DNA of 64,000 nucleotides, taken from assembly GCF_003860525.1 (NCBI RefSeq), contig NZ_CP034161.1, forward strand, positions 496,001 through 560,000, written 5' to 3'. The stretch comes from Epilithonimonas vandammei. Its GTDB lineage: Bacteria; Bacteroidota; Bacteroidia; Flavobacteriales; Weeksellaceae. This document shows, one piece after another, positions 1 to 64,000 of the stretch. The number at the start of each line of letters is the position of its first letter. Position 1 is the first letter of the stretch. The position numbers and the translations under genes were made by a program. A model generated the notes under the pieces. The model ran no database searches and was not told the DNA's origin. It was given only the letters and a program-made list of their open reading frames with translations.

Positions 1-1
1 C

Positions 2-292
2 TTATTTTTCCTCATCTGAAGCGACTGCATACAGTTCAACTGTTTTTCGGGATTGCATCAGAAGCCTTCCTTTCTGAATTGTTGCAAATGCTGCGTAATA
101 GTAGGGCAGCCAATTGTTACTTTCCTTCGTAGCGATTTTATCAAAATCATTAGCTAATGCTGTATACTCATAAGCTGTTTTCTGTCCTTCTACGGTGGTT
201 ATTTTTTCGGTTATTGTTCTTTCGAAAGCAGTCTGCACAAATGTAGTTGCTGATTAAAAAATTAATGCTGCAGTCAAGAAAATATTTTTCAT
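2..292 (-). pseudogene. Broken secreted protein gene (TPR-like family), nonsense codon in signal peptide
   Basis: Reading leftward from an ATG at 292, the frame encodes a typical signal peptide start (M-K-N-I-F-L-T-A-A-L-I-F), then an in-frame TAA at 254-256, then continues without shift (S-A-T-T-F-V-Q-T-A-F-E-R...) to a second stop at 2-4. The remaining 78-odd residues, with N-W-L-P-Y-Y-Y-A-A-F, resemble the start of a roughly 200-residue flavobacterial secreted protein of TPR-like appearance, recalled from memory and not searched. The early stop and the short C-terminus suggest a decayed gene. A sequencing error or use of an internal GTG at 238 are alternatives. An operator-like tandem repeat lies upstream at 367-396. 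Confidence 0.55.
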
Positions 293-366
293 ATATGATT
301 AATTTATTGTTGTAAATTTCTGATTCTAAAATAGATTGCGCTTCCACTTGTATGAATTTTATTATA

Positions 367-396
367 CTGAATGGTTGTTTTTAATTGCTGAACTGT
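367..396 (-). promoter_or_regulatory. Tandem LytTR-type operator candidate
   Basis: On the minus strand ACAGTTCAG (396-388) is followed after exactly 12 bases by ACCATTCAG (375-367). This matches the AgrA/LytTR operator pattern of two 9-bp direct repeats with 21-bp spacing; the second copy has one mismatch. It lies about 75 bp upstream of the ATG at 292. The same arrangement occurs upstream of the LytS-like kinase gene at 42.6 kb. Confidence 0.45.
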
Positions 397-475
397 TTTT
401 TTTAAAAGCTCAATTTGCGATATTATAGACAGCTGAATATAAGTCTTTTATATTCTTTCTATTGTCTACTAATTA

Positions 476-700
476 TTATTGATCGCACCATTCGTTTTGT
501 CTACCCTCTCCGTGGTTAGTAAAGGAATAACTCCCACTTGCATCTGTAGTTGCTCCACCATAGGTATCCTTAAGTGTTACATTAATGTCTTTCAGCGGTT
601 TATTTCTATAAGTTACCTTTCCGGAAACAGTGGTTTGTGCCCAAATAATAAAACCAGTCAAAAGAAATAGAACTGTAATGATTCTTCCTTGCACTATCAT
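476..700 (-). pseudogene. N-terminal remnant of a carboxypeptidase-regulatory-like / TonB-receptor gene
   Basis: The 74-residue frame has a signal peptide (hydrophobic stretch about residues 7-20, ending I-W-A-Q) followed by T-V-S-G-K-V-T-Y and D-A-S-G-S-Y-S-F-T. That is the start of a CarboxypepD_reg-like beta-sandwich, found at the N-terminus of SusC/TonB-dependent receptors and other Bacteroidetes surface proteins. After S-Y-S-F-T-N the residues no longer look like the domain and a stop follows. Downstream (leftward) there is only AT-rich non-coding sequence, so the body of the gene is missing. I read it as a truncated remnant; a genuine small secreted protein is less likely. Confidence 0.5.
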
Positions 701-790
701 AATGTTAATTTTGATCCAAAGATATATCAGTTGGTAGCAATACCGAATTATTTGTTACCGAACTGTTAAAAATTATGCCCGAGCCGTCAA

Positions 791-806
791 TGTTTCACGT
801 AAAACA
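791..806. other. Degenerate parS-like site
   Basis: TGTTTCACGTAAAACA differs from the ParB parS consensus TGTTNCACGTGAAACA at one position (G to A). It lies in the intergenic space upstream of sodC. Two perfect parS matches occur at 11.5 and 13.5 kb, which makes this near-match more credible as a weak or decayed site. Confidence 0.35.
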
Positions 807-834
807 ATTCCCATTACATTGGCTTTAAAATTGT

Positions 835-842
835 TATATTTG
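835..842 (+). promoter_or_regulatory. Candidate -7 box for sodC
   Basis: TATATTTG fits the Bacteroidetes TAnnTTTG element and ends 21 bases before the sodC ATG. A TTG at 819-821 could serve as the -33 element, but the 13-base spacer is short, so the promoter call rests mainly on the -7 box. Confidence 0.35.
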
Positions 843-863
843 ATAAAATAAATAAACTATAAT

Positions 864-1364
864 ATGAAAAAGTTAATACTCATTGGAATTGCCGGTCTGT
901 CACTGGCATCCTGCAAAACAATTTCTAAGCAGTATGTTGTCCGACCAAAATCGTATACGGAAACACAGGGAACTGCAACATTTACTCAGAAAAAAGGCAA
1001 AGTGGAAATGGATCTTAGCGTATTCAAACTCAAACCAGGATTGCATGCCGTTCATATCCACGAGTTTGGAAACTGTAGTGCAACCGATGCATCTTCTGCC
1101 GGCGGCCACTGGAATCCTTCGAAAGATAACCACGGAAAATGGGAGTCCGATCATTTTCACATGGGTGATATTGGTAATCTGGATGCAGACAAAGACGGAA
1201 AGTCTCGTCTGATATTTTCAACGGACAAATGGTGTCTTGGATGTGATGATCCAATGAAAAACATTATCGGAAAATCTATTGTGATCCACGCAGGAGTAGA
1301 TGATTTTCATACTCAGCCAACTGGAAATGCAGGAGGAAGAATTGGGTGTGTGGAGATAAAGTAG
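864..1364 (+). CDS. sodC: Cu/Zn superoxide dismutase, lipoprotein
   Basis: Converts superoxide to hydrogen peroxide and oxygen outside the cytoplasm. The 166-residue protein starts with a lipoprotein signal peptide (lipobox L-A-S-C, Cys17), so it should be membrane-anchored. Metal ligands are all visible: H64 and H66 in H-I-H for copper, bridging H82, zinc ligands H90, H99 and D102 (H-M-G-D), and copper ligand H142. Cys71 and Cys161 are placed for the conserved disulfide, and R159 for the active-site arginine. The protein is of normal length and appears active. The gene stands alone, divergent from the truncated gene to its left. Confidence 0.93.
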   Translation: MKKLILIGIAGLSLASCKTISKQYVVRPKSYTETQGTATFTQKKGKVEMDLSVFKLKPGLHAVHIHEFGNCSATDASSAGGHWNPSKDNHGKWESDHFHMGDIGNLDADKDGKSRLIFSTDKWCLGCDDPMKNIIGKSIVIHAGVDDFHTQPTGNAGGRIGCVEIK

Positions 1365-1453
1365 TACAGATTTTGATGATAATAGACGGATATATAACAA
1401 ACAATAATAGGTAATCTGTTATAGATCTGTCTATACTCTTTCCTGTCTAAAGA

Positions 1454-1822
1454 TTATATTTCAAAACTTTGGAAAGCATCAATTATATGATTGATTTCCA
1501 AAGTTTTTTGATGGTTTGGAAGTACAGAAATAATATCAAACCTTACTTCTTTATTAATATTATTCTCTTCAACAAAATAATTGGCAGCTGATATTAATAA
1601 CTTGATTTTCTTTTTATTAACTGCTTCCTGTGGTTCAAGAAAAGCATCTGTATTTCTGGCTTTAACTTCTATGATGATGATTTGATTTTGCTTCTCAGCG
1701 ATGATATCGATTTCCGCTTTCAGATATCGGAAATTGCGCGCAAGAATCTTATATTCTGCTTTGACTAAAAAATCCACCGCAAGATCTTCGGCAATCTTTC
1801 CAAATTCGTTATGGTCTGCCAT
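1454..1822 (-). CDS. yraN: YraN family protein (UPF0102), endonuclease-like fold
   Basis: A 122-residue protein with the YraN pattern: N-terminal F-G-K-I-A-E-D-L-A and the PD-(D/E)xK-like residues D39 (E-I-D-I-I) and E52-V-K54. The family has a restriction-endonuclease-like fold; its physiological role is unsettled. The gene follows ldcA by 12 bases in the same direction, so the two are probably co-transcribed. Confidence 0.88.
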   Translation of the reverse strand: MADHNEFGKIAEDLAVDFLVKAEYKILARNFRYLKAEIDIIAEKQNQIIIIEVKARNTDAFLEPQEAVNKKKIKLLISAANYFVEENNINKEVRFDIISVLPNHQKTLEINHIIDAFQSFEI

Positions 1823-1834
1823 TTTGGACTCTTA

Positions 1835-2767
1835 TTAATGAAATTCCACAAGTACTTTTTTATCTACTTTCATTTTGACTTCTGAACCAATAATCAATGG
1901 TCTGTTGTCGTAAATATGGCCATTCGGGAATGCATAAACTGTTGGAAAATCATATTTTGAAACTCGGTCGGCAATCAGTTGATATGTAAAAGAATCATAG
2001 GATTCTTCGTATTCTTTATTCTCTGTTTCTTTTCCCATATTGGTCATCCCGCCAACAATTAATCCTTTGATTTTTTTGAAAACACCAGCTAATTCAAGAC
2101 TCATAATCATACGATCCAGGGCATAAAAATTTTCACCAATATCTTCTATAAATAAGATTTTATCTGTAAAATCGAAGGAATATGGTGTTCCTAAAAGTGC
2201 ATAAATCAAGGCGAGATTACCGCCCACTAAAATTCCCGAAGCCTCTCCTACTCTATTACTGGGATTCGAATTGATTTTGTATGCAAGATTTTTACCTTTC
2301 AGAATATCAAAAATCAATTCATAGCTTTCTTCTCTAACACCAAAACTGGATGTTTTGACTGTTTGTCCGTGGATAGATGCAAACCCTTTCTTCAGTAAAT
2401 AGCTTTGAATAACTGTATTGTCAGAATAACCAATATACCATTTTGGATTTTTCTTGAATTCCGTCAGTTTCAAATCCTGCAAAAGATGCTGACAACCGTA
2501 ACCACCTCTCGAAGCCCAGACTGCAGATATGTCTGGGTCATTTAAAGCCCAATTAACATCGTTTATTCGCTGTTTTTCTGTTCCAGCGTATGAATAACCG
2601 TTTTGGTATTTTGTGTAGAGATTTTCGCCTAAAACTGGTTCGTAACCTTTGGATTTGATTAATCTTAAAGTTTTATCCAATTGTGGAATCTCTACAGAAC
2701 CTGCTGGGGAAATAATGGCAATCTTAGAACCTTTTTTTAACGGTTTGGGGAAAGTAAAGTTTTGCAT
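1835..2767 (-). CDS. ldcA: Peptidase S66, LD-carboxypeptidase (muropeptide recycling)
   Basis: Expected to remove the terminal D-alanine from tetrapeptide murein fragments in the cytoplasm. The 310-residue product shows the S66 signatures: G-S-K-I-A-I-I-S-P-A-G-S near the start, R-G-G-Y-G at 87-91, nucleophile S115 in G-Y-S-D, H133-G-Q, and F-P-N-G-H-I-Y-D near the C-terminus for the catalytic histidine. I chose the ATG at 2767 because the product then begins directly at the conserved domain; the 30-residue upstream extension of the open frame (to 2857) is unlike the family. It is the first gene of a two-gene unit with yraN. Confidence 0.88.
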   Translation of the reverse strand: MQNFTFPKPLKKGSKIAIISPAGSVEIPQLDKTLRLIKSKGYEPVLGENLYTKYQNGYSYAGTEKQRINDVNWALNDPDISAVWASRGGYGCQHLLQDLKLTEFKKNPKWYIGYSDNTVIQSYLLKKGFASIHGQTVKTSSFGVREESYELIFDILKGKNLAYKINSNPSNRVGEASGILVGGNLALIYALLGTPYSFDFTDKILFIEDIGENFYALDRMIMSLELAGVFKKIKGLIVGGMTNMGKETENKEYEESYDSFTYQLIADRVSKYDFPTVYAFPNGHIYDNRPLIIGSEVKMKVDKKVLVEFH

Positions 2768-2899
2768 TGTGTTGGATTTTGAATTCAGAATTTTAAAGCA
2801 AAGGTCGCGACGATTTTTTGAATTATTGAAACTATTTCGAGGATTGTAACCGTGCAAAACTTTGTGGTAAAGACCTCAATTGTTTTACATCGTATCTGC

Positions 2900-2981
2900 A
2901 GCCCGACCTGAGCGGTTATCCTTTTTGCGAGAGGCTATGCCGAGCAAAAAGATAATAGCGGAGGGCGGAAATAGCTGCCAT
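2900..2981. repeat. Palindromic intergenic repeat, family A (copy 1)
   Basis: An imperfect long hairpin in the space between ldcA and the LysE-type gene. The left arm carries gcccga...gcgg.tatccttttt and the right arm aaaaagata.tagcgga..gcgg.aaatagct. The same two arms, with the same spelling over most bases, recur around 13,528-13,633. It contains no coding frame worth calling. Confidence 0.6.
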
Positions 2982-3032
2982 AAAAATTAATAATTTTATT
3001 ATACAACGGAGTCCAAAGATGCCCAAAACATT

Positions 3033-3710
3033 TTATCTAATTTTTGGCTGTTGTTTCTCTGCTTTCTCCAGTTTCTCTTCGAAACTGTTGAATTTTTTGA
3101 AACTTTGCAGGAAGATAAATATGCTGAAAATCACTAGAATAATGCCGACTCCTTTTCTTATTTTGTTAGCCACACGCTGATTCAGTTTGTCATGAAACTG
3201 TTTTGCCAGGATGATTTTGAACAAATCTATGAGTAAGTACGTCCCGATAACAATGCCGATGTAAAGCACAAAATCCTGAACTTTGGGATAAGCATTCCGA
3301 ACCGAAATGACGGTTACAAGCCAGAAAAGAACCACTCCAATGTTAAGAAGGTTAAGTAAAAATCCGTTGAGATAAGTCTTCAAATAATTTTGGCTAATCA
3401 GTTTTTCTTCGCCTTCCATATGCATTTTAGTCTTGGAAATCAGCATATAAAGTGCATAGATAAAGATGAGAAATGCAGAAATCTTGTAAAATCCGGGATG
3501 CTTGTCTATGAGATACACCAAGTCTGCACTGGCGTAATAACTGACGATAATACAGAGAATATCTGCCGAAACTACCCCAAAATCCAGAGCCAGAGCATGT
3601 TTTGGACCGCGGGAGAAGCTGGTTTCTATCAATAGGAAAAATATAGGTCCTATAAAGACCAGACTAAGCATTATTCCTAATCCGACAGCGTATAAAATAA
3701 GTTCGAGCAT
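3033..3710 (-). CDS. LysE/RhtB-family exporter
   Basis: A 225-residue integral membrane protein with about six hydrophobic segments and the family signature near the N-terminus (G-L-G-I-M-L-S-L-V-F-I-G-P-I-F-F-L-L). LysE-type carriers export amino acids or related small molecules; the substrate cannot be told from sequence. The C-terminal tail is charged (E-K-L-E-K-A-E-K-Q-Q-P-K) and probably cytoplasmic. It stands alone. Confidence 0.82.
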   Translation of the reverse strand: MLELILYAVGLGIMLSLVFIGPIFFLLIETSFSRGPKHALALDFGVVSADILCIIVSYYASADLVYLIDKHPGFYKISAFLIFIYALYMLISKTKMHMEGEEKLISQNYLKTYLNGFLLNLLNIGVVLFWLVTVISVRNAYPKVQDFVLYIGIVIGTYLLIDLFKIILAKQFHDKLNQRVANKIRKGVGIILVIFSIFIFLQSFKKFNSFEEKLEKAEKQQPKIR

Positions 3711-3794
3711 TCGTTTTTAATTTCGGAACCGGCTGTAAAAATAGAGATTTAAAATTTAAGAAATCCTGATAAACTTGTACTAAGTTAGATTTAT

Positions 3795-3861
3795 CTCGCA
3801 GATTTTTGTCCACTTAGCTTATTTTGGTATAATCTAGATGTGTAAAAAAATAATCTGCGAG
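3795..3861. repeat. Inverted repeat downstream of rnr
   Basis: CTCGCAGATT (3795-3804) and its exact complement AATCTGCGAG (3852-3861) bracket a 47-base AT-rich loop in the gap between rnr and the LysE-type gene. It could act as a transcription end signal for rnr or be a small repeat element. Confidence 0.4.
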
Positions 3862-3878
3862 CTTTCTAAGGATTGATT

Positions 3879-6029
3879 TTAATCAATAATTTTAAAATCG
3901 AGTTGCTTAGCAATCAAGTTAGCTTTTACTACTTTGATTTTTACTTCGTCTCCCAACTGATAGGTATTTCCTGTTCTGGACCCGACAATTGCATAATTTT
4001 TAGCATCTAGGGAATAAGAATCGTCTACCAAATCACGGAGTTTTATCATTCCCTCTGCGCCGTTTTCCGGAATCTCTACCCAGAAACCATACTCTGCAAC
4101 ACCGGAAATCACACCTGTAAAAACTTCGCCAATATGCTGTTCCATAAACTTAACCTGCATATATTTGATGGAATCTCTTTCTGCATCTGCGGCCAGACGT
4201 TCCATCGCTGAACAATGTTTCGCCTTCTCTTCCACTTCTTCTTTATTAGGCGATTTTCCACCGTCCAGATAATGCTGAAGCAATCTATGTGCTATCAGAT
4301 CCGGATAACGACGGATTGGGGATGTGAAATGAGAATAATAGTCGAAACCAAGTCCGTAATGTCCAATTGGGTCGGTAGAATACACCGCTTTACTCATACT
4401 TCGCATTGCCAATGTTTCAATCATATTTTCTTCGCCTTTTCCTTTGACATCGCTCAATAACCTGTTAAGTGATTCTGCTACTTTTTTGGTATTCGCCAAG
4501 TCCATTTTGTATCCGAAAGAAAAAACAAATTCTTGGAGTGATTTTAATTTCGCTGGATCTGGATCATCGTGAATACGATAAATGAATGTATTACCTGTCG
4601 GCTCTTTTCGTTTATTTAAAGATATAAATTCTGATACTTTTTTATTAGCCAAAAGCATAAATTCTTCAATTAAATGATTGGAATCTTTGCTGACTTTGAA
4701 ATAAACACCGATTGGATTGCTCTCGTCATCCAGATTAAATCTAACCTCGCTCCTATCAAAGGTAATGGCGCCGTTTCTGATGCGTTCGTTACGCATTATT
4801 TTGGCTAATTTATCCAATTGCAGAATTTCTTCTGTCAGGTCGCCTTGCTTGGTTTCGATTCTTTCCTGGGCTTCTTCATAAGTGAATCTTCTATCAGAAT
4901 GAATGACTGTTCTTCCAAACCACTCTTTATGAACTTTTGCTTCCTCATCCATTTCAAAAACGGCTGAAAAGGTGAATTTATCTTCGTGCGGACGCAGTGA
5001 ACAGACATCGTTACTTAGAACCTCTGGAAGCATCGGCACTACTCTATCTACCAAGTAAACGGAAGTCGCTCTGGCGTAAGCTTCGTCGTCTAGGATAGTT
5101 CCTGGTTTTACATAATGAGAAACGTCCGCAATGTGAACACCAATCTGCCAAAGTCCGTTTTCCAATTTCTGAATAGATAAGGCATCATCGAAATCCTTGG
5201 CATCTTTCGGGTCAATCGTAAATGTCAGAATATCACGCATATCCCAGCGTTTCGCCACTTCATCAGCATTGATACTTCTATCGATTTGGTCTGCATCGTG
5301 TTCTACTTCCGGTGGAAAATTATAAGGCAAACCATATTCGGCTAAAATAGAATGAATCTCGGTTTCATGTTCGCCAGGTGCGCCTAAAACGGTAATTATT
5401 TCTCCTTCGGGATTCTTGCTTCCTGGTCGCCATTCGCGCATTTTGGCGATGACTTTGTCACCATCTTCTGCGCCATTGAAATGGTTTTTACTGATGAACA
5501 TATCCGTGTTCATCGTCTTTTTATCAAAAACTACAAATCCGAAATCTTTATCCGCAATCTGCTGGAAAACCCCAACAAAAGTGTCTTTGGCTCGTTCTAA
5601 AACCTCGACCACAGAACCTTCAACTTTTTTCCCTTTGAAGTTATAAGTTACCAAAAGGACTTTGTCGCCTTGCAAAGCATCTTTTACATTTTTCTGATGA
5701 ATGAAAACATCATCGGGCATTCCGTCCACTTTTACATAAGCATTTCCGGATTGGTTGAAATCAATAATACCTGTTAAAGTACCTTCAATATTGAGATTGA
5801 CGATGTATTTTCCTTTCTCTGTTTCTTTGATTTTCTGAGTCGCCAAAAGTCTGTGAAGCGCCTGAATTACAAGCTCTCTTTGTCTTGGATTTTTGTAATC
5901 TATTCCTTCCGCAATCTGTTTGTAATTATAGATTTTGGAAGTTTTCTGATTCATAAAACGCAGAATTTTTCTTCCAATATCCTGAAGTTTCTGTTCGTTT
6001 TTATGAGATGTATGTTTTTTGTTTTTCAT
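3879..6029 (-). CDS. rnr: Ribonuclease R
   Basis: A 3'-to-5' exoribonuclease that degrades structured RNA. The 716-residue protein has an N-terminal winged-helix region (about 15-80), cold-shock domains (about 80-230), the RNB catalytic domain (about 260-590) and a C-terminal S1 domain (about 630-712). The catalytic acidic cluster is intact: D273, D279, D281 and D282 in D-P-K-D-A-K-D-F-D-D. It lacks the lysine-rich tail of the E. coli enzyme, ending shortly after the S1 domain. The gene is monocistronic here. Confidence 0.96.
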   Translation of the reverse strand: MKNKKHTSHKNEQKLQDIGRKILRFMNQKTSKIYNYKQIAEGIDYKNPRQRELVIQALHRLLATQKIKETEKGKYIVNLNIEGTLTGIIDFNQSGNAYVKVDGMPDDVFIHQKNVKDALQGDKVLLVTYNFKGKKVEGSVVEVLERAKDTFVGVFQQIADKDFGFVVFDKKTMNTDMFISKNHFNGAEDGDKVIAKMREWRPGSKNPEGEIITVLGAPGEHETEIHSILAEYGLPYNFPPEVEHDADQIDRSINADEVAKRWDMRDILTFTIDPKDAKDFDDALSIQKLENGLWQIGVHIADVSHYVKPGTILDDEAYARATSVYLVDRVVPMLPEVLSNDVCSLRPHEDKFTFSAVFEMDEEAKVHKEWFGRTVIHSDRRFTYEEAQERIETKQGDLTEEILQLDKLAKIMRNERIRNGAITFDRSEVRFNLDDESNPIGVYFKVSKDSNHLIEEFMLLANKKVSEFISLNKRKEPTGNTFIYRIHDDPDPAKLKSLQEFVFSFGYKMDLANTKKVAESLNRLLSDVKGKGEENMIETLAMRSMSKAVYSTDPIGHYGLGFDYYSHFTSPIRRYPDLIAHRLLQHYLDGGKSPNKEEVEEKAKHCSAMERLAADAERDSIKYMQVKFMEQHIGEVFTGVISGVAEYGFWVEIPENGAEGMIKLRDLVDDSYSLDAKNYAIVGSRTGNTYQLGDEVKIKVVKANLIAKQLDFKIID

Positions 6030-6046
6030 TTAATTTTAATTTTAAG

Positions 6047-6128
6047 ATGTTTAAACTTGTCTAAAAAAGTATTTAACTCATTTAAAAAAACGTTTAAACT
6101 CGTTTAAATACGTTTAAAACTTATTTAA
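6047..6128. repeat. Degenerate GTTTAAA tandem repeat
   Basis: Between the rnr start and the AlbA_2-type gene, units of the form (c)GTTTAAA recur at roughly 10-12-base steps towards the right side (cgtttaaact-cgtttaaata-cgtttaaaac-ttatttaaat), with more diverged units to the left. No coding frame. It may be a binding array, or simple slippage in AT-rich DNA. Confidence 0.4.
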
Positions 6129-6133
6129 ATATT

Positions 6134-7795
6134 TTATTTTAAGTTCCACGTACCATATTCATTACTTTCTATTGTGCCTTCTAGTCTAAGCGCAGAAAGT
6201 AAATTTGTTACCTTATTTTTCTTCTTAGCGTCAGTAAGTGCTTGAGATAATTTTGGAATAATAAAATTATCTATATCCTTTCTTTTGGCTTTACCTGATT
6301 TGGAGATAAATTCTAATATTAATTTTTTAAAATGTTTATCATCCAGACTTCTGTTATGAATGTATTCTGCCAAAAGTTCTTTGTTATCGGTGGGTTCGAG
6401 AACATGATAAGAAATATAATTACTTCCCTTTCGTCCCTCTATGAATCTCTTCTTTTTCAAGTAAGTAAATTCATCATCGCTTAGAATTTTTTTCTTTTGA
6501 ACCTTATCTAGAATTAACGTATCTTCTAATGTAATTTCTGAATTTTTAATAAGAATTTTGGCGAAGTCTTCATTGATAACCTTCCCAGTAATGGTAACTT
6601 TTACTTTTCCATCAGTAAAGTCATATTCTGGTAGAGGAAAGAATCTTTGTTTTTGAAAATTAAAAACTTTTCTAATTCCTCCACCTTGTGTTTCAATCAT
6701 TCCGAGATTCTTCATTGCTTCAACCAAAAAGGGATTTCTGTAAGATTCTTCCGGTGTATCTTTTAAAACTACATCCTCTACGGAATTGGGTAAAAATGTT
6801 CCATAATTGGAAAAAACCAAATGGTCATCTTCAAACTCTACTACATTGATACGCGATTTTTTGCTGTAATCTTGATGAGCAATAGCGTTGTTCAAAGGCT
6901 CTCGGATGACAAACGGGTCATATCTCAAAACTTCATCTGGAAATAAAGTTCCTTCCCGTAAATATCTATATTTAAGATTTCTTATTTTCTTGTAAATCTC
7001 ATCTACCGAAAGAATCAGTGGAATGGAGAAAATTTCAAAATCTTTATCCTGATTATCAACAGTTTTAAGATTCCAGCGTATCTTAACTGTAGAATCTAAA
7101 AAATGTTCCTCTTCCTCTCTACCTAAAAGAATAAAACAAGTTCTGGTAATCTTTCCTTTGATTGTTAATTTTGCTTTATTTAGAAATTTAGCATTATCCC
7201 AAGAATCGATATCATCAATATATTTTGGATTTCTTTTGATAAATTCTTGTTTTGCTTTTATAACAGCATCCTCGTCTAAATCATCAATCGTAGCATTCTC
7301 AATGATTTCTTTGGACCAATCTTCAATCACTAAATTTTCATAGATAATAGCTTCTTTTCTTTCATCTCGGATTTCAATCAAATGCTCGCCAATTCTTTGC
7401 CAAGCTTTCTTATGAGCAAAAACACATTGTCTAAAAGGATGTTTCGGAATTTTGAAAATCCAAATAGTCTTGTTTGTATCAGAAGTGATTATTTCTTCAA
7501 CTTCAAAATTATCAGAATCAAAATGTGTCAGGTTACCTAATATTCTATATTTGATATTATCAGTACTATAATCCTGAAAGTCCTGAATTCCGACTATTTT
7601 TAACGTTTTATCTTCAACTCCAATCACAAGATTTCCACCACCAGAATTAGAAATTCCTGAGATATATGAAATAATATCTTCCCCCAAACGCCCCGAAACA
7701 GAATGTTTTAAGTTTTTGAATTCTTTCCATTCACACTTTTCATCTTCTTTGGGAAAATTTTTCTTCAGGAATAGATGCAATTCATTTTCAGTCAT
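6134..7795 (-). CDS. AlbA_2 (Schlafen-type) and HATPase_c_4 domain protein
   Basis: A 553-residue protein of the group annotated as putative DNA- or RNA-binding transcriptional regulators. The N-terminal AlbA_2 region includes W-K-E-F and S-G-G-G-N-L-V-I-G-V (about 51-60). A GHKL-type ATPase fold follows, with R-E-P-L-N-N-A-I-A-H-Q-D-Y-S at 298-311 and a G-G-G-I-R-K motif later. The C-terminus is winged-helix-like and lysine-rich. The start is the ATG at 7795; a TTG nine bases upstream is open but less likely. Genes of this type are patchy in flavobacteria and sometimes lie near mobile or defence loci. No partner gene is visible, so no specific role is claimed. Confidence 0.75.
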   Translation of the reverse strand: MTENELHLFLKKNFPKEDEKCEWKEFKNLKHSVSGRLGEDIISYISGISNSGGGNLVIGVEDKTLKIVGIQDFQDYSTDNIKYRILGNLTHFDSDNFEVEEIITSDTNKTIWIFKIPKHPFRQCVFAHKKAWQRIGEHLIEIRDERKEAIIYENLVIEDWSKEIIENATIDDLDEDAVIKAKQEFIKRNPKYIDDIDSWDNAKFLNKAKLTIKGKITRTCFILLGREEEEHFLDSTVKIRWNLKTVDNQDKDFEIFSIPLILSVDEIYKKIRNLKYRYLREGTLFPDEVLRYDPFVIREPLNNAIAHQDYSKKSRINVVEFEDDHLVFSNYGTFLPNSVEDVVLKDTPEESYRNPFLVEAMKNLGMIETQGGGIRKVFNFQKQRFFPLPEYDFTDGKVKVTITGKVINEDFAKILIKNSEITLEDTLILDKVQKKKILSDDEFTYLKKKRFIEGRKGSNYISYHVLEPTDNKELLAEYIHNRSLDDKHFKKLILEFISKSGKAKRKDIDNFIIPKLSQALTDAKKKNKVTNLLSALRLEGTIESNEYGTWNLK

Positions 7796-7940
7796 AGAAA
7801 ACAAAATTAGTTTAATAATTTTAGTTAATAAAGATAAAGTAAAATAGGGGAGTTTTGGAAACCTTTGTATTAATTTTATGGTTTCGTGAGAAAGAACTTT
7901 CTCTGTGAAATGCGTTGCAAAGATACAATTTTTAAAATAA

Positions 7941-7967
7941 AGCCTGAAGTGATCTCACTTCAGGGCT
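7941..7967 (-). terminator. rpiB transcription terminator
   Basis: A near-perfect hairpin (AGCCTGAAGTGA / TCACTTCAGGGCT) just downstream of the rpiB stop, followed in the rpiB direction by a T-rich tail. The symmetrical flanks would also allow it to work from the other strand. Confidence 0.75.
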
Positions 7968-7976
7968 TTTATTGCT

Positions 7977-8408
7977 TTAGCAAAATGCTATTTTATCTAC
8001 TCTGTTCTGGTGTCTGCCACCTTCAAAATCTGTGTTCAAAAACTTATCTACAATCTCGAAAGCCAATTCTTTTGAAATGAATCTCGCCGGAATAGAAATC
8101 ATATTGGCATCGTTGTGTTGTCTCGCCAATGCTGCAATTTCCGGCATCCAGCAAAGTGCACAACGGATTTTCTGATGTTTGTTGGCTGTGATTTGTACGC
8201 CGTTTCCGCTTCCACAAATCAAGATTCCTAATTCGTTTTCTCCACTTTCTACAGATGATGCTGAAGGATGGACAAAATCTGGGTAATCTACAGAATCAGT
8301 AGAGTAGGTTCCAAAATCCTGAACTTCATACTTACCTTCGAGGTATTTTTTTATTAATTCTTTGTATTCAAAACCAGCGTGGTCTGCGGCTATTGCTATC
8401 TTTTTCAT
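7977..8408 (-). CDS. rpiB: Ribose-5-phosphate isomerase B
   Basis: Interconverts ribose 5-phosphate and ribulose 5-phosphate in the pentose phosphate pathway. The 143-residue protein shows all RpiB motifs: A-A-D-H-A-G (7-12), the catalytic cysteine C65 in C-G-S-G-N-G-V-Q-I-T-A-N-K-H, H98 in R-Q-H-N-D-A-N, and G-G-R-H-Q-N-R-V-D near the C-terminus. It is single, terminated by the hairpin just downstream, and its start abuts the non-coding candidate origin region. Confidence 0.95.
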   Translation of the reverse strand: MKKIAIAADHAGFEYKELIKKYLEGKYEVQDFGTYSTDSVDYPDFVHPSASSVESGENELGILICGSGNGVQITANKHQKIRCALCWMPEIAALARQHNDANMISIPARFISKELAFEIVDKFLNTDFEGGRHQNRVDKIAFC

Positions 8409-9229
8409 TTTTATATATTTATTATTTTTAATGGTAAAATGGAATCGCTTGTCTGCGAGTTCATTGTTTTTTTTAATTATTCATTTATTTCAGTATAAAA
8501 TTACTACATATTTTGCAATTGTTGGCATAGTATTTTAATACAATTATCAAAAATAATTCAAATTAGTTATCTAAATATCAACGATGTAAAATTAATAATG
8601 ATAATTAAATAAACAAAATTTATAATCATTAATAAAAAGATAATAGATTGTTAGAAATTGTTAGAAAACCTGTGGATAACTTCTTTTAAATATTTCTTTT
8701 AAAAGTTGAACAAATTTTGTAATGAAAACTACCAACTAATTTTTTAACAAAATTTTTAGAAAACTTTTATTGGAGATTCCCTTCATTTATCCGCAAGATG
8801 GTTTTGAAGAATGAGTTGATTTTATATTTATCAACAATTGTTGATAACATCAATAATCTATTGATTTAAAGAACATTAATAATGTTAAAAAAATCTTAAT
8901 TAATCTACATTTCTTGTGATAAAATATTCAAGATTTATTTATCCGCATACTCTCGCCTACAACAATATACTACAATCTTATTTTTTTATAAAAAGAAAAA
9001 GAAAGTTGTTTATGAATGTAAAATGACTTTGTGGATTTTTTTTGAGAATAAAATTTCCGAAAGGAGGGAATAAGTTTTAAATTTGTGAAACAAAGAGAGG
9101 AGAACTTTTGAATCTCTATTTAAAAACCTTAAGTTAAAATTTAATGAAATCGCTGTAACTTGGAAACAATTAGATTATTAAAAATCAAGCGATTGCATAT
9201 TACAATTAAAAAACAATATAAATTTAAAT
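8409..9229. other. Candidate replication origin: 820-bp AT-rich non-coding region with DnaA-box-like sites
   Basis: This is the longest gene-free stretch in the window. It has one perfect DnaA box (TTATCCACA, complement, 8671-8679), two TTATCCGCA (8787-8795 and 8939-8947), and two TTATCAACA arranged head to head as a 20-bp perfect palindrome (8828-8847). These five sites lie within 277 bases. AT-rich blocks on both sides (about 8520-8660 and 8860-8940) could serve as unwinding elements. Two perfect parS sites lie within 5 kb to the right and a near-match 8 kb to the left. dnaA is not in the window, which is common for Bacteroidetes origins. This is a prediction from motifs only. Confidence 0.5.
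9078..9085 (+). promoter_or_regulatory. Candidate -7 box for pgk
   Basis: TAAATTTG fits TAnnTTTG and would give a leader of roughly 140 bases before the pgk ATG. No convincing TTG is seen 19 bases upstream, so confidence is low. Confidence 0.3.
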
Positions 9230-10420
9230 ATGAAAACAATAAAAGATTTCGATTTTAAAAATAAGAAAGCTTTGGTGAGAGTTGATTTCAACGTGCCTCA
9301 GGATGAGAATCTTAATGTGACCGATAATACAAGAATCGTTGCTGTAAAACCTACAGTTGATAAAATCTTGGCTGACGGGGGTTCTGTTATATTAATGACG
9401 CACCTTGGTAGACCAAAAGGAGAGGTGAATGACAAATATTCTCTTAAACACATTTTGAGCGAAGTTTCTAAAGTTCTTGGTCAGGATGTGAAGTTTGTGG
9501 AGGAATCAGTAGGAGAGAAGGCTGAACAAGCCGCTGCTGAGCTTCAGGCTGGAGAAATCTTATTATTGGAAAATCTACGTTTTCATAATGAAGAAGAAAA
9601 AGGTGATGAAGCTTTTGCAGAAAAATTATCAAAATTAGGAGATGCTTACGTGAATGATGCCTTCGGAACGGCTCACAGAGCTCACGCTTCTACAGCTGTA
9701 ATTGCTCAATTCTTTCCTTCTACTAAGTTTTTCGGTTTACTAATGGAAAAAGAACTAATAGCGATTGATAGAGTTCTAAAATCTGGTGAAAAGCCTGTAA
9801 CTGCGATACTTGGAGGTTCTAAAGTTTCTACAAAAATCACAATTATTGAGAATATTCTTCCTGCAGTTGATAACCTTATCATTGGAGGTGGAATGTCTTT
9901 TACTTTTATTAAAGCTCTTGGCGGTAAAATAGGAAAATCAATTGTAGAGGATGATAAATTATCTTTAGCTTTAGAAATTTTAGAAAAAGCTAAGCAACAT
10001 AATGTAGAAGTATATCTTCCAACAGATGTAGTTATTGCTGATGATTTCAATAATGAAGCCAATAGAAAAGAATGCAGTATAATGGAAATCCCTGAAGATT
10101 GGCAAGGTCTAGATGCAGGTCCTAAATCAAGAGAGATTTTCAATGATGTTTTATTAAATTCTAAAACGATTCTTTGGAATGGCCCAATTGGTGTTTTCGA
10201 AATGTCCAATTTTGCTGCTGGAACTATAGCTTTAGGTGAAAGTATTGCAGAAGCGACTAAATTAGGAGCTTTCTCATTAGTTGGTGGAGGAGACAGTGTT
10301 GCTTTTGTAAAACAATTCGGTTATTCTGATAAAGTAAGTTATGTTTCAACCGGAGGAGGAGCAATGTTAGAAAGTTTGGAAGGCTTAGAACTTCCAGGAG
10401 TCGCTGCAATTAATAAATAG
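9230..10420 (+). CDS. pgk: Phosphoglycerate kinase
   Basis: Glycolytic enzyme that transfers phosphate from 1,3-bisphosphoglycerate to ADP. The 396-residue protein has R-V-D-F-N-V-P (17-23), [27 protein letters not shown] and the nucleotide-site loop G-G-G-D-S-V-A. Length and motifs are normal. It is monocistronic: a strong terminator follows and the next gene is on the other strand. It faces away from the candidate origin. Confidence 0.97.
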
Positions 10421-10447
10421 AAATTTATTTTTCTACATAAATTAAAG

Positions 10448-10476
10448 AACCGACAAATTTTTGTCGGTTTTTATTT
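10448..10476 (+). terminator. pgk terminator
   Basis: Hairpin AACCGACAAA/TTTGTCGGTT followed by TTTATTTT, 27 bases after the pgk stop. A clear intrinsic terminator. Confidence 0.85.
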
Positions 10477-10641
10477 TGCTTATATTTGACTAAGTTTAAA
10501 ATAAAAATTTTTAAACGATTCTCAGCGATTTAAATTGAAAATCAAAAATGACTGAAATTTTGCTAAATTTTGTATTTATTAACAATTTTTGCACAAAATG
10601 GTTAAAAATCGGCTTTCATAATTGTGTCAAAAATCGATTTT

Positions 10642-11463
10642 CTATTTTTTTTCGATAATATATATCAAACTTGAAAATTCGTTCGAAAAAAGCGCTTTTA
10701 CGTTAGAAATCGTTCCGTGAACGACCGCTTTTAGCCAAAAAAGAGGTGCTTTCTTATATTTTTCGCTCAACATCGAGATATAAAATGAATCAAGTAGGAG
10801 AGGTTTGATTTTTCTTAATTTCCAATCTGGATTTTTAGAAATCAGATTTTCCATTCCATTTTTTGAAAAATGATATACGTGTCTTGGGACATCATACGCT
10901 GCCCAATATTCTTTATAATGTCTCGCGTCGTAAGAAGTTGGATTTGGAACAGCAATAATTAAAAGTCCCTTATCTTTAAGTTTATTATAAAATTGGCTGA
11001 GCGCCTCGCTCTGATTTTCGATGTGTTCGAAAACGTGCCATAAAGTAATTGCATCTAAACTTTGATTTTCAATTGAGTTTAAATCGTCAATTATTTTAGC
11101 TTTTGATGTTTTATTGATTGCTGCATTTCTAGCATCGGAATTGGGTTCAAACCCAAAAGTATGAAAATCATTTTCAATATATTTTACAAATTCTCCTGCG
11201 CCACAACCATAATCTAAAACGTTAGAACCTTTTTTAATTCTATCAACAAGAATATTTTTTTTGTATTGAAGATTAAAAGACTGTAGAAATTTGTAAAGTT
11301 TTTCTTTCAAACTTCCCGAATCCTGATGGTGCGAAATATAATCTTCACTCTCATAATATCTTGAAATATTAGAAGGAATAGGGGAGGTTCTGAAAACACC
11401 TTTTGTTTCAGTTTCTATAATTTCAAATTCTTCTTGTGTAAGAAAATGGTCTTTAATTTTCAT
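10642..11463 (-). CDS. Class I SAM-dependent methyltransferase
   Basis: A 273-residue methyltransferase of the Methyltransf_23/UbiE-like group. The SAM-binding motif I is V-L-D-Y-G-C-G-A-G-E-F (82-92), and D-A-I-T-L-W-H-V-F-E-H (motif II region) and an H-V-Y-H-F-S segment follow. Substrate unknown; relatives act on lipids, quinones, sugars or small molecules. The gene follows mnmG in the same direction with an 84-base gap containing a parS site. The start ATG at 11463 is preceded by a normal AT-rich leader. Confidence 0.8.
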   Translation of the reverse strand: MKIKDHFLTQEEFEIIETETKGVFRTSPIPSNISRYYESEDYISHHQDSGSLKEKLYKFLQSFNLQYKKNILVDRIKKGSNVLDYGCGAGEFVKYIENDFHTFGFEPNSDARNAAINKTSKAKIIDDLNSIENQSLDAITLWHVFEHIENQSEALSQFYNKLKDKGLLIIAVPNPTSYDARHYKEYWAAYDVPRHVYHFSKNGMENLISKNPDWKLRKIKPLLLDSFYISMLSEKYKKAPLFWLKAVVHGTISNVKALFSNEFSSLIYIIEKK

Positions 11464-11522
11464 AAATTAATTCAAAGTTTTTAAACAAAAAGAACAATGA
11501 AAAGTAACATTGTTCTTTGGAA

Positions 11523-11538
11523 TGTTTCACGTGGAACA
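11523..11538 (-). other. parS site (ParB-binding centromere)
   Basis: TGTTTCACGTGGAACA; its complement TGTTCCACGTGAAACA is a perfect match to the 16-bp ParB consensus TGTTNCACGTGAAACA. It sits between the mnmG stop and the next gene, outside coding sequence. Confidence 0.8.
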
Positions 11539-11547
11539 TTTATATTT

Positions 11548-13410
11548 TTATCTTCCCAAATATATCAAAAGCACATTAATATCTGCTGGAGAAACGCCAC
11601 TGATTCTTCCTGCTTGTGCAATAGTTTTGGGTTTTACTTTAGCCATTTTTTGCTTAGCTTCAGCAGAAAGAGAAGTAATTTTTGAATAATCAAAATCTTC
11701 GGGAATTCTAATGGTTTCTAATCTATTCAGTTTAGCAACATTTTCCTTTTCTTTCTCGATATAACCTTTATATTTGATATTGATTTCCGCTTGTTCTCTC
11801 ACCTCATTTTCATAAGTAGAAGCCACATCTTTTATAGCTTCAATAGTTTCTAATCTTTCCAAAGTCATATTTGGACGAGTCAGGATTTGAGCCGCTCTGT
11901 AAGCTTGGTCGACAGGAGAGGATTCAATAGTTTCAAGAATTGGATTGATAATTCCTGGCTTGAGAGAAGTTTCTCGTAAGAATGTTTCTAATTCATCGCT
12001 TTTAGCAATTTTTTCTTCAACTTTTCTTAGTCTTTCTTCTTTTGCTAAACCAAGATTATAAGCTTTTTCAGTTAATCTGATATCCGCATTATCTTGTCTT
12101 AAAAGCAATCTATATTCTGCTCTGGAAGTGAACATTCTATATGGTTCTTCAGTTCCTTTTGTAATCAAATCATCAATTAAGACACCAATATAGGCTTCAT
12201 CTCTGTTCAAAATGAATTCTCCTTTATCGTGAACTTTATTATGAGCGTTGATTCCTGCGATTAAACCTTGTCCTGCGGCTTCTTCATAACCTGTTGTTCC
12301 ATTGATTTGACCAGCAAAATAAAGGTTTTCAACCAGTTTGGTTTCTAATGTGTGGTTCAGTTGGGTAGGAGGGAAGTAATCGTATTCTATGGCGTAACCA
12401 GGACGGAAAACTTTTACGTTTTCAAAACCTGGAATGTACTTCATTGCTTTGATTTGGACATCTTCCGGAAGGGAAGAACTAAATCCATTCACGTAGATTT
12501 CTACAGTTTTCCAACCTTCTGGTTCCACAAATAATTGATGTCTGTTTCTCTCCGCAAAACGGTTTATTTTATCTTCAATACTTGGACAATATCTTGGGCC
12601 TAAACTTTGAATTGTTCCATTAAACATAGGACTTCTATCAAATCCCTCGCGTAAAATATCGTGTACAGTTTCGTTGGTATAAACGATGTGACAGCTTAAT
12701 TGTTTGGTTAACTTAGGTGTGTCTAAATAACTGAATTTTTGAGGATTTTCGTCGCCTTTTTGTTCTTCCATTTTGGAATAATCAAGGCTTCTTCCATCTA
12801 CACGTGGAGGAGTTCCAGTTTTCATTCTGCCAGCTTCAAAGCCTAAGGAAACCAATTGCTCAGTGATTCCAAATGCTCTTGGTTCGCCCATTCTTCCTCC
12901 TCCTAATTGTTTATCTCCAACGTGAATCAATCCATTAAGGAAAGTTCCATTGGTTAAGACAACAGATTTAGCTTTGATTACGATTCCAAGGGAAGTTACA
13001 ACACCAGCAACTTTGTTATTTTCGATAATGAGTTGCTTTACCATATCTTGGAAAAAGTCAAGATTCGGAGTGTTTTCTAATGCTAAACGCCATTCTTCAG
13101 CAAACATCATTCTGTCGTTCTGTGTTCTTGGAGACCACATTGCAGGACCTTTGGACAGATTTAACATCTTGAATTGGATTGCAGATTTGTCGGCTACAAT
13201 ACCAGAATAACCGCCCATTGCATCTATTTCTCTTACAATTTGTCCTTTTGCAATTCCTCCCATTGCAGGATTACAGCTCATTTGTCCAATGGTTTGCATA
13301 TTCATTGTAACAAGAAGCGTTTTTGAACCAAGATTGGCAGCAGCAGCAGCAGCCTCGCAACCTGCGTGGCCAGCTCCAACTACGATAACGTCATATACTT
13401 CGTTAATCAT
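11548..13410 (-). CDS. mnmG: tRNA uridine-5-carboxymethylaminomethyl modification enzyme MnmG (GidA)
   Basis: FAD-dependent partner of MnmE that installs cmnm5 at wobble U34 of tRNAs. The 620-residue protein starts with the dinucleotide-binding G-A-G-H-A-G-C-E-A (12-20) and contains the MnmG signature G-G-R-M-G-E-P-R-A, G-Q-I-N-G-T-T-G-Y-E-E-A-A, and the C-terminal tRNA/MnmE-binding helices (from about 550). In many bacteria gidA lies beside oriC and parAB. Here it is bracketed by two perfect parS sites about 4-5 kb from the candidate origin, although parAB are absent. Confidence 0.97.
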   Translation of the reverse strand: MINEVYDVIVVGAGHAGCEAAAAAANLGSKTLLVTMNMQTIGQMSCNPAMGGIAKGQIVREIDAMGGYSGIVADKSAIQFKMLNLSKGPAMWSPRTQNDRMMFAEEWRLALENTPNLDFFQDMVKQLIIENNKVAGVVTSLGIVIKAKSVVLTNGTFLNGLIHVGDKQLGGGRMGEPRAFGITEQLVSLGFEAGRMKTGTPPRVDGRSLDYSKMEEQKGDENPQKFSYLDTPKLTKQLSCHIVYTNETVHDILREGFDRSPMFNGTIQSLGPRYCPSIEDKINRFAERNRHQLFVEPEGWKTVEIYVNGFSSSLPEDVQIKAMKYIPGFENVKVFRPGYAIEYDYFPPTQLNHTLETKLVENLYFAGQINGTTGYEEAAGQGLIAGINAHNKVHDKGEFILNRDEAYIGVLIDDLITKGTEEPYRMFTSRAEYRLLLRQDNADIRLTEKAYNLGLAKEERLRKVEEKIAKSDELETFLRETSLKPGIINPILETIESSPVDQAYRAAQILTRPNMTLERLETIEAIKDVASTYENEVREQAEINIKYKGYIEKEKENVAKLNRLETIRIPEDFDYSKITSLSAEAKQKMAKVKPKTIAQAGRISGVSPADINVLLIYLGR

Positions 13411-13474
13411 TTCTATTTGCTTTTGGCTAATAGCTATTTGCTAGTAGCAGTAAAATTTGATAATAAATTTGATA

Positions 13475-13490
13475 TGTTCCACGTGAAACA
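13475..13490 (+). other. parS site (ParB-binding centromere)
   Basis: TGTTCCACGTGAAACA is a perfect match to the ParB consensus. It lies 65 bases upstream of the mnmG start, in non-coding DNA. With the site at 11,523 it brackets mnmG. Confidence 0.82.
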
Positions 13491-13527
13491 TTATCAAGAA
13501 ATTGTTTTTAAAAATACTATCGTAACT

Positions 13528-13633
13528 AGCCCCGATTGTAGCGGCATCCTTTTTTGTCTTAACGGGAAAAATTGTTTTTATAACAAAACTTCTGAGACAA
13601 AAAAGATATAGCGGAAAGCGGGAAATAGCTCCT
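13528..13633. repeat. Palindromic intergenic repeat, family A (copy 2)
   Basis: Arms gccccga..gtagcggcatcctttttt and aaaaaagatatagcggaaagcgggaaatagct match copy 1 near 2.9 kb. The central loop is longer and unrelated. The right end abuts the ybeY stop codon, so it could also end the ybeY transcript. Confidence 0.6.
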
Positions 13634-14048
13634 AAAAATTTTTAAATTGATTGATATAAAAATCTTCTTTTGCTCGCATTTGACTCTTCTCTTCCTCAGT
13701 TTTATCCTTATATCCGCAAAGATGAAGGATCCCGTGAGCCAAAACGCGATTGAATTCTGATTCAAAGTTTTGGAATAGGGTAGAAGCGTTGTCCAAAATG
13801 CGCGGCAAAGATACGAAAATATCTCCCGAAATGGTTTTTCCCTTCACATAGTCAAATGTGATGATGTCTGTGTAATAATCGTGGTCGAGATAATCCTGAT
13901 TGACCTTAAGAAGATAATCGTCATCACAAAAGATGTAATTGATTTCTCCAGGCTTTTTGTTTTCTGAAATAATAAGGTTTTCCAACCATTTTGAAGTGTC
14001 TGGATGAATATCTCGAGAATCGATATTTTCGAAAAAATAGTTTATCAT
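13632..14048 (-). CDS. ybeY: Endoribonuclease YbeY
   Basis: Metal-dependent RNase that takes part in 16S rRNA 3' maturation and ribosome quality control. The 138-residue protein has the zinc motif H105-G-I-L-H109-L-C-G-Y-K-D115; the third ligand position, usually His in H-G-x-L-H-L-x-G-Y-D-H, is Asp. I recall this substitution from other Bacteroidetes YbeY proteins, so it probably still binds metal. It is the last gene of a leftward operon: its ATG comes 4 bases after the patatin stop. The stop codon touches a palindromic repeat. Confidence 0.92.
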   Translation of the reverse strand: MINYFFENIDSRDIHPDTSKWLENLIISENKKPGEINYIFCDDDYLLKVNQDYLDHDYYTDIITFDYVKGKTISGDIFVSLPRILDNASTLFQNFESEFNRVLAHGILHLCGYKDKTEEEKSQMRAKEDFYINQFKNF

Positions 14049-14052
14049 TTTA

Positions 14053-16209
14053 TTAAAACCAATGTCCTAAAATGACACTGAATATGCCTTTATGTTTGTT
14101 AAGTGATTTGCTAACGTTGAGTTTGATTTGACCAAATGGAGATTTATAACCTGCGGTTAGACCTATGGAGCTATAATTAACCTTTATGGCTTCATCAACT
14201 TTTATGGAACTGAATAAGTTTACAATGCTGAAATTGGCTATTAAAAAATAATTTTTGTCGAAGCGAAACTGAAAATCATTAGATGCTAATAGGATGTTAT
14301 TATCTGCAAGGGACGCAAATTGATAGCCTGCCAGCCGCTTGAAATTTACGATAGGTTGCTCGGACAAACCTCCGATTCTATACTGATAAAAAGTAGGATT
14401 ATTTTCACCTATAGTAATACCTCCGAAAAGATTAAGTCGGTATGTAAGTAGTTTTGAAATGAAAAAATTCATTCTGATATCTGCCTTTATGGTAATTGGT
14501 TTCTTCTCTAGGTCTGAATTGAAAAGATCTATGATTTTTCCTTCAGCGTTCAGATAAAAACCCTTTGTTGGAAAATCTTTATCATTTTGAGTATCGCTCT
14601 TCAGAAAAACGTAGGGATTAAGATATCTTTCAACCTTATCATTTTGTCCATTTTTTTCACTTTCAAAATAATCGTGACTGAAACCACCTCCAAGTGCGAA
14701 ACGATCTTTCCATATAGATTGTATAAAAACCTCGTTACGGAACCATTTCCAGCTATCTATGGCATAAAAAGAAAAGTTTTTGATATCGAAGCTCATTCCT
14801 GAAGAATAAAGACCAAAACCGGGAATATAGCCGTTATCTATAAAATAATTAAAATAGTATCGAGGATTATCCCCAACAACCATGTCTAAAGATAAATTTG
14901 AGTTTCTGAAAAGTAGTCGTTTTGCTGAATAATTTAATAACAAACCTGTTTTAAAAATTTCGTCATAATGCAACCCGAATTTCAAAAAATGTCTCGCTTC
15001 ATCCTCTGTAACATATAACTTTAGATAATTGCTGTTATCTTGCTGAATGATGTCATAGTTAATAAACCTATAATTGTTGGTTGCATACAGTTTATCTATC
15101 ATTTTATTGACACTGCCATAAGTTTGCATAGAAGGAAGAGTCAATCCCATTTTACCCCGAATGTAGTTGGGTTTATAAATTGTTGCGTTTTCTACAGCGA
15201 GACTATCTATCTTGTATACATTGGAATAGATAGGATTAATGGATGATCTGATGCGTTCAAATTTACGCTTTGGCAGTTCTTTTAGAATATCAACGTACTT
15301 TAAAGCTTCCACATAACCACTGTCTAAGATTTGCCTTTTGTTATCGTAACTGGTAGCGGTAATGCCTGAAAGATCGGGTTTTATGTTAATATCCGTGTAT
15401 TTATATTGATTTATTGTTTCTTTTTTAATCCCAAAATCAATGATCTGATTCATGATTGAAATAACACTATTGAGATTTTCCCTCTTTGCTAAAGGTTGGT
15501 TGAGATCTACCCCGATAACAATATCAATTCCCTTATCTTTCAAAGGTTTTGATGGATAATTCACACTCATAGCACCATCAACATAGATGCTGTCACCAAT
15601 TTTTACAGGCTCCAAAAGGGATGGAAACGCAGAACTGGCAAGGATAGATGAGACCAGATCACCTTTTTCAAAAATCTGCATCCGTCCACTTTCAATGTTG
15701 GTGCCAACACACATAAAAGGTATTGGCAACTTGGAAAAATCATCAATATTAGAGACATTTTTCAATAATTCTTTCAAAAGATAAACGTTTCTCTGACCTG
15801 TGCTGATAGATGAGGGCAAAGATACTTTACCATTTCTCAGCGGAACAGTGAGCAGATATTTGTCTACACTTTTGCTAAAGAAGGAAGTTTCCTGACGTGG
15901 TTTCGGATCCGTGATAAGGGAATAAAAATCCGTATCCATAACAACTCTTTCAATATCTTTTCCAGTGTATCCTGCAGCATATAATCCACCAACAATGGCT
16001 CCCATACTCGTTCCAGAAATATAATCTACTTTAACTCCCAAGGAATCCAAAACTTTCAGTACACCAACGTGCGTAAATCCCTTGGCACCACCACCAGAAA
16101 GTGACAGTCCGATTTTTGGGTTTTTTGGGATGACAAGGTTTTCTTTTATCTGAGAATAACTTGCCAGATAAGCGAAAACACACATCAGATAAAAAAGCTT
16201 TCTAATCAT
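14053..16209 (-). CDS. Patatin-like phospholipase with BamA-like outer-membrane barrel (PlpD type)
   Basis: A 718-residue envelope protein. A signal peptide (about 1-20, ending S-Y-S-Q) is followed by a patatin domain (about 32-230) with oxyanion loop G-G-G-A-K-G (39-44), nucleophile S68 in G-T-S-M-G and catalytic D211 in D-G-A. Then come a POTRA-like linker and a C-terminal beta-barrel rich in aromatic alternation and ending in F (G-H-W-F), as in surface-antigen/BamA barrels. The arrangement matches type Vd autotransporters, though in Bacteroidetes export of the patatin domain is not shown. Lies 3 bases after murF-alr and 4 before ybeY, so part of the same operon. Confidence 0.88.
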   Translation of the reverse strand: MIRKLFYLMCVFAYLASYSQIKENLVIPKNPKIGLSLSGGGAKGFTHVGVLKVLDSLGVKVDYISGTSMGAIVGGLYAAGYTGKDIERVVMDTDFYSLITDPKPRQETSFFSKSVDKYLLTVPLRNGKVSLPSSISTGQRNVYLLKELLKNVSNIDDFSKLPIPFMCVGTNIESGRMQIFEKGDLVSSILASSAFPSLLEPVKIGDSIYVDGAMSVNYPSKPLKDKGIDIVIGVDLNQPLAKRENLNSVISIMNQIIDFGIKKETINQYKYTDINIKPDLSGITATSYDNKRQILDSGYVEALKYVDILKELPKRKFERIRSSINPIYSNVYKIDSLAVENATIYKPNYIRGKMGLTLPSMQTYGSVNKMIDKLYATNNYRFINYDIIQQDNSNYLKLYVTEDEARHFLKFGLHYDEIFKTGLLLNYSAKRLLFRNSNLSLDMVVGDNPRYYFNYFIDNGYIPGFGLYSSGMSFDIKNFSFYAIDSWKWFRNEVFIQSIWKDRFALGGGFSHDYFESEKNGQNDKVERYLNPYVFLKSDTQNDKDFPTKGFYLNAEGKIIDLFNSDLEKKPITIKADIRMNFFISKLLTYRLNLFGGITIGENNPTFYQYRIGGLSEQPIVNFKRLAGYQFASLADNNILLASNDFQFRFDKNYFLIANFSIVNLFSSIKVDEAIKVNYSSIGLTAGYKSPFGQIKLNVSKSLNKHKGIFSVILGHWF

Positions 16210-16212
16210 TGA

Positions 16213-18657
16213 TTAATTTTTTATGTAAATTCTTTTAACCCGTGGAGAAATTGAAGTTAATACTTCATAAGTTATTGTACCACAATATTTTGAAAATTCT
16301 TCAAGCGAAGGATTTGAATTAAAAATCGTTACAGAATCGCCTTCTTTTGCAACAACATTATCTACATCAATCATCATCATATCCATACAAATGCTTCCAA
16401 CAATTGGGCAGAGTTTATTATTAACACCCATATTTCCAACTTTGTTTCCAATCAATCTTGGAATTCCATCTGCATAACCAACTGGAACTGTTGCAATTTT
16501 TGTATCGTGTTCAGCTCTAAATCTTCTGCTATAACCAACTGATTCTCCTTTTTTTACTTGCGAAATTTGTGAAATCACCGTTTTAAAACTAACAGAATGT
16601 TGAAGTTGTTTTTTGATGTCAGGATTCGAAGTTTCTCCAATCATTCCAATTCCAATTCTTACCATATTGTATTGGTAATCAGTATAATTGGTGATTCCTG
16701 AAGAATTAAGAATATGTCTAATAGGTTGATAACCTAATTTATCAATCAAATAACTCGAATTTTTTTCGAAAGTTTCTAATTGATTCAAAGTAAATTCTTT
16801 TTCTTCAGGTATATCAGATGAAGATAAATGACTGAAAATACTCTGAACTTTTACATCCATTGAGTTTAATTTTTCAGTTAATTCATCTAATTCAAAATCC
16901 TTAAAACCAAGACGATGCATTCCTGTTTCCAATTTGATATGAATCGGATATTTCTGTTGATTTCCTGATTTTATCAATTGCTCATTGAATAATTCTAAAA
17001 CCCGAAGACTGTAGATTTCCGGTTCCAGATTATATTCGATAACGCTGTCATAACTGTGTTGTTCAGGATTCATCACAATTATCGGCGTGGTAATTCCTTT
17101 CTTTCTGAGTTCAACACCTTCGTCTGCAAATGCAACACCAAGATAATCAATATGATGATGTTGGAGAAATTCGGAAATTTCATAACTTCCTAATCCATAA
17201 GCATTTGCTTTTACCATTGCCATCATTTTGGTTTCAGGTTTTAGCAAAGTTTTATGGAAATTAATGTTATGAAGAATGGCGTTGAGATTGATTTCCAAAA
17301 CTGTATCGTGTTTTCTGAGTTCAAGAATTTCTTTGATTTTTTCAATCTCGAATTTCCTTGCACCTTTCAGAAGAATGACTTGATTTTCTAAATCATTAAT
17401 GACTTTACTTTCAATGAATTGATTGGTATTATTAAAAGTAAAAGTTTCAGAATTAAATAATTTATAAAACGAACTGATTTCCTCGCCAATAAGAAAAACT
17501 TTATCAAATTTTTGTTCGTTAACCAGCTCAGAAACTTCAGAATATAGTTCTTCCGAATTCTCATTAGAATCCAAAATATCTGTCAGAATCAGAGATTTTT
17601 TAGGTTTGTTATATTCGCCGATAAACTGAAAAGCAATTTTCAAAGAATCCAAATCTAGATTGTAAGAATCATTGATAATCAAATTATTTCTAATTCCTTC
17701 AATGCTTTCTAGACGCATTTCAATCGCTTTCAGCGCATCGATTTTTTCTTTGATTTGAAGATTTGATAAATTGAACTGTTTCAAAATTCCAATCAAAGCC
17801 AAAACATTGGTTAAAGTCGCTTCGTCTCTTTGATTGATTGGCAGAGAAAATTCTTCCTCAAAACATTTGATTTTAATATCCTGAGTTCGGTCATTAACAT
17901 CAGAAATTATCGTAATATCATTATTACTTTTTAATCCGTATGATATTAATTTTTTACTTGAATATAATTGATTGATTAAATTGCCTGTCAATTCGTTATC
18001 AGAATTAAAAAATATAATTTCTGATTGTTTGAACAGCTTTAGTTTTTCATTAATTAATTCTTCTTCAGAACTGAAATTTGCCGAGTGAGCTGTTCCAATA
18101 TGTGTCAATAATCCAATCTTTGGGTGGAAAACATTTTCTTGTTTTTCCATTTCGCCGGGCTTCGAAATTCCAACTTCGAAGATTCCTAACTCGTGCTTTT
18201 TATCGATTTGCAACAATGATAATGGCAAACCGATTTGAGAATTAAAACTTTTCGGGCTTTTAACCGTAACAAACTCATTAGAAAGACATTGATAAAGCCA
18301 TTCTTTCAGAATAGTTTTTCCGTTACTTCCAGTAATTCCAATCGAATTGATATGAGAATGCTCGAAATGGTATTTGGCAAGAGTTTGTAAAAATTCAACA
18401 GAATTTTCTGTAATGATTTGATTGATTGAAGAATTATCGATTTTATTTTCAGTAATAATCGTATCAATTCCTTTTTCGATAACAGTCTCGATATATTTCT
18501 GTCCGGAATTTTTTTTGGTGCTTATCGTAAGAAATGCAGTGTTTTTTGTAGAATAAATCGTTCGGCTGTCAAACGCCAAATTTTTGATTTTGATATCTTG
18601 ATTTCCAACGATTTCCGATTTTGTTATTTCGGATATTTGTTTTAAAGTGTAATTCAC
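16213..18657 (-). CDS. murF-alr: Bifunctional MurF / alanine racemase
   Basis: An 814-residue fusion typical of Bacteroidetes that both makes D-Ala and adds D-Ala-D-Ala to UDP-MurNAc-tripeptide. The MurF half (about 1-445) has the ATP loop G-I-T-G-S-N-G-K-T (107-115) and M-R-L-E-S-I-E-G (314-321). The Alr half (about 450-814) has the PLP lysine K483 in M-V-K-A-N-A-Y-G-L-G and V-G-Y-A-D-G for the second catalytic base region. Translation must begin at a GTG: the codon two before it in frame is a stop. That GTG overlaps the TGA of the upstream toxin gene by four bases (GTGA), which implies translational coupling to a toxin-antitoxin pair. Confidence 0.95.
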   Translation of the reverse strand: MNYTLKQISEITKSEIVGNQDIKIKNLAFDSRTIYSTKNTAFLTISTKKNSGQKYIETVIEKGIDTIITENKIDNSSINQIITENSVEFLQTLAKYHFEHSHINSIGITGSNGKTILKEWLYQCLSNEFVTVKSPKSFNSQIGLPLSLLQIDKKHELGIFEVGISKPGEMEKQENVFHPKIGLLTHIGTAHSANFSSEEELINEKLKLFKQSEIIFFNSDNELTGNLINQLYSSKKLISYGLKSNNDITIISDVNDRTQDIKIKCFEEEFSLPINQRDEATLTNVLALIGILKQFNLSNLQIKEKIDALKAIEMRLESIEGIRNNLIINDSYNLDLDSLKIAFQFIGEYNKPKKSLILTDILDSNENSEELYSEVSELVNEQKFDKVFLIGEEISSFYKLFNSETFTFNNTNQFIESKVINDLENQVILLKGARKFEIEKIKEILELRKHDTVLEINLNAILHNINFHKTLLKPETKMMAMVKANAYGLGSYEISEFLQHHHIDYLGVAFADEGVELRKKGITTPIIVMNPEQHSYDSVIEYNLEPEIYSLRVLELFNEQLIKSGNQQKYPIHIKLETGMHRLGFKDFELDELTEKLNSMDVKVQSIFSHLSSSDIPEEKEFTLNQLETFEKNSSYLIDKLGYQPIRHILNSSGITNYTDYQYNMVRIGIGMIGETSNPDIKKQLQHSVSFKTVISQISQVKKGESVGYSRRFRAEHDTKIATVPVGYADGIPRLIGNKVGNMGVNNKLCPIVGSICMDMMMIDVDNVVAKEGDSVTIFNSNPSLEEFSKYCGTITYEVLTSISPRVKRIYIKN

Positions 18658-18956
18658 TTTTCAGTAATTGTTTTGTAATTAGAATCTGGATTTCGAAAAT
18701 TATTAATCATATTCAATAGATTGAGTTGATTTCCTGCAATCTCATAAATAATAGAAGTATGTTTGGTAATCAATAATTTATGAAAATTTGTATCTTCATA
18801 TTTCTGATGAATTAAATGCCCATTTTTAAGCAATGAAATTTTTCTCTCCAGAATCTCATAAAAATCTTCCAATACATCGAATCCCCAATTTTCTATAAGA
18901 AAGTCTTCCAGATTTTCTAAATCTGACTTCGCTCTATTTGTCCAAAAGATGTTCAT
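18654..18956 (-). CDS. RelE/ParE-family toxin
   Basis: A 100-residue basic protein with the RelE/ParE layout: N-terminal W-T-N-R-A-K-S-D-L-E-N-L-E-D-F-L, central helix with S-L-L-K-N-G, and a strand-rich C-terminal half (F-H-K-L-L-I-T-K-H-T-S-I-I-Y-E-I). ParE-like toxins act on gyrase and RelE-like ones cleave mRNA; the target cannot be told here. I chose the ATG at 18956 rather than the TTG 15 bases upstream. The start overlaps the end of the antitoxin gene, and its stop overlaps the GTG of murF-alr. Confidence 0.72.
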   Translation of the reverse strand: MNIFWTNRAKSDLENLEDFLIENWGFDVLEDFYEILERKISLLKNGHLIHQKYEDTNFHKLLITKHTSIIYEIAGNQLNLLNMINNFRNPDSNYKTITEK

Positions 18957-19272
18957 TTCTCTTTCTTGCAATTCTTTCTTTTGCTTGATTCATAAAAATA
19001 GAATGTTCGGTTATTCTGCCGTTTTTAACATCTTCCAAACCTTCTTCAATAGCCTTTAGAATATCATCTTTTGAAGTAACTTCTGGGTCAATAATTTCCG
19101 CAATCTTAAGCAACTCTTCCGGATTGAATTTCTTTTCCTTCATCTTGCGGAAAAATGTAGGTTCAGAAATCCCGCTTTTCTCAATGATATATTTGATTTT
19201 AAAAGGAGAATTCTTCAAAATCTCATCAATCGAATTGCTGATTTTTATATAATTTTTAATTTCTAATATCAT
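18934..19272 (-). CDS. Antitoxin of the RelE/ParE pair, HTH-like N-terminus
   Basis: A 112-residue acidic protein directly upstream of and overlapping the toxin gene. The N-terminal part (K-Y-I-I-E-K-S-G-I-S-E-P-T-F-F-R-K-M-K) reads as a helix-turn-helix, and the C-terminal part (V-K-N-G-R-I-T-E-H-S-I-F-M-N-Q-A-K-E-R) resembles toxin-binding tails of flavobacterial antitoxins. It probably represses its own operon, which would also contain murF-alr, patatin and ybeY. A TAAATTTG -7-like box lies at 19304-19311 on the same strand, between tdk and this gene. Confidence 0.72.
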   Translation of the reverse strand: MILEIKNYIKISNSIDEILKNSPFKIKYIIEKSGISEPTFFRKMKEKKFNPEELLKIAEIIDPEVTSKDDILKAIEEGLEDVKNGRITEHSIFMNQAKERIARKRNEHLLDK

Positions 19273-19303
19273 TTTGTGAGAGTTTTTACTATTAAAATTT
19301 AAA

Positions 19304-19311
19304 CAAATTTA
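19304..19311 (-). promoter_or_regulatory. Candidate -7 box for the antitoxin-toxin-murF-alr operon
   Basis: On the minus strand TAAATTTG, ending 32 bases before the antitoxin ATG. No good TTG at the usual distance, so only the -7 element supports it. Confidence 0.3.
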
Positions 19312-19326
19312 ATTAAAATAATGATA

Positions 19327-19917
19327 TTAATCTTCTTTAGGTTTTAAAACTTCATCCACAAAAACTCTTCTGCTCACTGCATCATAAGCTTCGGTTTCTC
19401 CAAGTTCCACCAACTCTTTTCCTGCAGAAGTCCGCATAGAATAGTTGGCAAGATTTCCTGTTCTTCTACAAATCGCATGAACTTTGGTCACATACTCGGC
19501 TGTTGCCATCAGATTCGGCATTGGCCCAAACGGACGACCGAGAAAATCCATATCCAGACCGGCAATCACAACCCGGATTCCATTATTTGCTAATTGATTG
19601 GCTACGTCAACAATGCTTTCATCAAAAAATTGTGCTTCATCTATCGCAACCACATCACAATTAGAGCCCAACAAAAGAATCTCAGAAGGACTTTCCACAG
19701 CTGTACTTCGGATTTTGGTCTGATTATGCGAAACGACGTCTTCCTCAGAATATCTTGTATCGATTTTCGGTTTGAAAATCTCGACATTCTGGCCAGCCAT
19801 TTCCGCACGACGGAGTCTTCTAATGAGTTCTTCCGTTTTTCCAGAGAACATAGAACCGCAGATAACTTCCATCCAACCGCTTTGTTTGGAATGATTAATT
19901 GTATTTTCTAAAAACAT
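19327..19917 (-). CDS. tdk: Thymidine kinase
   Basis: Phosphorylates thymidine for salvage. The 196-residue type II enzyme has the P-loop G-S-M-F-S-G-K-T (21-28), D-E-A-Q-F at 93-97 with catalytic E94, and the lasso region before the C-terminus. The zinc-finger cysteines are mostly missing: only C150 remains of the first CxxC pair (C-R-R-T) and no later CxxC/H is seen. Related flavobacterial sequences that I recall are similar. The gene precedes the antitoxin by 54 bases. Confidence 0.94.
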   Translation of the reverse strand: MFLENTINHSKQSGWMEVICGSMFSGKTEELIRRLRRAEMAGQNVEIFKPKIDTRYSEEDVVSHNQTKIRSTAVESPSEILLLGSNCDVVAIDEAQFFDESIVDVANQLANNGIRVVIAGLDMDFLGRPFGPMPNLMATAEYVTKVHAICRRTGNLANYSMRTSAGKELVELGETEAYDAVSRRVFVDEVLKPKED

Positions 19918-19960
19918 TATTAATTTAGCAAAAAATTGTTTTAAAATAATATTAAAAACA

Positions 19961-20036
19961 CTTCGACAAGCTCAGTGTGACACCTCTAATATTAAAAATT
20001 TTTGTTTTTAGCGTTGTCAGGCTGAGCTTGTCGAAG
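19961..20036. repeat. Inverted repeat, CTTCGACAAGCTCAG family
   Basis: Arm CTTCGACAAGCTCAGTGTGA (from 19961) pairs with the arm ending at 20036 (20 of 22 positions), around a 32-base loop, in the gap between the divergent tdk and the acidic protein gene. It belongs to the same family as the CTTCGACTCCGCTCAG repeats near 37.6 and 39.0 kb. Confidence 0.75.
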
Positions 20037-20128
20037 CCTTAAATTAGGAACAAAATTCTATATAAAATTAGCAAATTGTTCTTAAATTTATAAGCATCAA
20101 ATTTAAGTAAAAATTAATAAGATATATT

Positions 20129-21289
20129 ATGCAAAATTGGCGGGAATCATACGATAAAGTTTTCGAAGAGATAAAGAATCTTTTGTCAGAATTATCAAAA
20201 TCTGATACTTACGAAGATATTTTGATGAAGGAAAATGAAATCAATCAGTTGTATCAAAAATTTTCTTTTCTTAAAGTTTCGCAGAATTTTGAGTTTTCGT
20301 CAACAGAAATTGAACCTTTGCAAATTATTGAAAATCAATTGACAAACTCTGATTCAAATTTGATTTCTGTAGAAGATTTCGAAGAAGAAAATAAAGTGGC
20401 GGAAATTGTAGTTGAAGAAACCGAGGTTCACGATATTTTTGATGACGTGCCGGAAGTGGAAGAAGTTCATTCTTTTGAGGAAATTGATGCACAGGAAGAT
20501 TTGGTTGAGGAAACGGTTTTGGAAAATGAACCTGTAAATGAAATCGATGAAGTTCAAAATGAAGAACAAATAGATGAAGTAATTTCTGAAATTTCGACTC
20601 CGCTTAATGTGATAGAAGACATCATCAATGAATCCGAAGAAACAATTGAAACGCAAACTCCTGAAGAAATTCTTTTAGAAGAACCAACTGAAAAATTGGA
20701 ACCAATGCAGGACAGTCAATTCTCTTTCGCAATGGAAAAAGAACAACCAATTGCTGAAGTTTCTAATGATGATTATGAAGCTAGATTGGCTGAAAAAGAA
20801 GCTAAACTGAAAGAACTTGAAGAAAACAGAAGAAAAATTGTAGAGTTTTCAAAAGAAAATACTCAGAAAGTTTATGAATCTCAAACTCAAGCAGAATCTC
20901 ACGATAAGAAATTCAAATTGGCCCATATCAAAGGTTTGAAAATTGCAAAATCTTTGTTCGATGATGACCATTTGGAAGAGGAAGAAAAACCTGTTCCGGT
21001 TCAAACTTCGGGAAGTCTTCTGAAGAATAATGTGCCGACAGATTATATGGAAGCACCAAAACCAAAGCCAGAATTCAAGCTGGATTTGAATGATCGGATT
21101 GCTTTCTCTCAGTATTTATTTAATGGAAGCCAAAGTGAACTTAACCAAGTCGTTTCCATTCTGAATTCTTTCAATTCTCTGGAAAAAGCTAAGGAATTTT
21201 TAAGCGATATCTATTACGAGAGAGATTGGAAAAAGGTGGATAATTATGCACAGAGGCTTTGGACTTTGGTAGAAAATAGGTTTTTGTAG
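20129..21289 (+). CDS. Acidic conserved protein of unknown function
   Basis: A 386-residue protein without signal peptide or membrane segment. The middle (about 85-230) is dominated by glutamate and probably disordered, with a lysine/glutamate coiled-coil-like stretch around 225-260. Both ends look conserved and folded: the N-terminal W-R-E-S-Y-D-K-V-F-E-E-I and the C-terminal D-R-I-A-F-S-Q-Y-L-F-N-G through W-K-K-V-D-N-Y-A-Q-R-L-W. No function is known to me. It is followed with no gap by rsmI, suggesting translational coupling. Confidence 0.8.
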   Translation: MQNWRESYDKVFEEIKNLLSELSKSDTYEDILMKENEINQLYQKFSFLKVSQNFEFSSTEIEPLQIIENQLTNSDSNLISVEDFEEENKVAEIVVEETEVHDIFDDVPEVEEVHSFEEIDAQEDLVEETVLENEPVNEIDEVQNEEQIDEVISEISTPLNVIEDIINESEETIETQTPEEILLEEPTEKLEPMQDSQFSFAMEKEQPIAEVSNDDYEARLAEKEAKLKELEENRRKIVEFSKENTQKVYESQTQAESHDKKFKLAHIKGLKIAKSLFDDDHLEEEEKPVPVQTSGSLLKNNVPTDYMEAPKPKPEFKLDLNDRIAFSQYLFNGSQSELNQVVSILNSFNSLEKAKEFLSDIYYERDWKKVDNYAQRLWTLVENRFL

Positions 21290-21964
21290 ATGAGCGGTAT
21301 TTTATATTTTGTTCCAACACCTGTTGGAAATCTGGAAGATATGACTTTCCGAGCTGTGAAAGTTCTGAAAGGTGTGGATTATATTTTGTGTGAAGATACA
21401 AGAACTTCTGGCGTTCTTCTTAAACATTACGAAATATCCAAACCGTTGAAATCCTATCATTTACATAACGAACATCAAGCTACACAAAAAGTGATTGATG
21501 ACCTCAAAAATGGTCAAAACATTGCCATCATTACCGATGCAGGAACTCCGGGAATTTCCGACCCAGGTTATCTTTTGTCAAAGGCTTGTGCGGATGAAAA
21601 TTTGGAAATGATTTGTCTTCCCGGGGCAACAGCTTTGATTCCTGCGCTTGTAGTTTCCGGATTGCCAAATAATGAGTTTCTTTTTGCCGGATTTCTTCCT
21701 CAAAAAAAAGGAAGACAAACTAAATTGAAACAATTAGCTGAAGAAAAAAAGACAATTGTTCTTTACGAAAGTCCGCATAAAATCAATACAACGCTTGAGC
21801 AGATCAAAGAATTCTTTGGGGAAGAAACAAAAGCGAGTTTGAGTCGGGAAATTTCGAAAAAATTTGAGGAAACTAAACGTGGGACAATCAATGAGTTAAT
21901 TGAATTCTCGAAAAGCAAAACTTTAAAGGGTGAAATTGTTCTGATTGTGAATAATAGTCTTTAA
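21290..21964 (+). CDS. rsmI: 16S rRNA (cytidine-1402-2'-O)-methyltransferase
   Basis: Methylates the ribose of C1402 in 16S rRNA. The 224-residue protein has the RsmI tetrapyrrole-methylase-like fold: V-P-T-P-V-G-N-L-E-D-M-T at the start, C-E-D-T-R-T-S, D-A-G-T-P-G-I-S-D-P-G and L-P-G-A-T-A. The last codons are unusual: the 23 bases at 21933-21955 recur exactly at 22553-22575, where they would also run in frame to a stop. The current stop therefore looks like a product of an insertion that carried a toxin-antitoxin cassette. Confidence 0.95.
   Translation: MSGILYFVPTPVGNLEDMTFRAVKVLKGVDYILCEDTRTSGVLLKHYEISKPLKSYHLHNEHQATQKVIDDLKNGQNIAIITDAGTPGISDPGYLLSKACADENLEMICLPGATALIPALVVSGLPNNEFLFAGFLPQKKGRQTKLKQLAEEKKTIVLYESPHKINTTLEQIKEFFGEETKASLSREISKKFEETKRGTINELIEFSKSKTLKGEIVLIVNNSL
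21933..21955 (+). repeat. 23-bp direct repeat, left copy (within rsmI 3' end)
   Basis: Identical over 23 bases to 22553-22575. It encodes I-V-L-I-V-N-N at the RsmI C-terminus. The two copies bracket 597 bases holding the antitoxin and the broken toxin gene. Confidence 0.9.
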
Positions 21965-22011
21965 AATTTGAGAGATTAAAAATTGTATATTTGTCTATAA
22001 TCATTATAGTT

Positions 22012-22233
22012 ATGACTTCCATTATTATAACACCCAGAAATAAAAAAGAACTTAGTGCTTTGAAACATTTTATCAAAGCTCTGGATTTGCCCTATAATGA
22101 AAGTAAAGAAGATATTTCAACCAATACAATAACAAAAGAACAATTTGAAAAGGAATTGGAGAATAGTTATTCTATTGATGAATTTTCGCAGAAAACAACT
22201 CAATTTTTACAAAATCTCAAATGGAAAAAATAG
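22012..22233 (+). CDS. Antitoxin of a small type II toxin-antitoxin cassette
   Basis: A 73-residue protein, M-T-S-I-I-I-T-P-R-N-K-K-E-L-S-A-L-K-H-F-I-K-A-L, with the strand-then-helix start seen in RelB-like and DUF2683-like antitoxins, then an acidic tail. The ATG at 22012 is preferred to a TTG 21 bases upstream because a TATATTTG -7-like box occupies 21986-21993. It overlaps the toxin gene by 13 bases. The cassette is bracketed by 23-bp direct repeats. Confidence 0.68.
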   Translation: MTSIIITPRNKKELSALKHFIKALDLPYNESKEDISTNTITKEQFEKELENSYSIDEFSQKTTQFLQNLKWKK

Positions 22234-22543
22234 AAATCTTCTTCAAAAAGGAAGTTGAGGATTTCTTTAATGCATTGGTTCTTGAACTTTTCGAAAAAGA
22301 TTACTTTCGAATTTGGAAAATGCGATAGAATACAAAGAAAAATTGATTTCATTTATAAAGAATTCTATTAATCTATTCCCGGCTAAAAGAACTCCTAAAA
22401 AATTGAAATCTTTTGGAAGTCAGTATGTTTTCTATAAAGCCAATCAAAAGACGACGTGGTATATTTTCTTTGAAAGATTTGACAATAAATTCCTCATCAA
22501 ACACATTACGAATAACCATTCAAAAGATGCAAAATATCTTTAA
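22221..22543 (+). pseudogene. Frameshifted RelE-type toxin
   Basis: From ATG 22221 the frame reads M-E-K-I-E-I-F-F-K-K-E-V-E-D-F-F through D-Y-F-R and then, after residue 30, runs into a TAG at 22326. One base later, from about 22313, another frame continues N-A-I-E-Y-K-E-K-L-I through W-Y-I-F-F-E-R-F-D to a stop at 22543. Adding one base at about 22310-22312 restores a single protein of about 107 residues, the usual RelE/ParE size. So the toxin seems inactivated by a single-base deletion in a short A/T run; a sequencing error or programmed slippage are the alternatives. Confidence 0.7.
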
Positions 22544-22552
22544 GTAAATTAT

Positions 22553-22575
22553 AAATTGTTCTGATTGTGAATAAT
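22553..22575 (+). repeat. 23-bp direct repeat, right copy
   Basis: Exact second copy of the rsmI 3'-end segment. It is followed by TCT TAA in the same frame, so it probably represents the original end of rsmI. The TTG of the fabG promoter lies inside it. Confidence 0.9.
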
Positions 22576-22594
22576 TCTTAAAGTATTATTTTTG
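22565..22594 (+). promoter_or_regulatory. fabG promoter (TTG-N19-TAnnTTTG)
   Basis: TTG at 22565-22567, a 19-base spacer and TATTTTTG at 22587-22594 match the Bacteroidetes promoter consensus exactly; the fabG ATG is 33 bases further on. The TTG is supplied by the right copy of the 23-bp repeat. Confidence 0.65.
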
Positions 22595-22627
22595 CCATAA
22601 CAAATTTAGAAAACATTATAAAAATAT

Positions 22628-23371
22628 ATGGGATTACTACAAGGTAAAGTTGCCATCATCACAGGTGCAACGCGTGGAATCGGAAGAGGAATTGCTGAAG
22701 TTTTTGCCAAAGAAGGTGCAAAAATAGCATTCACTTATGCTGGTTCTGTTGAAAAAGCTAAAGAATTAGAATCAGAATTAAGCAAAATAACAGAAATCAA
22801 AGGATATCAGTCAGATGCTTCGGATTATGACGCTGCTCAGAAATTGGTTGAAGATGTTTTGGCAGAATTTGGAACGATTGATATTTTGGTAAATAATGCA
22901 GGAATCACCAGAGATAACTTGATGTTGAGAATGTCAAAAGACGATTGGGACACGATTATCAAAGTTAACTTGGATTCTGTTTTCAACTTGACTAAAGCGG
23001 TTATCAAACCAATGATGAAGGCAAAATCCGGGTCTATCATCAATATGACTTCTGTTGTAGGTGTTAAAGGTAATGCAGGACAAGCGAATTATGCGGCGTC
23101 TAAAGCGGGTGTTATCGGTTTTTCGAAATCTATTGCATTAGAGTTAGGTTCCAGAAATATCCGTTGCAACGCTATTGCTCCTGGTTTCATTGAAACTGAA
23201 ATGACCGCTGCTTTGGACGAAAAAACGGTGCAAGGCTGGAGAGACGGTATTCCAATGAAAAGAGGAGGTCAGCCTGAAGATGTTGCCAATGCTTGTGTGT
23301 TCTTCGCAAGTGAATTATCGTCCTACGTTACAGGTCAAGTCCTGAATGTAGATGGCGGAATGCTGACATAG
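22628..23371 (+). CDS. fabG: 3-oxoacyl-ACP reductase
   Basis: NADPH-dependent reduction of 3-oxoacyl-ACP in fatty acid synthesis. The 247-residue SDR protein has G-A-T-R-G-I-G (13-19), N-N-A-G (89-92), the catalytic S142, Y155 and K159 (Y-A-A-S-K) and the C-terminal Y-V-T-G-Q-V-L-N-V-D-G-G-M typical of FabG. It stands alone between its own promoter and terminator. Confidence 0.96.
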   Translation: MGLLQGKVAIITGATRGIGRGIAEVFAKEGAKIAFTYAGSVEKAKELESELSKITEIKGYQSDASDYDAAQKLVEDVLAEFGTIDILVNNAGITRDNLMLRMSKDDWDTIIKVNLDSVFNLTKAVIKPMMKAKSGSIINMTSVVGVKGNAGQANYAASKAGVIGFSKSIALELGSRNIRCNAIAPGFIETEMTAALDEKTVQGWRDGIPMKRGGQPEDVANACVFFASELSSYVTGQVLNVDGGMLT

Positions 23372-23397
23372 GAATAATATTTTTCGCAAATCAATAG

Positions 23398-23428
23398 AAA
23401 AAGACTTTCAGAAATGGAAGTCTTTTTT
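23398..23428 (+). terminator. fabG terminator
   Basis: Hairpin with arms AAAAGACTT/AAGTCTTTT and a TTTTTT run, 27 bases after the fabG stop. Confidence 0.75.
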
Positions 23429-23550
23429 GCTTTATCTATACATTATTTGTATCGATTCCAAATTTTCCATATAAATTTAGATTCTCTAAAATTTGCTAAG
23501 CTTGGAATAATAATAGTTAATAAATTTGGCTTTAAACCTTAAAAAATAAG

Positions 23551-24300
23551 ATGAAAGTAGCCTTATTTATTCCCTGTTATATCGACCTGATCTATCCTAA
23601 TGTCGGTATTGCAACATTAGAACTTTTGGAGAAATTAGGAGTTGAAGTCACTTTTCCCTTGCAGCAAACCTGTTGCGGTCAGCCAATGGCCAATGAAGGC
23701 GATCAAAAGCATTCTGTGAGAACAGAAACCCAATTCTGCGAAAACTTTAAAGACCTCGATTTCGATTACATTGTTGGGCCCGCCGGCAGTTGTGTCAAGC
23801 ACGTTAAATTCCATATGGATACAATTCCTCAGACGGATACGGTAACGGAAATCCGGCACAAAACCATAGAACTGGTGGAGTTTATCCACGACGTTCTTAA
23901 AGTGAAAGATTTTCCTTGGGCTGACTTTCAGCATACGGTTGCCATCCACAATTCCTGTAGTTCTATCCGGGGACTTCACATAGCGTCCCGTTTTGAATGG
24001 CAGGAACCTTATTTTAACAAAACAGAAGATCTTTTGAAGCAAGTACCCGGCGTCAAAATCGAAACGATTGACCGGCCAGAGGAATGCTGCGGTTTTGGCG
24101 GTACGTTTTGCGTTACCGATGAAGCCGTAAGTGCAAAAATGGGTCAGGATAAAGTGGCAGACTATACCAGACATCAGGTAGAATATGTGGTATCGCCCGA
24201 TATGTCTTGTCTGATGCATCAGGAAGGTATTGCAAAACGGGAGAAATCGAATCTGAAGTTTGTGCACATTGCACAGGTTCTGAATAACGGACCTTTTTAA
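23551..24300 (+). CDS. lutA: L-lactate utilization protein LutA (cysteine-rich Fe-S protein)
   Basis: Subunit of the LutABC iron-sulfur L-lactate oxidation complex. The 249-residue protein has the two CCG domains of the family: C-C-G-Q-P near residue 40 and E-E-C-C-G-F-G-G-T-F near 180, with further conserved cysteines (G-S-C-V-K-H and N-S-C-S-S). It heads a tight operon lutA-lutB-lutC-nucleosidase (gaps 12, overlap 8, 9 bases). A TAAATTTG -7-like box lies 22 bases upstream of the ATG. Confidence 0.92.
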   Translation: MKVALFIPCYIDLIYPNVGIATLELLEKLGVEVTFPLQQTCCGQPMANEGDQKHSVRTETQFCENFKDLDFDYIVGPAGSCVKHVKFHMDTIPQTDTVTEIRHKTIELVEFIHDVLKVKDFPWADFQHTVAIHNSCSSIRGLHIASRFEWQEPYFNKTEDLLKQVPGVKIETIDRPEECCGFGGTFCVTDEAVSAKMGQDKVADYTRHQVEYVVSPDMSCLMHQEGIAKREKSNLKFVHIAQVLNNGPF

Positions 24301-24312
24301 TTAAAATCAACA

Positions 24313-25698
24313 ATGGGAAAAATTAATATTGAAGATAATGCCCGAAAGTTCATTAAACAAGATGACATTCACGAAGCGGCACACGATAAAAATCTCTGGA
24401 ATACAATTGTAAAGCGTGGAAAAGTAGCGTCCGAAATCCCGGAATGGGAAGAACTGAGAAATCTGGCTTCGCAAATTAAAGAGCATACACTCACGCATCT
24501 GGATCATTATATTGACGAATTTGCGACAAAAGCTGAACAAAACGGTATCATAGTTCACTTTGCCAAAGATGCCGACGAACATAATGCTATTGTATATGAT
24601 ATTCTTAATTCACACGATGTTAAAAGGATTATCAAAAGCAAATCGATGTTGCAGGAGGAATGTGGAATGACACCTTTCCTTGAAGAAAGGGGCATTGACG
24701 TTTTGGAAACCGATCTAGGCGAAAGAATTCAACAGCTTTCCGATGAAAGACCCAGTCATATTGTGATGCCCGCAATACAGAAAACAACCGATGATATTGC
24801 CAAATTGTTTGCAAAAACAATAGGAACTGATCCTAATGATAACGACGAAAATTCCCTCACGGAAGCGATGCGGAATAATGCCAGACCTAAATTTCTAATA
24901 GCCGATGCCGGGATGACTGGTGCCAATTTTGCCGTTGCTGAGACCGGAAGCTTCGTGGTTTGTACGAACGAGGGTAATGCAGACCTTACCGCAAGCATCC
25001 CGCCGCTGCATATTGCCAGTATCGGGATTGAGAAAATTCTGCCGAAAAAAGAAGATTTGGGCGTGTTCATCAGATTATTGTCGAGAAGTGCGCTGGGAAC
25101 ACCTGCTACGCAATACACTTCGCATTTTTCTGGTCCTAGAAAGGGGTCTGAAATGCATATTGTTTTGACAGATAACGGACGGAGCAAAAGACTTTCTATG
25201 GACAAGTTCTGGGAGTCTTTAAAATGCATTAGATGTGGCGCTTGTATGAATGTTTGTCCTGTATACCGCAGAAGTGGTGGCCTATCGTATGGTGCCACGT
25301 ACTCCGGACCCATTGGGATTATTCTGGATCCAACATTCGATATGGATATGTATTCGGAGTTGCCTTTCCATTCTTCGCTTTGTGGGTCTTGTACCGAGGT
25401 TTGTCCGGTTCACATCAATATTTCTGATCAGATCTTGGAATGGCGAAAAGTGATGATGGAAAACAAAAAAACACCATTCGGAAGACGATTGGCATTCGCC
25501 GCAGCAGACCGTTTGCTGGGCAGCCCGAAAGCCTTTGAAAAAATGGAAAAAACAGCCTTTAATATGCTTAATATTTTGCCAAAATCTATATTGGAAAACA
25601 GCAAGTTAGATCCTTGGGTCGAAGACCGGGAACTGCCGGATGTCAAGAAAGAAACTTTTAGAGATTGGTATAAGAAAAACAGATCAAAAAATGACTAG
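24313..25698 (+). CDS. lutB: L-lactate utilization iron-sulfur protein LutB
   Basis: A 461-residue subunit of the lactate oxidation complex. The N-terminal two thirds form the LUD domain (G-M-T-G-A-N-F-A-V-A-E-T-G near the middle), followed by two 4Fe-4S ferredoxin motifs: C-I-R-C-G-A-C-M-N-V-C-P and C-G-S-C-T-E-V-C-P. The C-terminal LutB region ends R-D-W-Y-K-K-N. Translation is probably coupled to lutC, whose ATG lies eight bases inside the lutB end. Confidence 0.93.
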   Translation: MGKINIEDNARKFIKQDDIHEAAHDKNLWNTIVKRGKVASEIPEWEELRNLASQIKEHTLTHLDHYIDEFATKAEQNGIIVHFAKDADEHNAIVYDILNSHDVKRIIKSKSMLQEECGMTPFLEERGIDVLETDLGERIQQLSDERPSHIVMPAIQKTTDDIAKLFAKTIGTDPNDNDENSLTEAMRNNARPKFLIADAGMTGANFAVAETGSFVVCTNEGNADLTASIPPLHIASIGIEKILPKKEDLGVFIRLLSRSALGTPATQYTSHFSGPRKGSEMHIVLTDNGRSKRLSMDKFWESLKCIRCGACMNVCPVYRRSGGLSYGATYSGPIGIILDPTFDMDMYSELPFHSSLCGSCTEVCPVHINISDQILEWRKVMMENKKTPFGRRLAFAAADRLLGSPKAFEKMEKTAFNMLNILPKSILENSKLDPWVEDRELPDVKKETFRDWYKKNRSKND

Positions 25699-26278
25699 AG
25701 AAGAGTTATTAAATAGCGTGAAGCAGAACCTGGTTAACAGAGAAAAAGTAGATTATCCTCTCGTGCCGGATTTTAAAAAAGCGAATGTTAACCTGAAAGA
25801 AGTGTTCGAAAAGAACGCCAAATTGGCGGCAGTCGATTTCTATGATGTAGGATCTGTGGAAGAAGCTCAGGAGATTATGCGGAATAAGCTTCCCGATGCC
25901 AAGGTGGTATGTTCTGCAACACAGGAATGGCTGGGAAATAAAGATATTAATGTCCAAAAACCGGCAGATCTTAATGATGTCGATTTGGGCGTTTTCCGTG
26001 CCGAATTTGGTGTGGCAGAAATGGGAATGGTTCGGGTTACCGAAAAATCGCTCGTTACCGATTCTATTGGTTTTTTATCCCAACATTTGGCGGTGTTGCT
26101 GGATCCGGATGATATCACCGAAAATATGCATACTGCTTACAAGATAACCGATTTACCTGGCGCCCATTATGGATGCTTTATGATGGGTCCATCGGCGACG
26201 GCAGATATTGGCGCTGTCTTAGTTCACGGTGCTCAAGGTGCAAGAACTTTGACGCTTTTCTTTCTAAAAAAGCCTTAG
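25691..26278 (+). CDS. lutC: L-lactate utilization protein LutC
   Basis: A 195-residue LUD-domain protein (Y-P-L-V-P-D near the start; A-E-F-G-V-A-E-M-G-M-V and L-P-G-A-H-Y-G later; G-P-S-A-T-A-D-I-G near the end). Together with LutA and LutB it should allow growth on L-lactate. The start is the ATG inside the lutB tail; an open extension further upstream in this frame only repeats lutB coding sequence. Confidence 0.92.
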   Translation: MTREELLNSVKQNLVNREKVDYPLVPDFKKANVNLKEVFEKNAKLAAVDFYDVGSVEEAQEIMRNKLPDAKVVCSATQEWLGNKDINVQKPADLNDVDLGVFRAEFGVAEMGMVRVTEKSLVTDSIGFLSQHLAVLLDPDDITENMHTAYKITDLPGAHYGCFMMGPSATADIGAVLVHGAQGARTLTLFFLKKP

Positions 26279-26287
26279 CGTAAGGAT

Positions 26288-26860
26288 ATGATTATCAATA
26301 AAAAAGAATATAAAAATGTTTTGCTCGTTTTTGCCTTAGAGTCAGAAGCGGGCAAGGCTTTTGACGATTACAATACATTGTTTGTAGGCATCGGCAAAGT
26401 CAGTGCAAGCTATCATTTGACGAAAGCTATTCTAGCGCATAAACCTGATTTGATTATCAACTTGGGAACAGCAGGGAGTACCAAATTTGACCGGGGAAGT
26501 GTGGTTAACTGCAGCCAGTTTATCCAAAGAGATATGGATGTTCGGGCTTTGGGTTTTCAGAAGTTTGAAACGCCTTTTTCCGATGATCCTGTGGTATTGG
26601 ATTATGGTGTATCAATAGAACATTTACCAAAAGGCGTTTGTGGTTCGGGCGATCAGTTCGAAGTAGAGCACCGCAACCCGGAATATAATGTTATTGATAT
26701 GGAAGCGTTTGCGCTAGCAAAGATTTCGGCTTCAGAATCGATTGATTTTCTCTGTCTGAAATATATTTCTGACGGAGCAGACGGAAATGCAGCTGATGAT
26801 TGGACACAAGAGCTGAAAAAAGCGTCGATTGCGTTGAGAAGAGAACTAGATAATCTATAA
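26288..26860 (+). CDS. Nucleoside phosphorylase-family nucleosidase (MTA/SAH nucleosidase-like)
   Basis: A 190-residue protein with the phosphorylase-superfamily fold: G-I-G-K-V-S-A at about 38-44, N-L-G-T-A-G-S (nucleobase region), V-I-D-M-E-A-F-A-L-A (the ribose-binding Met-Glu pair) and S-D-G-A-D with the catalytic Asp. It is shorter than the usual 230 residues. Candidate activity: hydrolysis of methylthioadenosine or S-adenosylhomocysteine. A futalosine hydrolase role is less likely, as menD in this window points to the classical menaquinone route. It is the last gene of the lut operon. Confidence 0.7.
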   Translation: MIINKKEYKNVLLVFALESEAGKAFDDYNTLFVGIGKVSASYHLTKAILAHKPDLIINLGTAGSTKFDRGSVVNCSQFIQRDMDVRALGFQKFETPFSDDPVVLDYGVSIEHLPKGVCGSGDQFEVEHRNPEYNVIDMEAFALAKISASESIDFLCLKYISDGADGNAADDWTQELKKASIALRRELDNL

Positions 26861-26863
26861 TAG

Positions 26864-26889
26864 AAAACCAGCCGAATTTGGCTGGTTTT
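26864..26889. terminator. Bidirectional terminator between nucleosidase and membrane protein genes
   Basis: AAAACCAGCC and GGCTGGTTTT form a perfect stem around a short loop, flanked by A- and T-rich tails, between two convergent genes. Confidence 0.8.
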
Positions 26890-27556
26890 ATTTGTTTCTA
26901 CATAAGTCAACTACAGCAAATGTAAGAGAATCAAATTTTTGTTCCTTTTTATAATCAAAATCATCATTTTCTTTTTGATTGACAAAAAAATCAGTGTATT
27001 TAACAGCATCTATATCATAATCTGATGATACTCCAATTTTTATTTCTTTATCACTCATAGTTCCTGCGCCAAGAATTGAAACATTTGGAAATCTAAGATT
27101 TTGTTTATCAATGTTTGCCTGAGGAATTTCGGTTTTAATTCCTTTGCTGTCAACAAAATAATATTTATGATTAATATTGCCATTGAATTTTTCAGAGAGA
27201 ATTAAAATTCCATTTTTAGGAAACTCAAAAATTTCTTTTCCGTCTTCTGTTCTTAATTTTTGTCCACATTTTTCTTCGTAAACAATTCTTAATTTCCCAT
27301 TATAATTTTTAGGAATAAGAAATATTTTTGGACTTGTATAATTATAAGCCATCAAGAATAGAAAAGTTGCAGGAATGTATAGAATTAACGGAATTAGTAT
27401 AGTTGCTATTTTTATTTTAATTCTTGTATCAGAAATCAAAATAAAAATACAACCAATTATAAAAACAATACCTCCAAAAATAATTAGATATAAATTTATG
27501 ACACAAGCAATAAAACTTATGATAATTAAAATTAATCCTATCTTGAATTTTGTCAA
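26888..27556 (-). CDS. Membrane protein with extracytoplasmic domain, unknown function
   Basis: A 222-residue protein. The first 75 residues form three hydrophobic helices; the rest is a soluble, strand-rich domain starting with L-I-P-K-N-Y-N-G-K-L-R-I-V-Y and probably outside the membrane. It resembles small flavobacterial proteins with a DUF6843-like domain, recalled rather than searched. Low GC. Its end is convergent with the nucleosidase gene. Confidence 0.6.
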   Translation of the reverse strand: MTKFKIGLILIIISFIACVINLYLIIFGGIVFIIGCIFILISDTRIKIKIATILIPLILYIPATFLFLMAYNYTSPKIFLIPKNYNGKLRIVYEEKCGQKLRTEDGKEIFEFPKNGILILSEKFNGNINHKYYFVDSKGIKTEIPQANIDKQNLRFPNVSILGAGTMSDKEIKIGVSSDYDIDAVKYTDFFVNQKENDDFDYKKEQKFDSLTFAVVDLCRNK

Positions 27557-27574
27557 GGCAAATATTTGTTTAAA

Positions 27575-28615
27575 TTATCCATTAAAAACCTGATTTTCCT
27601 GCTCTTGAACACGAATAAAAGTCGTTCTTTTGGAAAGCTCTTTCAACTTCGCTGCACCAACATAAGTACAAGTTGAACGAACACCGCCCAAAATATCCTT
27701 TACCGTTTCCGCAACAGGACCTTTATAGGGAACTTTCACGGTTTTTCCTTCGGAAGCACGATATTCTGCTACACCTCCGGAATGTTTATCCATCGCAGTT
27801 TGGGAGCTCATTCCATAAAATAGTCGGAATGTTTTTCCATTTTCTGTGATCAGTTCGCCACCGCTTTCGTCGTGTCCGGCAAACATTCCGCCCAACATTA
27901 CGAAATCTGAGCCGCCACCAAAAGCTTTCGCAACATCTCCGGGAACTTTGCAACCACCATCACCGATGATTTGACCGCCTAAACCGTGCGCTGCATCTGC
28001 ACATTCGATAATTGCAGAAAGTTGCGGGTAGCCAACACCAGTTTTCACACGAGTGGTACAAACCGAACCAGGACCAATTCCCACTTTGATGATATCAGCT
28101 CCGGCTAAAATCAATTCTTCTACCATTTCGCCGGTTACAACATTGCCAGCCATAATGATTTTATCAGGAAAATTCTGACGTGCTTTTTTCACAAACTCTA
28201 CAAAATGCTCTGAGTAACCATTCGCAACATCAATGCAGAGAAATTGGATTTTCGGATTAGCATCCAAGATTGTTTTGATTTTCTCTTCGTCGGCTTTTCC
28301 GGTTCCTGTACTCAGGGCGATGTATTGATAGAGGTCATCGTTTTTATCTTTCAGAAAATCAGACCATTCCTGAACAGAATAATGCTTATGAATGGCAGTA
28401 ATAATTTTGTCTTTGTAAAGTGCTTCCGCCATTTCGAAAGTTCCGACCGTGTCCATATTGGCAGCAATCAGCGGAACGCCGTTCCATTTTTTCTGAGTAT
28501 GAAGAAAAGTGAATTTTCTCTCTATTGTCACTTCGCTTCGGGATTTCAGTGTAGAACGTTTCGGACGAAACATCACATCTTTGAACCCTAACTTGATTTC
28601 GTTTTCTATTCTCAT
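27575..28615 (-). CDS. guaC: GMP reductase
   Basis: Converts GMP to IMP with NADPH. The 346-residue protein matches the GuaC length and motifs: [14 protein letters not shown], the catalytic loop G-I-G-P-G-S-V-C186-T-T-R, G-D-G-G-C, and A-G-H-D-E-S-G-G-E. The absence of CBS domains separates it from IMP dehydrogenase. Single gene; the gap to the 222-residue membrane protein gene downstream is only 18 bases, so co-transcription with it is possible. Confidence 0.95.
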
Positions 28616-28692
28616 ACATCAAATTTAACATGATATTTTCGAATGTTCTTAATCACAAAGATCTTTTGAAAGTTAAAATTTTCCAAAAAAAC

Positions 28693-28722
28693 TTGCAGGA
28701 TTAAATTTTAATTCTACATTTG
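28693..28722 (+). promoter_or_regulatory. blaI-like gene promoter (TTG-N19-TAnnTTTG)
   Basis: TTG at 28693-28695, a 19-base spacer and TACATTTG at 28715-28722. This is an exact fit to the Bacteroidetes promoter consensus, with the BlaI-type operator lying over the -7 box. Confidence 0.75.
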
Positions 28723-28748
28723 TAGAATTAATTTTACACTTGTAGAAT
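28711..28748 (+). promoter_or_regulatory. Two BlaI/MecI-type operators
   Basis: ATTCTACATTTGTAGAAT (28711-28728) is an almost perfect dyad of the TACA/TGTA type bound by BlaI and MecI. A second copy, ATTTTACACTTGTAGAAT (28731-28748), follows 20 bases on and runs into the ATG of the regulator gene. The first covers the -7 box, so repression of its own synthesis is expected. Confidence 0.75.
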
Positions 28749-29118
28749 GAAAGAACCAAAACTAACCGATACGGAGATTGTGCTGATGGAGATTCTTTGG
28801 AAAAAAGAGCGAGTGTTTATGAAAGATATTCTGGAAGAATATGCTGATCCTAAACCTGCAGCAACGACAATTGCTACGCTTTTAAAAAGAATGCAGAACA
28901 AAGATTTAGTGGGCTACAAAACTTTCGGAAACTCAAGAGAATATTTTCCAAAAATTAGAAAAGAAGACTATTTTCAGGAAGAAATGTCTTCTATGATTGA
29001 TCGTTTTTTTAATAATTCCGTGAGCCAGTTTGCATCATTTTTCACTTCGAATGCAAAACTCTCACAGAAACAATTAAAAGAACTTAGAGATATTATAAAT
29101 AAAGAGATCAAGGATTAA
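28747..29118 (+). CDS. BlaI/MecI/CopY family transcriptional repressor
   Basis: A 123-residue winged-helix repressor: L-T-D-T-E-I-V-L-M-E-I-L-W at the start, recognition region P-A-A-T-T-I-A-T-L-L-K-R-M-Q-N-K-D-L, and a C-terminal dimerization helix with Q-L-K-E-L-R-D-I-I. Partner of the M56 membrane peptidase encoded one base downstream. In the paradigm, a signal activates the peptidase, which leads to repressor cleavage. Its own operators lie on its promoter. No beta-lactamase gene is visible nearby. Confidence 0.92.
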   Translation: MKEPKLTDTEIVLMEILWKKERVFMKDILEEYADPKPAATTIATLLKRMQNKDLVGYKTFGNSREYFPKIRKEDYFQEEMSSMIDRFFNNSVSQFASFFTSNAKLSQKQLKELRDIINKEIKD

Positions 29119-29119
29119 G

Positions 29120-30469
29120 ATGGCAATCATTATTTTTAAAATTATCCTATGCTCATCGATACTGGTTGGCATTTATTATCTTTTTTTACAGAAGGAAAAG
29201 ATGTTCCGCTTCAATAGATTTTACCTTTTGTTTGCTTTGGTTTTTTCCTATGTGATTCCGTTTTTAAAAATCAATTTACCAGCAGTTTCGCAAAAGGAAA
29301 ATCAATTGGTATTTGATGAAATGCAGACTCAACAGTTAATTCAGAATACTAATCAAACATCACAATTTGATTGGTTAAATTTAATTCTTTCAACCTTTGT
29401 TTTGGTTTCTATTTTTATGATTATCAAATCAATCGTTTCAATTAAGAAAATTACTAATTTGAAGGGGACTGATATAATTTATCAAAAACAAAAGGTAAAA
29501 TTGATTGACAAGCAACTACCGCCGTTCAGTTTTTGGAATAAAATATATCTTAATAAAAGTTATTTTCAAAATGGGCAAATCGACAACCGGATTTTCCTCC
29601 ACGAGAAAACACATATTGTTCAAAGACATTCTCTGGATATTTTGTTTTTAGAGATTTTGAAAATTATTTCCTGGTTTAATCCAGCGTTATATTTTTATAA
29701 AAAAGCAATAAAAGATAATCATGAATTTTTGGCAGATGAAAACATCATCCAAAGAAATATTAATGTTAAAGACTACCAGAGATTAATACTTTCAGAAATT
29801 ATTCAAACCCAAAATCTAAAACTGATCCACCAATTCAATTACAATAACACCAAAAAACGATTTATTATGATGACCACTAAAAAGTCCGGTTTCGAAAATG
29901 TTAAAAAAACCTTTGCCATCTCTGCCATTGCCAGCTTGAGTATTTTGTTTGTTCAAAAAGTGTATGCTTCCGAAAACAATCCAGAAAAAATCATAAACAA
30001 GCAGGTAAAAACATTGAATGAAGGCATAAAATCCGATACTATTCCTCAGAAAAAGCAACTTCAGGCATCAACAAAAATAAAGGCCGCAAAAAAAGGTAGA
30101 AACTTAACCGTTGTTAAAGAATTAAAGGAGAATGAGCTTCCGATTCCTCCACCGCCGCCACCAGCAAGAGAAATGACGCCGGCTGTTTTTCCGGAAGGTC
30201 TTACAGCTTTGAGAACCAGTTTTGCAAATAATTTTGACGCTTCCAAATTAAATGGTAAAGGAATGCTGAGAAGTAATCTCTACATAACAATTGATGAAAA
30301 CGGGATTACCAAAGACATCAGAGCAGAAGGCAGTAGTCAGGATTTCAACAGCGAAGCAATCAAAACAATGAAAGCAATAACTCAAGGAAAAATATGGAAA
30401 CCCGCTACAGAAGAAGGTAAACCTGCATCTACTGTTTTCCAGCTACCAATAACTATGACTTTTCAATAG
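29120..30469 (+). CDS. M56 family (BlaR1-like) membrane peptidase with TonB-type C-terminus
   Basis: A 449-residue membrane protein. About three N-terminal membrane helices (5-22, 33-50, 88-105) are followed by the zinc-peptidase loop H161-E-K-T-H165 and a downstream H-E-F-L-A-D-E with the third ligand. A further helix lies near 265-285 and a proline run (P-I-P-P-P-P-P-P) near 345. The C-terminus is a TonB-like domain (S-E-A-I-K-T-M-K-A-I, I-W-K-P-A-T), common in Bacteroidetes BlaR1 relatives, in place of a penicillin sensor. It forms an operon with the repressor. Its signal is unknown; cell-envelope stress is plausible. Confidence 0.85.
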   Translation: MAIIIFKIILCSSILVGIYYLFLQKEKMFRFNRFYLLFALVFSYVIPFLKINLPAVSQKENQLVFDEMQTQQLIQNTNQTSQFDWLNLILSTFVLVSIFMIIKSIVSIKKITNLKGTDIIYQKQKVKLIDKQLPPFSFWNKIYLNKSYFQNGQIDNRIFLHEKTHIVQRHSLDILFLEILKIISWFNPALYFYKKAIKDNHEFLADENIIQRNINVKDYQRLILSEIIQTQNLKLIHQFNYNNTKKRFIMMTTKKSGFENVKKTFAISAIASLSILFVQKVYASENNPEKIINKQVKTLNEGIKSDTIPQKKQLQASTKIKAAKKGRNLTVVKELKENELPIPPPPPPAREMTPAVFPEGLTALRTSFANNFDASKLNGKGMLRSNLYITIDENGITKDIRAEGSSQDFNSEAIKTMKAITQGKIWKPATEEGKPASTVFQLPITMTFQ

Positions 30470-30491
30470 CTAATAAAGTTAAGTTATCTTT

Positions 30492-30529
30492 AAAAACCGT
30501 GTGAAAGTTTGATCTTTGACACGGTTTTT
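30492..30529 (+). terminator. Terminator after the BlaR1-like gene
   Basis: AAAAACCGTGT and ACACGGTTTTT form an 11-bp stem around a 16-base loop, with a T-rich end, before uvrB. Confidence 0.75.
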
Positions 30530-30569
30530 GGTTTACAAGAAACCATATTTTATTTCGTAAATTTGTCAT

Positions 30570-32561
30570 ATGCAATTCAAACTTCATTCAGAATATCAGC
30601 CGACGGGAGATCAGCCGCAAGCCATTGAAAAACTGGTAGATGGAATCCTGGTCGGTGAAAAATATCAAACGCTACTCGGTGTTACAGGTTCCGGGAAAAC
30701 GTTTACTGTAGCCAATGTTGTCCAGCAGGTGCAGAAACCGACTTTGGTTCTTGCGCATAATAAAACTTTGGCGGCACAGCTTTTTATGGAGTTTAAAGAA
30801 TTTTTTCCGGACAATGCGGTGGAATATTTTGTCAGCTATTACGATTATTATCAGCCCGAAGCTTTCATTGCTTCTACCAATACATATATTGAGAAAGATC
30901 TGAGCATCAATGAAGAAGTCGAAAAATTGAGATTATCTGCAACGGCAAGTTTACTTTCCGGAAGGCGTGATGTTCTCATTGTGGCTTCAGTTTCTTGTAT
31001 TTATGGTATCGGTAATCCAACTGAATTTCATAAATCATTGATTACATTAGATAAAAATGAAAAAATATCCAGAACAAGGTTGCTTCATTCGCTGGTTAGT
31101 GCGTTATATTCCCGGGCGTTAAATGAATTTCAGCGTGGGACTTTCCGGGTAAAAGGGGATGTGATTGATATTTATCCGGCTTATGCAGATACGGCGATCA
31201 GAATTCAGTTTTTTGGTGATGAAATAGAAAAAATCCAGAGTTTTGATCCTGTTTCCGGTAACGTTTTATCAGACTTCGATTCTATTAATATTTACCCAGC
31301 CAATCTTTTCGTGACAACTCCTGAGACCATGCAGAGTGCGATTCGCCAGATCCAAGATGATTTGGTTAAGCAGGTTGATTTTTTCCAGGAAATTGAAAAA
31401 CCTTTAGAAGCTAAACGTTTGGAAGAGCGTACCGAACTCGACTTAGAAATGATTCGAGAATTGGGCTACTGCTCCGGAATTGAGAATTATTCCCGTTATA
31501 TGGACGGACGTTTGCCCGGATCAAGGCCTTTCTGTCTACTCGATTATTTTCCGAAAGATTATCTGATGGTGATAGACGAAAGTCACGTTACCATTCCTCA
31601 GGTTCACGCGATGTATGGAGGTGACCGAAGTAGAAAAGAAGTTTTGGTAGAACACGGATTCCGTTTGCCTGCTGCGATGGATAATCGACCTTTGAAATTT
31701 AATGAGTTTGAGGATATGCAGAATCAGGTGATTTATGTTTCGGCAACACCTGCAGACTATGAATTGGAAAAATCCGGAGGGACTTATATTGAGCAAATTA
31801 TTCGTCCAACAGGACTTCTGGATCCAGTTATCGAAGTTCGTCCAACAATGAATCAGATTGATGATTTAATTGAAGAAATCCACAAAAGAGTAGAGCTAGA
31901 TGAAAGAGTTCTTGTGACGACTTTAACCAAAAAAATGGCGGAAGAACTGACGAAGTATTTTACAAAAGTTGGAATCCGAACAAGATATATTCATTCTGAT
32001 GTGGAGACTTTGGAAAGGATTCAGATTATGCAGGATTTGCGTCTAGGATTATTCGATGTTTTGGTTGGTGTCAATCTTTTGAGAGAAGGATTGGATTTAC
32101 CAGAAGTTTCCTTAGTTGCGATTCTGGATGCTGATAAAGAAGGAATGTTACGTTCTAGAAGGTCGATGATTCAAACGGTGGGTAGAGCTGCGAGAAACCT
32201 GAATGGACGAGCCATAATGTATGCTGATAAGATGACGAAATCTATGCAGGCAACGATAGATGAAACCAATTATCGTCGTGAAAAGCAGATGAAATATAAT
32301 GCTGATAATGGTAAAGTTCCTCAAGCATTGAATAAAAAAATCAGTGAAAATCTAGTTGGTAGAAGCAAAGATTTCCCGGATGAAAAATATACGCACAAAG
32401 AAATTTTAAGAGAAGTTGCTGAAACTAAAGCCAGCTATGGAAGTGAGGATATCGAGAAAATAGTGGCTCAAAAGCAGAAAGAAATGGAAGCAGCAGCGAA
32501 AAACCTTGACTTTATAAAAGCGGCGAAACTGAGAGATGAGATTGCAGCTCTGAAAGCTTAA
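30570..32561 (+). CDS. uvrB: Excinuclease ABC subunit B
   Basis: Damage-verifying helicase of nucleotide excision repair. The 663-residue protein has the P-loop G-V-T-G-S-G-K-T (37-44), the beta-hairpin region Y-Y-D-Y-Y-Q-P-E-A, V-I-D-E-S-H (Walker B), helicase motifs G-V-N-L-L-R-E-G-L-D and Q-T-V-G-R-A-A-R-N, and the C-terminal UVR domain (about 625-660) for UvrC/UvrA contact. A TAAATTTG -7-like box ends only four bases before the ATG, so the transcript may have almost no leader. Its stop codon overlaps the stop of the next, convergent gene. Confidence 0.97.
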   Translation: MQFKLHSEYQPTGDQPQAIEKLVDGILVGEKYQTLLGVTGSGKTFTVANVVQQVQKPTLVLAHNKTLAAQLFMEFKEFFPDNAVEYFVSYYDYYQPEAFIASTNTYIEKDLSINEEVEKLRLSATASLLSGRRDVLIVASVSCIYGIGNPTEFHKSLITLDKNEKISRTRLLHSLVSALYSRALNEFQRGTFRVKGDVIDIYPAYADTAIRIQFFGDEIEKIQSFDPVSGNVLSDFDSINIYPANLFVTTPETMQSAIRQIQDDLVKQVDFFQEIEKPLEAKRLEERTELDLEMIRELGYCSGIENYSRYMDGRLPGSRPFCLLDYFPKDYLMVIDESHVTIPQVHAMYGGDRSRKEVLVEHGFRLPAAMDNRPLKFNEFEDMQNQVIYVSATPADYELEKSGGTYIEQIIRPTGLLDPVIEVRPTMNQIDDLIEEIHKRVELDERVLVTTLTKKMAEELTKYFTKVGIRTRYIHSDVETLERIQIMQDLRLGLFDVLVGVNLLREGLDLPEVSLVAILDADKEGMLRSRRSMIQTVGRAARNLNGRAIMYADKMTKSMQATIDETNYRREKQMKYNADNGKVPQALNKKISENLVGRSKDFPDEKYTHKEILREVAETKASYGSEDIEKIVAQKQKEMEAAAKNLDFIKAAKLRDEIAALKA

Positions 32562-33322
32562 TGCTTGGGAAGAAAATATTTATAAAACTTCAGTATTTTC
32601 TTTACCTTACGTTTAAATGCTTTTTTATTAGTAAAATCGACGATCTTATTTAGACAAAACTCAGGAGAATTCCCCGATAATCTGGCGTATTCTGCACTAA
32701 TTATTTTGATGGTTTCAAGATCGTTGGTCAACCTCTCAAAGTTGATTAATCTTTTGTCAATATCGATACTTTCATAAAAATTCATTCTATTCAGATCGAC
32801 TAAAAAAAACTGAAAATTTTCACCTGTTTTCTTGATCAAAAAATTTCCGGAGGCGTTATCAATAAAAATAATTCCATTTTCGTGCAACTGGAAAATGAGA
32901 TTGGTATAGGCTTTAATAATTTTCTCTCTGTCTGTAAAATCATCATTATGAAGAACATCACTTAAAGTAAAAACATCTTCAAGTTGTTCACTCACATAAT
33001 AGCTGGATGTTACACCAATCCAATCGTGATTTTCTATAAAAGCTACAGGTTTTGGTGTGAAAAAACCCTTATCCAAAAGCATTTGTGCATACTCATAAGA
33101 ACGTCTCGATTTTGATTTTCGATAATATTTGTAAACGTGACGATTGATGATGTTGTGCTGTTTGAAAGATTTGAAATTGAACTTTAAATCATTAACAATG
33201 AAAAATTTAACAACATTTCTATTTCCGTGACCAACGACAGTTCCTTCATTTTTAAAATTCTTTAAAATGTTTAGAATGTCGTTTTTGTATTGAGAATAAG
33301 CCTCGGAAAGTACAAAGTTCAT
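32558..33322 (-). CDS. Kdo/lipopolysaccharide kinase-like protein
   Basis: A 254-residue protein of the small-kinase fold used by KdkA, WaaP and InaA. The catalytic loop is L-H-E-N-G-I-I-F-I-D-N-A-S-G-N-F (Asp and Asn kept), and V-D-L-N-R-M stands at the metal-binding Asp position; an N-terminal G-H-G-N-R-N-V-V-K matches the nucleotide loop and lysine. It probably phosphorylates a lipid A-core sugar. It ends the six-gene leftward operon and follows a GT9 glycosyltransferase, which supports a core-oligosaccharide role. Confidence 0.78.
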   Translation of the reverse strand: MNFVLSEAYSQYKNDILNILKNFKNEGTVVGHGNRNVVKFFIVNDLKFNFKSFKQHNIINRHVYKYYRKSKSRRSYEYAQMLLDKGFFTPKPVAFIENHDWIGVTSSYYVSEQLEDVFTLSDVLHNDDFTDREKIIKAYTNLIFQLHENGIIFIDNASGNFLIKKTGENFQFFLVDLNRMNFYESIDIDKRLINFERLTNDLETIKIISAEYARLSGNSPEFCLNKIVDFTNKKAFKRKVKKILKFYKYFLPKH

Positions 33323-33340
33323 AGCAGTTTGGTTATAATA

Positions 33341-34372
33341 TTATAATGACGTTTTGATGAGGTCTATTACTTTATCCAAATCCAAATTATTTGTATTGAT
33401 AGAGAAACTTTTGTCGTTATAAGGTTTGTACATCGTCTCATCTGTCACTTTGAAAAGCCCGATTGTAGGTACATTTACCGAGCTTGCAAGATGCATGACG
33501 CCATTATCAGCGGCAATAAAAAGTGCACAGTTGGACAAAAATCCACCCATTTCCCGGATGTCTGTACTGTAGAAATTCGGAATTTTGAAATTCAGTTTTG
33601 AAATGTTTTCCACAGGTAACAATTCGATGATATTGTAATCTGGAAACGTAGATTTTAATTTGTCATAGAAAGCTTCCCACCAATCTTCAGAATAAATTTT
33701 TGCGCCCGTCGCGTTGGTGAATAAGCAAATGGTTTTCTTATCGTTCTGTACTATTTTTAGCAGATTTTCTTTTCCAGTTTCAAGTTCTTCTTTATCTAAA
33801 ATAAGTTTTAGCGAAGGAAGCTCAGAAGTGTTTTCTGGATAGCCTAATTCCGTTAAGAATTTTCTGAGATTGTAAATCGTTTTCTTAGCGTCGTGGTTAT
33901 AATCCTGATATTTTGAATTAAGTTCTTCATCGTGATCGCCGAAAAATTTGAAAGTAGAATTGGTCGCAAGAATAGATAATCTACCGGAAGATGAACCTGG
34001 ATTAGAGTTAATTGCCAAGTCATATTTTCGAAACTTTAGCTGAAACCAACCTTTGATATATTTCCCCAAGTTGCTGAAAGGCTTTTTAGGAAGCTGAATA
34101 TATCTGTCAATATTTTCGTAATTTTTATAGATAATCGGTGTTACGCCACCTTTAACAAACAAATCTATTTTACTGTCAGGAAAGGTTTTGATAACTTCTT
34201 GAACAAGAGGAGTCAATAATAGTAAATTTCCTAATCTGTGATTGGGTCTTGAGATCAGAATTCTCTTGATTTTTATATTTTGATTGTTTTTAATATCTGC
34301 ATTAGATTTACCAATATTCTTGGTAAGACCTCGCATTAGAGATCTCCGAAGTGCATTTATTTTTTTCTTCAT
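33341..34372 (-). CDS. Glycosyltransferase family 9 (heptosyltransferase-like)
   Basis: A 343-residue GT-B enzyme. The N-terminal half has I-S-R-P-N-H-R-L-G-N-L-L-L-L-T-P-L, the WaaC/WaaF-type acceptor loop. The C-terminal half has L-F-T-N-A-T-G-A-K and A-A-D-N-G-V-M-H-L-A-S-S, the sugar-nucleotide site. Expected to add a sugar to the lipopolysaccharide core at the inner face of the inner membrane. It lies 18 bases before the Kdo-kinase-like gene and 24 bases after DUF3820. Confidence 0.88.
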   Translation of the reverse strand: MKKKINALRRSLMRGLTKNIGKSNADIKNNQNIKIKRILISRPNHRLGNLLLLTPLVQEVIKTFPDSKIDLFVKGGVTPIIYKNYENIDRYIQLPKKPFSNLGKYIKGWFQLKFRKYDLAINSNPGSSSGRLSILATNSTFKFFGDHDEELNSKYQDYNHDAKKTIYNLRKFLTELGYPENTSELPSLKLILDKEELETGKENLLKIVQNDKKTICLFTNATGAKIYSEDWWEAFYDKLKSTFPDYNIIELLPVENISKLNFKIPNFYSTDIREMGGFLSNCALFIAADNGVMHLASSVNVPTIGLFKVTDETMYKPYNDKSFSINTNNLDLDKVIDLIKTSL

Positions 34373-34396
34373 AATAATGCAAATTTACCGAAAAAA

Positions 34397-34618
34397 TTAA
34401 TGTCTCAGAGGTTTTAGCAAATCCATTAATCCATTGAGTTTGATCTCGTAGATTGTGGAAAGTTGCATTCCTAACTTTCCTTTTGGGAAGCCCCCGTTTC
34501 TGATAAACCATTCAAGGTAAGAAACTGGAAGGTCTGCTAGAATTGTATTTTGATACTTGCCGAAAGGCATCTTTACAGTACAAATCTCTACAAGGATTTC
34601 CGGGTTTATTTCTTCCAT
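34397..34618 (-). CDS. DUF3820 family protein
   Basis: A 73-residue protein with the DUF3820 pattern M-P-F-G-K-Y-Q ... L-A-D-L-P-V-S-Y-L-E-W-F. Small soluble protein of unknown function; some members have been called quorum-sensing-regulated virulence factors, which is not evidence for this one. It follows the AI-2E transporter gene with no gap. Confidence 0.8.
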   Translation of the reverse strand: MEEINPEILVEICTVKMPFGKYQNTILADLPVSYLEWFIRNGGFPKGKLGMQLSTIYEIKLNGLMDLLKPLRH

Positions 34619-35707
34619 TTAAATTATAATCTTAGTCACATCTACATCATCATCTTGATTAGGAATTTTCAATGGCGGAGGAGTATCTTCTTCCGAAAAT
34701 TCATCCCTGTAAACCTGTATCAATAAAACGGTTATAGACATCAGAATTGGTCCAAAAATAAGTCCCATAAATCCAAAAATGTTCATACCCATTATAATTC
34801 CAAAAACGGTGATTAAGGGATGGATGTCTTCTAATTTCTTCAATAATGTAAATCGCAGAAGATTATCGGTCAAACCGACTACCACAAGACCATAGATTAA
34901 AACTCCAACGCCCGGGCCTGTCTGTCCTTCGGCAATCATAAAAATCCCTACAGGAAGATAAATAATCGCAGCGCCGACAACGGGCAACATAGATGCAAGC
35001 GCCGTTAAGGCAAATAAAAGCATCGGACTTGGAGCTCCAAAAATATAATAACCAATCGTAGCGACAATACCTTGTCCAAGAGCAACTACAGGAATTCCGA
35101 TCGCATTTGCCATTACTAACTTTACAAATTTATCTCCCAGCATTTGTGTATTTGTTCTCTTGAAAGGCATTGCTTTGGCAATAATTTTTTCAAAAAGTCT
35201 GGCTTTTACAAACATAAAATACAATATAAAATACATTGAAACAATCACTGTAAAAGTATTGAAAGTCGTGCTCAAGGCTTTTGTAGAAAATGTTCCCGCA
35301 AAATTGGTAACTTTAGTAATATTCTCTTTGCTGAGGATATCAAACCCTACTTTCTGATAAACAAACTGATGAATCTTCTCCAAAAACACATTGAATTTCT
35401 GCATGTAAACCTGAGCATTTCCCATTTTGGAAACCAATTGGTCAACCGTAAAATAAACAGGTAAAATCAGAATAACAAGAGAGCCTAACATCAGAACTGT
35501 TGATGCAAGCCATGGTTTCCAGTTTTTTTCCTCAATCAAATAAAAATTGAATTTTCTACAAATAATGTAAAGCGTAACTGCTCCTAAAAAAGAAGGAATA
35601 AATAATGCCAGATTCCAGCAAATTAACCCAACTAATACAGATATTAGAAGAATTAATGCAACTTGTTTTATCACATGACCATCTATTTGTTTACCGGAAT
35701 CTGACAT
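34619..35707 (-). CDS. AI-2E family transporter (PerM-like)
   Basis: A 362-residue inner-membrane protein with about eight hydrophobic segments, the long soluble stretch after the third helix (about 90-150), and the family's C-terminal P-L-I-T-V-F-G-I-I-M-G and G-L-I-F-G-P-I-L. Members export or exchange varied substrates; AI-2 transport should not be assumed. It is in an operon with two membrane proteins upstream (15-base gap) and DUF3820 downstream. Confidence 0.87.
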   Translation of the reverse strand: MSDSGKQIDGHVIKQVALILLISVLVGLICWNLALFIPSFLGAVTLYIICRKFNFYLIEEKNWKPWLASTVLMLGSLVILILPVYFTVDQLVSKMGNAQVYMQKFNVFLEKIHQFVYQKVGFDILSKENITKVTNFAGTFSTKALSTTFNTFTVIVSMYFILYFMFVKARLFEKIIAKAMPFKRTNTQMLGDKFVKLVMANAIGIPVVALGQGIVATIGYYIFGAPSPMLLFALTALASMLPVVGAAIIYLPVGIFMIAEGQTGPGVGVLIYGLVVVGLTDNLLRFTLLKKLEDIHPLITVFGIIMGMNIFGFMGLIFGPILMSITVLLIQVYRDEFSEEDTPPPLKIPNQDDDVDVTKIII

Positions 35708-35722
35708 AGTTTTATTTATTTT

Positions 35723-36451
35723 TTATGGATTTAATTGTCTCGGCGTCCCACAGTAAGCGCAGTAAGTAGAATACATTGCGATGTAAGCAAACGGAATTGT
35801 AAGATAAATCCCCACAAAACACAAAACTAAACCTGCAATACTGATAAGGCCAGCCAATAATGCGGTAAGTAAAATCGTGCCATAATTGTTTTGTACAATG
35901 TCAAAAGATTTTTTCAAAGCATCAAAAGCGCTTGCTTTTTCAAAAATTAAGATAGGATAACCAAGAAAGAAAAAAGGCATCACAAAAACTGCAGGCAAAA
36001 TGCACATAAAAAGTAGGATTGTGAGCGCAATTTGGGTAATTAATGCGTAAATGAAAATATTAACAAAGTTTTGTTTATAAGCAAAAAAGATATCGGAAAC
36101 AACAATTGGTTGCTTGAAATTGGATTTATTAGCCACATAAATCAAACTTACTAAAACTGGTGTAAGAAGAAGTGTAACAAGAAAACTTGCGCCAGTATAA
36201 GCCGCAAAACCTGGAGCTGCAATAATATCTGCGTAATCTACGTGTCCTCCGCTAGTCATTTCTTCAACCAAAAGTTGAGAATCAAAACCAGTTACCATCT
36301 GGATGATGAAACTAAGCAAGAAATAGATAACAACAGCCAAAAAGCAATATAAAAACGTATTCTTAAAAATCTCTAAAGCGTGAGAGATAATAGAGCCCAC
36401 TTCCCTTTCTGGAGTTGTTGCTTGAGAATCAAATTCTTTAAAATTTTCCAT
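35723..36451 (-). CDS. Polytopic membrane protein, unknown function (paralog pair, member 2)
   Basis: A 242-residue protein beginning M-E-N-F-K-E-F, with E-V-G-S-I-I-S-H-A-L-E-I-F-K-N-T-F before the first of about six hydrophobic segments. The later segments repeat the L-P-A-V-F-V-M-P-F-F-F-L and F-D-A-L-K-K-S-F motifs of YciC/DUF975-like proteins. The upstream gene encodes a diverged paralog. I chose the ATG at 36451; an upstream extension of the frame lacks family features. Such proteins are often misannotated as beta-carotene monooxygenases. Confidence 0.75.
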   Translation of the reverse strand: MENFKEFDSQATTPEREVGSIISHALEIFKNTFLYCFLAVVIYFLLSFIIQMVTGFDSQLLVEEMTSGGHVDYADIIAAPGFAAYTGASFLVTLLLTPVLVSLIYVANKSNFKQPIVVSDIFFAYKQNFVNIFIYALITQIALTILLFMCILPAVFVMPFFFLGYPILIFEKASAFDALKKSFDIVQNNYGTILLTALLAGLISIAGLVLCFVGIYLTIPFAYIAMYSTYCAYCGTPRQLNP

Positions 36452-36523
36452 TGTAGTTTGAGTTTGAAGTTTATTTATCAAATCTACACAAAAAAAATCT
36501 GAAATGGATGAACTCAATAAAAA

Positions 36524-37231
36524 TTATTCCTGAAAATCAGCGATAAAATGCTTATAAAGCACATAGATTACAGCGTTCCAAAATGGAAATGTCACAAAGA
36601 TTCCGAAAATAAACATCACTAATCCACTGTAAGAAATGATAATAGAAGCCAGAGTTGCAATGATAAACAATAATATATTATTGCGAAAAACCTTTACACT
36701 GATCTGGAAAGCCTGAAAAAAATTGTAGTTTTTGAAGAAAACTAGAGAAGGCGTCAGCAGCAGCATTGGAATCCAGATGAAAAAAAGAATCAGCAGATAA
36801 TTATTGATGATATTCCAAAACAATGCATAGATCACGAATAAGAAGAAATAATGCCCTCGGAATCCCGCAAAAAGGTCAGAAATATGTGGCGGCTCACCAA
36901 GATCCAGTTTTCTGTAGATCTTCAAAAAACCTATATTAAGAGGGAAAATCACAGACTTTATGACCATAACGACCATCGCAAAATATTGGGCGTTTTCAGT
37001 TTTCATAATTTCAGAATACTTTTCCACAAATACTTTTGTATCGGAGTAAAACAAATCCTGTATCTTTAAAATTTCTTCGAATAATCCGTAATAGCGAAAC
37101 GCATACATCGATGAGAACATAAAGATGGTAAAATAAAGCACAGAAAACAGCAGCTGAAAAGGCAGCGTTCTCATCCAATATTGATAAGCTTCTGAGATAA
37201 TATTCCCGATTTCAGGTTTTGGCGTCGTCAT
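36524..37231 (-). CDS. Polytopic membrane protein, unknown function (paralog pair, member 1)
   Basis: A 235-residue paralog of the following gene: E-I-G-N-I-I-S-E-A-Y-Q-Y-W at the N-terminus lines up with E-V-G-S-I-I-S-H-A-L-E-I-F, and later N-Y-N-F-F-Q-A-F-Q-I-S-V-K-V-F-R-N-N matches the YciC/DUF975-like pre-helix motif. About six membrane segments. First gene of the six-gene leftward operon, divergent from pabB. Confidence 0.72.
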   Translation of the reverse strand: MTTPKPEIGNIISEAYQYWMRTLPFQLLFSVLYFTIFMFSSMYAFRYYGLFEEILKIQDLFYSDTKVFVEKYSEIMKTENAQYFAMVVMVIKSVIFPLNIGFLKIYRKLDLGEPPHISDLFAGFRGHYFFLFVIYALFWNIINNYLLILFFIWIPMLLLTPSLVFFKNYNFFQAFQISVKVFRNNILLFIIATLASIIISYSGLVMFIFGIFVTFPFWNAVIYVLYKHFIADFQE

Positions 37232-37277
37232 TTTTCAAACTTTTTGCAAAAGTAACCATTATTGTTTTGGAAATATA

Positions 37278-37393
37278 TCGCAAAGGCACAAAAAATTATT
37301 ATCAAACCAGCTGTTTTTAAGTCGCAAATGTTCAATACTGGAAACTTTGCGACTTATCAATTGTACTAAATATTTAAATTGCGTCTTTGCGGT
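37278..37393. repeat. CGCAAAGG-type nested palindromic repeat (copy 1)
   Basis: ATCGCAAAGGCAC at the left, TTAAGTCGCAA in the middle, ACTTTGCGACTT pairing with it, and TTGCGTCTTTGCGG at the right. The outer and inner arms form nested hairpins. The layout matches copies at 40.8 and 42.0 kb. It lies in the divergent gap before pabB. Confidence 0.6.
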
Positions 37394-37415
37394 ACAAATT
37401 CCTATTTTTGTTTCT

Positions 37416-38390
37416 ATGTTTCAGAATCCGCAGTTTCAGAAAATGGACGAGTTTTCAGAGAGAAAAGAACCCTTCTTTTTTCTCATTAATTTTTTGATGG
37501 ATGAAATCAGAATTTTCAGAAAAAATGAAATTGAAAATAAAGCTTTGTTGATTGATTTTCCGAACATTACAAACGATGTAGATTGTCATCCTGAGCGGAG
37601 CCGAAGTGTTGAATGGAAATCTTTTCCCGAAACATTAGAAGATTATAAAAAAGGATTTCAAATCGTTCAAGAAAATCTCAGAAAAGGAAATTCTTATCTG
37701 ACCAATTATACCACCAAAACAGAAATCGAAACCAATCTTAGTTTGGAAGATATTTTTCAATTTTCAAATGCAAAATATAAAGTTTTAGTTCCTGACGAAT
37801 TCGTTTTTTTCTCGCCGGAAACTTTCGTGGAGATTATTGACAACAAAATTTTTACACATCCGATGAAGGGGACAATTGATGCAGAAATCGAAAATGCAGA
37901 AAATATCCTGAAAAATGACCCGAAAGAAAAAGCGGAACATTACACGGTTGTAGATTTATTGAGAAATGATTTGAGTATGGTTGCGGATAACGTTCAGGTC
38001 AAAGAATTTCAAAGAATCGATTATATCAAAACAAAACAGAAAAATCTCTTGGCTATGAGTTCCGAAATCGAAGGAGAAATCAAACCGGAATATCAGAATA
38101 AAATCGGGACAATTCTTCAAAAATTGTTGCCGGCTGGTTCTATTCTCGGTGCTCCAAAACCGAAAACTTTGGAAATCATTTTGGAAGCCGAACTATATCA
38201 GAGAGGATTTTATACGGGAATTGCGGGTTATTTTGACGGTGAAAATCTGGATTCTTGCGTGATGATACGTTTTATTGAAAAAGAGAAAGAAAAACTGTTT
38301 TTCAAAAGCGGAGGTGGAATTACCCATCAAAGTGACGTTGCCAGCGAATATGAAGAAATGAAAAGCAAAATCTATGTCCCGATTTATTGA
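37416..38390 (+). CDS. pabB: Aminodeoxychorismate synthase component I
   Basis: Chorismate-using enzyme for 4-aminobenzoate (folate). The 324-residue protein has the chorismate-binding motifs T-H-P-M-K-G-T-I, V-V-D-L-L-R-N-D-L, G-S-I-L-G-A-P-K-P-K-T and G-F-Y-T-G-I-A-G-Y-F-D-G. Residues 57-66 (C-H-P-E-R-S-R-S-V-E) are the translation of an inserted palindromic repeat also found outside genes in this window; they lie in a variable segment between folded parts, so the enzyme is probably functional. I chose the ATG at 37416. It overlaps pabC by 17 bases. Confidence 0.92.
   Translation: MFQNPQFQKMDEFSERKEPFFFLINFLMDEIRIFRKNEIENKALLIDFPNITNDVDCHPERSRSVEWKSFPETLEDYKKGFQIVQENLRKGNSYLTNYTTKTEIETNLSLEDIFQFSNAKYKVLVPDEFVFFSPETFVEIIDNKIFTHPMKGTIDAEIENAENILKNDPKEKAEHYTVVDLLRNDLSMVADNVQVKEFQRIDYIKTKQKNLLAMSSEIEGEIKPEYQNKIGTILQKLLPAGSILGAPKPKTLEIILEAELYQRGFYTGIAGYFDGENLDSCVMIRFIEKEKEKLFFKSGGGITHQSDVASEYEEMKSKIYVPIY
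37584..37610 (+). repeat. Repeat of the CTGAGCGGAGCCGAAGTG family inside pabB
   Basis: TGTCATCCTGAGCGGAGCCG, followed by AAGTGTT, is a single arm of the repeat that forms the inverted pair at 39016-39088. It is in frame within pabB. Confidence 0.8.
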
Positions 38391-39000
38391 AAGCATCAAA
38401 GTTGAAGACCAGAAAATTTTCCTGAAAGAACTTCATCAGAAAAGAATGAACGACACTTTTTCACACTTTGGAAAAGAATGTAAAATTGATATTTATAGTT
38501 TATTTCTCAATTTAGAACACGATGAAGACGGACTTTACAAATTCCGAATCGAGTATGATTTAGAAAACAATTTCAAAACGCAGATGATTCCTTATGTGAT
38601 TTCAGAATTAGATGATTTTGAATTGGTTATTGATAATGAAATCGACTATAACTTTAAGTCTGCTGACAGAACTCAATTACAAAATTTGAAAAATAAAAAT
38701 CACGCCGACGAAATCATTATTATAAAAAATAATCATATTACCGACACATCATATTCCAACCTTTTGTTCTTAAAAGATAAAACTTGGTTCACGCCGAAAA
38801 GTTATCTTTTGAATGGCGTGATGAGACAGGATCTTTTACAATCGAAAGAAATCAAAGAAACCGAAATCACTTTAGAGAACATCAAAGAATTTACGCATTT
38901 TCAGCTCATCAATGCCTTGAATGACTTCGATGATATGTTCATTTACCCGATTGAAAAAATCATTAACCTTCCGAAAGAGGAATCGGATTTGGAGTTTTAA
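38374..39000 (+). CDS. pabC: Aminotransferase class IV, likely aminodeoxychorismate lyase
   Basis: A 208-residue short PLP enzyme. Y-N-F-K-S-A-D-R contains the probable PLP lysine; E-I-I-I-I-K-N-N-H-I-T-D-T-S-Y-S-N-L-L-F and L-N-G-V-M-R-Q-D-L are the class IV motifs. Shorter than E. coli PabC, as usual in flavobacteria. Overlap with pabB makes the lyase role (release of 4-aminobenzoate) the natural reading. Confidence 0.85.
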   Translation: MSRFIESIKVEDQKIFLKELHQKRMNDTFSHFGKECKIDIYSLFLNLEHDEDGLYKFRIEYDLENNFKTQMIPYVISELDDFELVIDNEIDYNFKSADRTQLQNLKNKNHADEIIIIKNNHITDTSYSNLLFLKDKTWFTPKSYLLNGVMRQDLLQSKEIKETEITLENIKEFTHFQLINALNDFDDMFIYPIEKIINLPKEESDLEF

Positions 39001-39015
39001 TTAAAATCAAAAAGT

Positions 39016-39088
39016 CTTCGACTCCGCTCAGACTGACAACCTTAAAATAAAGCGTTATTATTAGCTGTCACACTGAGCGGAGTCGAAG
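39016..39088. repeat. Inverted repeat, CTTCGACTCCGCTCAG family, between pabC and menD
   Basis: Arm starting CTTCGACTCCGCTCAGACTG (39016) pairs with the arm ending GGAGTCGAAG (39088) at 21 of 23 positions. It lies between two convergent genes and could end both transcripts. Confidence 0.8.
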
Positions 39089-39093
39089 TGTTC

Positions 39094-40758
39094 TTACTTT
39101 AAAGATTCAAAATACTGTTTCAAAATATCCGCATTATTACATTCCGAAGTCATTACCTCCAAAATTTTCGGTTTAGAATCCGGCTTGAAATAATTTAGTA
39201 AAACGCGGTCGAGAGAGATTTCGTCTTCAACTCGTGTATAGTCGAATCCAAAATTCTTTGCCAATAATTCTGCATTTCTGTGATGTTGCGTTGCAATGAA
39301 TTCGTCCAAAGCATTAGTTCCACTTGGCCCAGGAATGATTTTGAAAATGTTGCCTTCGCCATTATTGAAAATCACAATTCTCGTGTAAGGCGGGATGTAC
39401 TGATTCCAAAGTCCATTGATATCATAGAAAAACGACAGATCGCCGGTAATCAAAATTGTTGGTTCATCTTCCATCATTGCAAACCCCATTGCCGTAGAAG
39501 TACAACCGTCGATTCCGCTGGTTCCGCGGTTGCAATACACGTCATATTTCTGATAATCAAATAATTGTGCGTATCGGATTGCCGAAGAATTAGAAAAATG
39601 TACTCTATAATTTGCAGGAATTTGATTCGATAATTGTTTAAAAAGATAGAAATCCGAAAAAGGTGCTTTGTTCAGATATTCTTCGTGCTTGGCGTCTTTT
39701 TTATCTTTCAAAACATCCCAAAGATTGAAATAGGCTCTTGGTTCCAGATTGATAGATTTCAATAATTTGGAAAAGAAAACTTCTGGTTTTGTTTCAATCT
39801 TTTGACTTAAAACGTAATAAGTATCTGGCTGCCAATATTCATCAATATGCCAATGTTGCTTTGGTTTTGCTTTTCTTAGGAATTGCTTTACTCTTTTGGA
39901 AACGACGTTTTGACCTATTGTAATCAGTAAATCAGGTGCATAAGTATGATAATCTTCTTCAGTAAAATCTGTAATATATCGGTCGATATGAGCAAAAAAT
40001 TTATTATGCTGAAGATTGGAATTCATTTCCGTTAAAACAACAACCGTGTGATTTTTAACCAATTGTGAGAGTTGAGCTTCCAATTCCGGATTTGGGGATA
40101 ATGTTCCAGCCAAAATCATAATTCTTTTCGAAGTATGCCAATCAGCAACCAGATGAGACGGAATCTCATAATTCTTTTTCTGAATCGTTTTCTCAACAGC
40201 AGGCATCACAGGCAATTCTTCCAGCAGATTGTAAAGTGGTTCTGTCAGAGGAATATTGATGTGAACCGGACCGCTTTTTTCGATGCACAGTTCAACTGCT
40301 TTTTTGATGGTTTCAAAATTGTAATCATCAGCGTCATCTTTTTCGTCTTCCAACAGTTCGAAATCGCCGTAAGAATGTTGCTGGAAAATATTCTTCTGAC
40401 GAATCGTTTGTCCGTCAAAAATATCAACAAAATCTGCAGGTCTATCTGCTGTTAAAACCAAAAGCGGCACATTCTGGTAAAATGCTTCCACAACAGCCGG
40501 ATAATAATTGGTAGCCGCAGAACCGCTTGTGCAAGTAATTGCAACGGGTTTTTTAATCGATTTTGACATTCCTAAACCTACAAATGCGGCAGCTCTTTCG
40601 TCCACAATACTGTAGCATTGGAACGCATCAATCTCAGAAAAATGAATCGCCAAAGGTGCATTTCTGGAACCTGGAGAAATGATGATTTTATCGATGCCGT
40701 ATTGTTCAAGAATATGTGCGAGAATTTGGATGCTGCGTTTTGCGGAATATTGCTTCAT
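39094..40758 (-). CDS. menD: SEPHCHC synthase (menaquinone biosynthesis)
   Basis: Thiamine diphosphate enzyme that joins isochorismate and 2-oxoglutarate in the first committed step of menaquinone synthesis. The 554-residue protein has S-P-G-S-R-N-A-P-L near the start, C-T-S-G-S-A-A-T-N-Y-Y-P-A-V-V-E-A with the cofactor glutamate, N-R-G-T-S-G-I-D-G, and the diphosphate motif G-D-L-S-F-F-Y-D-I-N-G-L through N-N-G-E-G-N-I-F. No other men genes are in the window. Confidence 0.95.
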   Translation of the reverse strand: MKQYSAKRSIQILAHILEQYGIDKIIISPGSRNAPLAIHFSEIDAFQCYSIVDERAAAFVGLGMSKSIKKPVAITCTSGSAATNYYPAVVEAFYQNVPLLVLTADRPADFVDIFDGQTIRQKNIFQQHSYGDFELLEDEKDDADDYNFETIKKAVELCIEKSGPVHINIPLTEPLYNLLEELPVMPAVEKTIQKKNYEIPSHLVADWHTSKRIMILAGTLSPNPELEAQLSQLVKNHTVVVLTEMNSNLQHNKFFAHIDRYITDFTEEDYHTYAPDLLITIGQNVVSKRVKQFLRKAKPKQHWHIDEYWQPDTYYVLSQKIETKPEVFFSKLLKSINLEPRAYFNLWDVLKDKKDAKHEEYLNKAPFSDFYLFKQLSNQIPANYRVHFSNSSAIRYAQLFDYQKYDVYCNRGTSGIDGCTSTAMGFAMMEDEPTILITGDLSFFYDINGLWNQYIPPYTRIVIFNNGEGNIFKIIPGPSGTNALDEFIATQHHRNAELLAKNFGFDYTRVEDEISLDRVLLNYFKPDSKPKILEVMTSECNNADILKQYFESLK

Positions 40759-40820
40759 TTGGGAAAAATACTGATAAATAAATCAGTTTGCAAATTTAAT
40801 GAAAAGACTTGTTTTATTTT

Positions 40821-40938
40821 ATCGCAAAGGCGGAAAATTATAGACACACTATCGATTTTAAGTCGCAAGGTTATATTGTGATTTTAATTTTGCGACTCTT
40901 AACGAATTGCAATTAAGAATAATTTGTGACTTTGCGAT
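40821..40938. repeat. CGCAAAGG-type nested palindromic repeat (copy 2)
   Basis: Outer arms ATCGCAAAG (40821-40829) and CTTTGCGAT (40930-40938) are exact complements. Inner arms AAGTCGCAA and TTGCGACT form a second hairpin inside. It fills the gap between menD and the radical SAM gene. Confidence 0.7.
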
Positions 40939-40943
40939 AAATA

Positions 40944-41984
40944 CTAAAACAATCGCAATTGTTGCGTTCTGCTTCCTGTAAAATGCTCGGTTGTCAAAAT
41001 TGCTCTTTCTGGGTTATTGAAAAACTTTTTCTTCCCGATTTCAAAAGTTTTATGAATCATTTCTGCGATGTTTCCTTCGCCTTGGTAACGTTGGAAAAAT
41101 CGTTTTTCACCAAGATTTCCGCCACGCATGGAGCGGATGAGATTCAGAACTTTGTCTTTTCTGTCTGGGAAATGCGCTTCCAACCATTGAACGAAAACGG
41201 GTTCAACAGTGTCATTTAGTCTTACCAAAGTGTAACCGCAACTTTTTGCACCGGCTTCGGAAACAGATTTCATAATAGATAAACTTTCGTCACTTGTCAA
41301 AGCCGGAATCACGGGCGCTATCATCACATTCACAGGAATATTTTTCTCAGATAAAACTTCAATCGCTTTCAGTTTATTCTTAGCTGTCGAAGTTCTGGGT
41401 TCCATAACTCGTCTTAAATCTTCATTCAAAGTTGGAATACTCATATTGACAGAAATCAGATTTTTCTCTGCCATTTTTTCTAGGATATCCAAATCTCTCA
41501 GAATCAATGCGTTTTTGGTGATGATGGAAACCGGATGTCTGTAATCGAGACAAACTTGAAGGAGTTTTCTGGTAATTTCAAACTGTCTTTCAATCGGTTG
41601 ATAGCAATCTGTATTTCCGGAAAGCATAATTGGTTTTGGAATGTAAGATTTCTTTTGAAATGTTTTTTCCAGAAGTTCCGGCGCATTTTTCTTGACCATT
41701 AATTTTCTTTCAAAATCAACGCCTGCGCTGTAACCCCAAAATTCGTGAGTTGGTCGCGCAAAACAATAGGAACAACCGTGTTCGCAACCTTGATAGGGAT
41801 TCATAGAATAATCCATTGCCAAATCCGGACTTTTCAAAACATTGATAATCGTCTTTGGAAAAACTTCTGTAACCTGCGTCTTAATTTTGTCCAATTCATA
41901 ATCTTCCGGCTCGAAAGTATATCTGTCGAACGGGTTGATGACGTTGCGTTGCGCACCTTGACCTTTTGGAATTAAATCTGACAT
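40944..41984 (-). CDS. Radical SAM protein, PA0069 family
   Basis: A 346-residue radical SAM enzyme. The 4Fe-4S motif is C67-E-H-G-C71-S-Y-C74 in G-C-E-H-G-C-S-Y-C-F-A-R. The N-terminal G-Q-G-A-Q-R-N-V-I-N-P-F-D-R-Y is a hallmark of the PA0069 group, related to spore photoproduct lyase-like proteins. The function of the group is not settled; DNA-related roles have been suggested. The ATG at 41984 places the start at the conserved M-S-D-L-I-P-K-G; ten more upstream residues are possible but not conserved. Confidence 0.87.
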   Translation of the reverse strand: MSDLIPKGQGAQRNVINPFDRYTFEPEDYELDKIKTQVTEVFPKTIINVLKSPDLAMDYSMNPYQGCEHGCSYCFARPTHEFWGYSAGVDFERKLMVKKNAPELLEKTFQKKSYIPKPIMLSGNTDCYQPIERQFEITRKLLQVCLDYRHPVSIITKNALILRDLDILEKMAEKNLISVNMSIPTLNEDLRRVMEPRTSTAKNKLKAIEVLSEKNIPVNVMIAPVIPALTSDESLSIMKSVSEAGAKSCGYTLVRLNDTVEPVFVQWLEAHFPDRKDKVLNLIRSMRGGNLGEKRFFQRYQGEGNIAEMIHKTFEIGKKKFFNNPERAILTTEHFTGSRTQQLRLF

Positions 41985-41998
41985 AAATTGATGAAAAT

Positions 41999-42112
41999 TA
42001 ACGCAAAGGCACAAAGAAAAGTGATTAAAAATCTGTTTTAAGACGCAAAGCTTTGCGACTTTAATTAAGTTAGTAAGGAAAAAACTTTCCGCCTTTGACT
42101 TCGTCTAATCTT
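41999..42112. repeat. CGCAAAGG-type nested palindromic repeat (copy 3)
   Basis: AACGCAAAGGCAC at the left, TTTTAAGACGCAAAG directly against CTTTGCGACTTT in the centre, and CCGCCTTTGAC towards the right. The centre is a perfect hairpin with no loop. It lies upstream of the radical SAM gene. Confidence 0.6.
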
Positions 42113-42202
42113 TGATTTGCGATAAAATTGATTGGAATTATTGTTCTCAAAATTATCACTTGGAAAATGAAAAATATCTTAAAATTTTGGAAAGTTTTCC
42201 AC

Positions 42203-42231
42203 AAAAAAATCCGGCTCGCTAAAACCGGAAA
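42203..42231 (-). terminator. Terminator of the small membrane protein gene
   Basis: On the minus strand TTTCCGG-TTTTAGCGAG-CCGGA followed by seven T. It lies 25 bases after the stop of the 65-residue frame and supports that frame being a real gene. Confidence 0.65.
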
Positions 42232-42256
42232 TTTTATTATAATTAAATAGTGTTTT

Positions 42257-42454
42257 TTAAAGAAAGGCTTCTAATTCCACACCTTGGTGGGAAGACGCAT
42301 AATTTTTATTTATGGGACTGGAAAACAACAAATGATGGTCAGAATAGTCGCTACTGTAGATTTTGTCTTTCAAATATTTCCTTACCAAAATGGCACTCAG
42401 GACGGCTGTTGTTCCAAAGAGTCCGGCAAATATTATTTCTAGGTTCCTGTTCAT
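42257..42454 (-). CDS. Small single-pass membrane protein, unknown function
   Basis: A 65-residue protein with one hydrophobic segment (about 6-25: I-I-F-A-G-L-F-G-T-T-A-V-L-S-A-I-L-V) and a polar C-terminal tail. The ATG has an AT-rich upstream region typical for this genome and a terminator follows, which argues for a real gene. It is divergent from the LytS-like kinase gene. Confidence 0.55.
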   Translation of the reverse strand: MNRNLEIIFAGLFGTTAVLSAILVRKYLKDKIYSSDYSDHHLLFSSPINKNYASSHQGVELEAFL

Positions 42455-42553
42455 ATATATTAAGTTTTGGTTTTTTTATGAAGCAAAAGATGTTCCTTTT
42501 TGAACTGTAAATATCAATCTTATCAAATTTTGAGATTAAAAAGGATGCATTCT

Positions 42554-42588
42554 ACAGTTCAGTCGGATTTTTTAACAGTTCGGTCAGA
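42554..42588 (+). promoter_or_regulatory. Tandem LytTR-type operator upstream of the kinase operon
   Basis: ACAGTTCAGTCGGA (42554) and ACAGTTCGGTCAGA (42575) are direct repeats 21 bases apart. Each first nine bases fit the AgrA/LytTR pattern [TA][AC][CA]GTTN[AG][TG] exactly, with a 12-base spacer. The pair ends six bases before the TTG of the promoter, the position expected for an activator. The operon encodes a LytTR regulator, so autoregulation is likely. Confidence 0.7.
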
Positions 42589-42593
42589 TATAA

Positions 42594-42624
42594 TTGCTTA
42601 ACTTTTCTTTCTGACATAATTTTG
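42594..42624 (+). promoter_or_regulatory. Promoter of the LytS-2TM operon
   Basis: TTG at 42594-42596, a 20-base spacer, and TAATTTTG at 42617-42624; the ATG is 17 bases downstream. Confidence 0.6.
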
Positions 42625-42641
42625 AACCAAGAAATTAGAAT

Positions 42642-43961
42642 ATGAATAAGAAACCAATAATAACTCTCACGTGGATTACACTTGGCTCATCCATTTTTTT
42701 CTTTACTTTTTTCTCTGATGAGAAAACTTTGGAAAGCTTTGGTTATAACTTAGTCATTTCGGCAATGTATGCTTTTGGATTGGGCTTGAGCAATGGTTTT
42801 CTAAATGATTTCCTTAATAAAAAACTTTCTTGGACCGAACAAACCCGACTAAGAACCATTTTAGGAATTGTACTAACCGTTATTGTCAATTTTATAGTGG
42901 TTTACGGATGTAATTATATCAATTTTGTTATCATTCAAAAAGTATCCACACCTGATGAATTCTTTTCTGGCAAATATAATTTTACCAATTGGTTTATGGT
43001 CAATTTTGCTTTGATGATTTCAGCTTTTCTCCACGCCAAAGGCTTTATGGAGGAACTAAAAAAAAACACCAAACAAGAAGTTGTAGAACAGAAACTGATT
43101 GCAAAATCTGCCAACGCCCAATTCGAATCTTTGAAGAATCAATTGGATCCGCATTTTCTTTTCAATTCACTTAATGTCTTAACCGCTTTGATTGATGAAA
43201 ATCCGGAACAGGCGCAGAAATTCACCACATCGATGTCTAAGATTTACCGTTACGTTCTGGAAAAGAAAGATAAAGAAATGGTCAAAGTGGAGGATGAGAT
43301 AGAATTTGCTAAAATCTACTGTAATCTTTTGAAAACCAGATTTGAAGACAGTGTGAATTTTATTTTTGAAGTTAATAATGATGATTTACAAAAATTCGTG
43401 GTTCCACTTTCTCTGCAATTATTATTAGAAAACTGTATCAAACATAATTTCGCGACCTCATCAAAACCTTTGAACATCAGAATCTTTACGGAAGGAAAAT
43501 TCCTCTGTATAGAGAATAATCTCCAGGTAAGAGAACAGTTGAAAGAAAGTGCAGGAATCGGTTTGGCGAACATCGTTCAGCGTTATGCATTGCTTACTAA
43601 AGAAAATGTATTCATAGAAAAATCAGAACAGACCTTTAAAGTGAAAATACCAATATTAATCGAAAAAAATTCTCAAACAATGACAACTTATACATCAGAA
43701 ACCACAGAAAATGTCGCTTACGAAAGAGCGGTAAAAAGAGTAAAAGAACTGAAGGGATTCTACGGAAACTTAATCTCTTATTGTATCGTCATCCCATTTT
43801 TAGTTATCATCAATCTTTTGACTTCTCCCAAACAAATTTGGTTTTACTGGCCAATGCTAGGATGGGGAATCGGACTTGTGGCACACGGAATGACCGTCTT
43901 CGCCATCGGTAAAAACTGGGAAGAAAAGAAGATTCGTGAAATAATGAACAATCAGAAATAA
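42642..43961 (+). CDS. LytS-type sensor histidine kinase with C-terminal 2TM domain
   Basis: A 439-residue membrane kinase. Four N-terminal membrane segments lie within 1-135. The His_kinase domain carries the phospho-acceptor H171 in Q-L-D-P-H-F-L-F-N-S-L-N, and an ATPase domain follows (N-box L-L-L-E-N-C-I-K-H-N, G-box G-I-G-L-A-N-I). After residue 355 comes a 2TM domain (Y-E-R-A-V-K-R-V-K-E-L-K-G-F-Y, two helices, then G-K-N-W-E-E-K-K-I). The two next genes encode stand-alone 2TM proteins. The kinase should phosphorylate the LytTR regulator of the same operon. The stimulus is unknown. Confidence 0.9.
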   Translation: MNKKPIITLTWITLGSSIFFFTFFSDEKTLESFGYNLVISAMYAFGLGLSNGFLNDFLNKKLSWTEQTRLRTILGIVLTVIVNFIVVYGCNYINFVIIQKVSTPDEFFSGKYNFTNWFMVNFALMISAFLHAKGFMEELKKNTKQEVVEQKLIAKSANAQFESLKNQLDPHFLFNSLNVLTALIDENPEQAQKFTTSMSKIYRYVLEKKDKEMVKVEDEIEFAKIYCNLLKTRFEDSVNFIFEVNNDDLQKFVVPLSLQLLLENCIKHNFATSSKPLNIRIFTEGKFLCIENNLQVREQLKESAGIGLANIVQRYALLTKENVFIEKSEQTFKVKIPILIEKNSQTMTTYTSETTENVAYERAVKRVKELKGFYGNLISYCIVIPFLVIINLLTSPKQIWFYWPMLGWGIGLVAHGMTVFAIGKNWEEKKIREIMNNQK

Positions 43962-43979
43962 TCTTTTAAATCAATAACA

Positions 43980-44279
43980 ATGGAACATATTAATAAAGAC
44001 AATCCACGTTACGCAATGGCTGTGGAAAGGGTACAAAAAATCAAAAAATTCTATTCCGGGTTAATCGTTTTTGCAATTGTATTCGGAGTGGTTTACGGCA
44101 TCAGATTTTTCAAGCACGGATTTTCGCAGAACCTTGGCGATATGCACGTTTCCTGGATTTTTATCATCTGGGGATTGATTCTGACGATCAAAGGAGTTAA
44201 GTTATTTTTCTTTAATTCCGATTGGGAAAATGATATGATTAACAAAGAAATTAAAAAGCAAAGCAATGGAAATTATTAA
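43980..44279 (+). CDS. 2TM domain protein
   Basis: A 99-residue protein: Y-A-M-A-V-E-R-V-Q-K-I-K-K-F-Y, two membrane helices (about 28-45 and 57-75), then F-N-S-D-W-E-N-D-M-I. It matches the C-terminal domain of the upstream kinase. The next gene starts 14 bases before this one ends. Function unknown; by position it may tune or report to the kinase. Confidence 0.82.
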   Translation: MEHINKDNPRYAMAVERVQKIKKFYSGLIVFAIVFGVVYGIRFFKHGFSQNLGDMHVSWIFIIWGLILTIKGVKLFFFNSDWENDMINKEIKKQSNGNY

Positions 44280-44568
44280 TGATAAAAACGATATCCAATA
44301 TCGTGAAGCTGTAAGAAAAGTAAAACGTCTGAAAAGCTTTTACACGCATCTGACAATCTATGTTCTTGTGAATCTATTTCTTATTTTTGCTAATTGGAGC
44401 GAAATCCGGGAAGAACATAGTATTTGGAGCTGGCAGATTTGGGCGGTTCCATTCTTTTGGGGAATCGGATTGGTAGCACAAGCTGTGGGTGTTTTTTGTC
44501 CCAGATTTTTCTTCGGGAAAGATTGGGAGGATAAAAAAATCAAAGAATTAACGGAAAAGTATAAATAG
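44266..44568 (+). CDS. 2TM domain protein
   Basis: A 100-residue 2TM protein: Y-R-E-A-V-R-K-V-K-R-L-K-S-F-Y, two helices with S-I-W-S-W-Q-I-W-A-V-P between them, then F-G-K-D-W-E-D-K-K-I-K-E-L. It is closer to the kinase's own 2TM domain than to the preceding protein in the linker and the C-terminal G-K-x-W-E-x-K-K-I motif. Overlapping start with the previous gene. Confidence 0.82.
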   Translation: MEIINDKNDIQYREAVRKVKRLKSFYTHLTIYVLVNLFLIFANWSEIREEHSIWSWQIWAVPFFWGIGLVAQAVGVFCPRFFFGKDWEDKKIKELTEKYK

Positions 44569-44572
44569 TTTA

Positions 44573-44642
44573 TCGCAAAGACGCTTTAATAATTACACAG
44601 TTAAGTCACCAAGTTTCAGCATATTTTTTTTGCGGCTTAATT
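44573..44642. repeat. CGCAAAGG-type repeat, partial (copy 4)
   Basis: TTATCGCAAAGACGC at the left, TTAAGTC in the middle and TTTTTTGCGGCTTAA at the right. Less complete than the other copies. It lies between the second 2TM gene and the regulator gene. Confidence 0.45.
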
Positions 44643-44693
44643 TTTTTAATTGCCAGAAAATAGCGCTTTTATGATAAAAATAAAATTATAAAA

Positions 44694-45440
44694 ATGATAA
44701 GAACGATAATCATCGAAGACGAAAAACCAGCCGTCAGAAGACTTGAAAAATTATTAGGTTTATTTGCTGATTTAGAATTGGTTGCGAGCCTTAATTCTGT
44801 GGAAGAAGCCGTTGATTGGTTTCAGCAAAATGAACATCCACAATTGATTTTTTCGGACATTGTTCTTGGTGATGGATTATCGTTTGATATTTTTGATAAA
44901 GTCTCTACCAAAGCTTTTATCATCTATACGACGGCTTTTGATCAATACACTTTGAAAGCGTTTAAACTGAACAGTATCGATTATCTTCTGAAACCGATTG
45001 AGGAAGAAGATTTGGCAAAAGCCATTGAAAAATTCAAATCATTTCTGCCGGAAGAAGGATCGGTTAATTCACAGGAAATCAGGCAAATCGTTAGAAAAGA
45101 AAAATCGACACTTTCCAGAATTCTGGTGAAAATCGGGTACAATCTGAAAGTAGTTTCCATTAATGAAATAAGTTGTTTCTTCAGCGAGAACAAAATTGTT
45201 TACCTACAAACCAAAGAACGAACTTATCCAACGGATTTTACATTAGACGAATTGGAAAATGTTTTGGACGAAACCAAATTTTTCCGGGTAAATAGGCAAT
45301 TTATCATTAGTTCGGATTGCATCAAGAATATCCATACTTCCCCAAATTATAAAGTCGATTTGGAATTTCAACCGAACGAAGAAATTACGGTGAGCCGAGA
45401 AAGAGTGAAGGATTTTAAAGATTGGCTGGCGGGAAATTAA
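44694..45440 (+). CDS. LytTR family response regulator
   Basis: A 248-residue regulator. The receiver domain (1-120) has acidic residues E8-D9, phospho-acceptor D55 (F-S-D-I-V-L-G-D) and the lysine in L-L-K-P-I. The C-terminal LytTR DNA-binding domain (about 140-246) contains I-L-V-K-I-G-Y-N-L-K-V-V, Y-P-T-D-F-T-L-D-E-L-E and F-F-R-V-N-R-Q-F-I-I. It should bind tandem direct repeats; matching candidates lie upstream of its own operon, upstream of the small secreted protein gene that follows, and at the left end of the window. Confidence 0.93.
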   Translation: MIRTIIIEDEKPAVRRLEKLLGLFADLELVASLNSVEEAVDWFQQNEHPQLIFSDIVLGDGLSFDIFDKVSTKAFIIYTTAFDQYTLKAFKLNSIDYLLKPIEEEDLAKAIEKFKSFLPEEGSVNSQEIRQIVRKEKSTLSRILVKIGYNLKVVSINEISCFFSENKIVYLQTKERTYPTDFTLDELENVLDETKFFRVNRQFIISSDCIKNIHTSPNYKVDLEFQPNEEITVSRERVKDFKDWLAGN

Positions 45441-45445
45441 AACAA

Positions 45446-45470
45446 AACTCCCAAAATAATTCGGGAGCTT
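45446..45470. terminator. Weak terminator between the LytTR gene and the small secreted protein gene
   Basis: CTCCC and GGGAG pair around an AT-rich loop, with A- and T-rich flanks, between convergent genes. The stem is short. Confidence 0.35.
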
Positions 45471-45493
45471 GTGAAAAATATAATTGATTGTGT

Positions 45494-45802
45494 TTATCTT
45501 TTTGGACCATTCATTGCAAAATCTCTGTCTTTTTTCCAGTCTTTGTGCTGGTAAGCCATATAATTCTCGTATTGTTGTTTGTTCAGGATTTTTCGGATTC
45601 TTGCGTCGTATTCTCTTTCGCTCAATCTTTCTCTTGACAACATATCGATTTTCTTTTGCTGAGCTGGAGTTAAACGGATTCCTGCAAAATCTTTTTGATA
45701 TTGATGAGTTTCAACTTTTACGTTTCTCATTCCATTGTCTCTTTTCTGTGCACTAGCAGCGAATGCGATAACTAAACTTGCTGCTAAAACTAACTTTTTC
45801 AT
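45494..45802 (-). CDS. Small secreted protein, unknown function
   Basis: A 102-residue protein with a clear signal peptide (M-K-K-L-V-L-A-A-S-L-V-I-A-F-A-A-S-A-Q) and a basic, helical mature part: L-T-P-A-Q-Q-K-K-I-D-M-L and I-L-N-K-Q-Q-Y-E-N-Y. This recalls periplasmic LTxxQ/Spy-like helical proteins but is too short to assign. It is convergent with the LytTR regulator gene and has a pair of LytTR-like direct repeats upstream, so it may belong to that regulon. Confidence 0.72.
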   Translation of the reverse strand: MKKLVLAASLVIAFAASAQKRDNGMRNVKVETHQYQKDFAGIRLTPAQQKKIDMLSRERLSEREYDARIRKILNKQQYENYMAYQHKDWKKDRDFAMNGPKR

Positions 45803-45889
45803 AATTTCTAATTTTAATGTTAATATTAATTAGCGTTCTTGTTTAATTAGATTCAATATTGATACCTGAAAGCGCCTTAAATAGGGCAT

Positions 45890-45943
45890 TATAGATGAAC
45901 GATGATTATTTACCGACGAAGAAATCAAAAGTATAGATGAACG
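45890..45943 (-). promoter_or_regulatory. Direct repeats of LytTR type upstream of the small secreted protein gene
   Basis: On the minus strand CGTTCATCTATA occurs twice (45943-45932 and 45901-45890), 42 bases apart, about four helical turns. With its flank the first copy reads ACCGTTCAT, an exact fit to the 9-bp LytTR pattern; the second, ATCGTTCAT, has one mismatch. It lies 88-141 bases upstream of the ATG. Confidence 0.45.
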
Positions 45944-45968
45944 GTTTTATTTGAGCAAATTGAATAAA

Positions 45969-46001
45969 AAGAATCCGTCTCACAACTGAGGCGGATTTTT
46001 T
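45969..46001 (+). repeat. Left terminal inverted repeat of the IS
   Basis: Within it TCCGTCTCA and TGAGGCGGA pair (8 of 9 positions) and eight T follow. The end therefore doubles as an inward-facing terminator. Confidence 0.8.
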
Positions 46002-46056
46002 TTGGTTATTATATAGGATTTTTGTATATTTATCATTGATAATCAGATAGTTGTTT

Positions 46057-47601
46057 ATGAATTTCAAGCATTATAACCAAAATCAGCTGGTGCTGTTTCC
46101 TTATAGTTTTGAGGAGTTGATTCCCGATAATCATCCTGTTCGGATTGTCAATGATATTTTGGAGAGGATCAATATAGACCCGCTGCTAAAAGCCTACAGC
46201 AAAGAGGGAAATCCCAGCTATCATCCCGTGATGATGCTCAAAGTGATGGTTTTTGCCTATATGAACAACATTTATTCCTCCCGGAAAATCGAAAAAGCAC
46301 TTCGCGAAAACATCAACTTTATGTGGCTCTCCAATATGAGCATCGTGGATCATAATACCGTGAACAGATTTCGGGCTCACAAGCTTGAAGCGGCTTTCAA
46401 AGATATTTTCTCGCAAGTGGTTTTGCTTCTTGCCGAAGAAGGTTTGGTAAGTTTGAAACAGGTTTTTGTGGACGGAACGAAAATCGAAGCACAGGCAAAC
46501 CGCTACACTTTTGTGTGGGCCAATGCCATTAAAACCAACAAAGAAAAGATGCTCCGCCAATTGGAAGATCTTTGGAAATATGCCCAAAGCGTGGCAAGGG
46601 AAGAGGACAAAGACCCTGAACCGCCGGAATTTAAAGAAATCAGCAAAGAAAAAATTCAGCAAACGGTAGAAAATATCAATGCCAAATTAAAAGGCGGCAA
46701 CGGTAAAACTGATTCCGACAAAAAAGCTAAAGCCAAGCTGAATTACATTAAAAATAATTTTGAGAAAAACCTCGATAAATACGAAGCTCAGGAGGCTATT
46801 TTGGCAGAGAGGAATTCCTACAGCAAGACGGATGAAGACGCCACTTTTATGAGGCTAAAGGATGACCATATGCAAAACGGACAGCTCAAACCGGCCTATA
46901 ATGCACAGATTTCTACCGAGAATCAGTTTATTGTAAATTACACGATCCATCAAGAGACCAACGACTTCAATACCCTGAAGCGTCATTTGGAGAATTTTGA
47001 GAAATTGTTCGGCAAAAAAAAACTCGGAGAATTGGAAGAACTCACTGCCGATGCGGGCTACGGAAGCGAGGAAAATTATGAATTATTGGAACAAAAAAAC
47101 ATTATTCCATTTGTAAAGTACAACACCTTCGATAAAGAGCAAAATGCCCATTATCAGGCGAAACACAAGACTTTCAGCAAAGAACACCTGCACTACAATC
47201 AGGAAAAAGATTATTACGTCTGTGCGATGGGTCAAAAGATGGAAAAAACGCACGTAAGCACTCGGAAAACCAAGACCGGTTATCCTCAAAAACTCTCCCA
47301 TTATCAGGCTAAAAATTGTGATGGATGCCCAATCAGAGGCGTTTGCCACAGTTCCAAAGAAAACCGGAGCATTGAGCGAAACCATCATTTGGAAGATTAC
47401 AAAGAAAAAATCCGGGAACTATTAAACAGCCAAGAAGGCATTAAAAAAAGAAAACAACGGTCAATTGAAGTAGAACCTGTGTTTGCACACCTGAAACATT
47501 GCAACAATTTTAAGCGATTCACACTTAGAGGTCTGAAAAAAGTAGAATTGGAGTTCGGATTGCACGCATTAGCACACAATTTAAGAAAGAAAGTTGCCTA
47601 A
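46057..47601 (+). CDS. IS1182 family transposase
   Basis: A 514-residue DDE transposase. The N-terminal DUF772 region has H-P-V-R-I-V-N-D, S-Y-H-P-V-M-M-L-K-V and S-S-R-K-I-E-K-A, and the catalytic core has V-D-G-T-K-I-E-A, L-T-A-D-A-G-Y-G-S-E-E-N and, near the end, V-E-P-V-F-A-H-L-K. C-D-G-C-P-I-R-G-V-C is the family's zinc-like motif. The frame is complete, so the element is probably active. The start is the ATG at 46057; a TTG six bases before it is open. Confidence 0.93.
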   Translation: MNFKHYNQNQLVLFPYSFEELIPDNHPVRIVNDILERINIDPLLKAYSKEGNPSYHPVMMLKVMVFAYMNNIYSSRKIEKALRENINFMWLSNMSIVDHNTVNRFRAHKLEAAFKDIFSQVVLLLAEEGLVSLKQVFVDGTKIEAQANRYTFVWANAIKTNKEKMLRQLEDLWKYAQSVAREEDKDPEPPEFKEISKEKIQQTVENINAKLKGGNGKTDSDKKAKAKLNYIKNNFEKNLDKYEAQEAILAERNSYSKTDEDATFMRLKDDHMQNGQLKPAYNAQISTENQFIVNYTIHQETNDFNTLKRHLENFEKLFGKKKLGELEELTADAGYGSEENYELLEQKNIIPFVKYNTFDKEQNAHYQAKHKTFSKEHLHYNQEKDYYVCAMGQKMEKTHVSTRKTKTGYPQKLSHYQAKNCDGCPIRGVCHSSKENRSIERNHHLEDYKEKIRELLNSQEGIKKRKQRSIEVEPVFAHLKHCNNFKRFTLRGLKKVELEFGLHALAHNLRKKVA

Positions 47602-47650
47602 AGAAGACAACTTTTTCTTTTTCCAAAACATTGAAGATTGGAACTGCAAT

Positions 47651-47689
47651 AAAAAATCCGCCTCAATTTTTATTGTGAGACAGATTCTT
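47651..47689 (-). repeat. Right terminal inverted repeat of the IS
   Basis: Read leftward it forms a hairpin (TGTCTCA / TGAGGCGGA region) followed by six T, starting 22 bases after the mnmA stop. It may now serve as the mnmA terminator. Confidence 0.8.
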
Positions 47690-47710
47690 ATATTTAAACA
47701 CGTTTTTAAT

Positions 47711-48898
47711 CTAGCTGATCACACCACTTCCAATCAATTCATCATCGATGTACCAAGCAGCAAATTGTCCTTCAGCAATCGCAGATTGTGGGTTTTCAAA
47801 TTCCATAAAAAAGCCGTCTTCGAATTGATAAATTGTTGCTTTTTCCAAAGTCTGACGATAACGGATTCTTGCCATCACTTCCATAGATTCTCCGTTTTTT
47901 AACTTCAAATCTTCTCGAACCCAATGAACTTCAGAATTATCGATTTTCAAAGCTTTTCTGAATAGTCCAGGGAAATTTCTGCCTTCACCAACAAAAATGA
48001 TATTATTTTCCATTTCTCTGGAAATAATGAAACAACTCTCTTTGTGTCCGCCGATTCCTAAACCTTTACTTTGACCGATTGTGAAAAATTGTGCGCCCTG
48101 ATGCTTGCCAATCACTTTTCCATCTTCTTTTTTATAATTGATTTTTGCCGATAGATATTCTAATTCTTCCTGTTTTGACTTGAAATTTGGCTGAGGTTTA
48201 TGATATTCTGCAAAATCATTAAAGATTTCTACAATTTCGCCTTCTTTCGGAACCAATTGTTGCTGAAGAAAAGTCGGTAAACTCACTTTGCCAATGAAAC
48301 AAAGTCCTTGAGAATCTTTCTTATCTGCCGTTACCAAACCTTGTTTTTTCGCAATTTCACGAACTTCAGGTTTTGTTAATTCTCCAATTGGAAACAAGGC
48401 TTTTGACAATTGATCTTGACTCAACTGACAAAGGAAATAACTTTGGTCTTTGTTGTTATCTTTTCCAGCCAAAAGATGAAAAATTTCTTTTCCATTTTCA
48501 TCAATTGTCGAATGAACTCGCGCATAATGTCCAGTCGCAACTTTCTCAGCACCAAGCGATAAAGCCGTTTTCATAAACACATCGAATTTCACTTCGCGGT
48601 TACAAAGCACATCGGGATTGGGCGTTCTGCCTTTCTGATACTCATCGAACATATAATCTACAATTCTTTCTTTGTAGAGTTCACTCATATCAATCACTTG
48701 AAACGGAATACCTAATTTTTGTGCGACGAGAAGCGCATCATTACTGTCTTCAATCCAAGGACACTCGTCCTCCAAAGTTACCGACGCATCATTCCAATTG
48801 CGCATAAAAAGTCCGATAACCTCGTGACCCTGCTGTTGCAAAAGATAAGCGGTCACGCTAGAATCTACACCTCCGGAAAGGCCTACTACTATTTTCAT
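47711..48898 (-). CDS. mnmA: tRNA-specific 2-thiouridylase
   Basis: Installs the s2 group on wobble U34 of Lys, Glu and Gln tRNAs. The 395-residue protein has the PP-loop G-L-S-G-G-V-D-S-S (6-14), the nucleophile C99 in N-P-D-V-L-C-N and the second catalytic cysteine C200 in Q-G-L-C-F-I-G. It acts on the same base as MnmG, encoded 34 kb away. A TATTTTTG -7 box lies upstream on its strand (48955-48948). Confidence 0.96.
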
Positions 48899-49011
48899 TT
48901 AATTTCAATTTTACGAAACTCTTGACGGGAGTTCTTAGTTTGAGCTGCAAAAATACAATTAAAAAATTTCGAAAAAAAACCATAATTTTAAACATCGATA
49001 AAAACAATCTT

Positions 49012-49536
49012 ATGAAGAAAATATTTACTTTAAGTTTAATTGTATGTAATGTTTTTTGCTTTTCTCAAATCGCGATGAGTTCCGGAACTCAAACCAACCG
49101 TTGGACTTTTGGTGGTGGTTTAGGAATAGGATTTGGGAGTAATTCTTATTTCAATTTGCAGGTTTCACCGAGAGTGGGTTATAAAATCACGGAGCAATTA
49201 GAAGGAGGAATCATCGGGAACGTATCTTGGCAAAGTTCCAATTATTATAAATCAACAATGGTTGGAGTTGGTCCTTTCGCAAATTATTATTTTGCACGTT
49301 CGTTTTTCGTAGGTGCTAATCTTCAGCAATATTTTATCAATTCGAAAGAAAAATTCTCAGGTTATAAATACAATACAGATGAAACTGCGCTTTATCTTGG
49401 TGGTGGTTATATGCAAAATATTGGCAATAATGCTTTTATACAATTCGGGATAATGTATAACGTATTGTGGCAGGATCGCGTCAGCATTTTCAGCACAGGA
49501 TTTGTCCCCAGTATTGGTGTTGTTGTAGGATTATAA
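49012..49536 (+). CDS. Outer-membrane beta-barrel protein
   Basis: A 174-residue protein: signal peptide M-K-K-I-F-T-L-S-L-I-V-C-N-V-F-C-F-S-Q, then a small eight-strand-like barrel with glycine/aromatic alternation (W-T-F-G-G-G-L-G-I-G-F-G, V-S-P-R-V-G-Y-K). It resembles OmpX/OmpA-type flavobacterial barrels of unknown function. The start is the ATG at 49012; the open frame extends upstream but without signal-peptide logic. Divergent from mnmA. Confidence 0.78.
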   Translation: MKKIFTLSLIVCNVFCFSQIAMSSGTQTNRWTFGGGLGIGFGSNSYFNLQVSPRVGYKITEQLEGGIIGNVSWQSSNYYKSTMVGVGPFANYYFARSFFVGANLQQYFINSKEKFSGYKYNTDETALYLGGGYMQNIGNNAFIQFGIMYNVLWQDRVSIFSTGFVPSIGVVVGL

Positions 49537-49567
49537 AAAAAACCGCCTAGAAAAAAGGCGGTTTTTT
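49537..49567. terminator. Bidirectional terminator between barrel protein gene and clpC
   Basis: AAAAAACCGCCT and AGGCGGTTTTTT form a perfect 12-bp stem with a seven-base loop between the convergent genes. Confidence 0.9.
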
Positions 49568-49569
49568 GT

Positions 49570-52104
49570 TTAAGATTTGATACTTTCTTTATTGTTTTTC
49601 TCTTTTTGGGAAGAACCTTCCAAAGCATCTTTAGCTTCATTAAGATTTAAGATAACCGTTTCGCCTTCGCCAAACTGTTTGTTGACAAGCATTTCCGCTA
49701 GAAGATCTTCGATATATTTTTGAATGGCTCGTTTCAGCGGTCTTGCGCCAAAATCTTTGTCCCAGCCTTTTTCAGTAATAAAATCTTTAGCCTCATCAGT
49801 CAGTTCTACTTTATAGCCTAATTTTTCCAATCTGCTGTAAAGTTTGTTTAACTCCAAGTCTATGATTCTTCTGATGTCCGCTTGTTCCAGAGAATTAAAG
49901 ATAATGATGTCATCGATCCTATTCAGGAATTCCGGAGCGAATGCCTTTTTCAATGCACTTTCTATCGTAGATCTTGCTCTTGCATCAGAATTGGTTTTCT
50001 TAGCAGAGGTTCCGAAGCCGACACCATCACCGAAATCTTTAAGGTCTCTAGTTCCGATGTTGGATGTCAAAATGATGATTGTATTTCTGAAATCGATTTT
50101 TCTTCCAAGAGAATCCGTTACGTGACCTTCATCCAAAATTTGTAAAAGAATGTTGAAGACATCAGGATGCGCTTTTTCTATCTCGTCTAAAAGAACTACA
50201 GCGTAAGGTTTTCTTCTAACCGCTTCCGTCAATTGTCCTCCTTCTTCATACCCTACATATCCCGGAGGCGCACCCACCAATCTAGAAACAGCGAATTTCT
50301 CCATATACTCACTCATATCAATCCTGATTAGTGCTTCATCAGAATCAAATAATTCGCGGGCCATCACTTTTGCAAGCTCGGTTTTACCAACACCCGTTGT
50401 CCCCAAGAAAATGAATGTACCGATTGGACGGTTAGGATCTTTCAGACCAGCTCTATTTCTCTGAATGGCTTTCACCACTTTCTTAACAGCATCTTCCTGA
50501 CCAATTACTTTTCCGTTCAGTTTTTCGTCCATTTGTGCCAGTTTATCCAGTTCGTTTTTACCAACTTTGGTTACCGGCACGCCACTCATCATAGAAACCA
50601 CTTCCGCCACATTTTCCTCTGTTACTTTTTCTTTTCTCTCCTTCACATCCTTATCCCATTGTTCTTGGGCAAGATTTAATTCGATTTGAAGTCTTTCTTC
50701 TTCGTCTTTCAGTTTTCTAGCCTCAAGATAATCCTGAGCTTTCACTGCTTTTTGTTTCAATTCCTTCACTTCTTCGATACGAGATTCGTGGTCGATGATT
50801 TCCGTAGGAACTTTCATGTTTTTGATGTAAACTCTGGAACCAGCTTCGTCCATCGCATCAATTGCTTTATCCGGCAGGAATCGGTCTGTTATATATCTTG
50901 ATGTGAGATTAACGCATGCTGCAATAGCCTCGTCTGAATAAACAACGTTATGATGATCCTCGTATTTGTCTTTAATCTGATTCAGAATTTGGATGGTTTC
51001 TTCTATAGACGTAGGCTCTACCATTACTTTCTGGAAGCGTCTTTCTAAAGCGCCATCTTTCTCTATGTACTGTCGATATTCGTCCAAGGTTGTAGCACCA
51101 ATGCATTGAATTTCGCCTCTTGCCAAAGCCGGTTTGAACATATTGGACGCATCCAGACTTCCTGTAGAACTTCCTGCGCCAACTATTGTGTGTAACTCAT
51201 CGATGAAAAGAATGACATCACGGTTTTTTTCCAATTCAGTCATTATCGCTTTCATTCTTTCTTCAAATTGTCCACGATACTTGGTTCCTGCAACTAGACT
51301 TGCAAGGTCAAGTGTGATGACACGTTTTCCATAAAGAACTCTTGATACTTTTTTCTGCTGAATTCTCAAAGCCAAACCTTCTGCGATAGCAGATTTACCA
51401 ACGCCGGGTTCACCGATGAGAAGAGGATTGTTTTTCTTTCTTCTGGACAGAATCTGAGAAACTCTTTCAATTTCCTTCTCACGCCCGATAACAGGATCTA
51501 GTTTTCCGTCTCTTGCCAAAGCAGTCAAATCTCTGCCAAAATTATCTAGAGTAGGGGTTTTGCTTTTCTGGGCGCCAAGATTTCCTGTCGGTTTTTTCAT
51601 TTGGCTGTAAGGCTCGTCCTTTTCCTCATCGTCATCATAAGCGCTGTTTTGAGGTAATTGATCGGTGTTTTTCAACATCGTTCTATACGCTTTCTGCACG
51701 GCATCGTAATCAATATCATAAGCCTGAAGAATGCTCGAAGTAGGATCTTCCTGTTTGTATAGTACACCTAATAAAAGATGAACCGTATTGATATCTGCAG
51801 ACTGATACTGTCTGCACTCCAGCTCGGAACGTTTTACGGCCTGATCCGCCATTTTTGTAAAAGAAATACTACCCATATTGGATGTGAACGGGTTAGAGTT
51901 TACAGCGCTCAGGGTTTCGATTTTTCTCTTTATCTGGGTAAGGTCGGCATTCAGATTTTCGAGGATTTCTTTTGCAGAATTTTCAGTTTTGATAATTCCT
52001 AAAAGGAAATGTTCAGTATTCAGAAACTCACTCTGCAAACGCCTTGCTTCATTTTTGCTTTGCTTGAACACGCGGTTCAAACCGTCTGAAAATTTATAAT
52101 CCAT
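49570..52104 (-). CDS. clpC: ATP-dependent Clp protease ATP-binding subunit ClpC
   Basis: HSP100 unfoldase that feeds ClpP. The 844-residue protein has the double Clp N-domain (1-145), Walker A motifs G-E-P-G-V-G-K-S (231-238) and G-T-T-G-V-G-K-T (568-575), and a middle domain with UVR-like helices (about 440-480), which mark it as ClpC rather than ClpA or ClpB. No mcsA/mcsB or clpP lies nearby, as usual in Bacteroidetes. Monocistronic. Confidence 0.95.
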   Translation of the reverse strand: MDYKFSDGLNRVFKQSKNEARRLQSEFLNTEHFLLGIIKTENSAKEILENLNADLTQIKRKIETLSAVNSNPFTSNMGSISFTKMADQAVKRSELECRQYQSADINTVHLLLGVLYKQEDPTSSILQAYDIDYDAVQKAYRTMLKNTDQLPQNSAYDDDEEKDEPYSQMKKPTGNLGAQKSKTPTLDNFGRDLTALARDGKLDPVIGREKEIERVSQILSRRKKNNPLLIGEPGVGKSAIAEGLALRIQQKKVSRVLYGKRVITLDLASLVAGTKYRGQFEERMKAIMTELEKNRDVILFIDELHTIVGAGSSTGSLDASNMFKPALARGEIQCIGATTLDEYRQYIEKDGALERRFQKVMVEPTSIEETIQILNQIKDKYEDHHNVVYSDEAIAACVNLTSRYITDRFLPDKAIDAMDEAGSRVYIKNMKVPTEIIDHESRIEEVKELKQKAVKAQDYLEARKLKDEEERLQIELNLAQEQWDKDVKERKEKVTEENVAEVVSMMSGVPVTKVGKNELDKLAQMDEKLNGKVIGQEDAVKKVVKAIQRNRAGLKDPNRPIGTFIFLGTTGVGKTELAKVMARELFDSDEALIRIDMSEYMEKFAVSRLVGAPPGYVGYEEGGQLTEAVRRKPYAVVLLDEIEKAHPDVFNILLQILDEGHVTDSLGRKIDFRNTIIILTSNIGTRDLKDFGDGVGFGTSAKKTNSDARARSTIESALKKAFAPEFLNRIDDIIIFNSLEQADIRRIIDLELNKLYSRLEKLGYKVELTDEAKDFITEKGWDKDFGARPLKRAIQKYIEDLLAEMLVNKQFGEGETVILNLNEAKDALEGSSQKEKNNKESIKS

Positions 52105-52278
52105 AATTAAAAATATTCACTAAGTTATGTTTTTTATAAATAATCCTACAATTATTAATTGTAAAATTTGTAAAATTTGTTTTGCAAATTAATTGCCAAT
52201 CAGAAAAACGGGACTTTCTGACCATATTTTTTTATCCACTCAAAAATGTTTAGGTTTGTAGTTCTCAAAAATTAAACT

Positions 52279-52500
52279 ATGAATAATTGGGCAGAATATG
52301 TAGGTTATGTAGCATCGGCATTTGTGGTCGGGAGCTTTTTATTAAAAGAGATTAAGACGATCCGTCTTGTCAATCTGATAGGCTGTATTTGCTTTGTTAT
52401 CTACGGCGTCTACAGCGGGATGCTTTGGCCTATTATTATTCCAAACGTGATATTGGCTTTGGTTCAAATTTATCATTTGGTAAGAACTATTAAATCGTGA
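52279..52500 (+). CDS. YgjV-like small inner-membrane protein
   Basis: A 73-residue protein with three hydrophobic segments: Y-V-G-Y-V-A-S-A-F-V-V-G-S-F-L, I-R-L-V-N-L-I-G-C-I-C-F-V-I-Y-G and W-P-I-I-I-P-N-V-I-L-A-L-V. The R-x-x-N-x-x-G-x-x-x-F-x-x-Y-G pattern fits the YgjV family. Role unknown. A TAGGTTTG -7-like box lies 20 bases upstream. Its stop overlaps the GTG start of the glycosyltransferase gene. Confidence 0.78.
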   Translation: MNNWAEYVGYVASAFVVGSFLLKEIKTIRLVNLIGCICFVIYGVYSGMLWPIIIPNVILALVQIYHLVRTIKS

Positions 52501-53594
52501 AAATCATTGTAAGTGTTTTTAACAATCTGCAGACTGACCAGCGAGTAGAAAAGGTTTGCAAGACACTTTATGATAATGGTTATCACCCACATCTGATTGG
52601 TAATGATTGGTTGGGCGCGCCCGAAATGGAAAGACCTTATCCATTTTACAGAATTAAACTAAATTCAAAAAAAGCTCGTTTCGCATACATAGAGTTCCAG
52701 AAGAAACTCTACCGTGAGCTGAAGAAAAATGCTGACAATAAGACCATTTTATTGGCCAATGATTTGGAAACAATAGTGCCAAATTATCTCATTTCTAAAA
52801 AATTAGGCATCCCTCTGGTTTTTGACAGCCACGAAATTTTCACCGAAATGCCAACAATACAAGGCAGATGGGTGAAAAAAATATGGAAGGCAGTTGAAAA
52901 GAAATTGGTGCCTAAAATAAAAAGAATGATCACTGCTAGTGATTCCTATGCAGATTGGTTTGTGAAAGAATATGGGATAAAGAGACCTACTGTTGTAAGG
53001 AATCTGCCAAGGAGATCTCATTTTTCCGGTATCAATGAAAATGACACAAAAATCATACTTTATCAAGGGTGGCTAAACTATTCCCGCGGGCTGGACAAGG
53101 CCATTATTGCTATGAAAGGGATAGACAATGCTGAGCTTTGGATTGCAGGATGCGGACCGGCGGAAGATTTTTACCGTGCAGTTTCTGTTGAGAATCATTT
53201 GAAAGATAAAGTCAAATTTATCGGAAAGCTTACACCGGATGATCTGCGGAAGGTTACGCCGCAAGCAGATGTGGGAATCAGCATAGAAGAAAATAATGGG
53301 TTGAGTTATTATTATTCTCTACCAAACAAAATTTCGGACTATATCCAGTCCAGGGTTCCTGTTGTGATTTCTGATTTTCCGGAGATGCGAAAGATAGTCA
53401 ATACTTTTTCCGTTGGTGAGATTATTGAAAATCATTCTCCGGAACACCTTGCAGGAAGGATAAACGTTGTACTGGCAAAAGGGAAGGCTTCTTATCTTAA
53501 TCATCTCAATGCTGCTGCAGATGAGCTTTGCTGGGAAAATGAAGAAGACAAAATCCTGAAAATATTCTCCGACGCTGCAAAAGAAATTCTGTAG
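52497..53594 (+). CDS. Glycosyltransferase family 4
   Basis: A 365-residue GT-B enzyme. The C-terminal half has Y-Q-G-W-L-N-Y-S-R-G (donor-site glycine loop), W-I-A-G-C-G-P-A, K-F-I-G-K-L and E-N-N-G-L-S-Y-Y-Y-S-L-P-N-K (the E-x7-E-like region). Substrate unknown; envelope or capsule polysaccharide is likely. The start is a GTG overlapping the preceding TGA (GTGA), the same coupled arrangement as in murF-alr. Confidence 0.88.
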   Translation: MKIIVSVFNNLQTDQRVEKVCKTLYDNGYHPHLIGNDWLGAPEMERPYPFYRIKLNSKKARFAYIEFQKKLYRELKKNADNKTILLANDLETIVPNYLISKKLGIPLVFDSHEIFTEMPTIQGRWVKKIWKAVEKKLVPKIKRMITASDSYADWFVKEYGIKRPTVVRNLPRRSHFSGINENDTKIILYQGWLNYSRGLDKAIIAMKGIDNAELWIAGCGPAEDFYRAVSVENHLKDKVKFIGKLTPDDLRKVTPQADVGISIEENNGLSYYYSLPNKISDYIQSRVPVVISDFPEMRKIVNTFSVGEIIENHSPEHLAGRINVVLAKGKASYLNHLNAAADELCWENEEDKILKIFSDAAKEIL

Positions 53595-53675
53595 AAGGTT
53601 AACTTTTCTAGGCTTTAATTATCTAATAAGTAATTGTATGATTTTTGTATTATAATCAAATAAATAATTAAAAAA

Positions 53676-54191
53676 ATGAGAACTTTCATCGTTTTAGTAA
53701 CTGCTTTTTTTTCAGTCGTCAGTTGCAGCAGTCAGATTTATTTAGATCCTTCTACGCTTGAGTCTGCTATTACCAATAAAGAGTTTAATTATAATGCAAC
53801 CAGAGCATTCCCGATGAATGGTGATGTCAGCAATGTTCTAAACTCATTACCAAACACTTCTTCCAGCAGAATTCTGAACCTTGATCCTGGCTATGGATTT
53901 AATCTGAAAAAAGATATTCTCAGTGTTGGTTTGCCTTATTTCGGGCGTGCATATAATGCTGTTCCGGGTGATGCTAATAATGGAGGCGTCAGATTTGAAT
54001 CAAAAGTGTTTGATATAAAAAAGTCTTCCACTAAAAAAGGAAACACACTGTTGATTATCACACCGAGAGATACGAAGGAAAACTATATTTTTAATCTTGA
54101 GATTTTCAAAAACGGCAGTGCATTTCTTTCTGTGCAGTCTAACAACAGGCAGCCAATAAGCTTTGATGGCAACATCTCGGTAGATCAGTAA
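53676..54191 (+). CDS. DUF4251-like lipoprotein
   Basis: A 171-residue protein with a lipoprotein signal (lipobox V-V-S-C, Cys17) and the DUF4251 features: N-Y-N-A-T-R-A-F-P-M near the start, L-P-Y-F-G-R-A-Y and I-T-P-R-D-T-K-E-N-Y-I-F-N-L later. Function unknown; probably surface- or periplasm-facing. Ends directly against the convergent meaB stop. Confidence 0.75.
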   Translation: MRTFIVLVTAFFSVVSCSSQIYLDPSTLESAITNKEFNYNATRAFPMNGDVSNVLNSLPNTSSSRILNLDPGYGFNLKKDILSVGLPYFGRAYNAVPGDANNGGVRFESKVFDIKKSSTKKGNTLLIITPRDTKENYIFNLEIFKNGSAFLSVQSNNRQPISFDGNISVDQ

Positions 54192-55178
54192 TTATTTCCG
54201 GAAGAGCTTATTAACAAAATCACTTGCTTCAGAACTTGGATTAGACAACAGTTCTGAAGCCTTTTTTTTATGTTTCTGGAATGAGGTTTCCAAAAGATGG
54301 TCATTTTTAGCTTTTTCAAGAATATATTCTCTTACCCAAAATTCAAACCTTTTTCGAGCTTGATTCTTTCTGGTTTCGAGGAAAGTTCCATTCTTAATTT
54401 TCAACGAAATATAATCATCAATTTTATTAAAAACTTCGTCCAATCCAGATTTTTCCAAGGCTGAGCCAAGAATCACAGGGATTTTCCAGTTTTTTTCCTT
54501 TGGTGTGATGAATTGCAATGCCCTCGAAAGTTCAGTTTTTGTCATTTTAGCTTTTGAAAGATTCTCAGAATTAACTTTGTTAATGAAAATCAAATCTGCC
54601 ATTTCCATAATGCCGCGTTTGATACCTTGCAATTCGTCGCCAGTTCCTATGACTTTCAGAAAAAGAAAAACGTCCGTGATATCACTGACTAAAGTTTCAC
54701 TTTGCCCAACACCAACGGTTTCTATCAAAATATAATCAAAACCAGCGGCTTCACAAATCAAAAGACTTTCGAAAGTGGTATTCGCAATCCCTCCCAAAAA
54801 TCCGGAACTTGGACTAGGACGGATAAACGCATTTGGGTCTTTCGCCAATTCTTCCATCCGTGTTTTATCACCAAGAATACTTCCTTTGTTGATGGACGAA
54901 CTTGGATCAATCGCCAAAACGGCTACTTTTTTTCCTTGAGCAATCGCAAACTTTCCAAAGCTTTCTATAAAAGTTGATTTTCCCGCACCCGGAACTCCCG
55001 TAATTCCAATTCTCACAGATTTTCCTGTGAATGGTAATATTTCTTTCAGTAATTGATCCGCAATTAGCCGATGTTCAGGCTTTTTGCTTTCGATAAGTGT
55101 AATGGCTTTTCCCAAAATCCTTTTGTCAGAAGATTTGATTCCGGAGATGTAATCTTGTAAACTGATTGTTCTGCTCAT
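54192..55178 (-). CDS. meaB: Methylmalonyl-CoA mutase-associated GTPase MeaB
   Basis: G-protein chaperone that loads and protects the B12 cofactor of methylmalonyl-CoA mutase. The 328-residue protein has the P-loop G-V-P-G-A-G-K-S-T (61-69), D-P-S-S (switch), E-T-V-G-V-G-Q-S-E and N-K-V-N (N-K-x-D type base motif). The start is the ATG at 55178; 28 upstream residues in the open frame are not family-like. The client mutase is encoded nearby, separated by an oppositely oriented cytochrome gene. Confidence 0.93.
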   Translation of the reverse strand: MSRTISLQDYISGIKSSDKRILGKAITLIESKKPEHRLIADQLLKEILPFTGKSVRIGITGVPGAGKSTFIESFGKFAIAQGKKVAVLAIDPSSSINKGSILGDKTRMEELAKDPNAFIRPSPSSGFLGGIANTTFESLLICEAAGFDYILIETVGVGQSETLVSDITDVFLFLKVIGTGDELQGIKRGIMEMADLIFINKVNSENLSKAKMTKTELSRALQFITPKEKNWKIPVILGSALEKSGLDEVFNKIDDYISLKIKNGTFLETRKNQARKRFEFWVREYILEKAKNDHLLETSFQKHKKKASELLSNPSSEASDFVNKLFRK

Positions 55179-55264
55179 TGGGAATTTGGAATTGTTACAA
55201 ATTGGGCTTAAGGTAATTTTCGGATTCTTATATTTTCTATTTTTGATAAGAATAAAATCCAAAA

Positions 55265-55579
55265 ATAATCAAAAAATACATATACAGTTTGTGTCTTGTG
55301 GGCGTGATTGTCTATTCTTGTAAAACACAGCAAACAACAACTACTACAACTACCGAAACTTCTGCTGCAACAGCCAATCTTAGCAAAGAAGAAATTCTGA
55401 AAAAAGGAGAGGATCTTTTTACTTTGAAATGCGGAAAATGCCACAGATTACCAACACCATCAGAATTTAAAGTAGACGAATGGAAGCCAATAATGGTAAG
55501 AATGGCACCAAAAGCTAAACTAAATGCGGAAGAAACCAATCGGATTTTGGCTTACGTGAATGCTAATGCGAAGAAATAA
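55265..55579 (+). CDS. Small cytochrome c lipoprotein, start codon unclear
   Basis: A mono-haem cytochrome c: heme motif C-G-K-C-H, followed by R-L and a W-K-P-I-M-V-R-M stretch that offers the axial methionine. Before it come a Thr-rich linker and a lipobox (V-Y-S-C). The frame has no ATG ahead of the signal peptide. Between the upstream in-frame stop (55253) and the lipobox it reads K-I-I-K-K-Y-I-Y-S-L-C-L-V-G-V-I-V-Y-S-C, a perfect lipoprotein signal whose positive charges lie upstream of the first alternative start (TTG at 55289). I therefore give the ATA at 55265 as a tentative beginning. Confidence 0.7.
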   Translation: MIKKYIYSLCLVGVIVYSCKTQQTTTTTTTETSAATANLSKEEILKKGEDLFTLKCGKCHRLPTPSEFKVDEWKPIMVRMAPKAKLNAEETNRILAYVNANAKK

Positions 55580-55582
55580 TAA

Positions 55583-57709
55583 TTAATTCTCTAAAAATTT
55601 CTCCAAAATCTCCACAGCACATTTTGGCAAATTGGTTCCGGGACCGAAGATAAAATCTGCACCATTAGCATATAAAAATTCATAATCCTGTTGTGGAATT
55701 ACGCCACCAACAACGATTGTAATATCATCTGCGCCCAGTTTTTTCAGCTCTTCCACCACTTGCGGAACGAGTGTTTTGTGACCAGCAGCCAAAGACGAAA
55801 CGCCTAAAATGTGAATGTCATTTTCCACAGCTTGCTTGGCCACTTCTTCCGGCGTTTGGAAGAGCGGAGCAACATCGACATCAAATCCCATATCTGCAAA
55901 TGCTGTTGCCACTACTTTTGCGCCTCTATCGTGACCGTCTTGTCCCATTTTTGCCACCATTATTCTTGGTCGTCTTCCTTCTTCGTCTTCAAATTTCTGA
56001 CTTAGTGAAACTGCTTTTTCAAAGTATTCGTTTTTTCCTGCGTTCATAGCGTAAACTCCTGATATGGTTCTGATATTGGCTTTGTAACGTCCGAAACTTT
56101 CTTCCATCGCATCGCTCATTTCGCCCAAAGTTACTCGCCTTCTTGCTGCTTCTATGCACAATTCTAGAAGGTTTCCTTGGCCTGTTTTAGCACAACTTCT
56201 AATTTCATTTAAAATTTGGCTGACCGCCTCGGTCTTTCGTTCTGCTTTTATTTTTTCTAATCTTTCGATTTGTTTTCTGCGGACTTCCGTATTATCGATG
56301 TCGAGGATATCAATGTCGGTTTGTTTAAGATTGGATTTGAAGGAATTAACACCGATGATGAATTCTTCTCCGCTATCGATTTTGGCTTGTTTTCTAGCAG
56401 CAGCTTCCTCTATTCTCATTTTTGGGATTCCGGCTTCGATGGCTTTTGTCATTCCGCCTTCTTTTTCTACCTCATCGATGTATTTCATTGCTTCATCAAT
56501 CATTTGTTGTGTTAATGATTCCACTAAATGACTTCCACCCATTGGGTCAACAACATCGCAGATTCCACTTTCCTGTTGGAGGATAATTTGGGTATTTCTG
56601 GCAATTTTTGCAGAATAATCGGTTGGTAGAGCAATCGCTTCATCCAAAGCATTCGTGTGAAGGGATTGTGTTCCACCTAAAGCTGATGACAACGCTTCAA
56701 TAGCAGTTCTTGTGATATTATTGAAAGGTTCTTGCTCCGTTAGACTCCAACCGGAAGTCTGAGAATGCGTTCTTAAAGCTAAGGATTTTTGATTCTGAGG
56801 ATTGAATTGTGTTAGGAGATTTGCCCAAATATAACGTGCAGCGCGCATTTTTGCGATTTCCATAAAATGGTTCATTCCGATGGCCCAGAAAAAAGATAAT
56901 CTGGGAGCAAAATCATCGACGTTCATTCCTGCTTTGATTCCGGTTCTTACATATTCCAAACCGTCGGCTAAAGTGTAAGCCATTTCCAAAACCGGTGTTG
57001 CACCAGCTTCCTGCATATGATAACCGGAAATGGAAATAGAGTTGAATTTCGGAATATTTTTGGAAGTGTATTCAAAAATATCAGCAATGATTTTCATTGA
57101 TGGCGTTGGCGGATAGATATATGTGTTCCTAACCATAAATTCTTTCAGAATATCATTCTGAATGGTTCCGGATAATTTATCTTGGGAAACACCTTGCTCT
57201 TCTGCGGCGACAATATAAAAAGATAAAATCGGTAAAACTGCGCCATTCATAGTCATTGAAACCGAAATTTCATCCAGTGGAATCTGGTCGAACAAGATTT
57301 TCATATCTTCCACTGAATCAATCGCAACTCCGGCTTTTCCGACATCACCAACAACTCTTGCGTGGTCGGAATCATAACCTCTGTGCGTTGCCAAATCAAA
57401 AGCAACCGAAAGTCCTTTTTGTCCAGCTGCCAGATTTCTCCTGTAAAAAGCATTGGATTCTTCTGCTGTAGAAAAACCTGCATATTGACGAATAGTCCAA
57501 GGTTTTTGAACATACATCGTGGAATATGGACCGCGGAGAAAAGGCGCAATTCCGGCAGACCCATTTTTTATGCTTTCGTTTTTTACATCTTCCGCATAGT
57601 ATTTTGATTTTAGTTCCAAACCGTCTTTTTCAAAAATGTAATTTTCTGAATTCGAATTGAAGTCAATATTTTGAAAATCAGGGTTTTGGGTTGTTATTTT
57701 GTGGCGCAT
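55583..57709 (-). CDS. scpA: Methylmalonyl-CoA mutase, large subunit
   Basis: B12 enzyme interconverting methylmalonyl-CoA and succinyl-CoA. The 708-residue protein has the TIM-barrel substrate domain ([18 protein letters not shown]-like repeats around 340) and the C-terminal B12 domain with D591-x-H593-x-x-G596 (D-G-H-D-R-G). Here it would serve propionate or branched-chain amino acid degradation. The small subunit gene is not in the window. The gene is convergent with the cytochrome gene (3-base gap). Confidence 0.95.
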
Positions 57710-57760
57710 TATTCCTTTTGTCTTCTGAAATTAAATATAAGAAATTTTGAAAATGTGGTG

Positions 57761-57925
57761 AACCACAAAAGGCACAAAAGTTTTTGGGCTGAAAAATTCA
57801 TTTCTACGTATTTTTTTAACGCAAAGGTCGCAAGGAATTATTTCCTTCATTGAAAATATTTTTAAGTGCGCAAAGGCGTAAAACTTAGCAATGAACGCAT
57901 TAAAGCTTTTGTGTCTTTTGTGGTT
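57761..57925. repeat. 165-bp MITE-like element with 20-bp terminal inverted repeats
   Basis: AACCACAAAAGGCACAAAAG (57761-57780) and its complement at 57906-57925 match at 19 of 20 positions. The interior holds AACGCAAAGGTCGCAAGG and GTGCGCAAAGGCGTAAAA, which relate it to the CGCAAAGG family. It makes up most of the 305-base gap between the mutase and htpG genes; the rest shows nothing but AT-rich DNA. Confidence 0.75.
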
Positions 57926-58014
57926 TTATCAAGCGACAATTTGTCATTAATTTTTGGATGGTCTTTTTTTTGAGTTTCGAATTCAAAATTTTGTAAACAA
58001 AAAATAATATAAAT

Positions 58015-59904
58015 ATGGCAACAGGAAGTATTAATGTATCGGTGGAGAATATTTTTCCACTGATTAAAAAGTTTCTTTACAGCGACCACGAGATTTTTCT
58101 GCGTGAGCTGATTTCTAATGCGACGGATGCAACGACGAAACTGAAACACCTCACCACAATAGGTGAAGCGAAGGTTGAATATGGAAATCCAATTATTGAA
58201 GTGAAAATTGATAAAGATGCGAAAACGCTGACTATCAAAGATCAAGGAATTGGGATGACTGGCGAAGAAGTTGAAAAATATATCAACCAAGTGGCGTTTT
58301 CCGGAGCTGAGGAATTTCTAGAAAAATATAAAGATTCTGCGAAAGATGCGGGGATAATTGGACATTTTGGTCTTGGATTTTATTCGGCGTTTATGGTGGC
58401 GGAAAAAGTGGAAATTTTGACTAAATCTTATAAAGAAGATGCAAAAGCAGTTCGTTGGGTCTGCGACGGAAGTCCGGAATATACACTTGAGGAAACGGAA
58501 AAAACTGACAGAGGGACGGAAATCGTGCTTCATATTGCGGAAGATTCTACGGAGTTTTTGGAAGAGTTCAGAATCCGTGAATTGCTGACAAAATATAATA
58601 AGTTCAATCAAGTTCCAATTAAATTTGGGACAAAAAAAGAAACATTGCCTTTACCGGAAGGTTCTGCCGAGGATGCAAAACCAGAAACAGTTGAGGTTGA
58701 TAATATCATCAATAACACCAATCCTGCTTGGACAAAATCGCCGTCTGAACTGAAAGACGAAGATTATAACAATTTCTACAGAGAATTGTATCCGATGCAG
58801 TTTGAAGAGCCTTTGTTTCACATTCATTTGAATGTGGATTATCCGTTCAATTTGACGGGCATTTTGTTCTTTCCGAAATTAGGGAACAATCTTAATATTG
58901 AGAAAGATAAAATCCAATTATATCAAAATCAAGTATTTGTAACAGATGAAGTTAAGGGTATTGTTCCGGATTTCTTGATGTTGTTGAGAGGTGTGATTGA
59001 TTCGCCCGATATTCCTTTGAACGTTTCCCGTTCTTATTTGCAGGCTGATGGCGCAGTGAAGAAAATCTCTTCTTACATCACGAAAAAAGTGGCGGACAAA
59101 ATGGTTTCGTTAATCAATGAAAACCGTGAAGATTATGAAAAGAAATGGAATGATATCAAAATCGTTATCGAGTATGGAATGATTTCGGAAGATAAGTTCT
59201 ATGAAAAATCTGACAAGTTTGCTCTGTATCCAACGACAGATAACAACTATTATCTTTGGAATGAATTGATTGAAAAAATCAAACCAACTCAAACGGATAA
59301 AGACGGAAAAATAGTTATTCTTTATGCAAACAATGCTGACGAACAACACAGCTACATCCAGTCTGCCAAAGAGAAAGGTTATGAAGTCTTGTTGCTGGAT
59401 TCGCCGATTGTTCCGCACTTGATTCAGAAACTGGAAGCTTCTAAAGAAAACATTGCTTTTGCGAGAGTTGATGCAGACCACATCAATAATCTCATCAAAA
59501 AAGATGAGCCTAAAATTTCTAAACTAAATGATTCGGATAAAGAAACTTTGAAGAAAGAAATCGAGGAATCTATCAATGATACAAAGTTCACTGTTCAATT
59601 GGAAGATTTGGATTCTACAGATGCACCGTTTACGTTGACTCAGCCGGAGTTTTTCAGAAGAATGAAAGATATGCAGGCAACCGGCGGTGGCGGAATGTTC
59701 GCAATGGGCGGTTTCCCTGAGATGTACAATCTTGTTGTGAATGCTAACTCAGATTTTGCTGGAGAATTATTGAAGAAAGATAATGACGATGAGAAAAAAG
59801 CAATGATTAATCAGGCTTTGGATTTGGCGAAATTATCTCAGAATCTTTTGAAAGGAAAAGAACTGACGGATTTTATCAAGCGTAGTTTTGAGAGTTTGAA
59901 GTAA
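58015..59904 (+). CDS. htpG: Molecular chaperone HtpG (Hsp90)
   Basis: ATP-dependent chaperone. The 629-residue protein has the GHKL N-terminus with catalytic E31 and N35 (R-E-L-I-S-N-A-T-D-A), D-Q-G-I-G-M, G-H-F-G-L-G-F-Y-S-A-F-M-V, the middle-domain P-L-N-V-S-R-S-Y-L-Q and the C-terminal dimerization domain (from about 500). The usual S-N-A-S-D-A is S-N-A-T-D-A, a mild change. Own terminator follows. Confidence 0.96.
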   Translation: MATGSINVSVENIFPLIKKFLYSDHEIFLRELISNATDATTKLKHLTTIGEAKVEYGNPIIEVKIDKDAKTLTIKDQGIGMTGEEVEKYINQVAFSGAEEFLEKYKDSAKDAGIIGHFGLGFYSAFMVAEKVEILTKSYKEDAKAVRWVCDGSPEYTLEETEKTDRGTEIVLHIAEDSTEFLEEFRIRELLTKYNKFNQVPIKFGTKKETLPLPEGSAEDAKPETVEVDNIINNTNPAWTKSPSELKDEDYNNFYRELYPMQFEEPLFHIHLNVDYPFNLTGILFFPKLGNNLNIEKDKIQLYQNQVFVTDEVKGIVPDFLMLLRGVIDSPDIPLNVSRSYLQADGAVKKISSYITKKVADKMVSLINENREDYEKKWNDIKIVIEYGMISEDKFYEKSDKFALYPTTDNNYYLWNELIEKIKPTQTDKDGKIVILYANNADEQHSYIQSAKEKGYEVLLLDSPIVPHLIQKLEASKENIAFARVDADHINNLIKKDEPKISKLNDSDKETLKKEIEESINDTKFTVQLEDLDSTDAPFTLTQPEFFRRMKDMQATGGGGMFAMGGFPEMYNLVVNANSDFAGELLKKDNDDEKKAMINQALDLAKLSQNLLKGKELTDFIKRSFESLK

Positions 59905-59928
59905 TGAATTATTTCAATAAACATAAAA

Positions 59929-59957
59929 AAAGCGGAACTAAATTTTAGTTCCGCTTT
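59929..59957. terminator. Bidirectional terminator between htpG and the Prc-type gene
   Basis: AAAGCGGAACTA and TAGTTCCGCTTT form a 12-bp perfect stem, with A-run and T-run flanks, between convergent genes. Confidence 0.9.
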
Positions 59958-59961
59958 CTTT

Positions 59962-62082
59962 TTATTTGATTTTCGAAAGGACATCTACCGTTTCTTCCAG
60001 ATAGAAATCCCGTTCAAGATTTTTTCTCCAGTTTTCGGTTTTCTTAGCAAATGCTTCATCTTTTTTGATTCTTTCCGCTTCGTCTGTGTGAAGAGTGAAT
60101 TTCAATCCGTTATTGAATTTATCCAAACCTTTGAACTTGTCAATCTGAGCTTTACGCTTTTTCATCAGCTCATTGAATTTGGTTTGATTCAAAGTGATAG
60201 TTTCTTCTTTGTCCAGCGCTTCTTTCCATTCCGCAGATTCCTGTAACATTTTGTAATTCTTGTTATCTGCCAATTGTTTGTCTAATTCTGCCTGCAATTG
60301 AGGAATATTAAGTCCAGTCAACTTTTTATAAGACGTGGTTTCAATTTTGTCCCAAGGCAAAGCAAATTGGTCAAAACGTTCTCCAACTTCTGCATAGGAG
60401 AAGAAATCTTTCATTTTAAGGTCAGCTTCTACACCTTTTCTCTGAGTCGATTCTCCGGAAACTCTATAAAATTTTTGAATCGTCAATTTCAAAGCTCCAA
60501 AATCGTCATTCGTATTCAGGAATCTATTCAATTCCACAAAAGTCTGAACCGTTCCTTTTCCGAAAGAACTTGGCGAACCAATTACAGCCGCTCTTCCATA
60601 ATCTTGGAACGCCCCCGCAAGGATTTCTGAAGCGGAAGCAGATAATTCGTTTTGCATCACCACAAGCGGACCTGTCCAAATTGGTTCATTCGATTTATTA
60701 CTTAGAACCTGGATTTTTCCTCGGCTGTCTTTTACCTGGACATAAGGACCAGCGTTCATAAACAATCCCATAATGTCGCCAACTTCGGTCAAAGAACCTC
60801 CACCATTGCTTCTAAGGTCAAGGATGATTCCTTCTACATTTTCTTTCTTAAGTTTGATTAATTCTGCTTTGATATCGTCAGAAGCATTTCTACCTTTCGC
60901 ATCTTCAAAATCAACGTTGAAACTTGGAAGGTAGATGAATCCGTATTTCTTACCATTTTTAGAATTAACAACAATACTTCTTGCAAAAGTGTCTTCTATA
61001 GCCACTTCCTCACGAATCATTGTTACCTCTTTGATGGTCTTGTCTTTTTTCTCAACTGTTAAAGTGACAGGTGTTCCTTTTTCCCCACGAATTAGTCTTA
61101 CCGCTTCATCAGACAACATTCCGACAACGTTCACAGGTTCTTCGTTTGGTTTGGATTTTACTTTCAGGATTTTGTCACCTGCAGTTAATTGTTTTGATTT
61201 CCAAGCTGGTGCACCAATTGTCAATTCACCAAGATATAAATAACCTTTCTTTTCCTGAATCAAAGCCCCTATGCCAATCACTTTTCCAGTGAATTGCATA
61301 TCAAATTCCTCTTTGTTTTTCGGAGAGAAATAATTGGTATGCGGGTCAAAAACTTCGGTATAAGCATTCATATAAACTGTGAACCAGTCCATTTTCTTTC
61401 TCTTTTTGAATCTTCTGAAAGAATCTGTAATCAGATCTTTAACTTCTGCCGTCGCTTTGACACGCTTCTGTTCCGCTGTTGTTGGTGCGTATTTTATCGT
61501 GTCTGGAAGTTTGTTGTTCACGACAGAGTCTTTCTTCTTTTTCTGAGCCTCTTCCTTGCTGGTCAATGTTTCAATTTCCTGAAGGATATTGTACTTGATG
61601 TATTTTTTCCATTCTTCGCGCTGTTGTTTAGAATCAATTGGGTTCACTCTCTTCTTTGGTTCAAGAATCAATTCGTCATTTTCATCCAAATTAATTGGTT
61701 TGGAAAGAATATCCTGAGTCATTTTATCAATCTCATCTACACGCTGATAAAGTCTGTCAATCGTCAATTTGTAGAAAACAAGATTTCCTTGATTAAGATA
61801 ATCATCCAGTTTTGTGTAATGCTTTTTGAACTCATCCATATCGGACTGTAGAAAGTATCTTTTGGACGCATCTACGCTTTCAAAATATTTGTCATAAACA
61901 TCCTGAGAATAAGCATCATTGATTGGTTTCGGGCTATAATGAAGATAAGAAAGAGTGTTTTTTACGCTTACCATAATGGTCTGCATTTTTTCATCATCAT
62001 TTTGTGGAGCGTTGAAACAGAACATCAGCGTCATCAAAGGCGCAAACATCAGTAGTTTCTTGAACTTGATTTTTTTAAACAT
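59962..62082 (-). CDS. prc: Carboxy-terminal processing (tail-specific) protease, S41A
   Basis: A 706-residue periplasmic protease of the Prc type. Signal-anchor region (8-25); Prc N-terminal domain (about 30-250); PDZ (about 260-345); S41 core with the Ser/Lys dyad S485 (S-A-S-A-S-E-I) and K509 (F-G-K-G-T-V-Q); and C-terminal DUF3340-like helices (from about 560). It should trim C-termini of envelope proteins or peptidoglycan hydrolases. The layout and spacing of the catalytic residues match the E. coli enzyme. Confidence 0.93.
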   Translation of the reverse strand: MFKKIKFKKLLMFAPLMTLMFCFNAPQNDDEKMQTIMVSVKNTLSYLHYSPKPINDAYSQDVYDKYFESVDASKRYFLQSDMDEFKKHYTKLDDYLNQGNLVFYKLTIDRLYQRVDEIDKMTQDILSKPINLDENDELILEPKKRVNPIDSKQQREEWKKYIKYNILQEIETLTSKEEAQKKKKDSVVNNKLPDTIKYAPTTAEQKRVKATAEVKDLITDSFRRFKKRKKMDWFTVYMNAYTEVFDPHTNYFSPKNKEEFDMQFTGKVIGIGALIQEKKGYLYLGELTIGAPAWKSKQLTAGDKILKVKSKPNEEPVNVVGMLSDEAVRLIRGEKGTPVTLTVEKKDKTIKEVTMIREEVAIEDTFARSIVVNSKNGKKYGFIYLPSFNVDFEDAKGRNASDDIKAELIKLKKENVEGIILDLRSNGGGSLTEVGDIMGLFMNAGPYVQVKDSRGKIQVLSNKSNEPIWTGPLVVMQNELSASASEILAGAFQDYGRAAVIGSPSSFGKGTVQTFVELNRFLNTNDDFGALKLTIQKFYRVSGESTQRKGVEADLKMKDFFSYAEVGERFDQFALPWDKIETTSYKKLTGLNIPQLQAELDKQLADNKNYKMLQESAEWKEALDKEETITLNQTKFNELMKKRKAQIDKFKGLDKFNNGLKFTLHTDEAERIKKDEAFAKKTENWRKNLERDFYLEETVDVLSKIK

Positions 62083-62196
62083 ATATTTTTAAATCTGTAC
62101 TTGGATTAGTATTTTTTCCGTTTTGAAAGTTACGATGATATTCAAAAACGAAACCAAATTTAACACCTTATTTTAATTAAAGTATTATAAATTGGT

Positions 62197-62204
62197 TATT
62201 TTTG
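62197..62204 (+). promoter_or_regulatory. Candidate -7 box for surE
   Basis: TATTTTTG fits TAnnTTTG, 50 bases before the surE ATG. No clear TTG at the right distance upstream. Confidence 0.3.
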
Positions 62205-62254
62205 AAAGAATTATGACAATATCGCAAAAAGCGACAAAAAATAAAGAAAATTTT

Positions 62255-63019
62255 ATGAGTAAACCATTGATACTGGTAACCAATGACGACGGAATTACTG
62301 CGCCTGGCATCAGAAAATTAATTAGCATTGTAAACGAAATTGGAGACGTAATTGTTGTAGCACCTAATTCGCCTCAAAGTGGAAAAGGCCACGCTATTAC
62401 CATTAACTCAACTTTAAGCTTCGAAGAACTCAACTTGGATGGTCCTCAGAGAGATTTTTCCTGCTCCGGAACCCCTGTGGATTGTGTAAAAATGGCATTA
62501 GATAAAATTCTTCCAAGAAAACCGGATTTGGTAGTGTCCGGAATTAATCATGGGGCAAATTCTTCCATTAATGTTATCTATTCTGGAACAATGTCTGCGG
62601 CTGTGGAAGCCGGAGTGGAAGGTTTGCAAGCGATTGGTTTTTCACTTTCTGATTTGAAATGGGATGCTGATTTTGACCAAGCGGAAGAGTTTATCAAAGA
62701 AATTATTCTTAAAACACTCGAAAATCCAATGCCTAAAGGTATAGTGCTAAATGTAAACATTCCTAAACTACCTAAAGAAGATATAAAAGGAATCAAAGTT
62801 TGTAAACAAGCCAACGCCAAATGGGAAGAAAGTTTTGACGAAAGAACCAATCCGCACGGAACAAAATATTACTGGTTGACAGGTTATTTCAATAATATGG
62901 ATGAGTCCGAAGATGCGGACGAAACAGCTTTGGCAAACGGTTATATCAGTATTGTACCGGTGAAATTTGATTTGACAGCTTATGAATATATGAACGAGCT
63001 GAATTCTGTTTATCAATAA
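62255..63019 (+). CDS. surE: 5'/3'-nucleotidase SurE
   Basis: Metal-dependent phosphatase of nucleoside monophosphates. The 254-residue protein starts K-P-L-I-L-V-T-N-D-D-G (metal ligands D11, D12) and has P-Q-S-G-K-G-H-A-I-T with the metal serine and S-G-I-N-H-G-A-N with the metal asparagine. I chose the ATG at 62255, where the family's N-terminus begins; upstream in-frame ATGs would add a non-conserved leader over the promoter region. The Crp/Fnr gene follows after 12 bases. Confidence 0.93.
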   Translation: MSKPLILVTNDDGITAPGIRKLISIVNEIGDVIVVAPNSPQSGKGHAITINSTLSFEELNLDGPQRDFSCSGTPVDCVKMALDKILPRKPDLVVSGINHGANSSINVIYSGTMSAAVEAGVEGLQAIGFSLSDLKWDADFDQAEEFIKEIILKTLENPMPKGIVLNVNIPKLPKEDIKGIKVCKQANAKWEESFDERTNPHGTKYYWLTGYFNNMDESEDADETALANGYISIVPVKFDLTAYEYMNELNSVYQ

Positions 63020-63031
63020 AAATGGTAATGA

Positions 63032-63601
63032 ATGGAGTTTGTTAAACAGTATCTGCTTTCCAAAAATATTCCTCTGGACGAAAAAAAGTTTGGAGAATTT
63101 GCCCAAAAGAATATTCGGACAGAGTTTAAAAAGAAAGATCTTATATTAAAAGCAGGTGAAGTAGAAAATTATCTATCTTTTGTAGAAAAGGGTATTGCCC
63201 GACTTTTTTTTGAAAAAGAGAATAAAGATTTGACAATCCGATTTGTTTTTGAATATCAGTATCTTACAGTTTACGATTCTTTTACGCAAAGAACTCCATC
63301 CAGATGTGATGTGGAGGCACTTACGGATATGGTGGTGTGGAGAGTGCATTATGATGATTTACAAATGCTTTATAAAACACATTCTGTTGGAAATCTGATC
63401 GGAAGACTTACTGTAGAAAAATTATATGTAGAAAAACTTAACAGAGAATTTTCTTTACTAAGTGAAACTGCAGAAGAGCGATATCTTAAAATTATGAAAG
63501 AACAACCCGATCTTTTTCAACGGCTTCCACTTAAGCATATTGCTTCTTATATGGGGATTACGCCACAGGCGCTTAGCAGAATAAGAAAACGTATTTCTTA
63601 A
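63032..63601 (+). CDS. Crp/Fnr family transcriptional regulator
   Basis: A 189-residue regulator: a cyclic-nucleotide-binding-like beta-roll (about 25-115, with L-I-L-K-A-G-E-V-E-N-Y-L-S-F-V-E-K-G), a long dimerization helix, and an HTH near the end (I-A-S-Y-M-G-I-T-P-Q-A-L-S-R-I-R-K-R). The Fnr iron-sulfur cysteines are missing and the residues that bind cAMP in Crp are not obvious, so the ligand is unknown. Likely co-transcribed with surE. Confidence 0.88.
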   Translation: MEFVKQYLLSKNIPLDEKKFGEFAQKNIRTEFKKKDLILKAGEVENYLSFVEKGIARLFFEKENKDLTIRFVFEYQYLTVYDSFTQRTPSRCDVEALTDMVVWRVHYDDLQMLYKTHSVGNLIGRLTVEKLYVEKLNREFSLLSETAEERYLKIMKEQPDLFQRLPLKHIASYMGITPQALSRIRKRIS

Positions 63602-63689
63602 CCATGGTTCATTTTATCTGAAAAATAATTGTTCTACTTTTGCAGAAATCAAAGGATTTGAGGATCCAAATGACGAAAAAAATAAATAA

Positions 63690-63721
63690 AAAAGCATTCA
63701 GTTTTAGCTGAGTGCTTTTTT
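63690..63721. terminator. Terminator between Crp/Fnr gene and the partial gene at the right edge
   Basis: AAGCATTCAG and CTGAGTGCTT pair (one G-T) around a six-base loop, with A- and T-runs on the sides; convergent genes. Confidence 0.8.
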
Positions 63722-63733
63722 GTTTTTTAATTC

Positions 63734-64000
63734 TTAATTAAAAGCATTGTCATAAGTCATTGATGAAAAATCGATTTTCAGAATAGCTTTAGAATCTACA
63801 GGATTTCCGTTGCATGTGGCAGGTTTCCAGATTTTATTGGCTTTCATGGCGGCATTTTTCAGATCTTTGAGAAACAGATCACCGTTTGCTACTTTAGGAC
63901 CGGCTTCTGCATTTGTAAGTACGCCGTTTTTATTGATGTCTAACTTTACAAAAAATAATCCGTTGATGACGTAGGTATTCCAGTTAACATTTTGCTGAAG
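63734..64000 (-). CDS. TonB-like C-terminal domain protein (partial, N-terminus outside window)
   Basis: Reading leftward from the window edge, one frame stays open for 88 residues to a TAA at 63736-63734. The sequence (V-N-W-N-T-Y-V-I-N-G-L-F-F-V-K-L-D-I-N-K-N-G, then A-A-M-K-A-N-K-I-W-K-P-A-T-C-N-G) has the strand-helix-strand pattern and the W-K-P-A motif of the energy-transducer TonB C-terminal domain; the M56 peptidase encoded at 29-30 kb ends in a similar I-W-K-P-A-T segment. Start and full domain layout cannot be seen. Confidence 0.7.
   Translation of the reverse strand, partial: LQQNVNWNTYVINGLFFVKLDINKNGVLTNAEAGPKVANGDLFLKDLKNAAMKANKIWKPATCNGNPVDSKAILKIDFSSMTYDNAFN

Follow-up and report, generated by a model that had tools for sequence, protein, structure and literature searches.

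A LytS/LytTR two-component operon of Weeksellaceae with kinase-fused and free 2TM domains and a predicted envelope regulon

By the sequence features tested, the operon described here, which lies in a 64,000-nucleotide stretch of the Epilithonimonas vandammei genome (the window), is a LytS/LytTR two-component system, and one in which the histidine kinase carries a C-terminal 2TM domain and is accompanied by two free 2TM proteins. We favour, with reasonable rather than strong confidence, a Weeksellaceae LytS/LytTR system whose sensor is a membrane assembly and whose regulator activates its own operon together with a set of envelope targets. We take the observation to be real and see in it a variant of the LytS/LytTR theme that is equipped with membrane accessory proteins.

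Gene content and domains of the operon

The gene content proposed in the initial annotation, a kinase ending in a 2TM domain, a pair of free 2TM proteins and a LytTR regulator, held up in domain searches, in which only PF13239, PF06580, Response_reg and LytTR exceeded their cut-offs in the four operon proteins (Table 1). PF06580 covered kinase residues 159-237 (E 3.2e-24) and PF13239 the kinase tail (residues 361-436, E 9.7e-30), and all three membrane domains of the operon scored above the curated PF13239 cut-off of 24.8 bits (kinase tail, 102.9; 2TM-a, 51.7; 2TM-b, 85.3). Genome-wide, PF13239 gave three matches (E up to 0.001), all within the kinase-regulator operon. The ATPase motifs of the kinase (LLLENCIKHN and GIGLANI) and Asp55 of the regulator (in FSDIVLGDG) were read from the sequence. 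The first 14 bp of 2TM-b are shared with the end of 2TM-a, and 2TM-b is separated from the regulator by a 125-base gap, in which an interspersed CGCAAAGnC element occurs once. The operon possibly ends at a stem-loop after the regulator, which the scan classed as terminator-like solely on the minus strand; it found 2 such sites, compared with 1.9 in shuffles. The nearest relatives were a Chryseobacterium MAG (97%) and Epilithonimonas hominis and E. caeni (94-95%).

Aligning the window kinase with kinases from 46 of the 80 relatives' loci revealed that the phospho-acceptor motif PHFLFNSLN with His171, as well as Asn376 and His415 of the tail, are invariant in all 47 sequences. The mean frequency of the commonest residue was 0.914 in the core, 0.835 in the tail, 0.765 in the N-terminal TM part and 0.524 in the linker before the tail, such that the tail is better conserved than the N-terminal TM part. 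The predicted kinase model was of moderate quality (pLDDT 72.8, pTM 0.39), with packing not reliably readable from it, and models of moderate confidence predicted both the tail and a free 2TM protein as a helical hairpin plus a third, C-terminal helix. Searches of solved structures found for the kinase core only a histidine kinase (6swj), and returned nothing convincing with the 2TM profile (8eat, E 0.2) and no match with the TonB-dependent receptor discussed below.

Table 1. Features of the operon and of the predicted operators, in window coordinates
Feature	Coordinates	Strand	Remarks
LytTR-type direct-repeat operator (predicted)	42554..42583	+	9-bp half-sites 21 bp apart (42554-42562 and 42575-42583)
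Bacteroidetes-type promoter TTG-N20-TAATTTTG	42594..42624	+	10 bp after operator; read from sequence; TTG 42594-42596, N20, TAATTTTG 42617-42624
LytS-type histidine kinase	42642..43961	+	439 aa; N-terminal TM helices, His_kinase + ATPase core, C-terminal 2TM tail
Free 2TM protein a (2TM-a)	43980..44279	+	99 aa; PF13239 E 9.5e-14
Free 2TM protein b (2TM-b)	44266..44568	+	100 aa; PF13239 E 3.1e-24
Response regulator	44694..45440	+	248 aa; receiver (Response_reg, Asp55) + LytTR domains
Stem-loop after regulator	45445..45470		11 pairs; possible operon end
Operator-promoter (predicted)	717..787	-	composite site 717-783, 1 mismatch; repeats 758-787; precedes decayed TonB-receptor remnant
TonB-dependent receptor remnant	476..700	-	74-aa ORF; aligns to residues 1-61 of 743-aa relative
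Operator-promoter (predicted)	326..396	-	composite site 326-392, 1 mismatch; repeats 367-396; precedes decayed 213-residue exported-protein gene
213-residue exported protein gene remnant	8..292	-	aligns to residues 1-95

Operator, promoter and predicted targets

Upstream of the kinase, both the ACAGTTCAG-N12-ACAGTTCGG pair at 21-bp spacing and the TTG-N20-TAATTTTG promoter downstream of it were present as first described, save that the bases between repeat and TTG number ten (42584-42593) and not six. This promoter type falls outside the coverage of the sigma-70 scan. A search for the exact double repeat gave a single match in the window, none in 100 shuffles and no second one in the 3.28-Mb genome. 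A loose LytTR consensus was dropped as a genome-wide predictor, with 6 matches against 9 in the reversed control.

Evaluating relatives further, we found that 59 of 80 named relatives carry TTCRG-N16-TTCRG, again at 21-bp spacing, in the 200 bp that precede the kinase, with none of the other spacings tried (9-59) rising above 3 and a single-base shuffle mean of 0.025. The upstream sequences of the 80 relatives carry a TTCRG-like core pair and a TAnnTTTG box at a near-fixed distance to the start codon, and a composite site defined as TTCRG-N16-TTCRG-N10-TT-N21-TAnnTTTG precedes the kinase without mismatch in 57, with at most one mismatch in 68 and with at most two in 70; reversed sequences of the relatives (920,953 bases, one strand) contained none. 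PMC9723704 gives TAnnTTTG as the -7 box consensus and places the box of F. psychrophilum at -12 to -5. If the box sits likewise here, transcription would start near 42629 and the repeats would lie at about -75 to -46, a position that would fit an activator; in the operons of LytTR Regulatory Systems (LRS), activating LytTR repeats likewise lie upstream of the promoter, typically 10 bp from the -35 (PMC6193735). Autoregulation through the direct repeat, as initially suggested, is well supported as a prediction by conservation, position and uniqueness.

The genome has four LytTR domains, and a LytTR protein other than the operon's regulator might bind these operators. We consider this very improbable, as the search with up to three mismatches placed no composite site at any of the remaining three LytTR loci (near 1.23, 1.57 and 2.49 Mb), and the site lies at the locus in 10 of the 11 genomes of a 36-genome sample that have a tailed or, in G023, a tail-less locus.

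Binding by the operon's own regulator is predicted to reach beyond the operon to a small set of envelope genes, a wider regulon that the initial annotation overlooked. The composite site was found in all 22 sampled genomes of the genus (own genome included), with 88 sites in total and 2 matches to the reversed-pattern control. Judged by position relative to the 2TM places, each of the 22 genomes has one of these sites at its kinase operon. Among the non-operon sites, we picked 50 for inspection, in 36 stretches (2 from the own genome and 34 from relatives), and each precedes the gene of the TonB-dependent receptor (15), the 213-residue exported protein (16) or the secreted hydrolase (19), counting the remnants in G000 and G011. 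The remaining 16, judged by letters only, were chance-like in 4 cases and receptor- or 213-residue-like in 12. The receptor target has a CarboxypepD_reg-like domain, and the hydrolase-gene site is present in 19 of the 22 genomes. In the own genome, the two sites without mismatch precede the operon and a secreted alpha/beta hydrolase (L120), and the credible sites with one mismatch are the two minus-strand sites of the window (Table 1), beside which the receptor and 213-residue genes are decayed, as they are in G011. A further one-mismatch match at 3253649 was judged to be chance, lying by its letters in a short tandem repeat.

Gene order across the relatives' loci is in independent agreement with these predicted targets. 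Of the 80 relatives, 62 have both the receptor gene and the 213-residue gene at the kinase locus; among the 63 loci L021-L083, 61 have the pair on the kinase's strand, upstream of it and no more than ~750 bp away. Loci in other genera (L212, L213 and L328) hold, in this order, the receptor, the 213-residue gene, 2TM, kinase-2TM and further 2TM genes and the regulator, with operators in between. The composite site before the receptor was weaker than that before the kinase, appearing among 60 testable relatives without mismatch in 11, with at most one mismatch in 22 and with at most two in 42, and before the 213-residue gene it was found in none of 61 relatives' loci. In addition, 59 of the 80 relatives have a gene for an ICMT/PEMT-like membrane methyltransferase at this locus, often amid the 2TM genes. 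The receptor, the exported proteins and this methyltransferase suggest an envelope or nutrient-uptake response.

Beyond the genus, in the sample of 36 genomes (one of them a congener), the site was at the locus in 9 of the 10 genomes with a kinase-2TM operon, plus the tail-less G023, whose regulator is 59% identical to the window's; in G030 the operon was present and the composite site was not found. The remaining 25 genomes gave three stray sites, one per genome in G025, G032 and G048, all of which lack PF13239, and four further off-locus sites were seen in G028, G031 and G034, against 5 reversed-control matches across the 36 genomes. A match without mismatch on C46 of G025 (L223) was not counted, there being no system gene nearby. 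Across the 36 regulator loci compared below, a composite site with no more than one mismatch was present in 15 of the 19 whose regulator shares 57% or more identity with that of the window and in none of the 17 with lower identity, so this form of operator is either confined to the nearer members of the family or altered farther out.

Co-occurrence of the kinase tail and free 2TM proteins

Initial annotation had called for a survey of kinase-2TM fusions, and these turned out to be widespread in Weeksellaceae, so that the fusion is not peculiar to the window genome. Across the class it is rare: in a 119-genome sample, PF13239 occurred in 24 genomes, in 20 of them solely in short open frames of 66-244 residues, and a kinase-length PF13239 frame was found beyond the own genome only in G037, G052 and G078.

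We compared 36 regulator loci, spread over genera and drawn from 100 matching genomes, one of which lacked a recognisable kinase. Free 2TM genes were present in 17 of 22 loci with a tailed kinase versus 0 of 13 with a tail-less kinase (Fisher p 7e-6, a value that ignores kinship), and in 13 of 14 versus 0 of 5 when only the 19 nearer loci were taken, with copy numbers of 0 to 4 per locus. Whole-genome searches found no PF13239 in any of 14 genomes with a tail-less kinase. Inspection of C-terminal ends revealed that 10 of these 14 kinases (G023 included) end after the ATPase domain, and the tail-less status of the others (G188, G232, G208 and G222) rests on absence of a match. Within Weeksellaceae, free 2TM copies were thus seen solely alongside a tailed kinase. 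A tail without free 2TM genes was seen by whole-genome search in seven genomes (G214, G199, G218, G180, G256, G024 and G034), which indicates that the tail can exist alone, and eight other included genomes have both. G025 has no PF13239, and its regulator frame is interrupted by a stop. Because tail and free copies co-occur in this way, we regard it as likely that they assemble together in the membrane, as a hetero-assembly.

On a tree of 44 kinase cores with corrected tail labels, L255 and L323 being left out, the tail state changed 6 times, at least 5 of these changes being forced by supported branches (of 56 loci submitted, 11 had no kinase that matched the motif). A first tree, with 46 cores, had given 7 changes, 2 of them forced, with very long branches and with the tailed L316 and L217 mislabelled as tail-less by a crude pattern. 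In G117, from another family, locus L255 encodes the 2TM protein, a tail-less kinase and the regulator in adjacent separate genes, a pairing of free 2TM protein and tail-less kinase that weighs against the assembly reading.

The free 2TM genes adjoin the tail, and 53 of 227 free 2TM sequences (53 loci) share >50% identity with the tail of their own kinase, as might be expected if the tail were a plain membrane anchor and the free genes tandem duplicates under little selection, with co-occurrence arising from local duplication only. We hold this to be improbable given that at least one free 2TM ORF is present in 80 of 80 relatives' loci, that tail residues are invariant and that a free 2TM gene also occurs in the split system of L255. 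Identity between tail and free copy was higher within a genome than to other genomes in 37 of 53 comparisons, but the difference (0.561 within genomes against 0.543 to others) is too small for recent gene conversion to be claimed. A shared metal or haem site formed by complementary histidines of tail and free proteins was likewise dropped, the pattern being inconsistent across paralogues.

The free 2TM proteins might instead be outputs of the system, working in the membrane alongside the ICMT/PEMT-like methyltransferase, with the tail serving just to dock the kinase there. Their genes sit in a presumably induced operon, vary in copy number and in 59 of 80 relatives share the locus with that methyltransferase. 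We nevertheless see this as rather unlikely, since no 2TM gene was detected in the 14 tail-less genomes, yet the operator persists in five tail-less loci (G210, G223, G233, G193 and G198) and in G023, and this absence of 2TM genes under a retained operator suggests a role linked to the kinase.

Proposed mechanism and comparison with known systems

From these computational patterns we infer how DNA binding, activation, phosphotransfer, 2TM contacts, the sign of control and an envelope function may fit together under a membrane-assembly sensor. The catalytic core would be cytoplasmic, held between the N-terminal set of TM helices and the C-terminal 2TM hairpin, with the operon's free 2TM proteins probably packing on that hairpin and setting kinase output. 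The phosphorylated regulator would then bind tandem ACAGTTCRG-like repeats immediately upstream of Bacteroidetes-type promoters and may activate its own operon, the TonB-dependent receptor, the 213-residue exported protein and the secreted alpha/beta hydrolase. Positive feedback on the operon would also raise the 2TM partners, and for this reason we think it somewhat more likely that they restrain the kinase by negative feedback, in the manner of LiaF, than that they activate it; a part in activation or sensing would fit almost equally well. Tentatively, and as a possibility that we would not yet bet on, free copies could compete for or complete the tail assembly in a stoichiometric tuning, turning the positive-feedback loop into a switch or homeostat that adjusts the envelope regulon to a signal at the membrane or outer membrane.

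These observations tie PF13239 to one kinase family by gene gain and loss in several lineages, and tie that kinase through a conserved operator to a small set of targets, so that both ties are directly testable. They also provide, for Bacteroidetes, a LytTR-type operator whose geometry relative to the promoter is fixed and whose target genes are named. The one comparable prediction that we met is a pair of LRS-like Bacteroides operons, with repeats that differ from those here (PMC6193735). If tail and free copies do co-assemble, the kinase would have a control domain after its ATPase domain that is common to separate subunits. Our literature search on 2TM, LytTR, histidine kinases and flavobacterial TonB receptors, with subscription papers mostly outside its scope, found no description of the system, and to our knowledge PF13239 has no known function.

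Among LytS/LytTR systems, examples are BtsS/BtsR, YpdA/YpdB and LytS/LytR. With such systems the operon shares the PF06580 kinase, the receiver-LytTR regulator and a direct-repeat operator of two 9-bp half-sites, and it differs from them in the C-terminal 2TM tail of the kinase, the free 2TM proteins and the recurrent receptor and exported-protein targets. LRS (HdrRM, BrsRM and LRS-like Bacteroides operons) resemble it in combining a LytTR regulator with membrane proteins in one operon, and their direct repeats are 11-13 bp apart, with 10 bp as the commonest distance down to the operon's -35, compared with 12 bp apart and 10 bp before the TTG here, where autoregulation is a prediction; LRS regulators have no receiver domain, LRS have no kinase and their membrane proteins are of other families than PF13239 (PMC6193735). 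As a receiver domain and a kinase are present, the operon is not an LRS, and what it shares is repeat geometry and not membership.

By class definitions that draw in part on PMC11237479, the four operon proteins include neither a LiaF-type accessory protein nor members of the LiaS and LiaR classes of LiaFSR. According to PMC3543457, LiaF restrains LiaRS signalling. The two systems are alike in joining a two-component system to a membrane accessory protein; they differ in kinase class, accessory family and regulator class, and the present kinase itself carries a fused copy of the accessory domain.

Kinases and free 2TM genes at other loci

The locus L255 (genome G117) holds a free 2TM gene, a LytS-type kinase gene without the C-terminal 2TM tail and an adjoining LytTR regulator gene, an arrangement that is a split form of the kinase-2TM fusion and that occurs in a family other than that of the window. 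At L217 (G035) the kinase frame stops short of its 2TM tail, with two 2TM domains lying in the following frame, and the family search flagged an in-frame stop. Two further loci, L252 (G106) and L253 (G140), carry a free 2TM gene adjoining an outer-membrane receptor-like gene that has a weak TonB receptor match, and a kinase match was absent within the 8-kb stretch at each.

Genes and repeats at the kinase locus

Among the 80 relatives compared for gene content, 59 had a gene for an ICMT/PEMT-like membrane methyltransferase at the kinase locus (L008, L013, L019 and most of L021-L083 carry it), and the gene is absent from the window's operon. A single copy of the interspersed CGCAAAGnC element lies between 2TM-b and the regulator gene. 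The 516-aa ORF presumably encodes a transposase-like protein.

Features in the window and at two other loci
Feature	Sequence	Positions	Strand	Remark
CGCAAAGnC interspersed element	window	37279, 40823, 42002, 44574, 57869	+	
CGCAAAGnC interspersed element	window	37391, 40936	-	
516-aa ORF	window	46051-47601	+	short way downstream of operon
Decayed target region	window	8-787	-	
Split kinase, 2TM and regulator genes	L255	2275-4420		
Kinase frame short of 2TM tail, and next frame	L217	4540-6171		

Decayed predicted target genes

At the window edge, two predicted operator-promoters, with one mismatch apiece, lie upstream of decayed receptor and 213-residue protein genes, whereas the hydrolase target is intact at another place in the same genome. 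Similar decay of the receptor and 213-residue targets was seen in genome G011.
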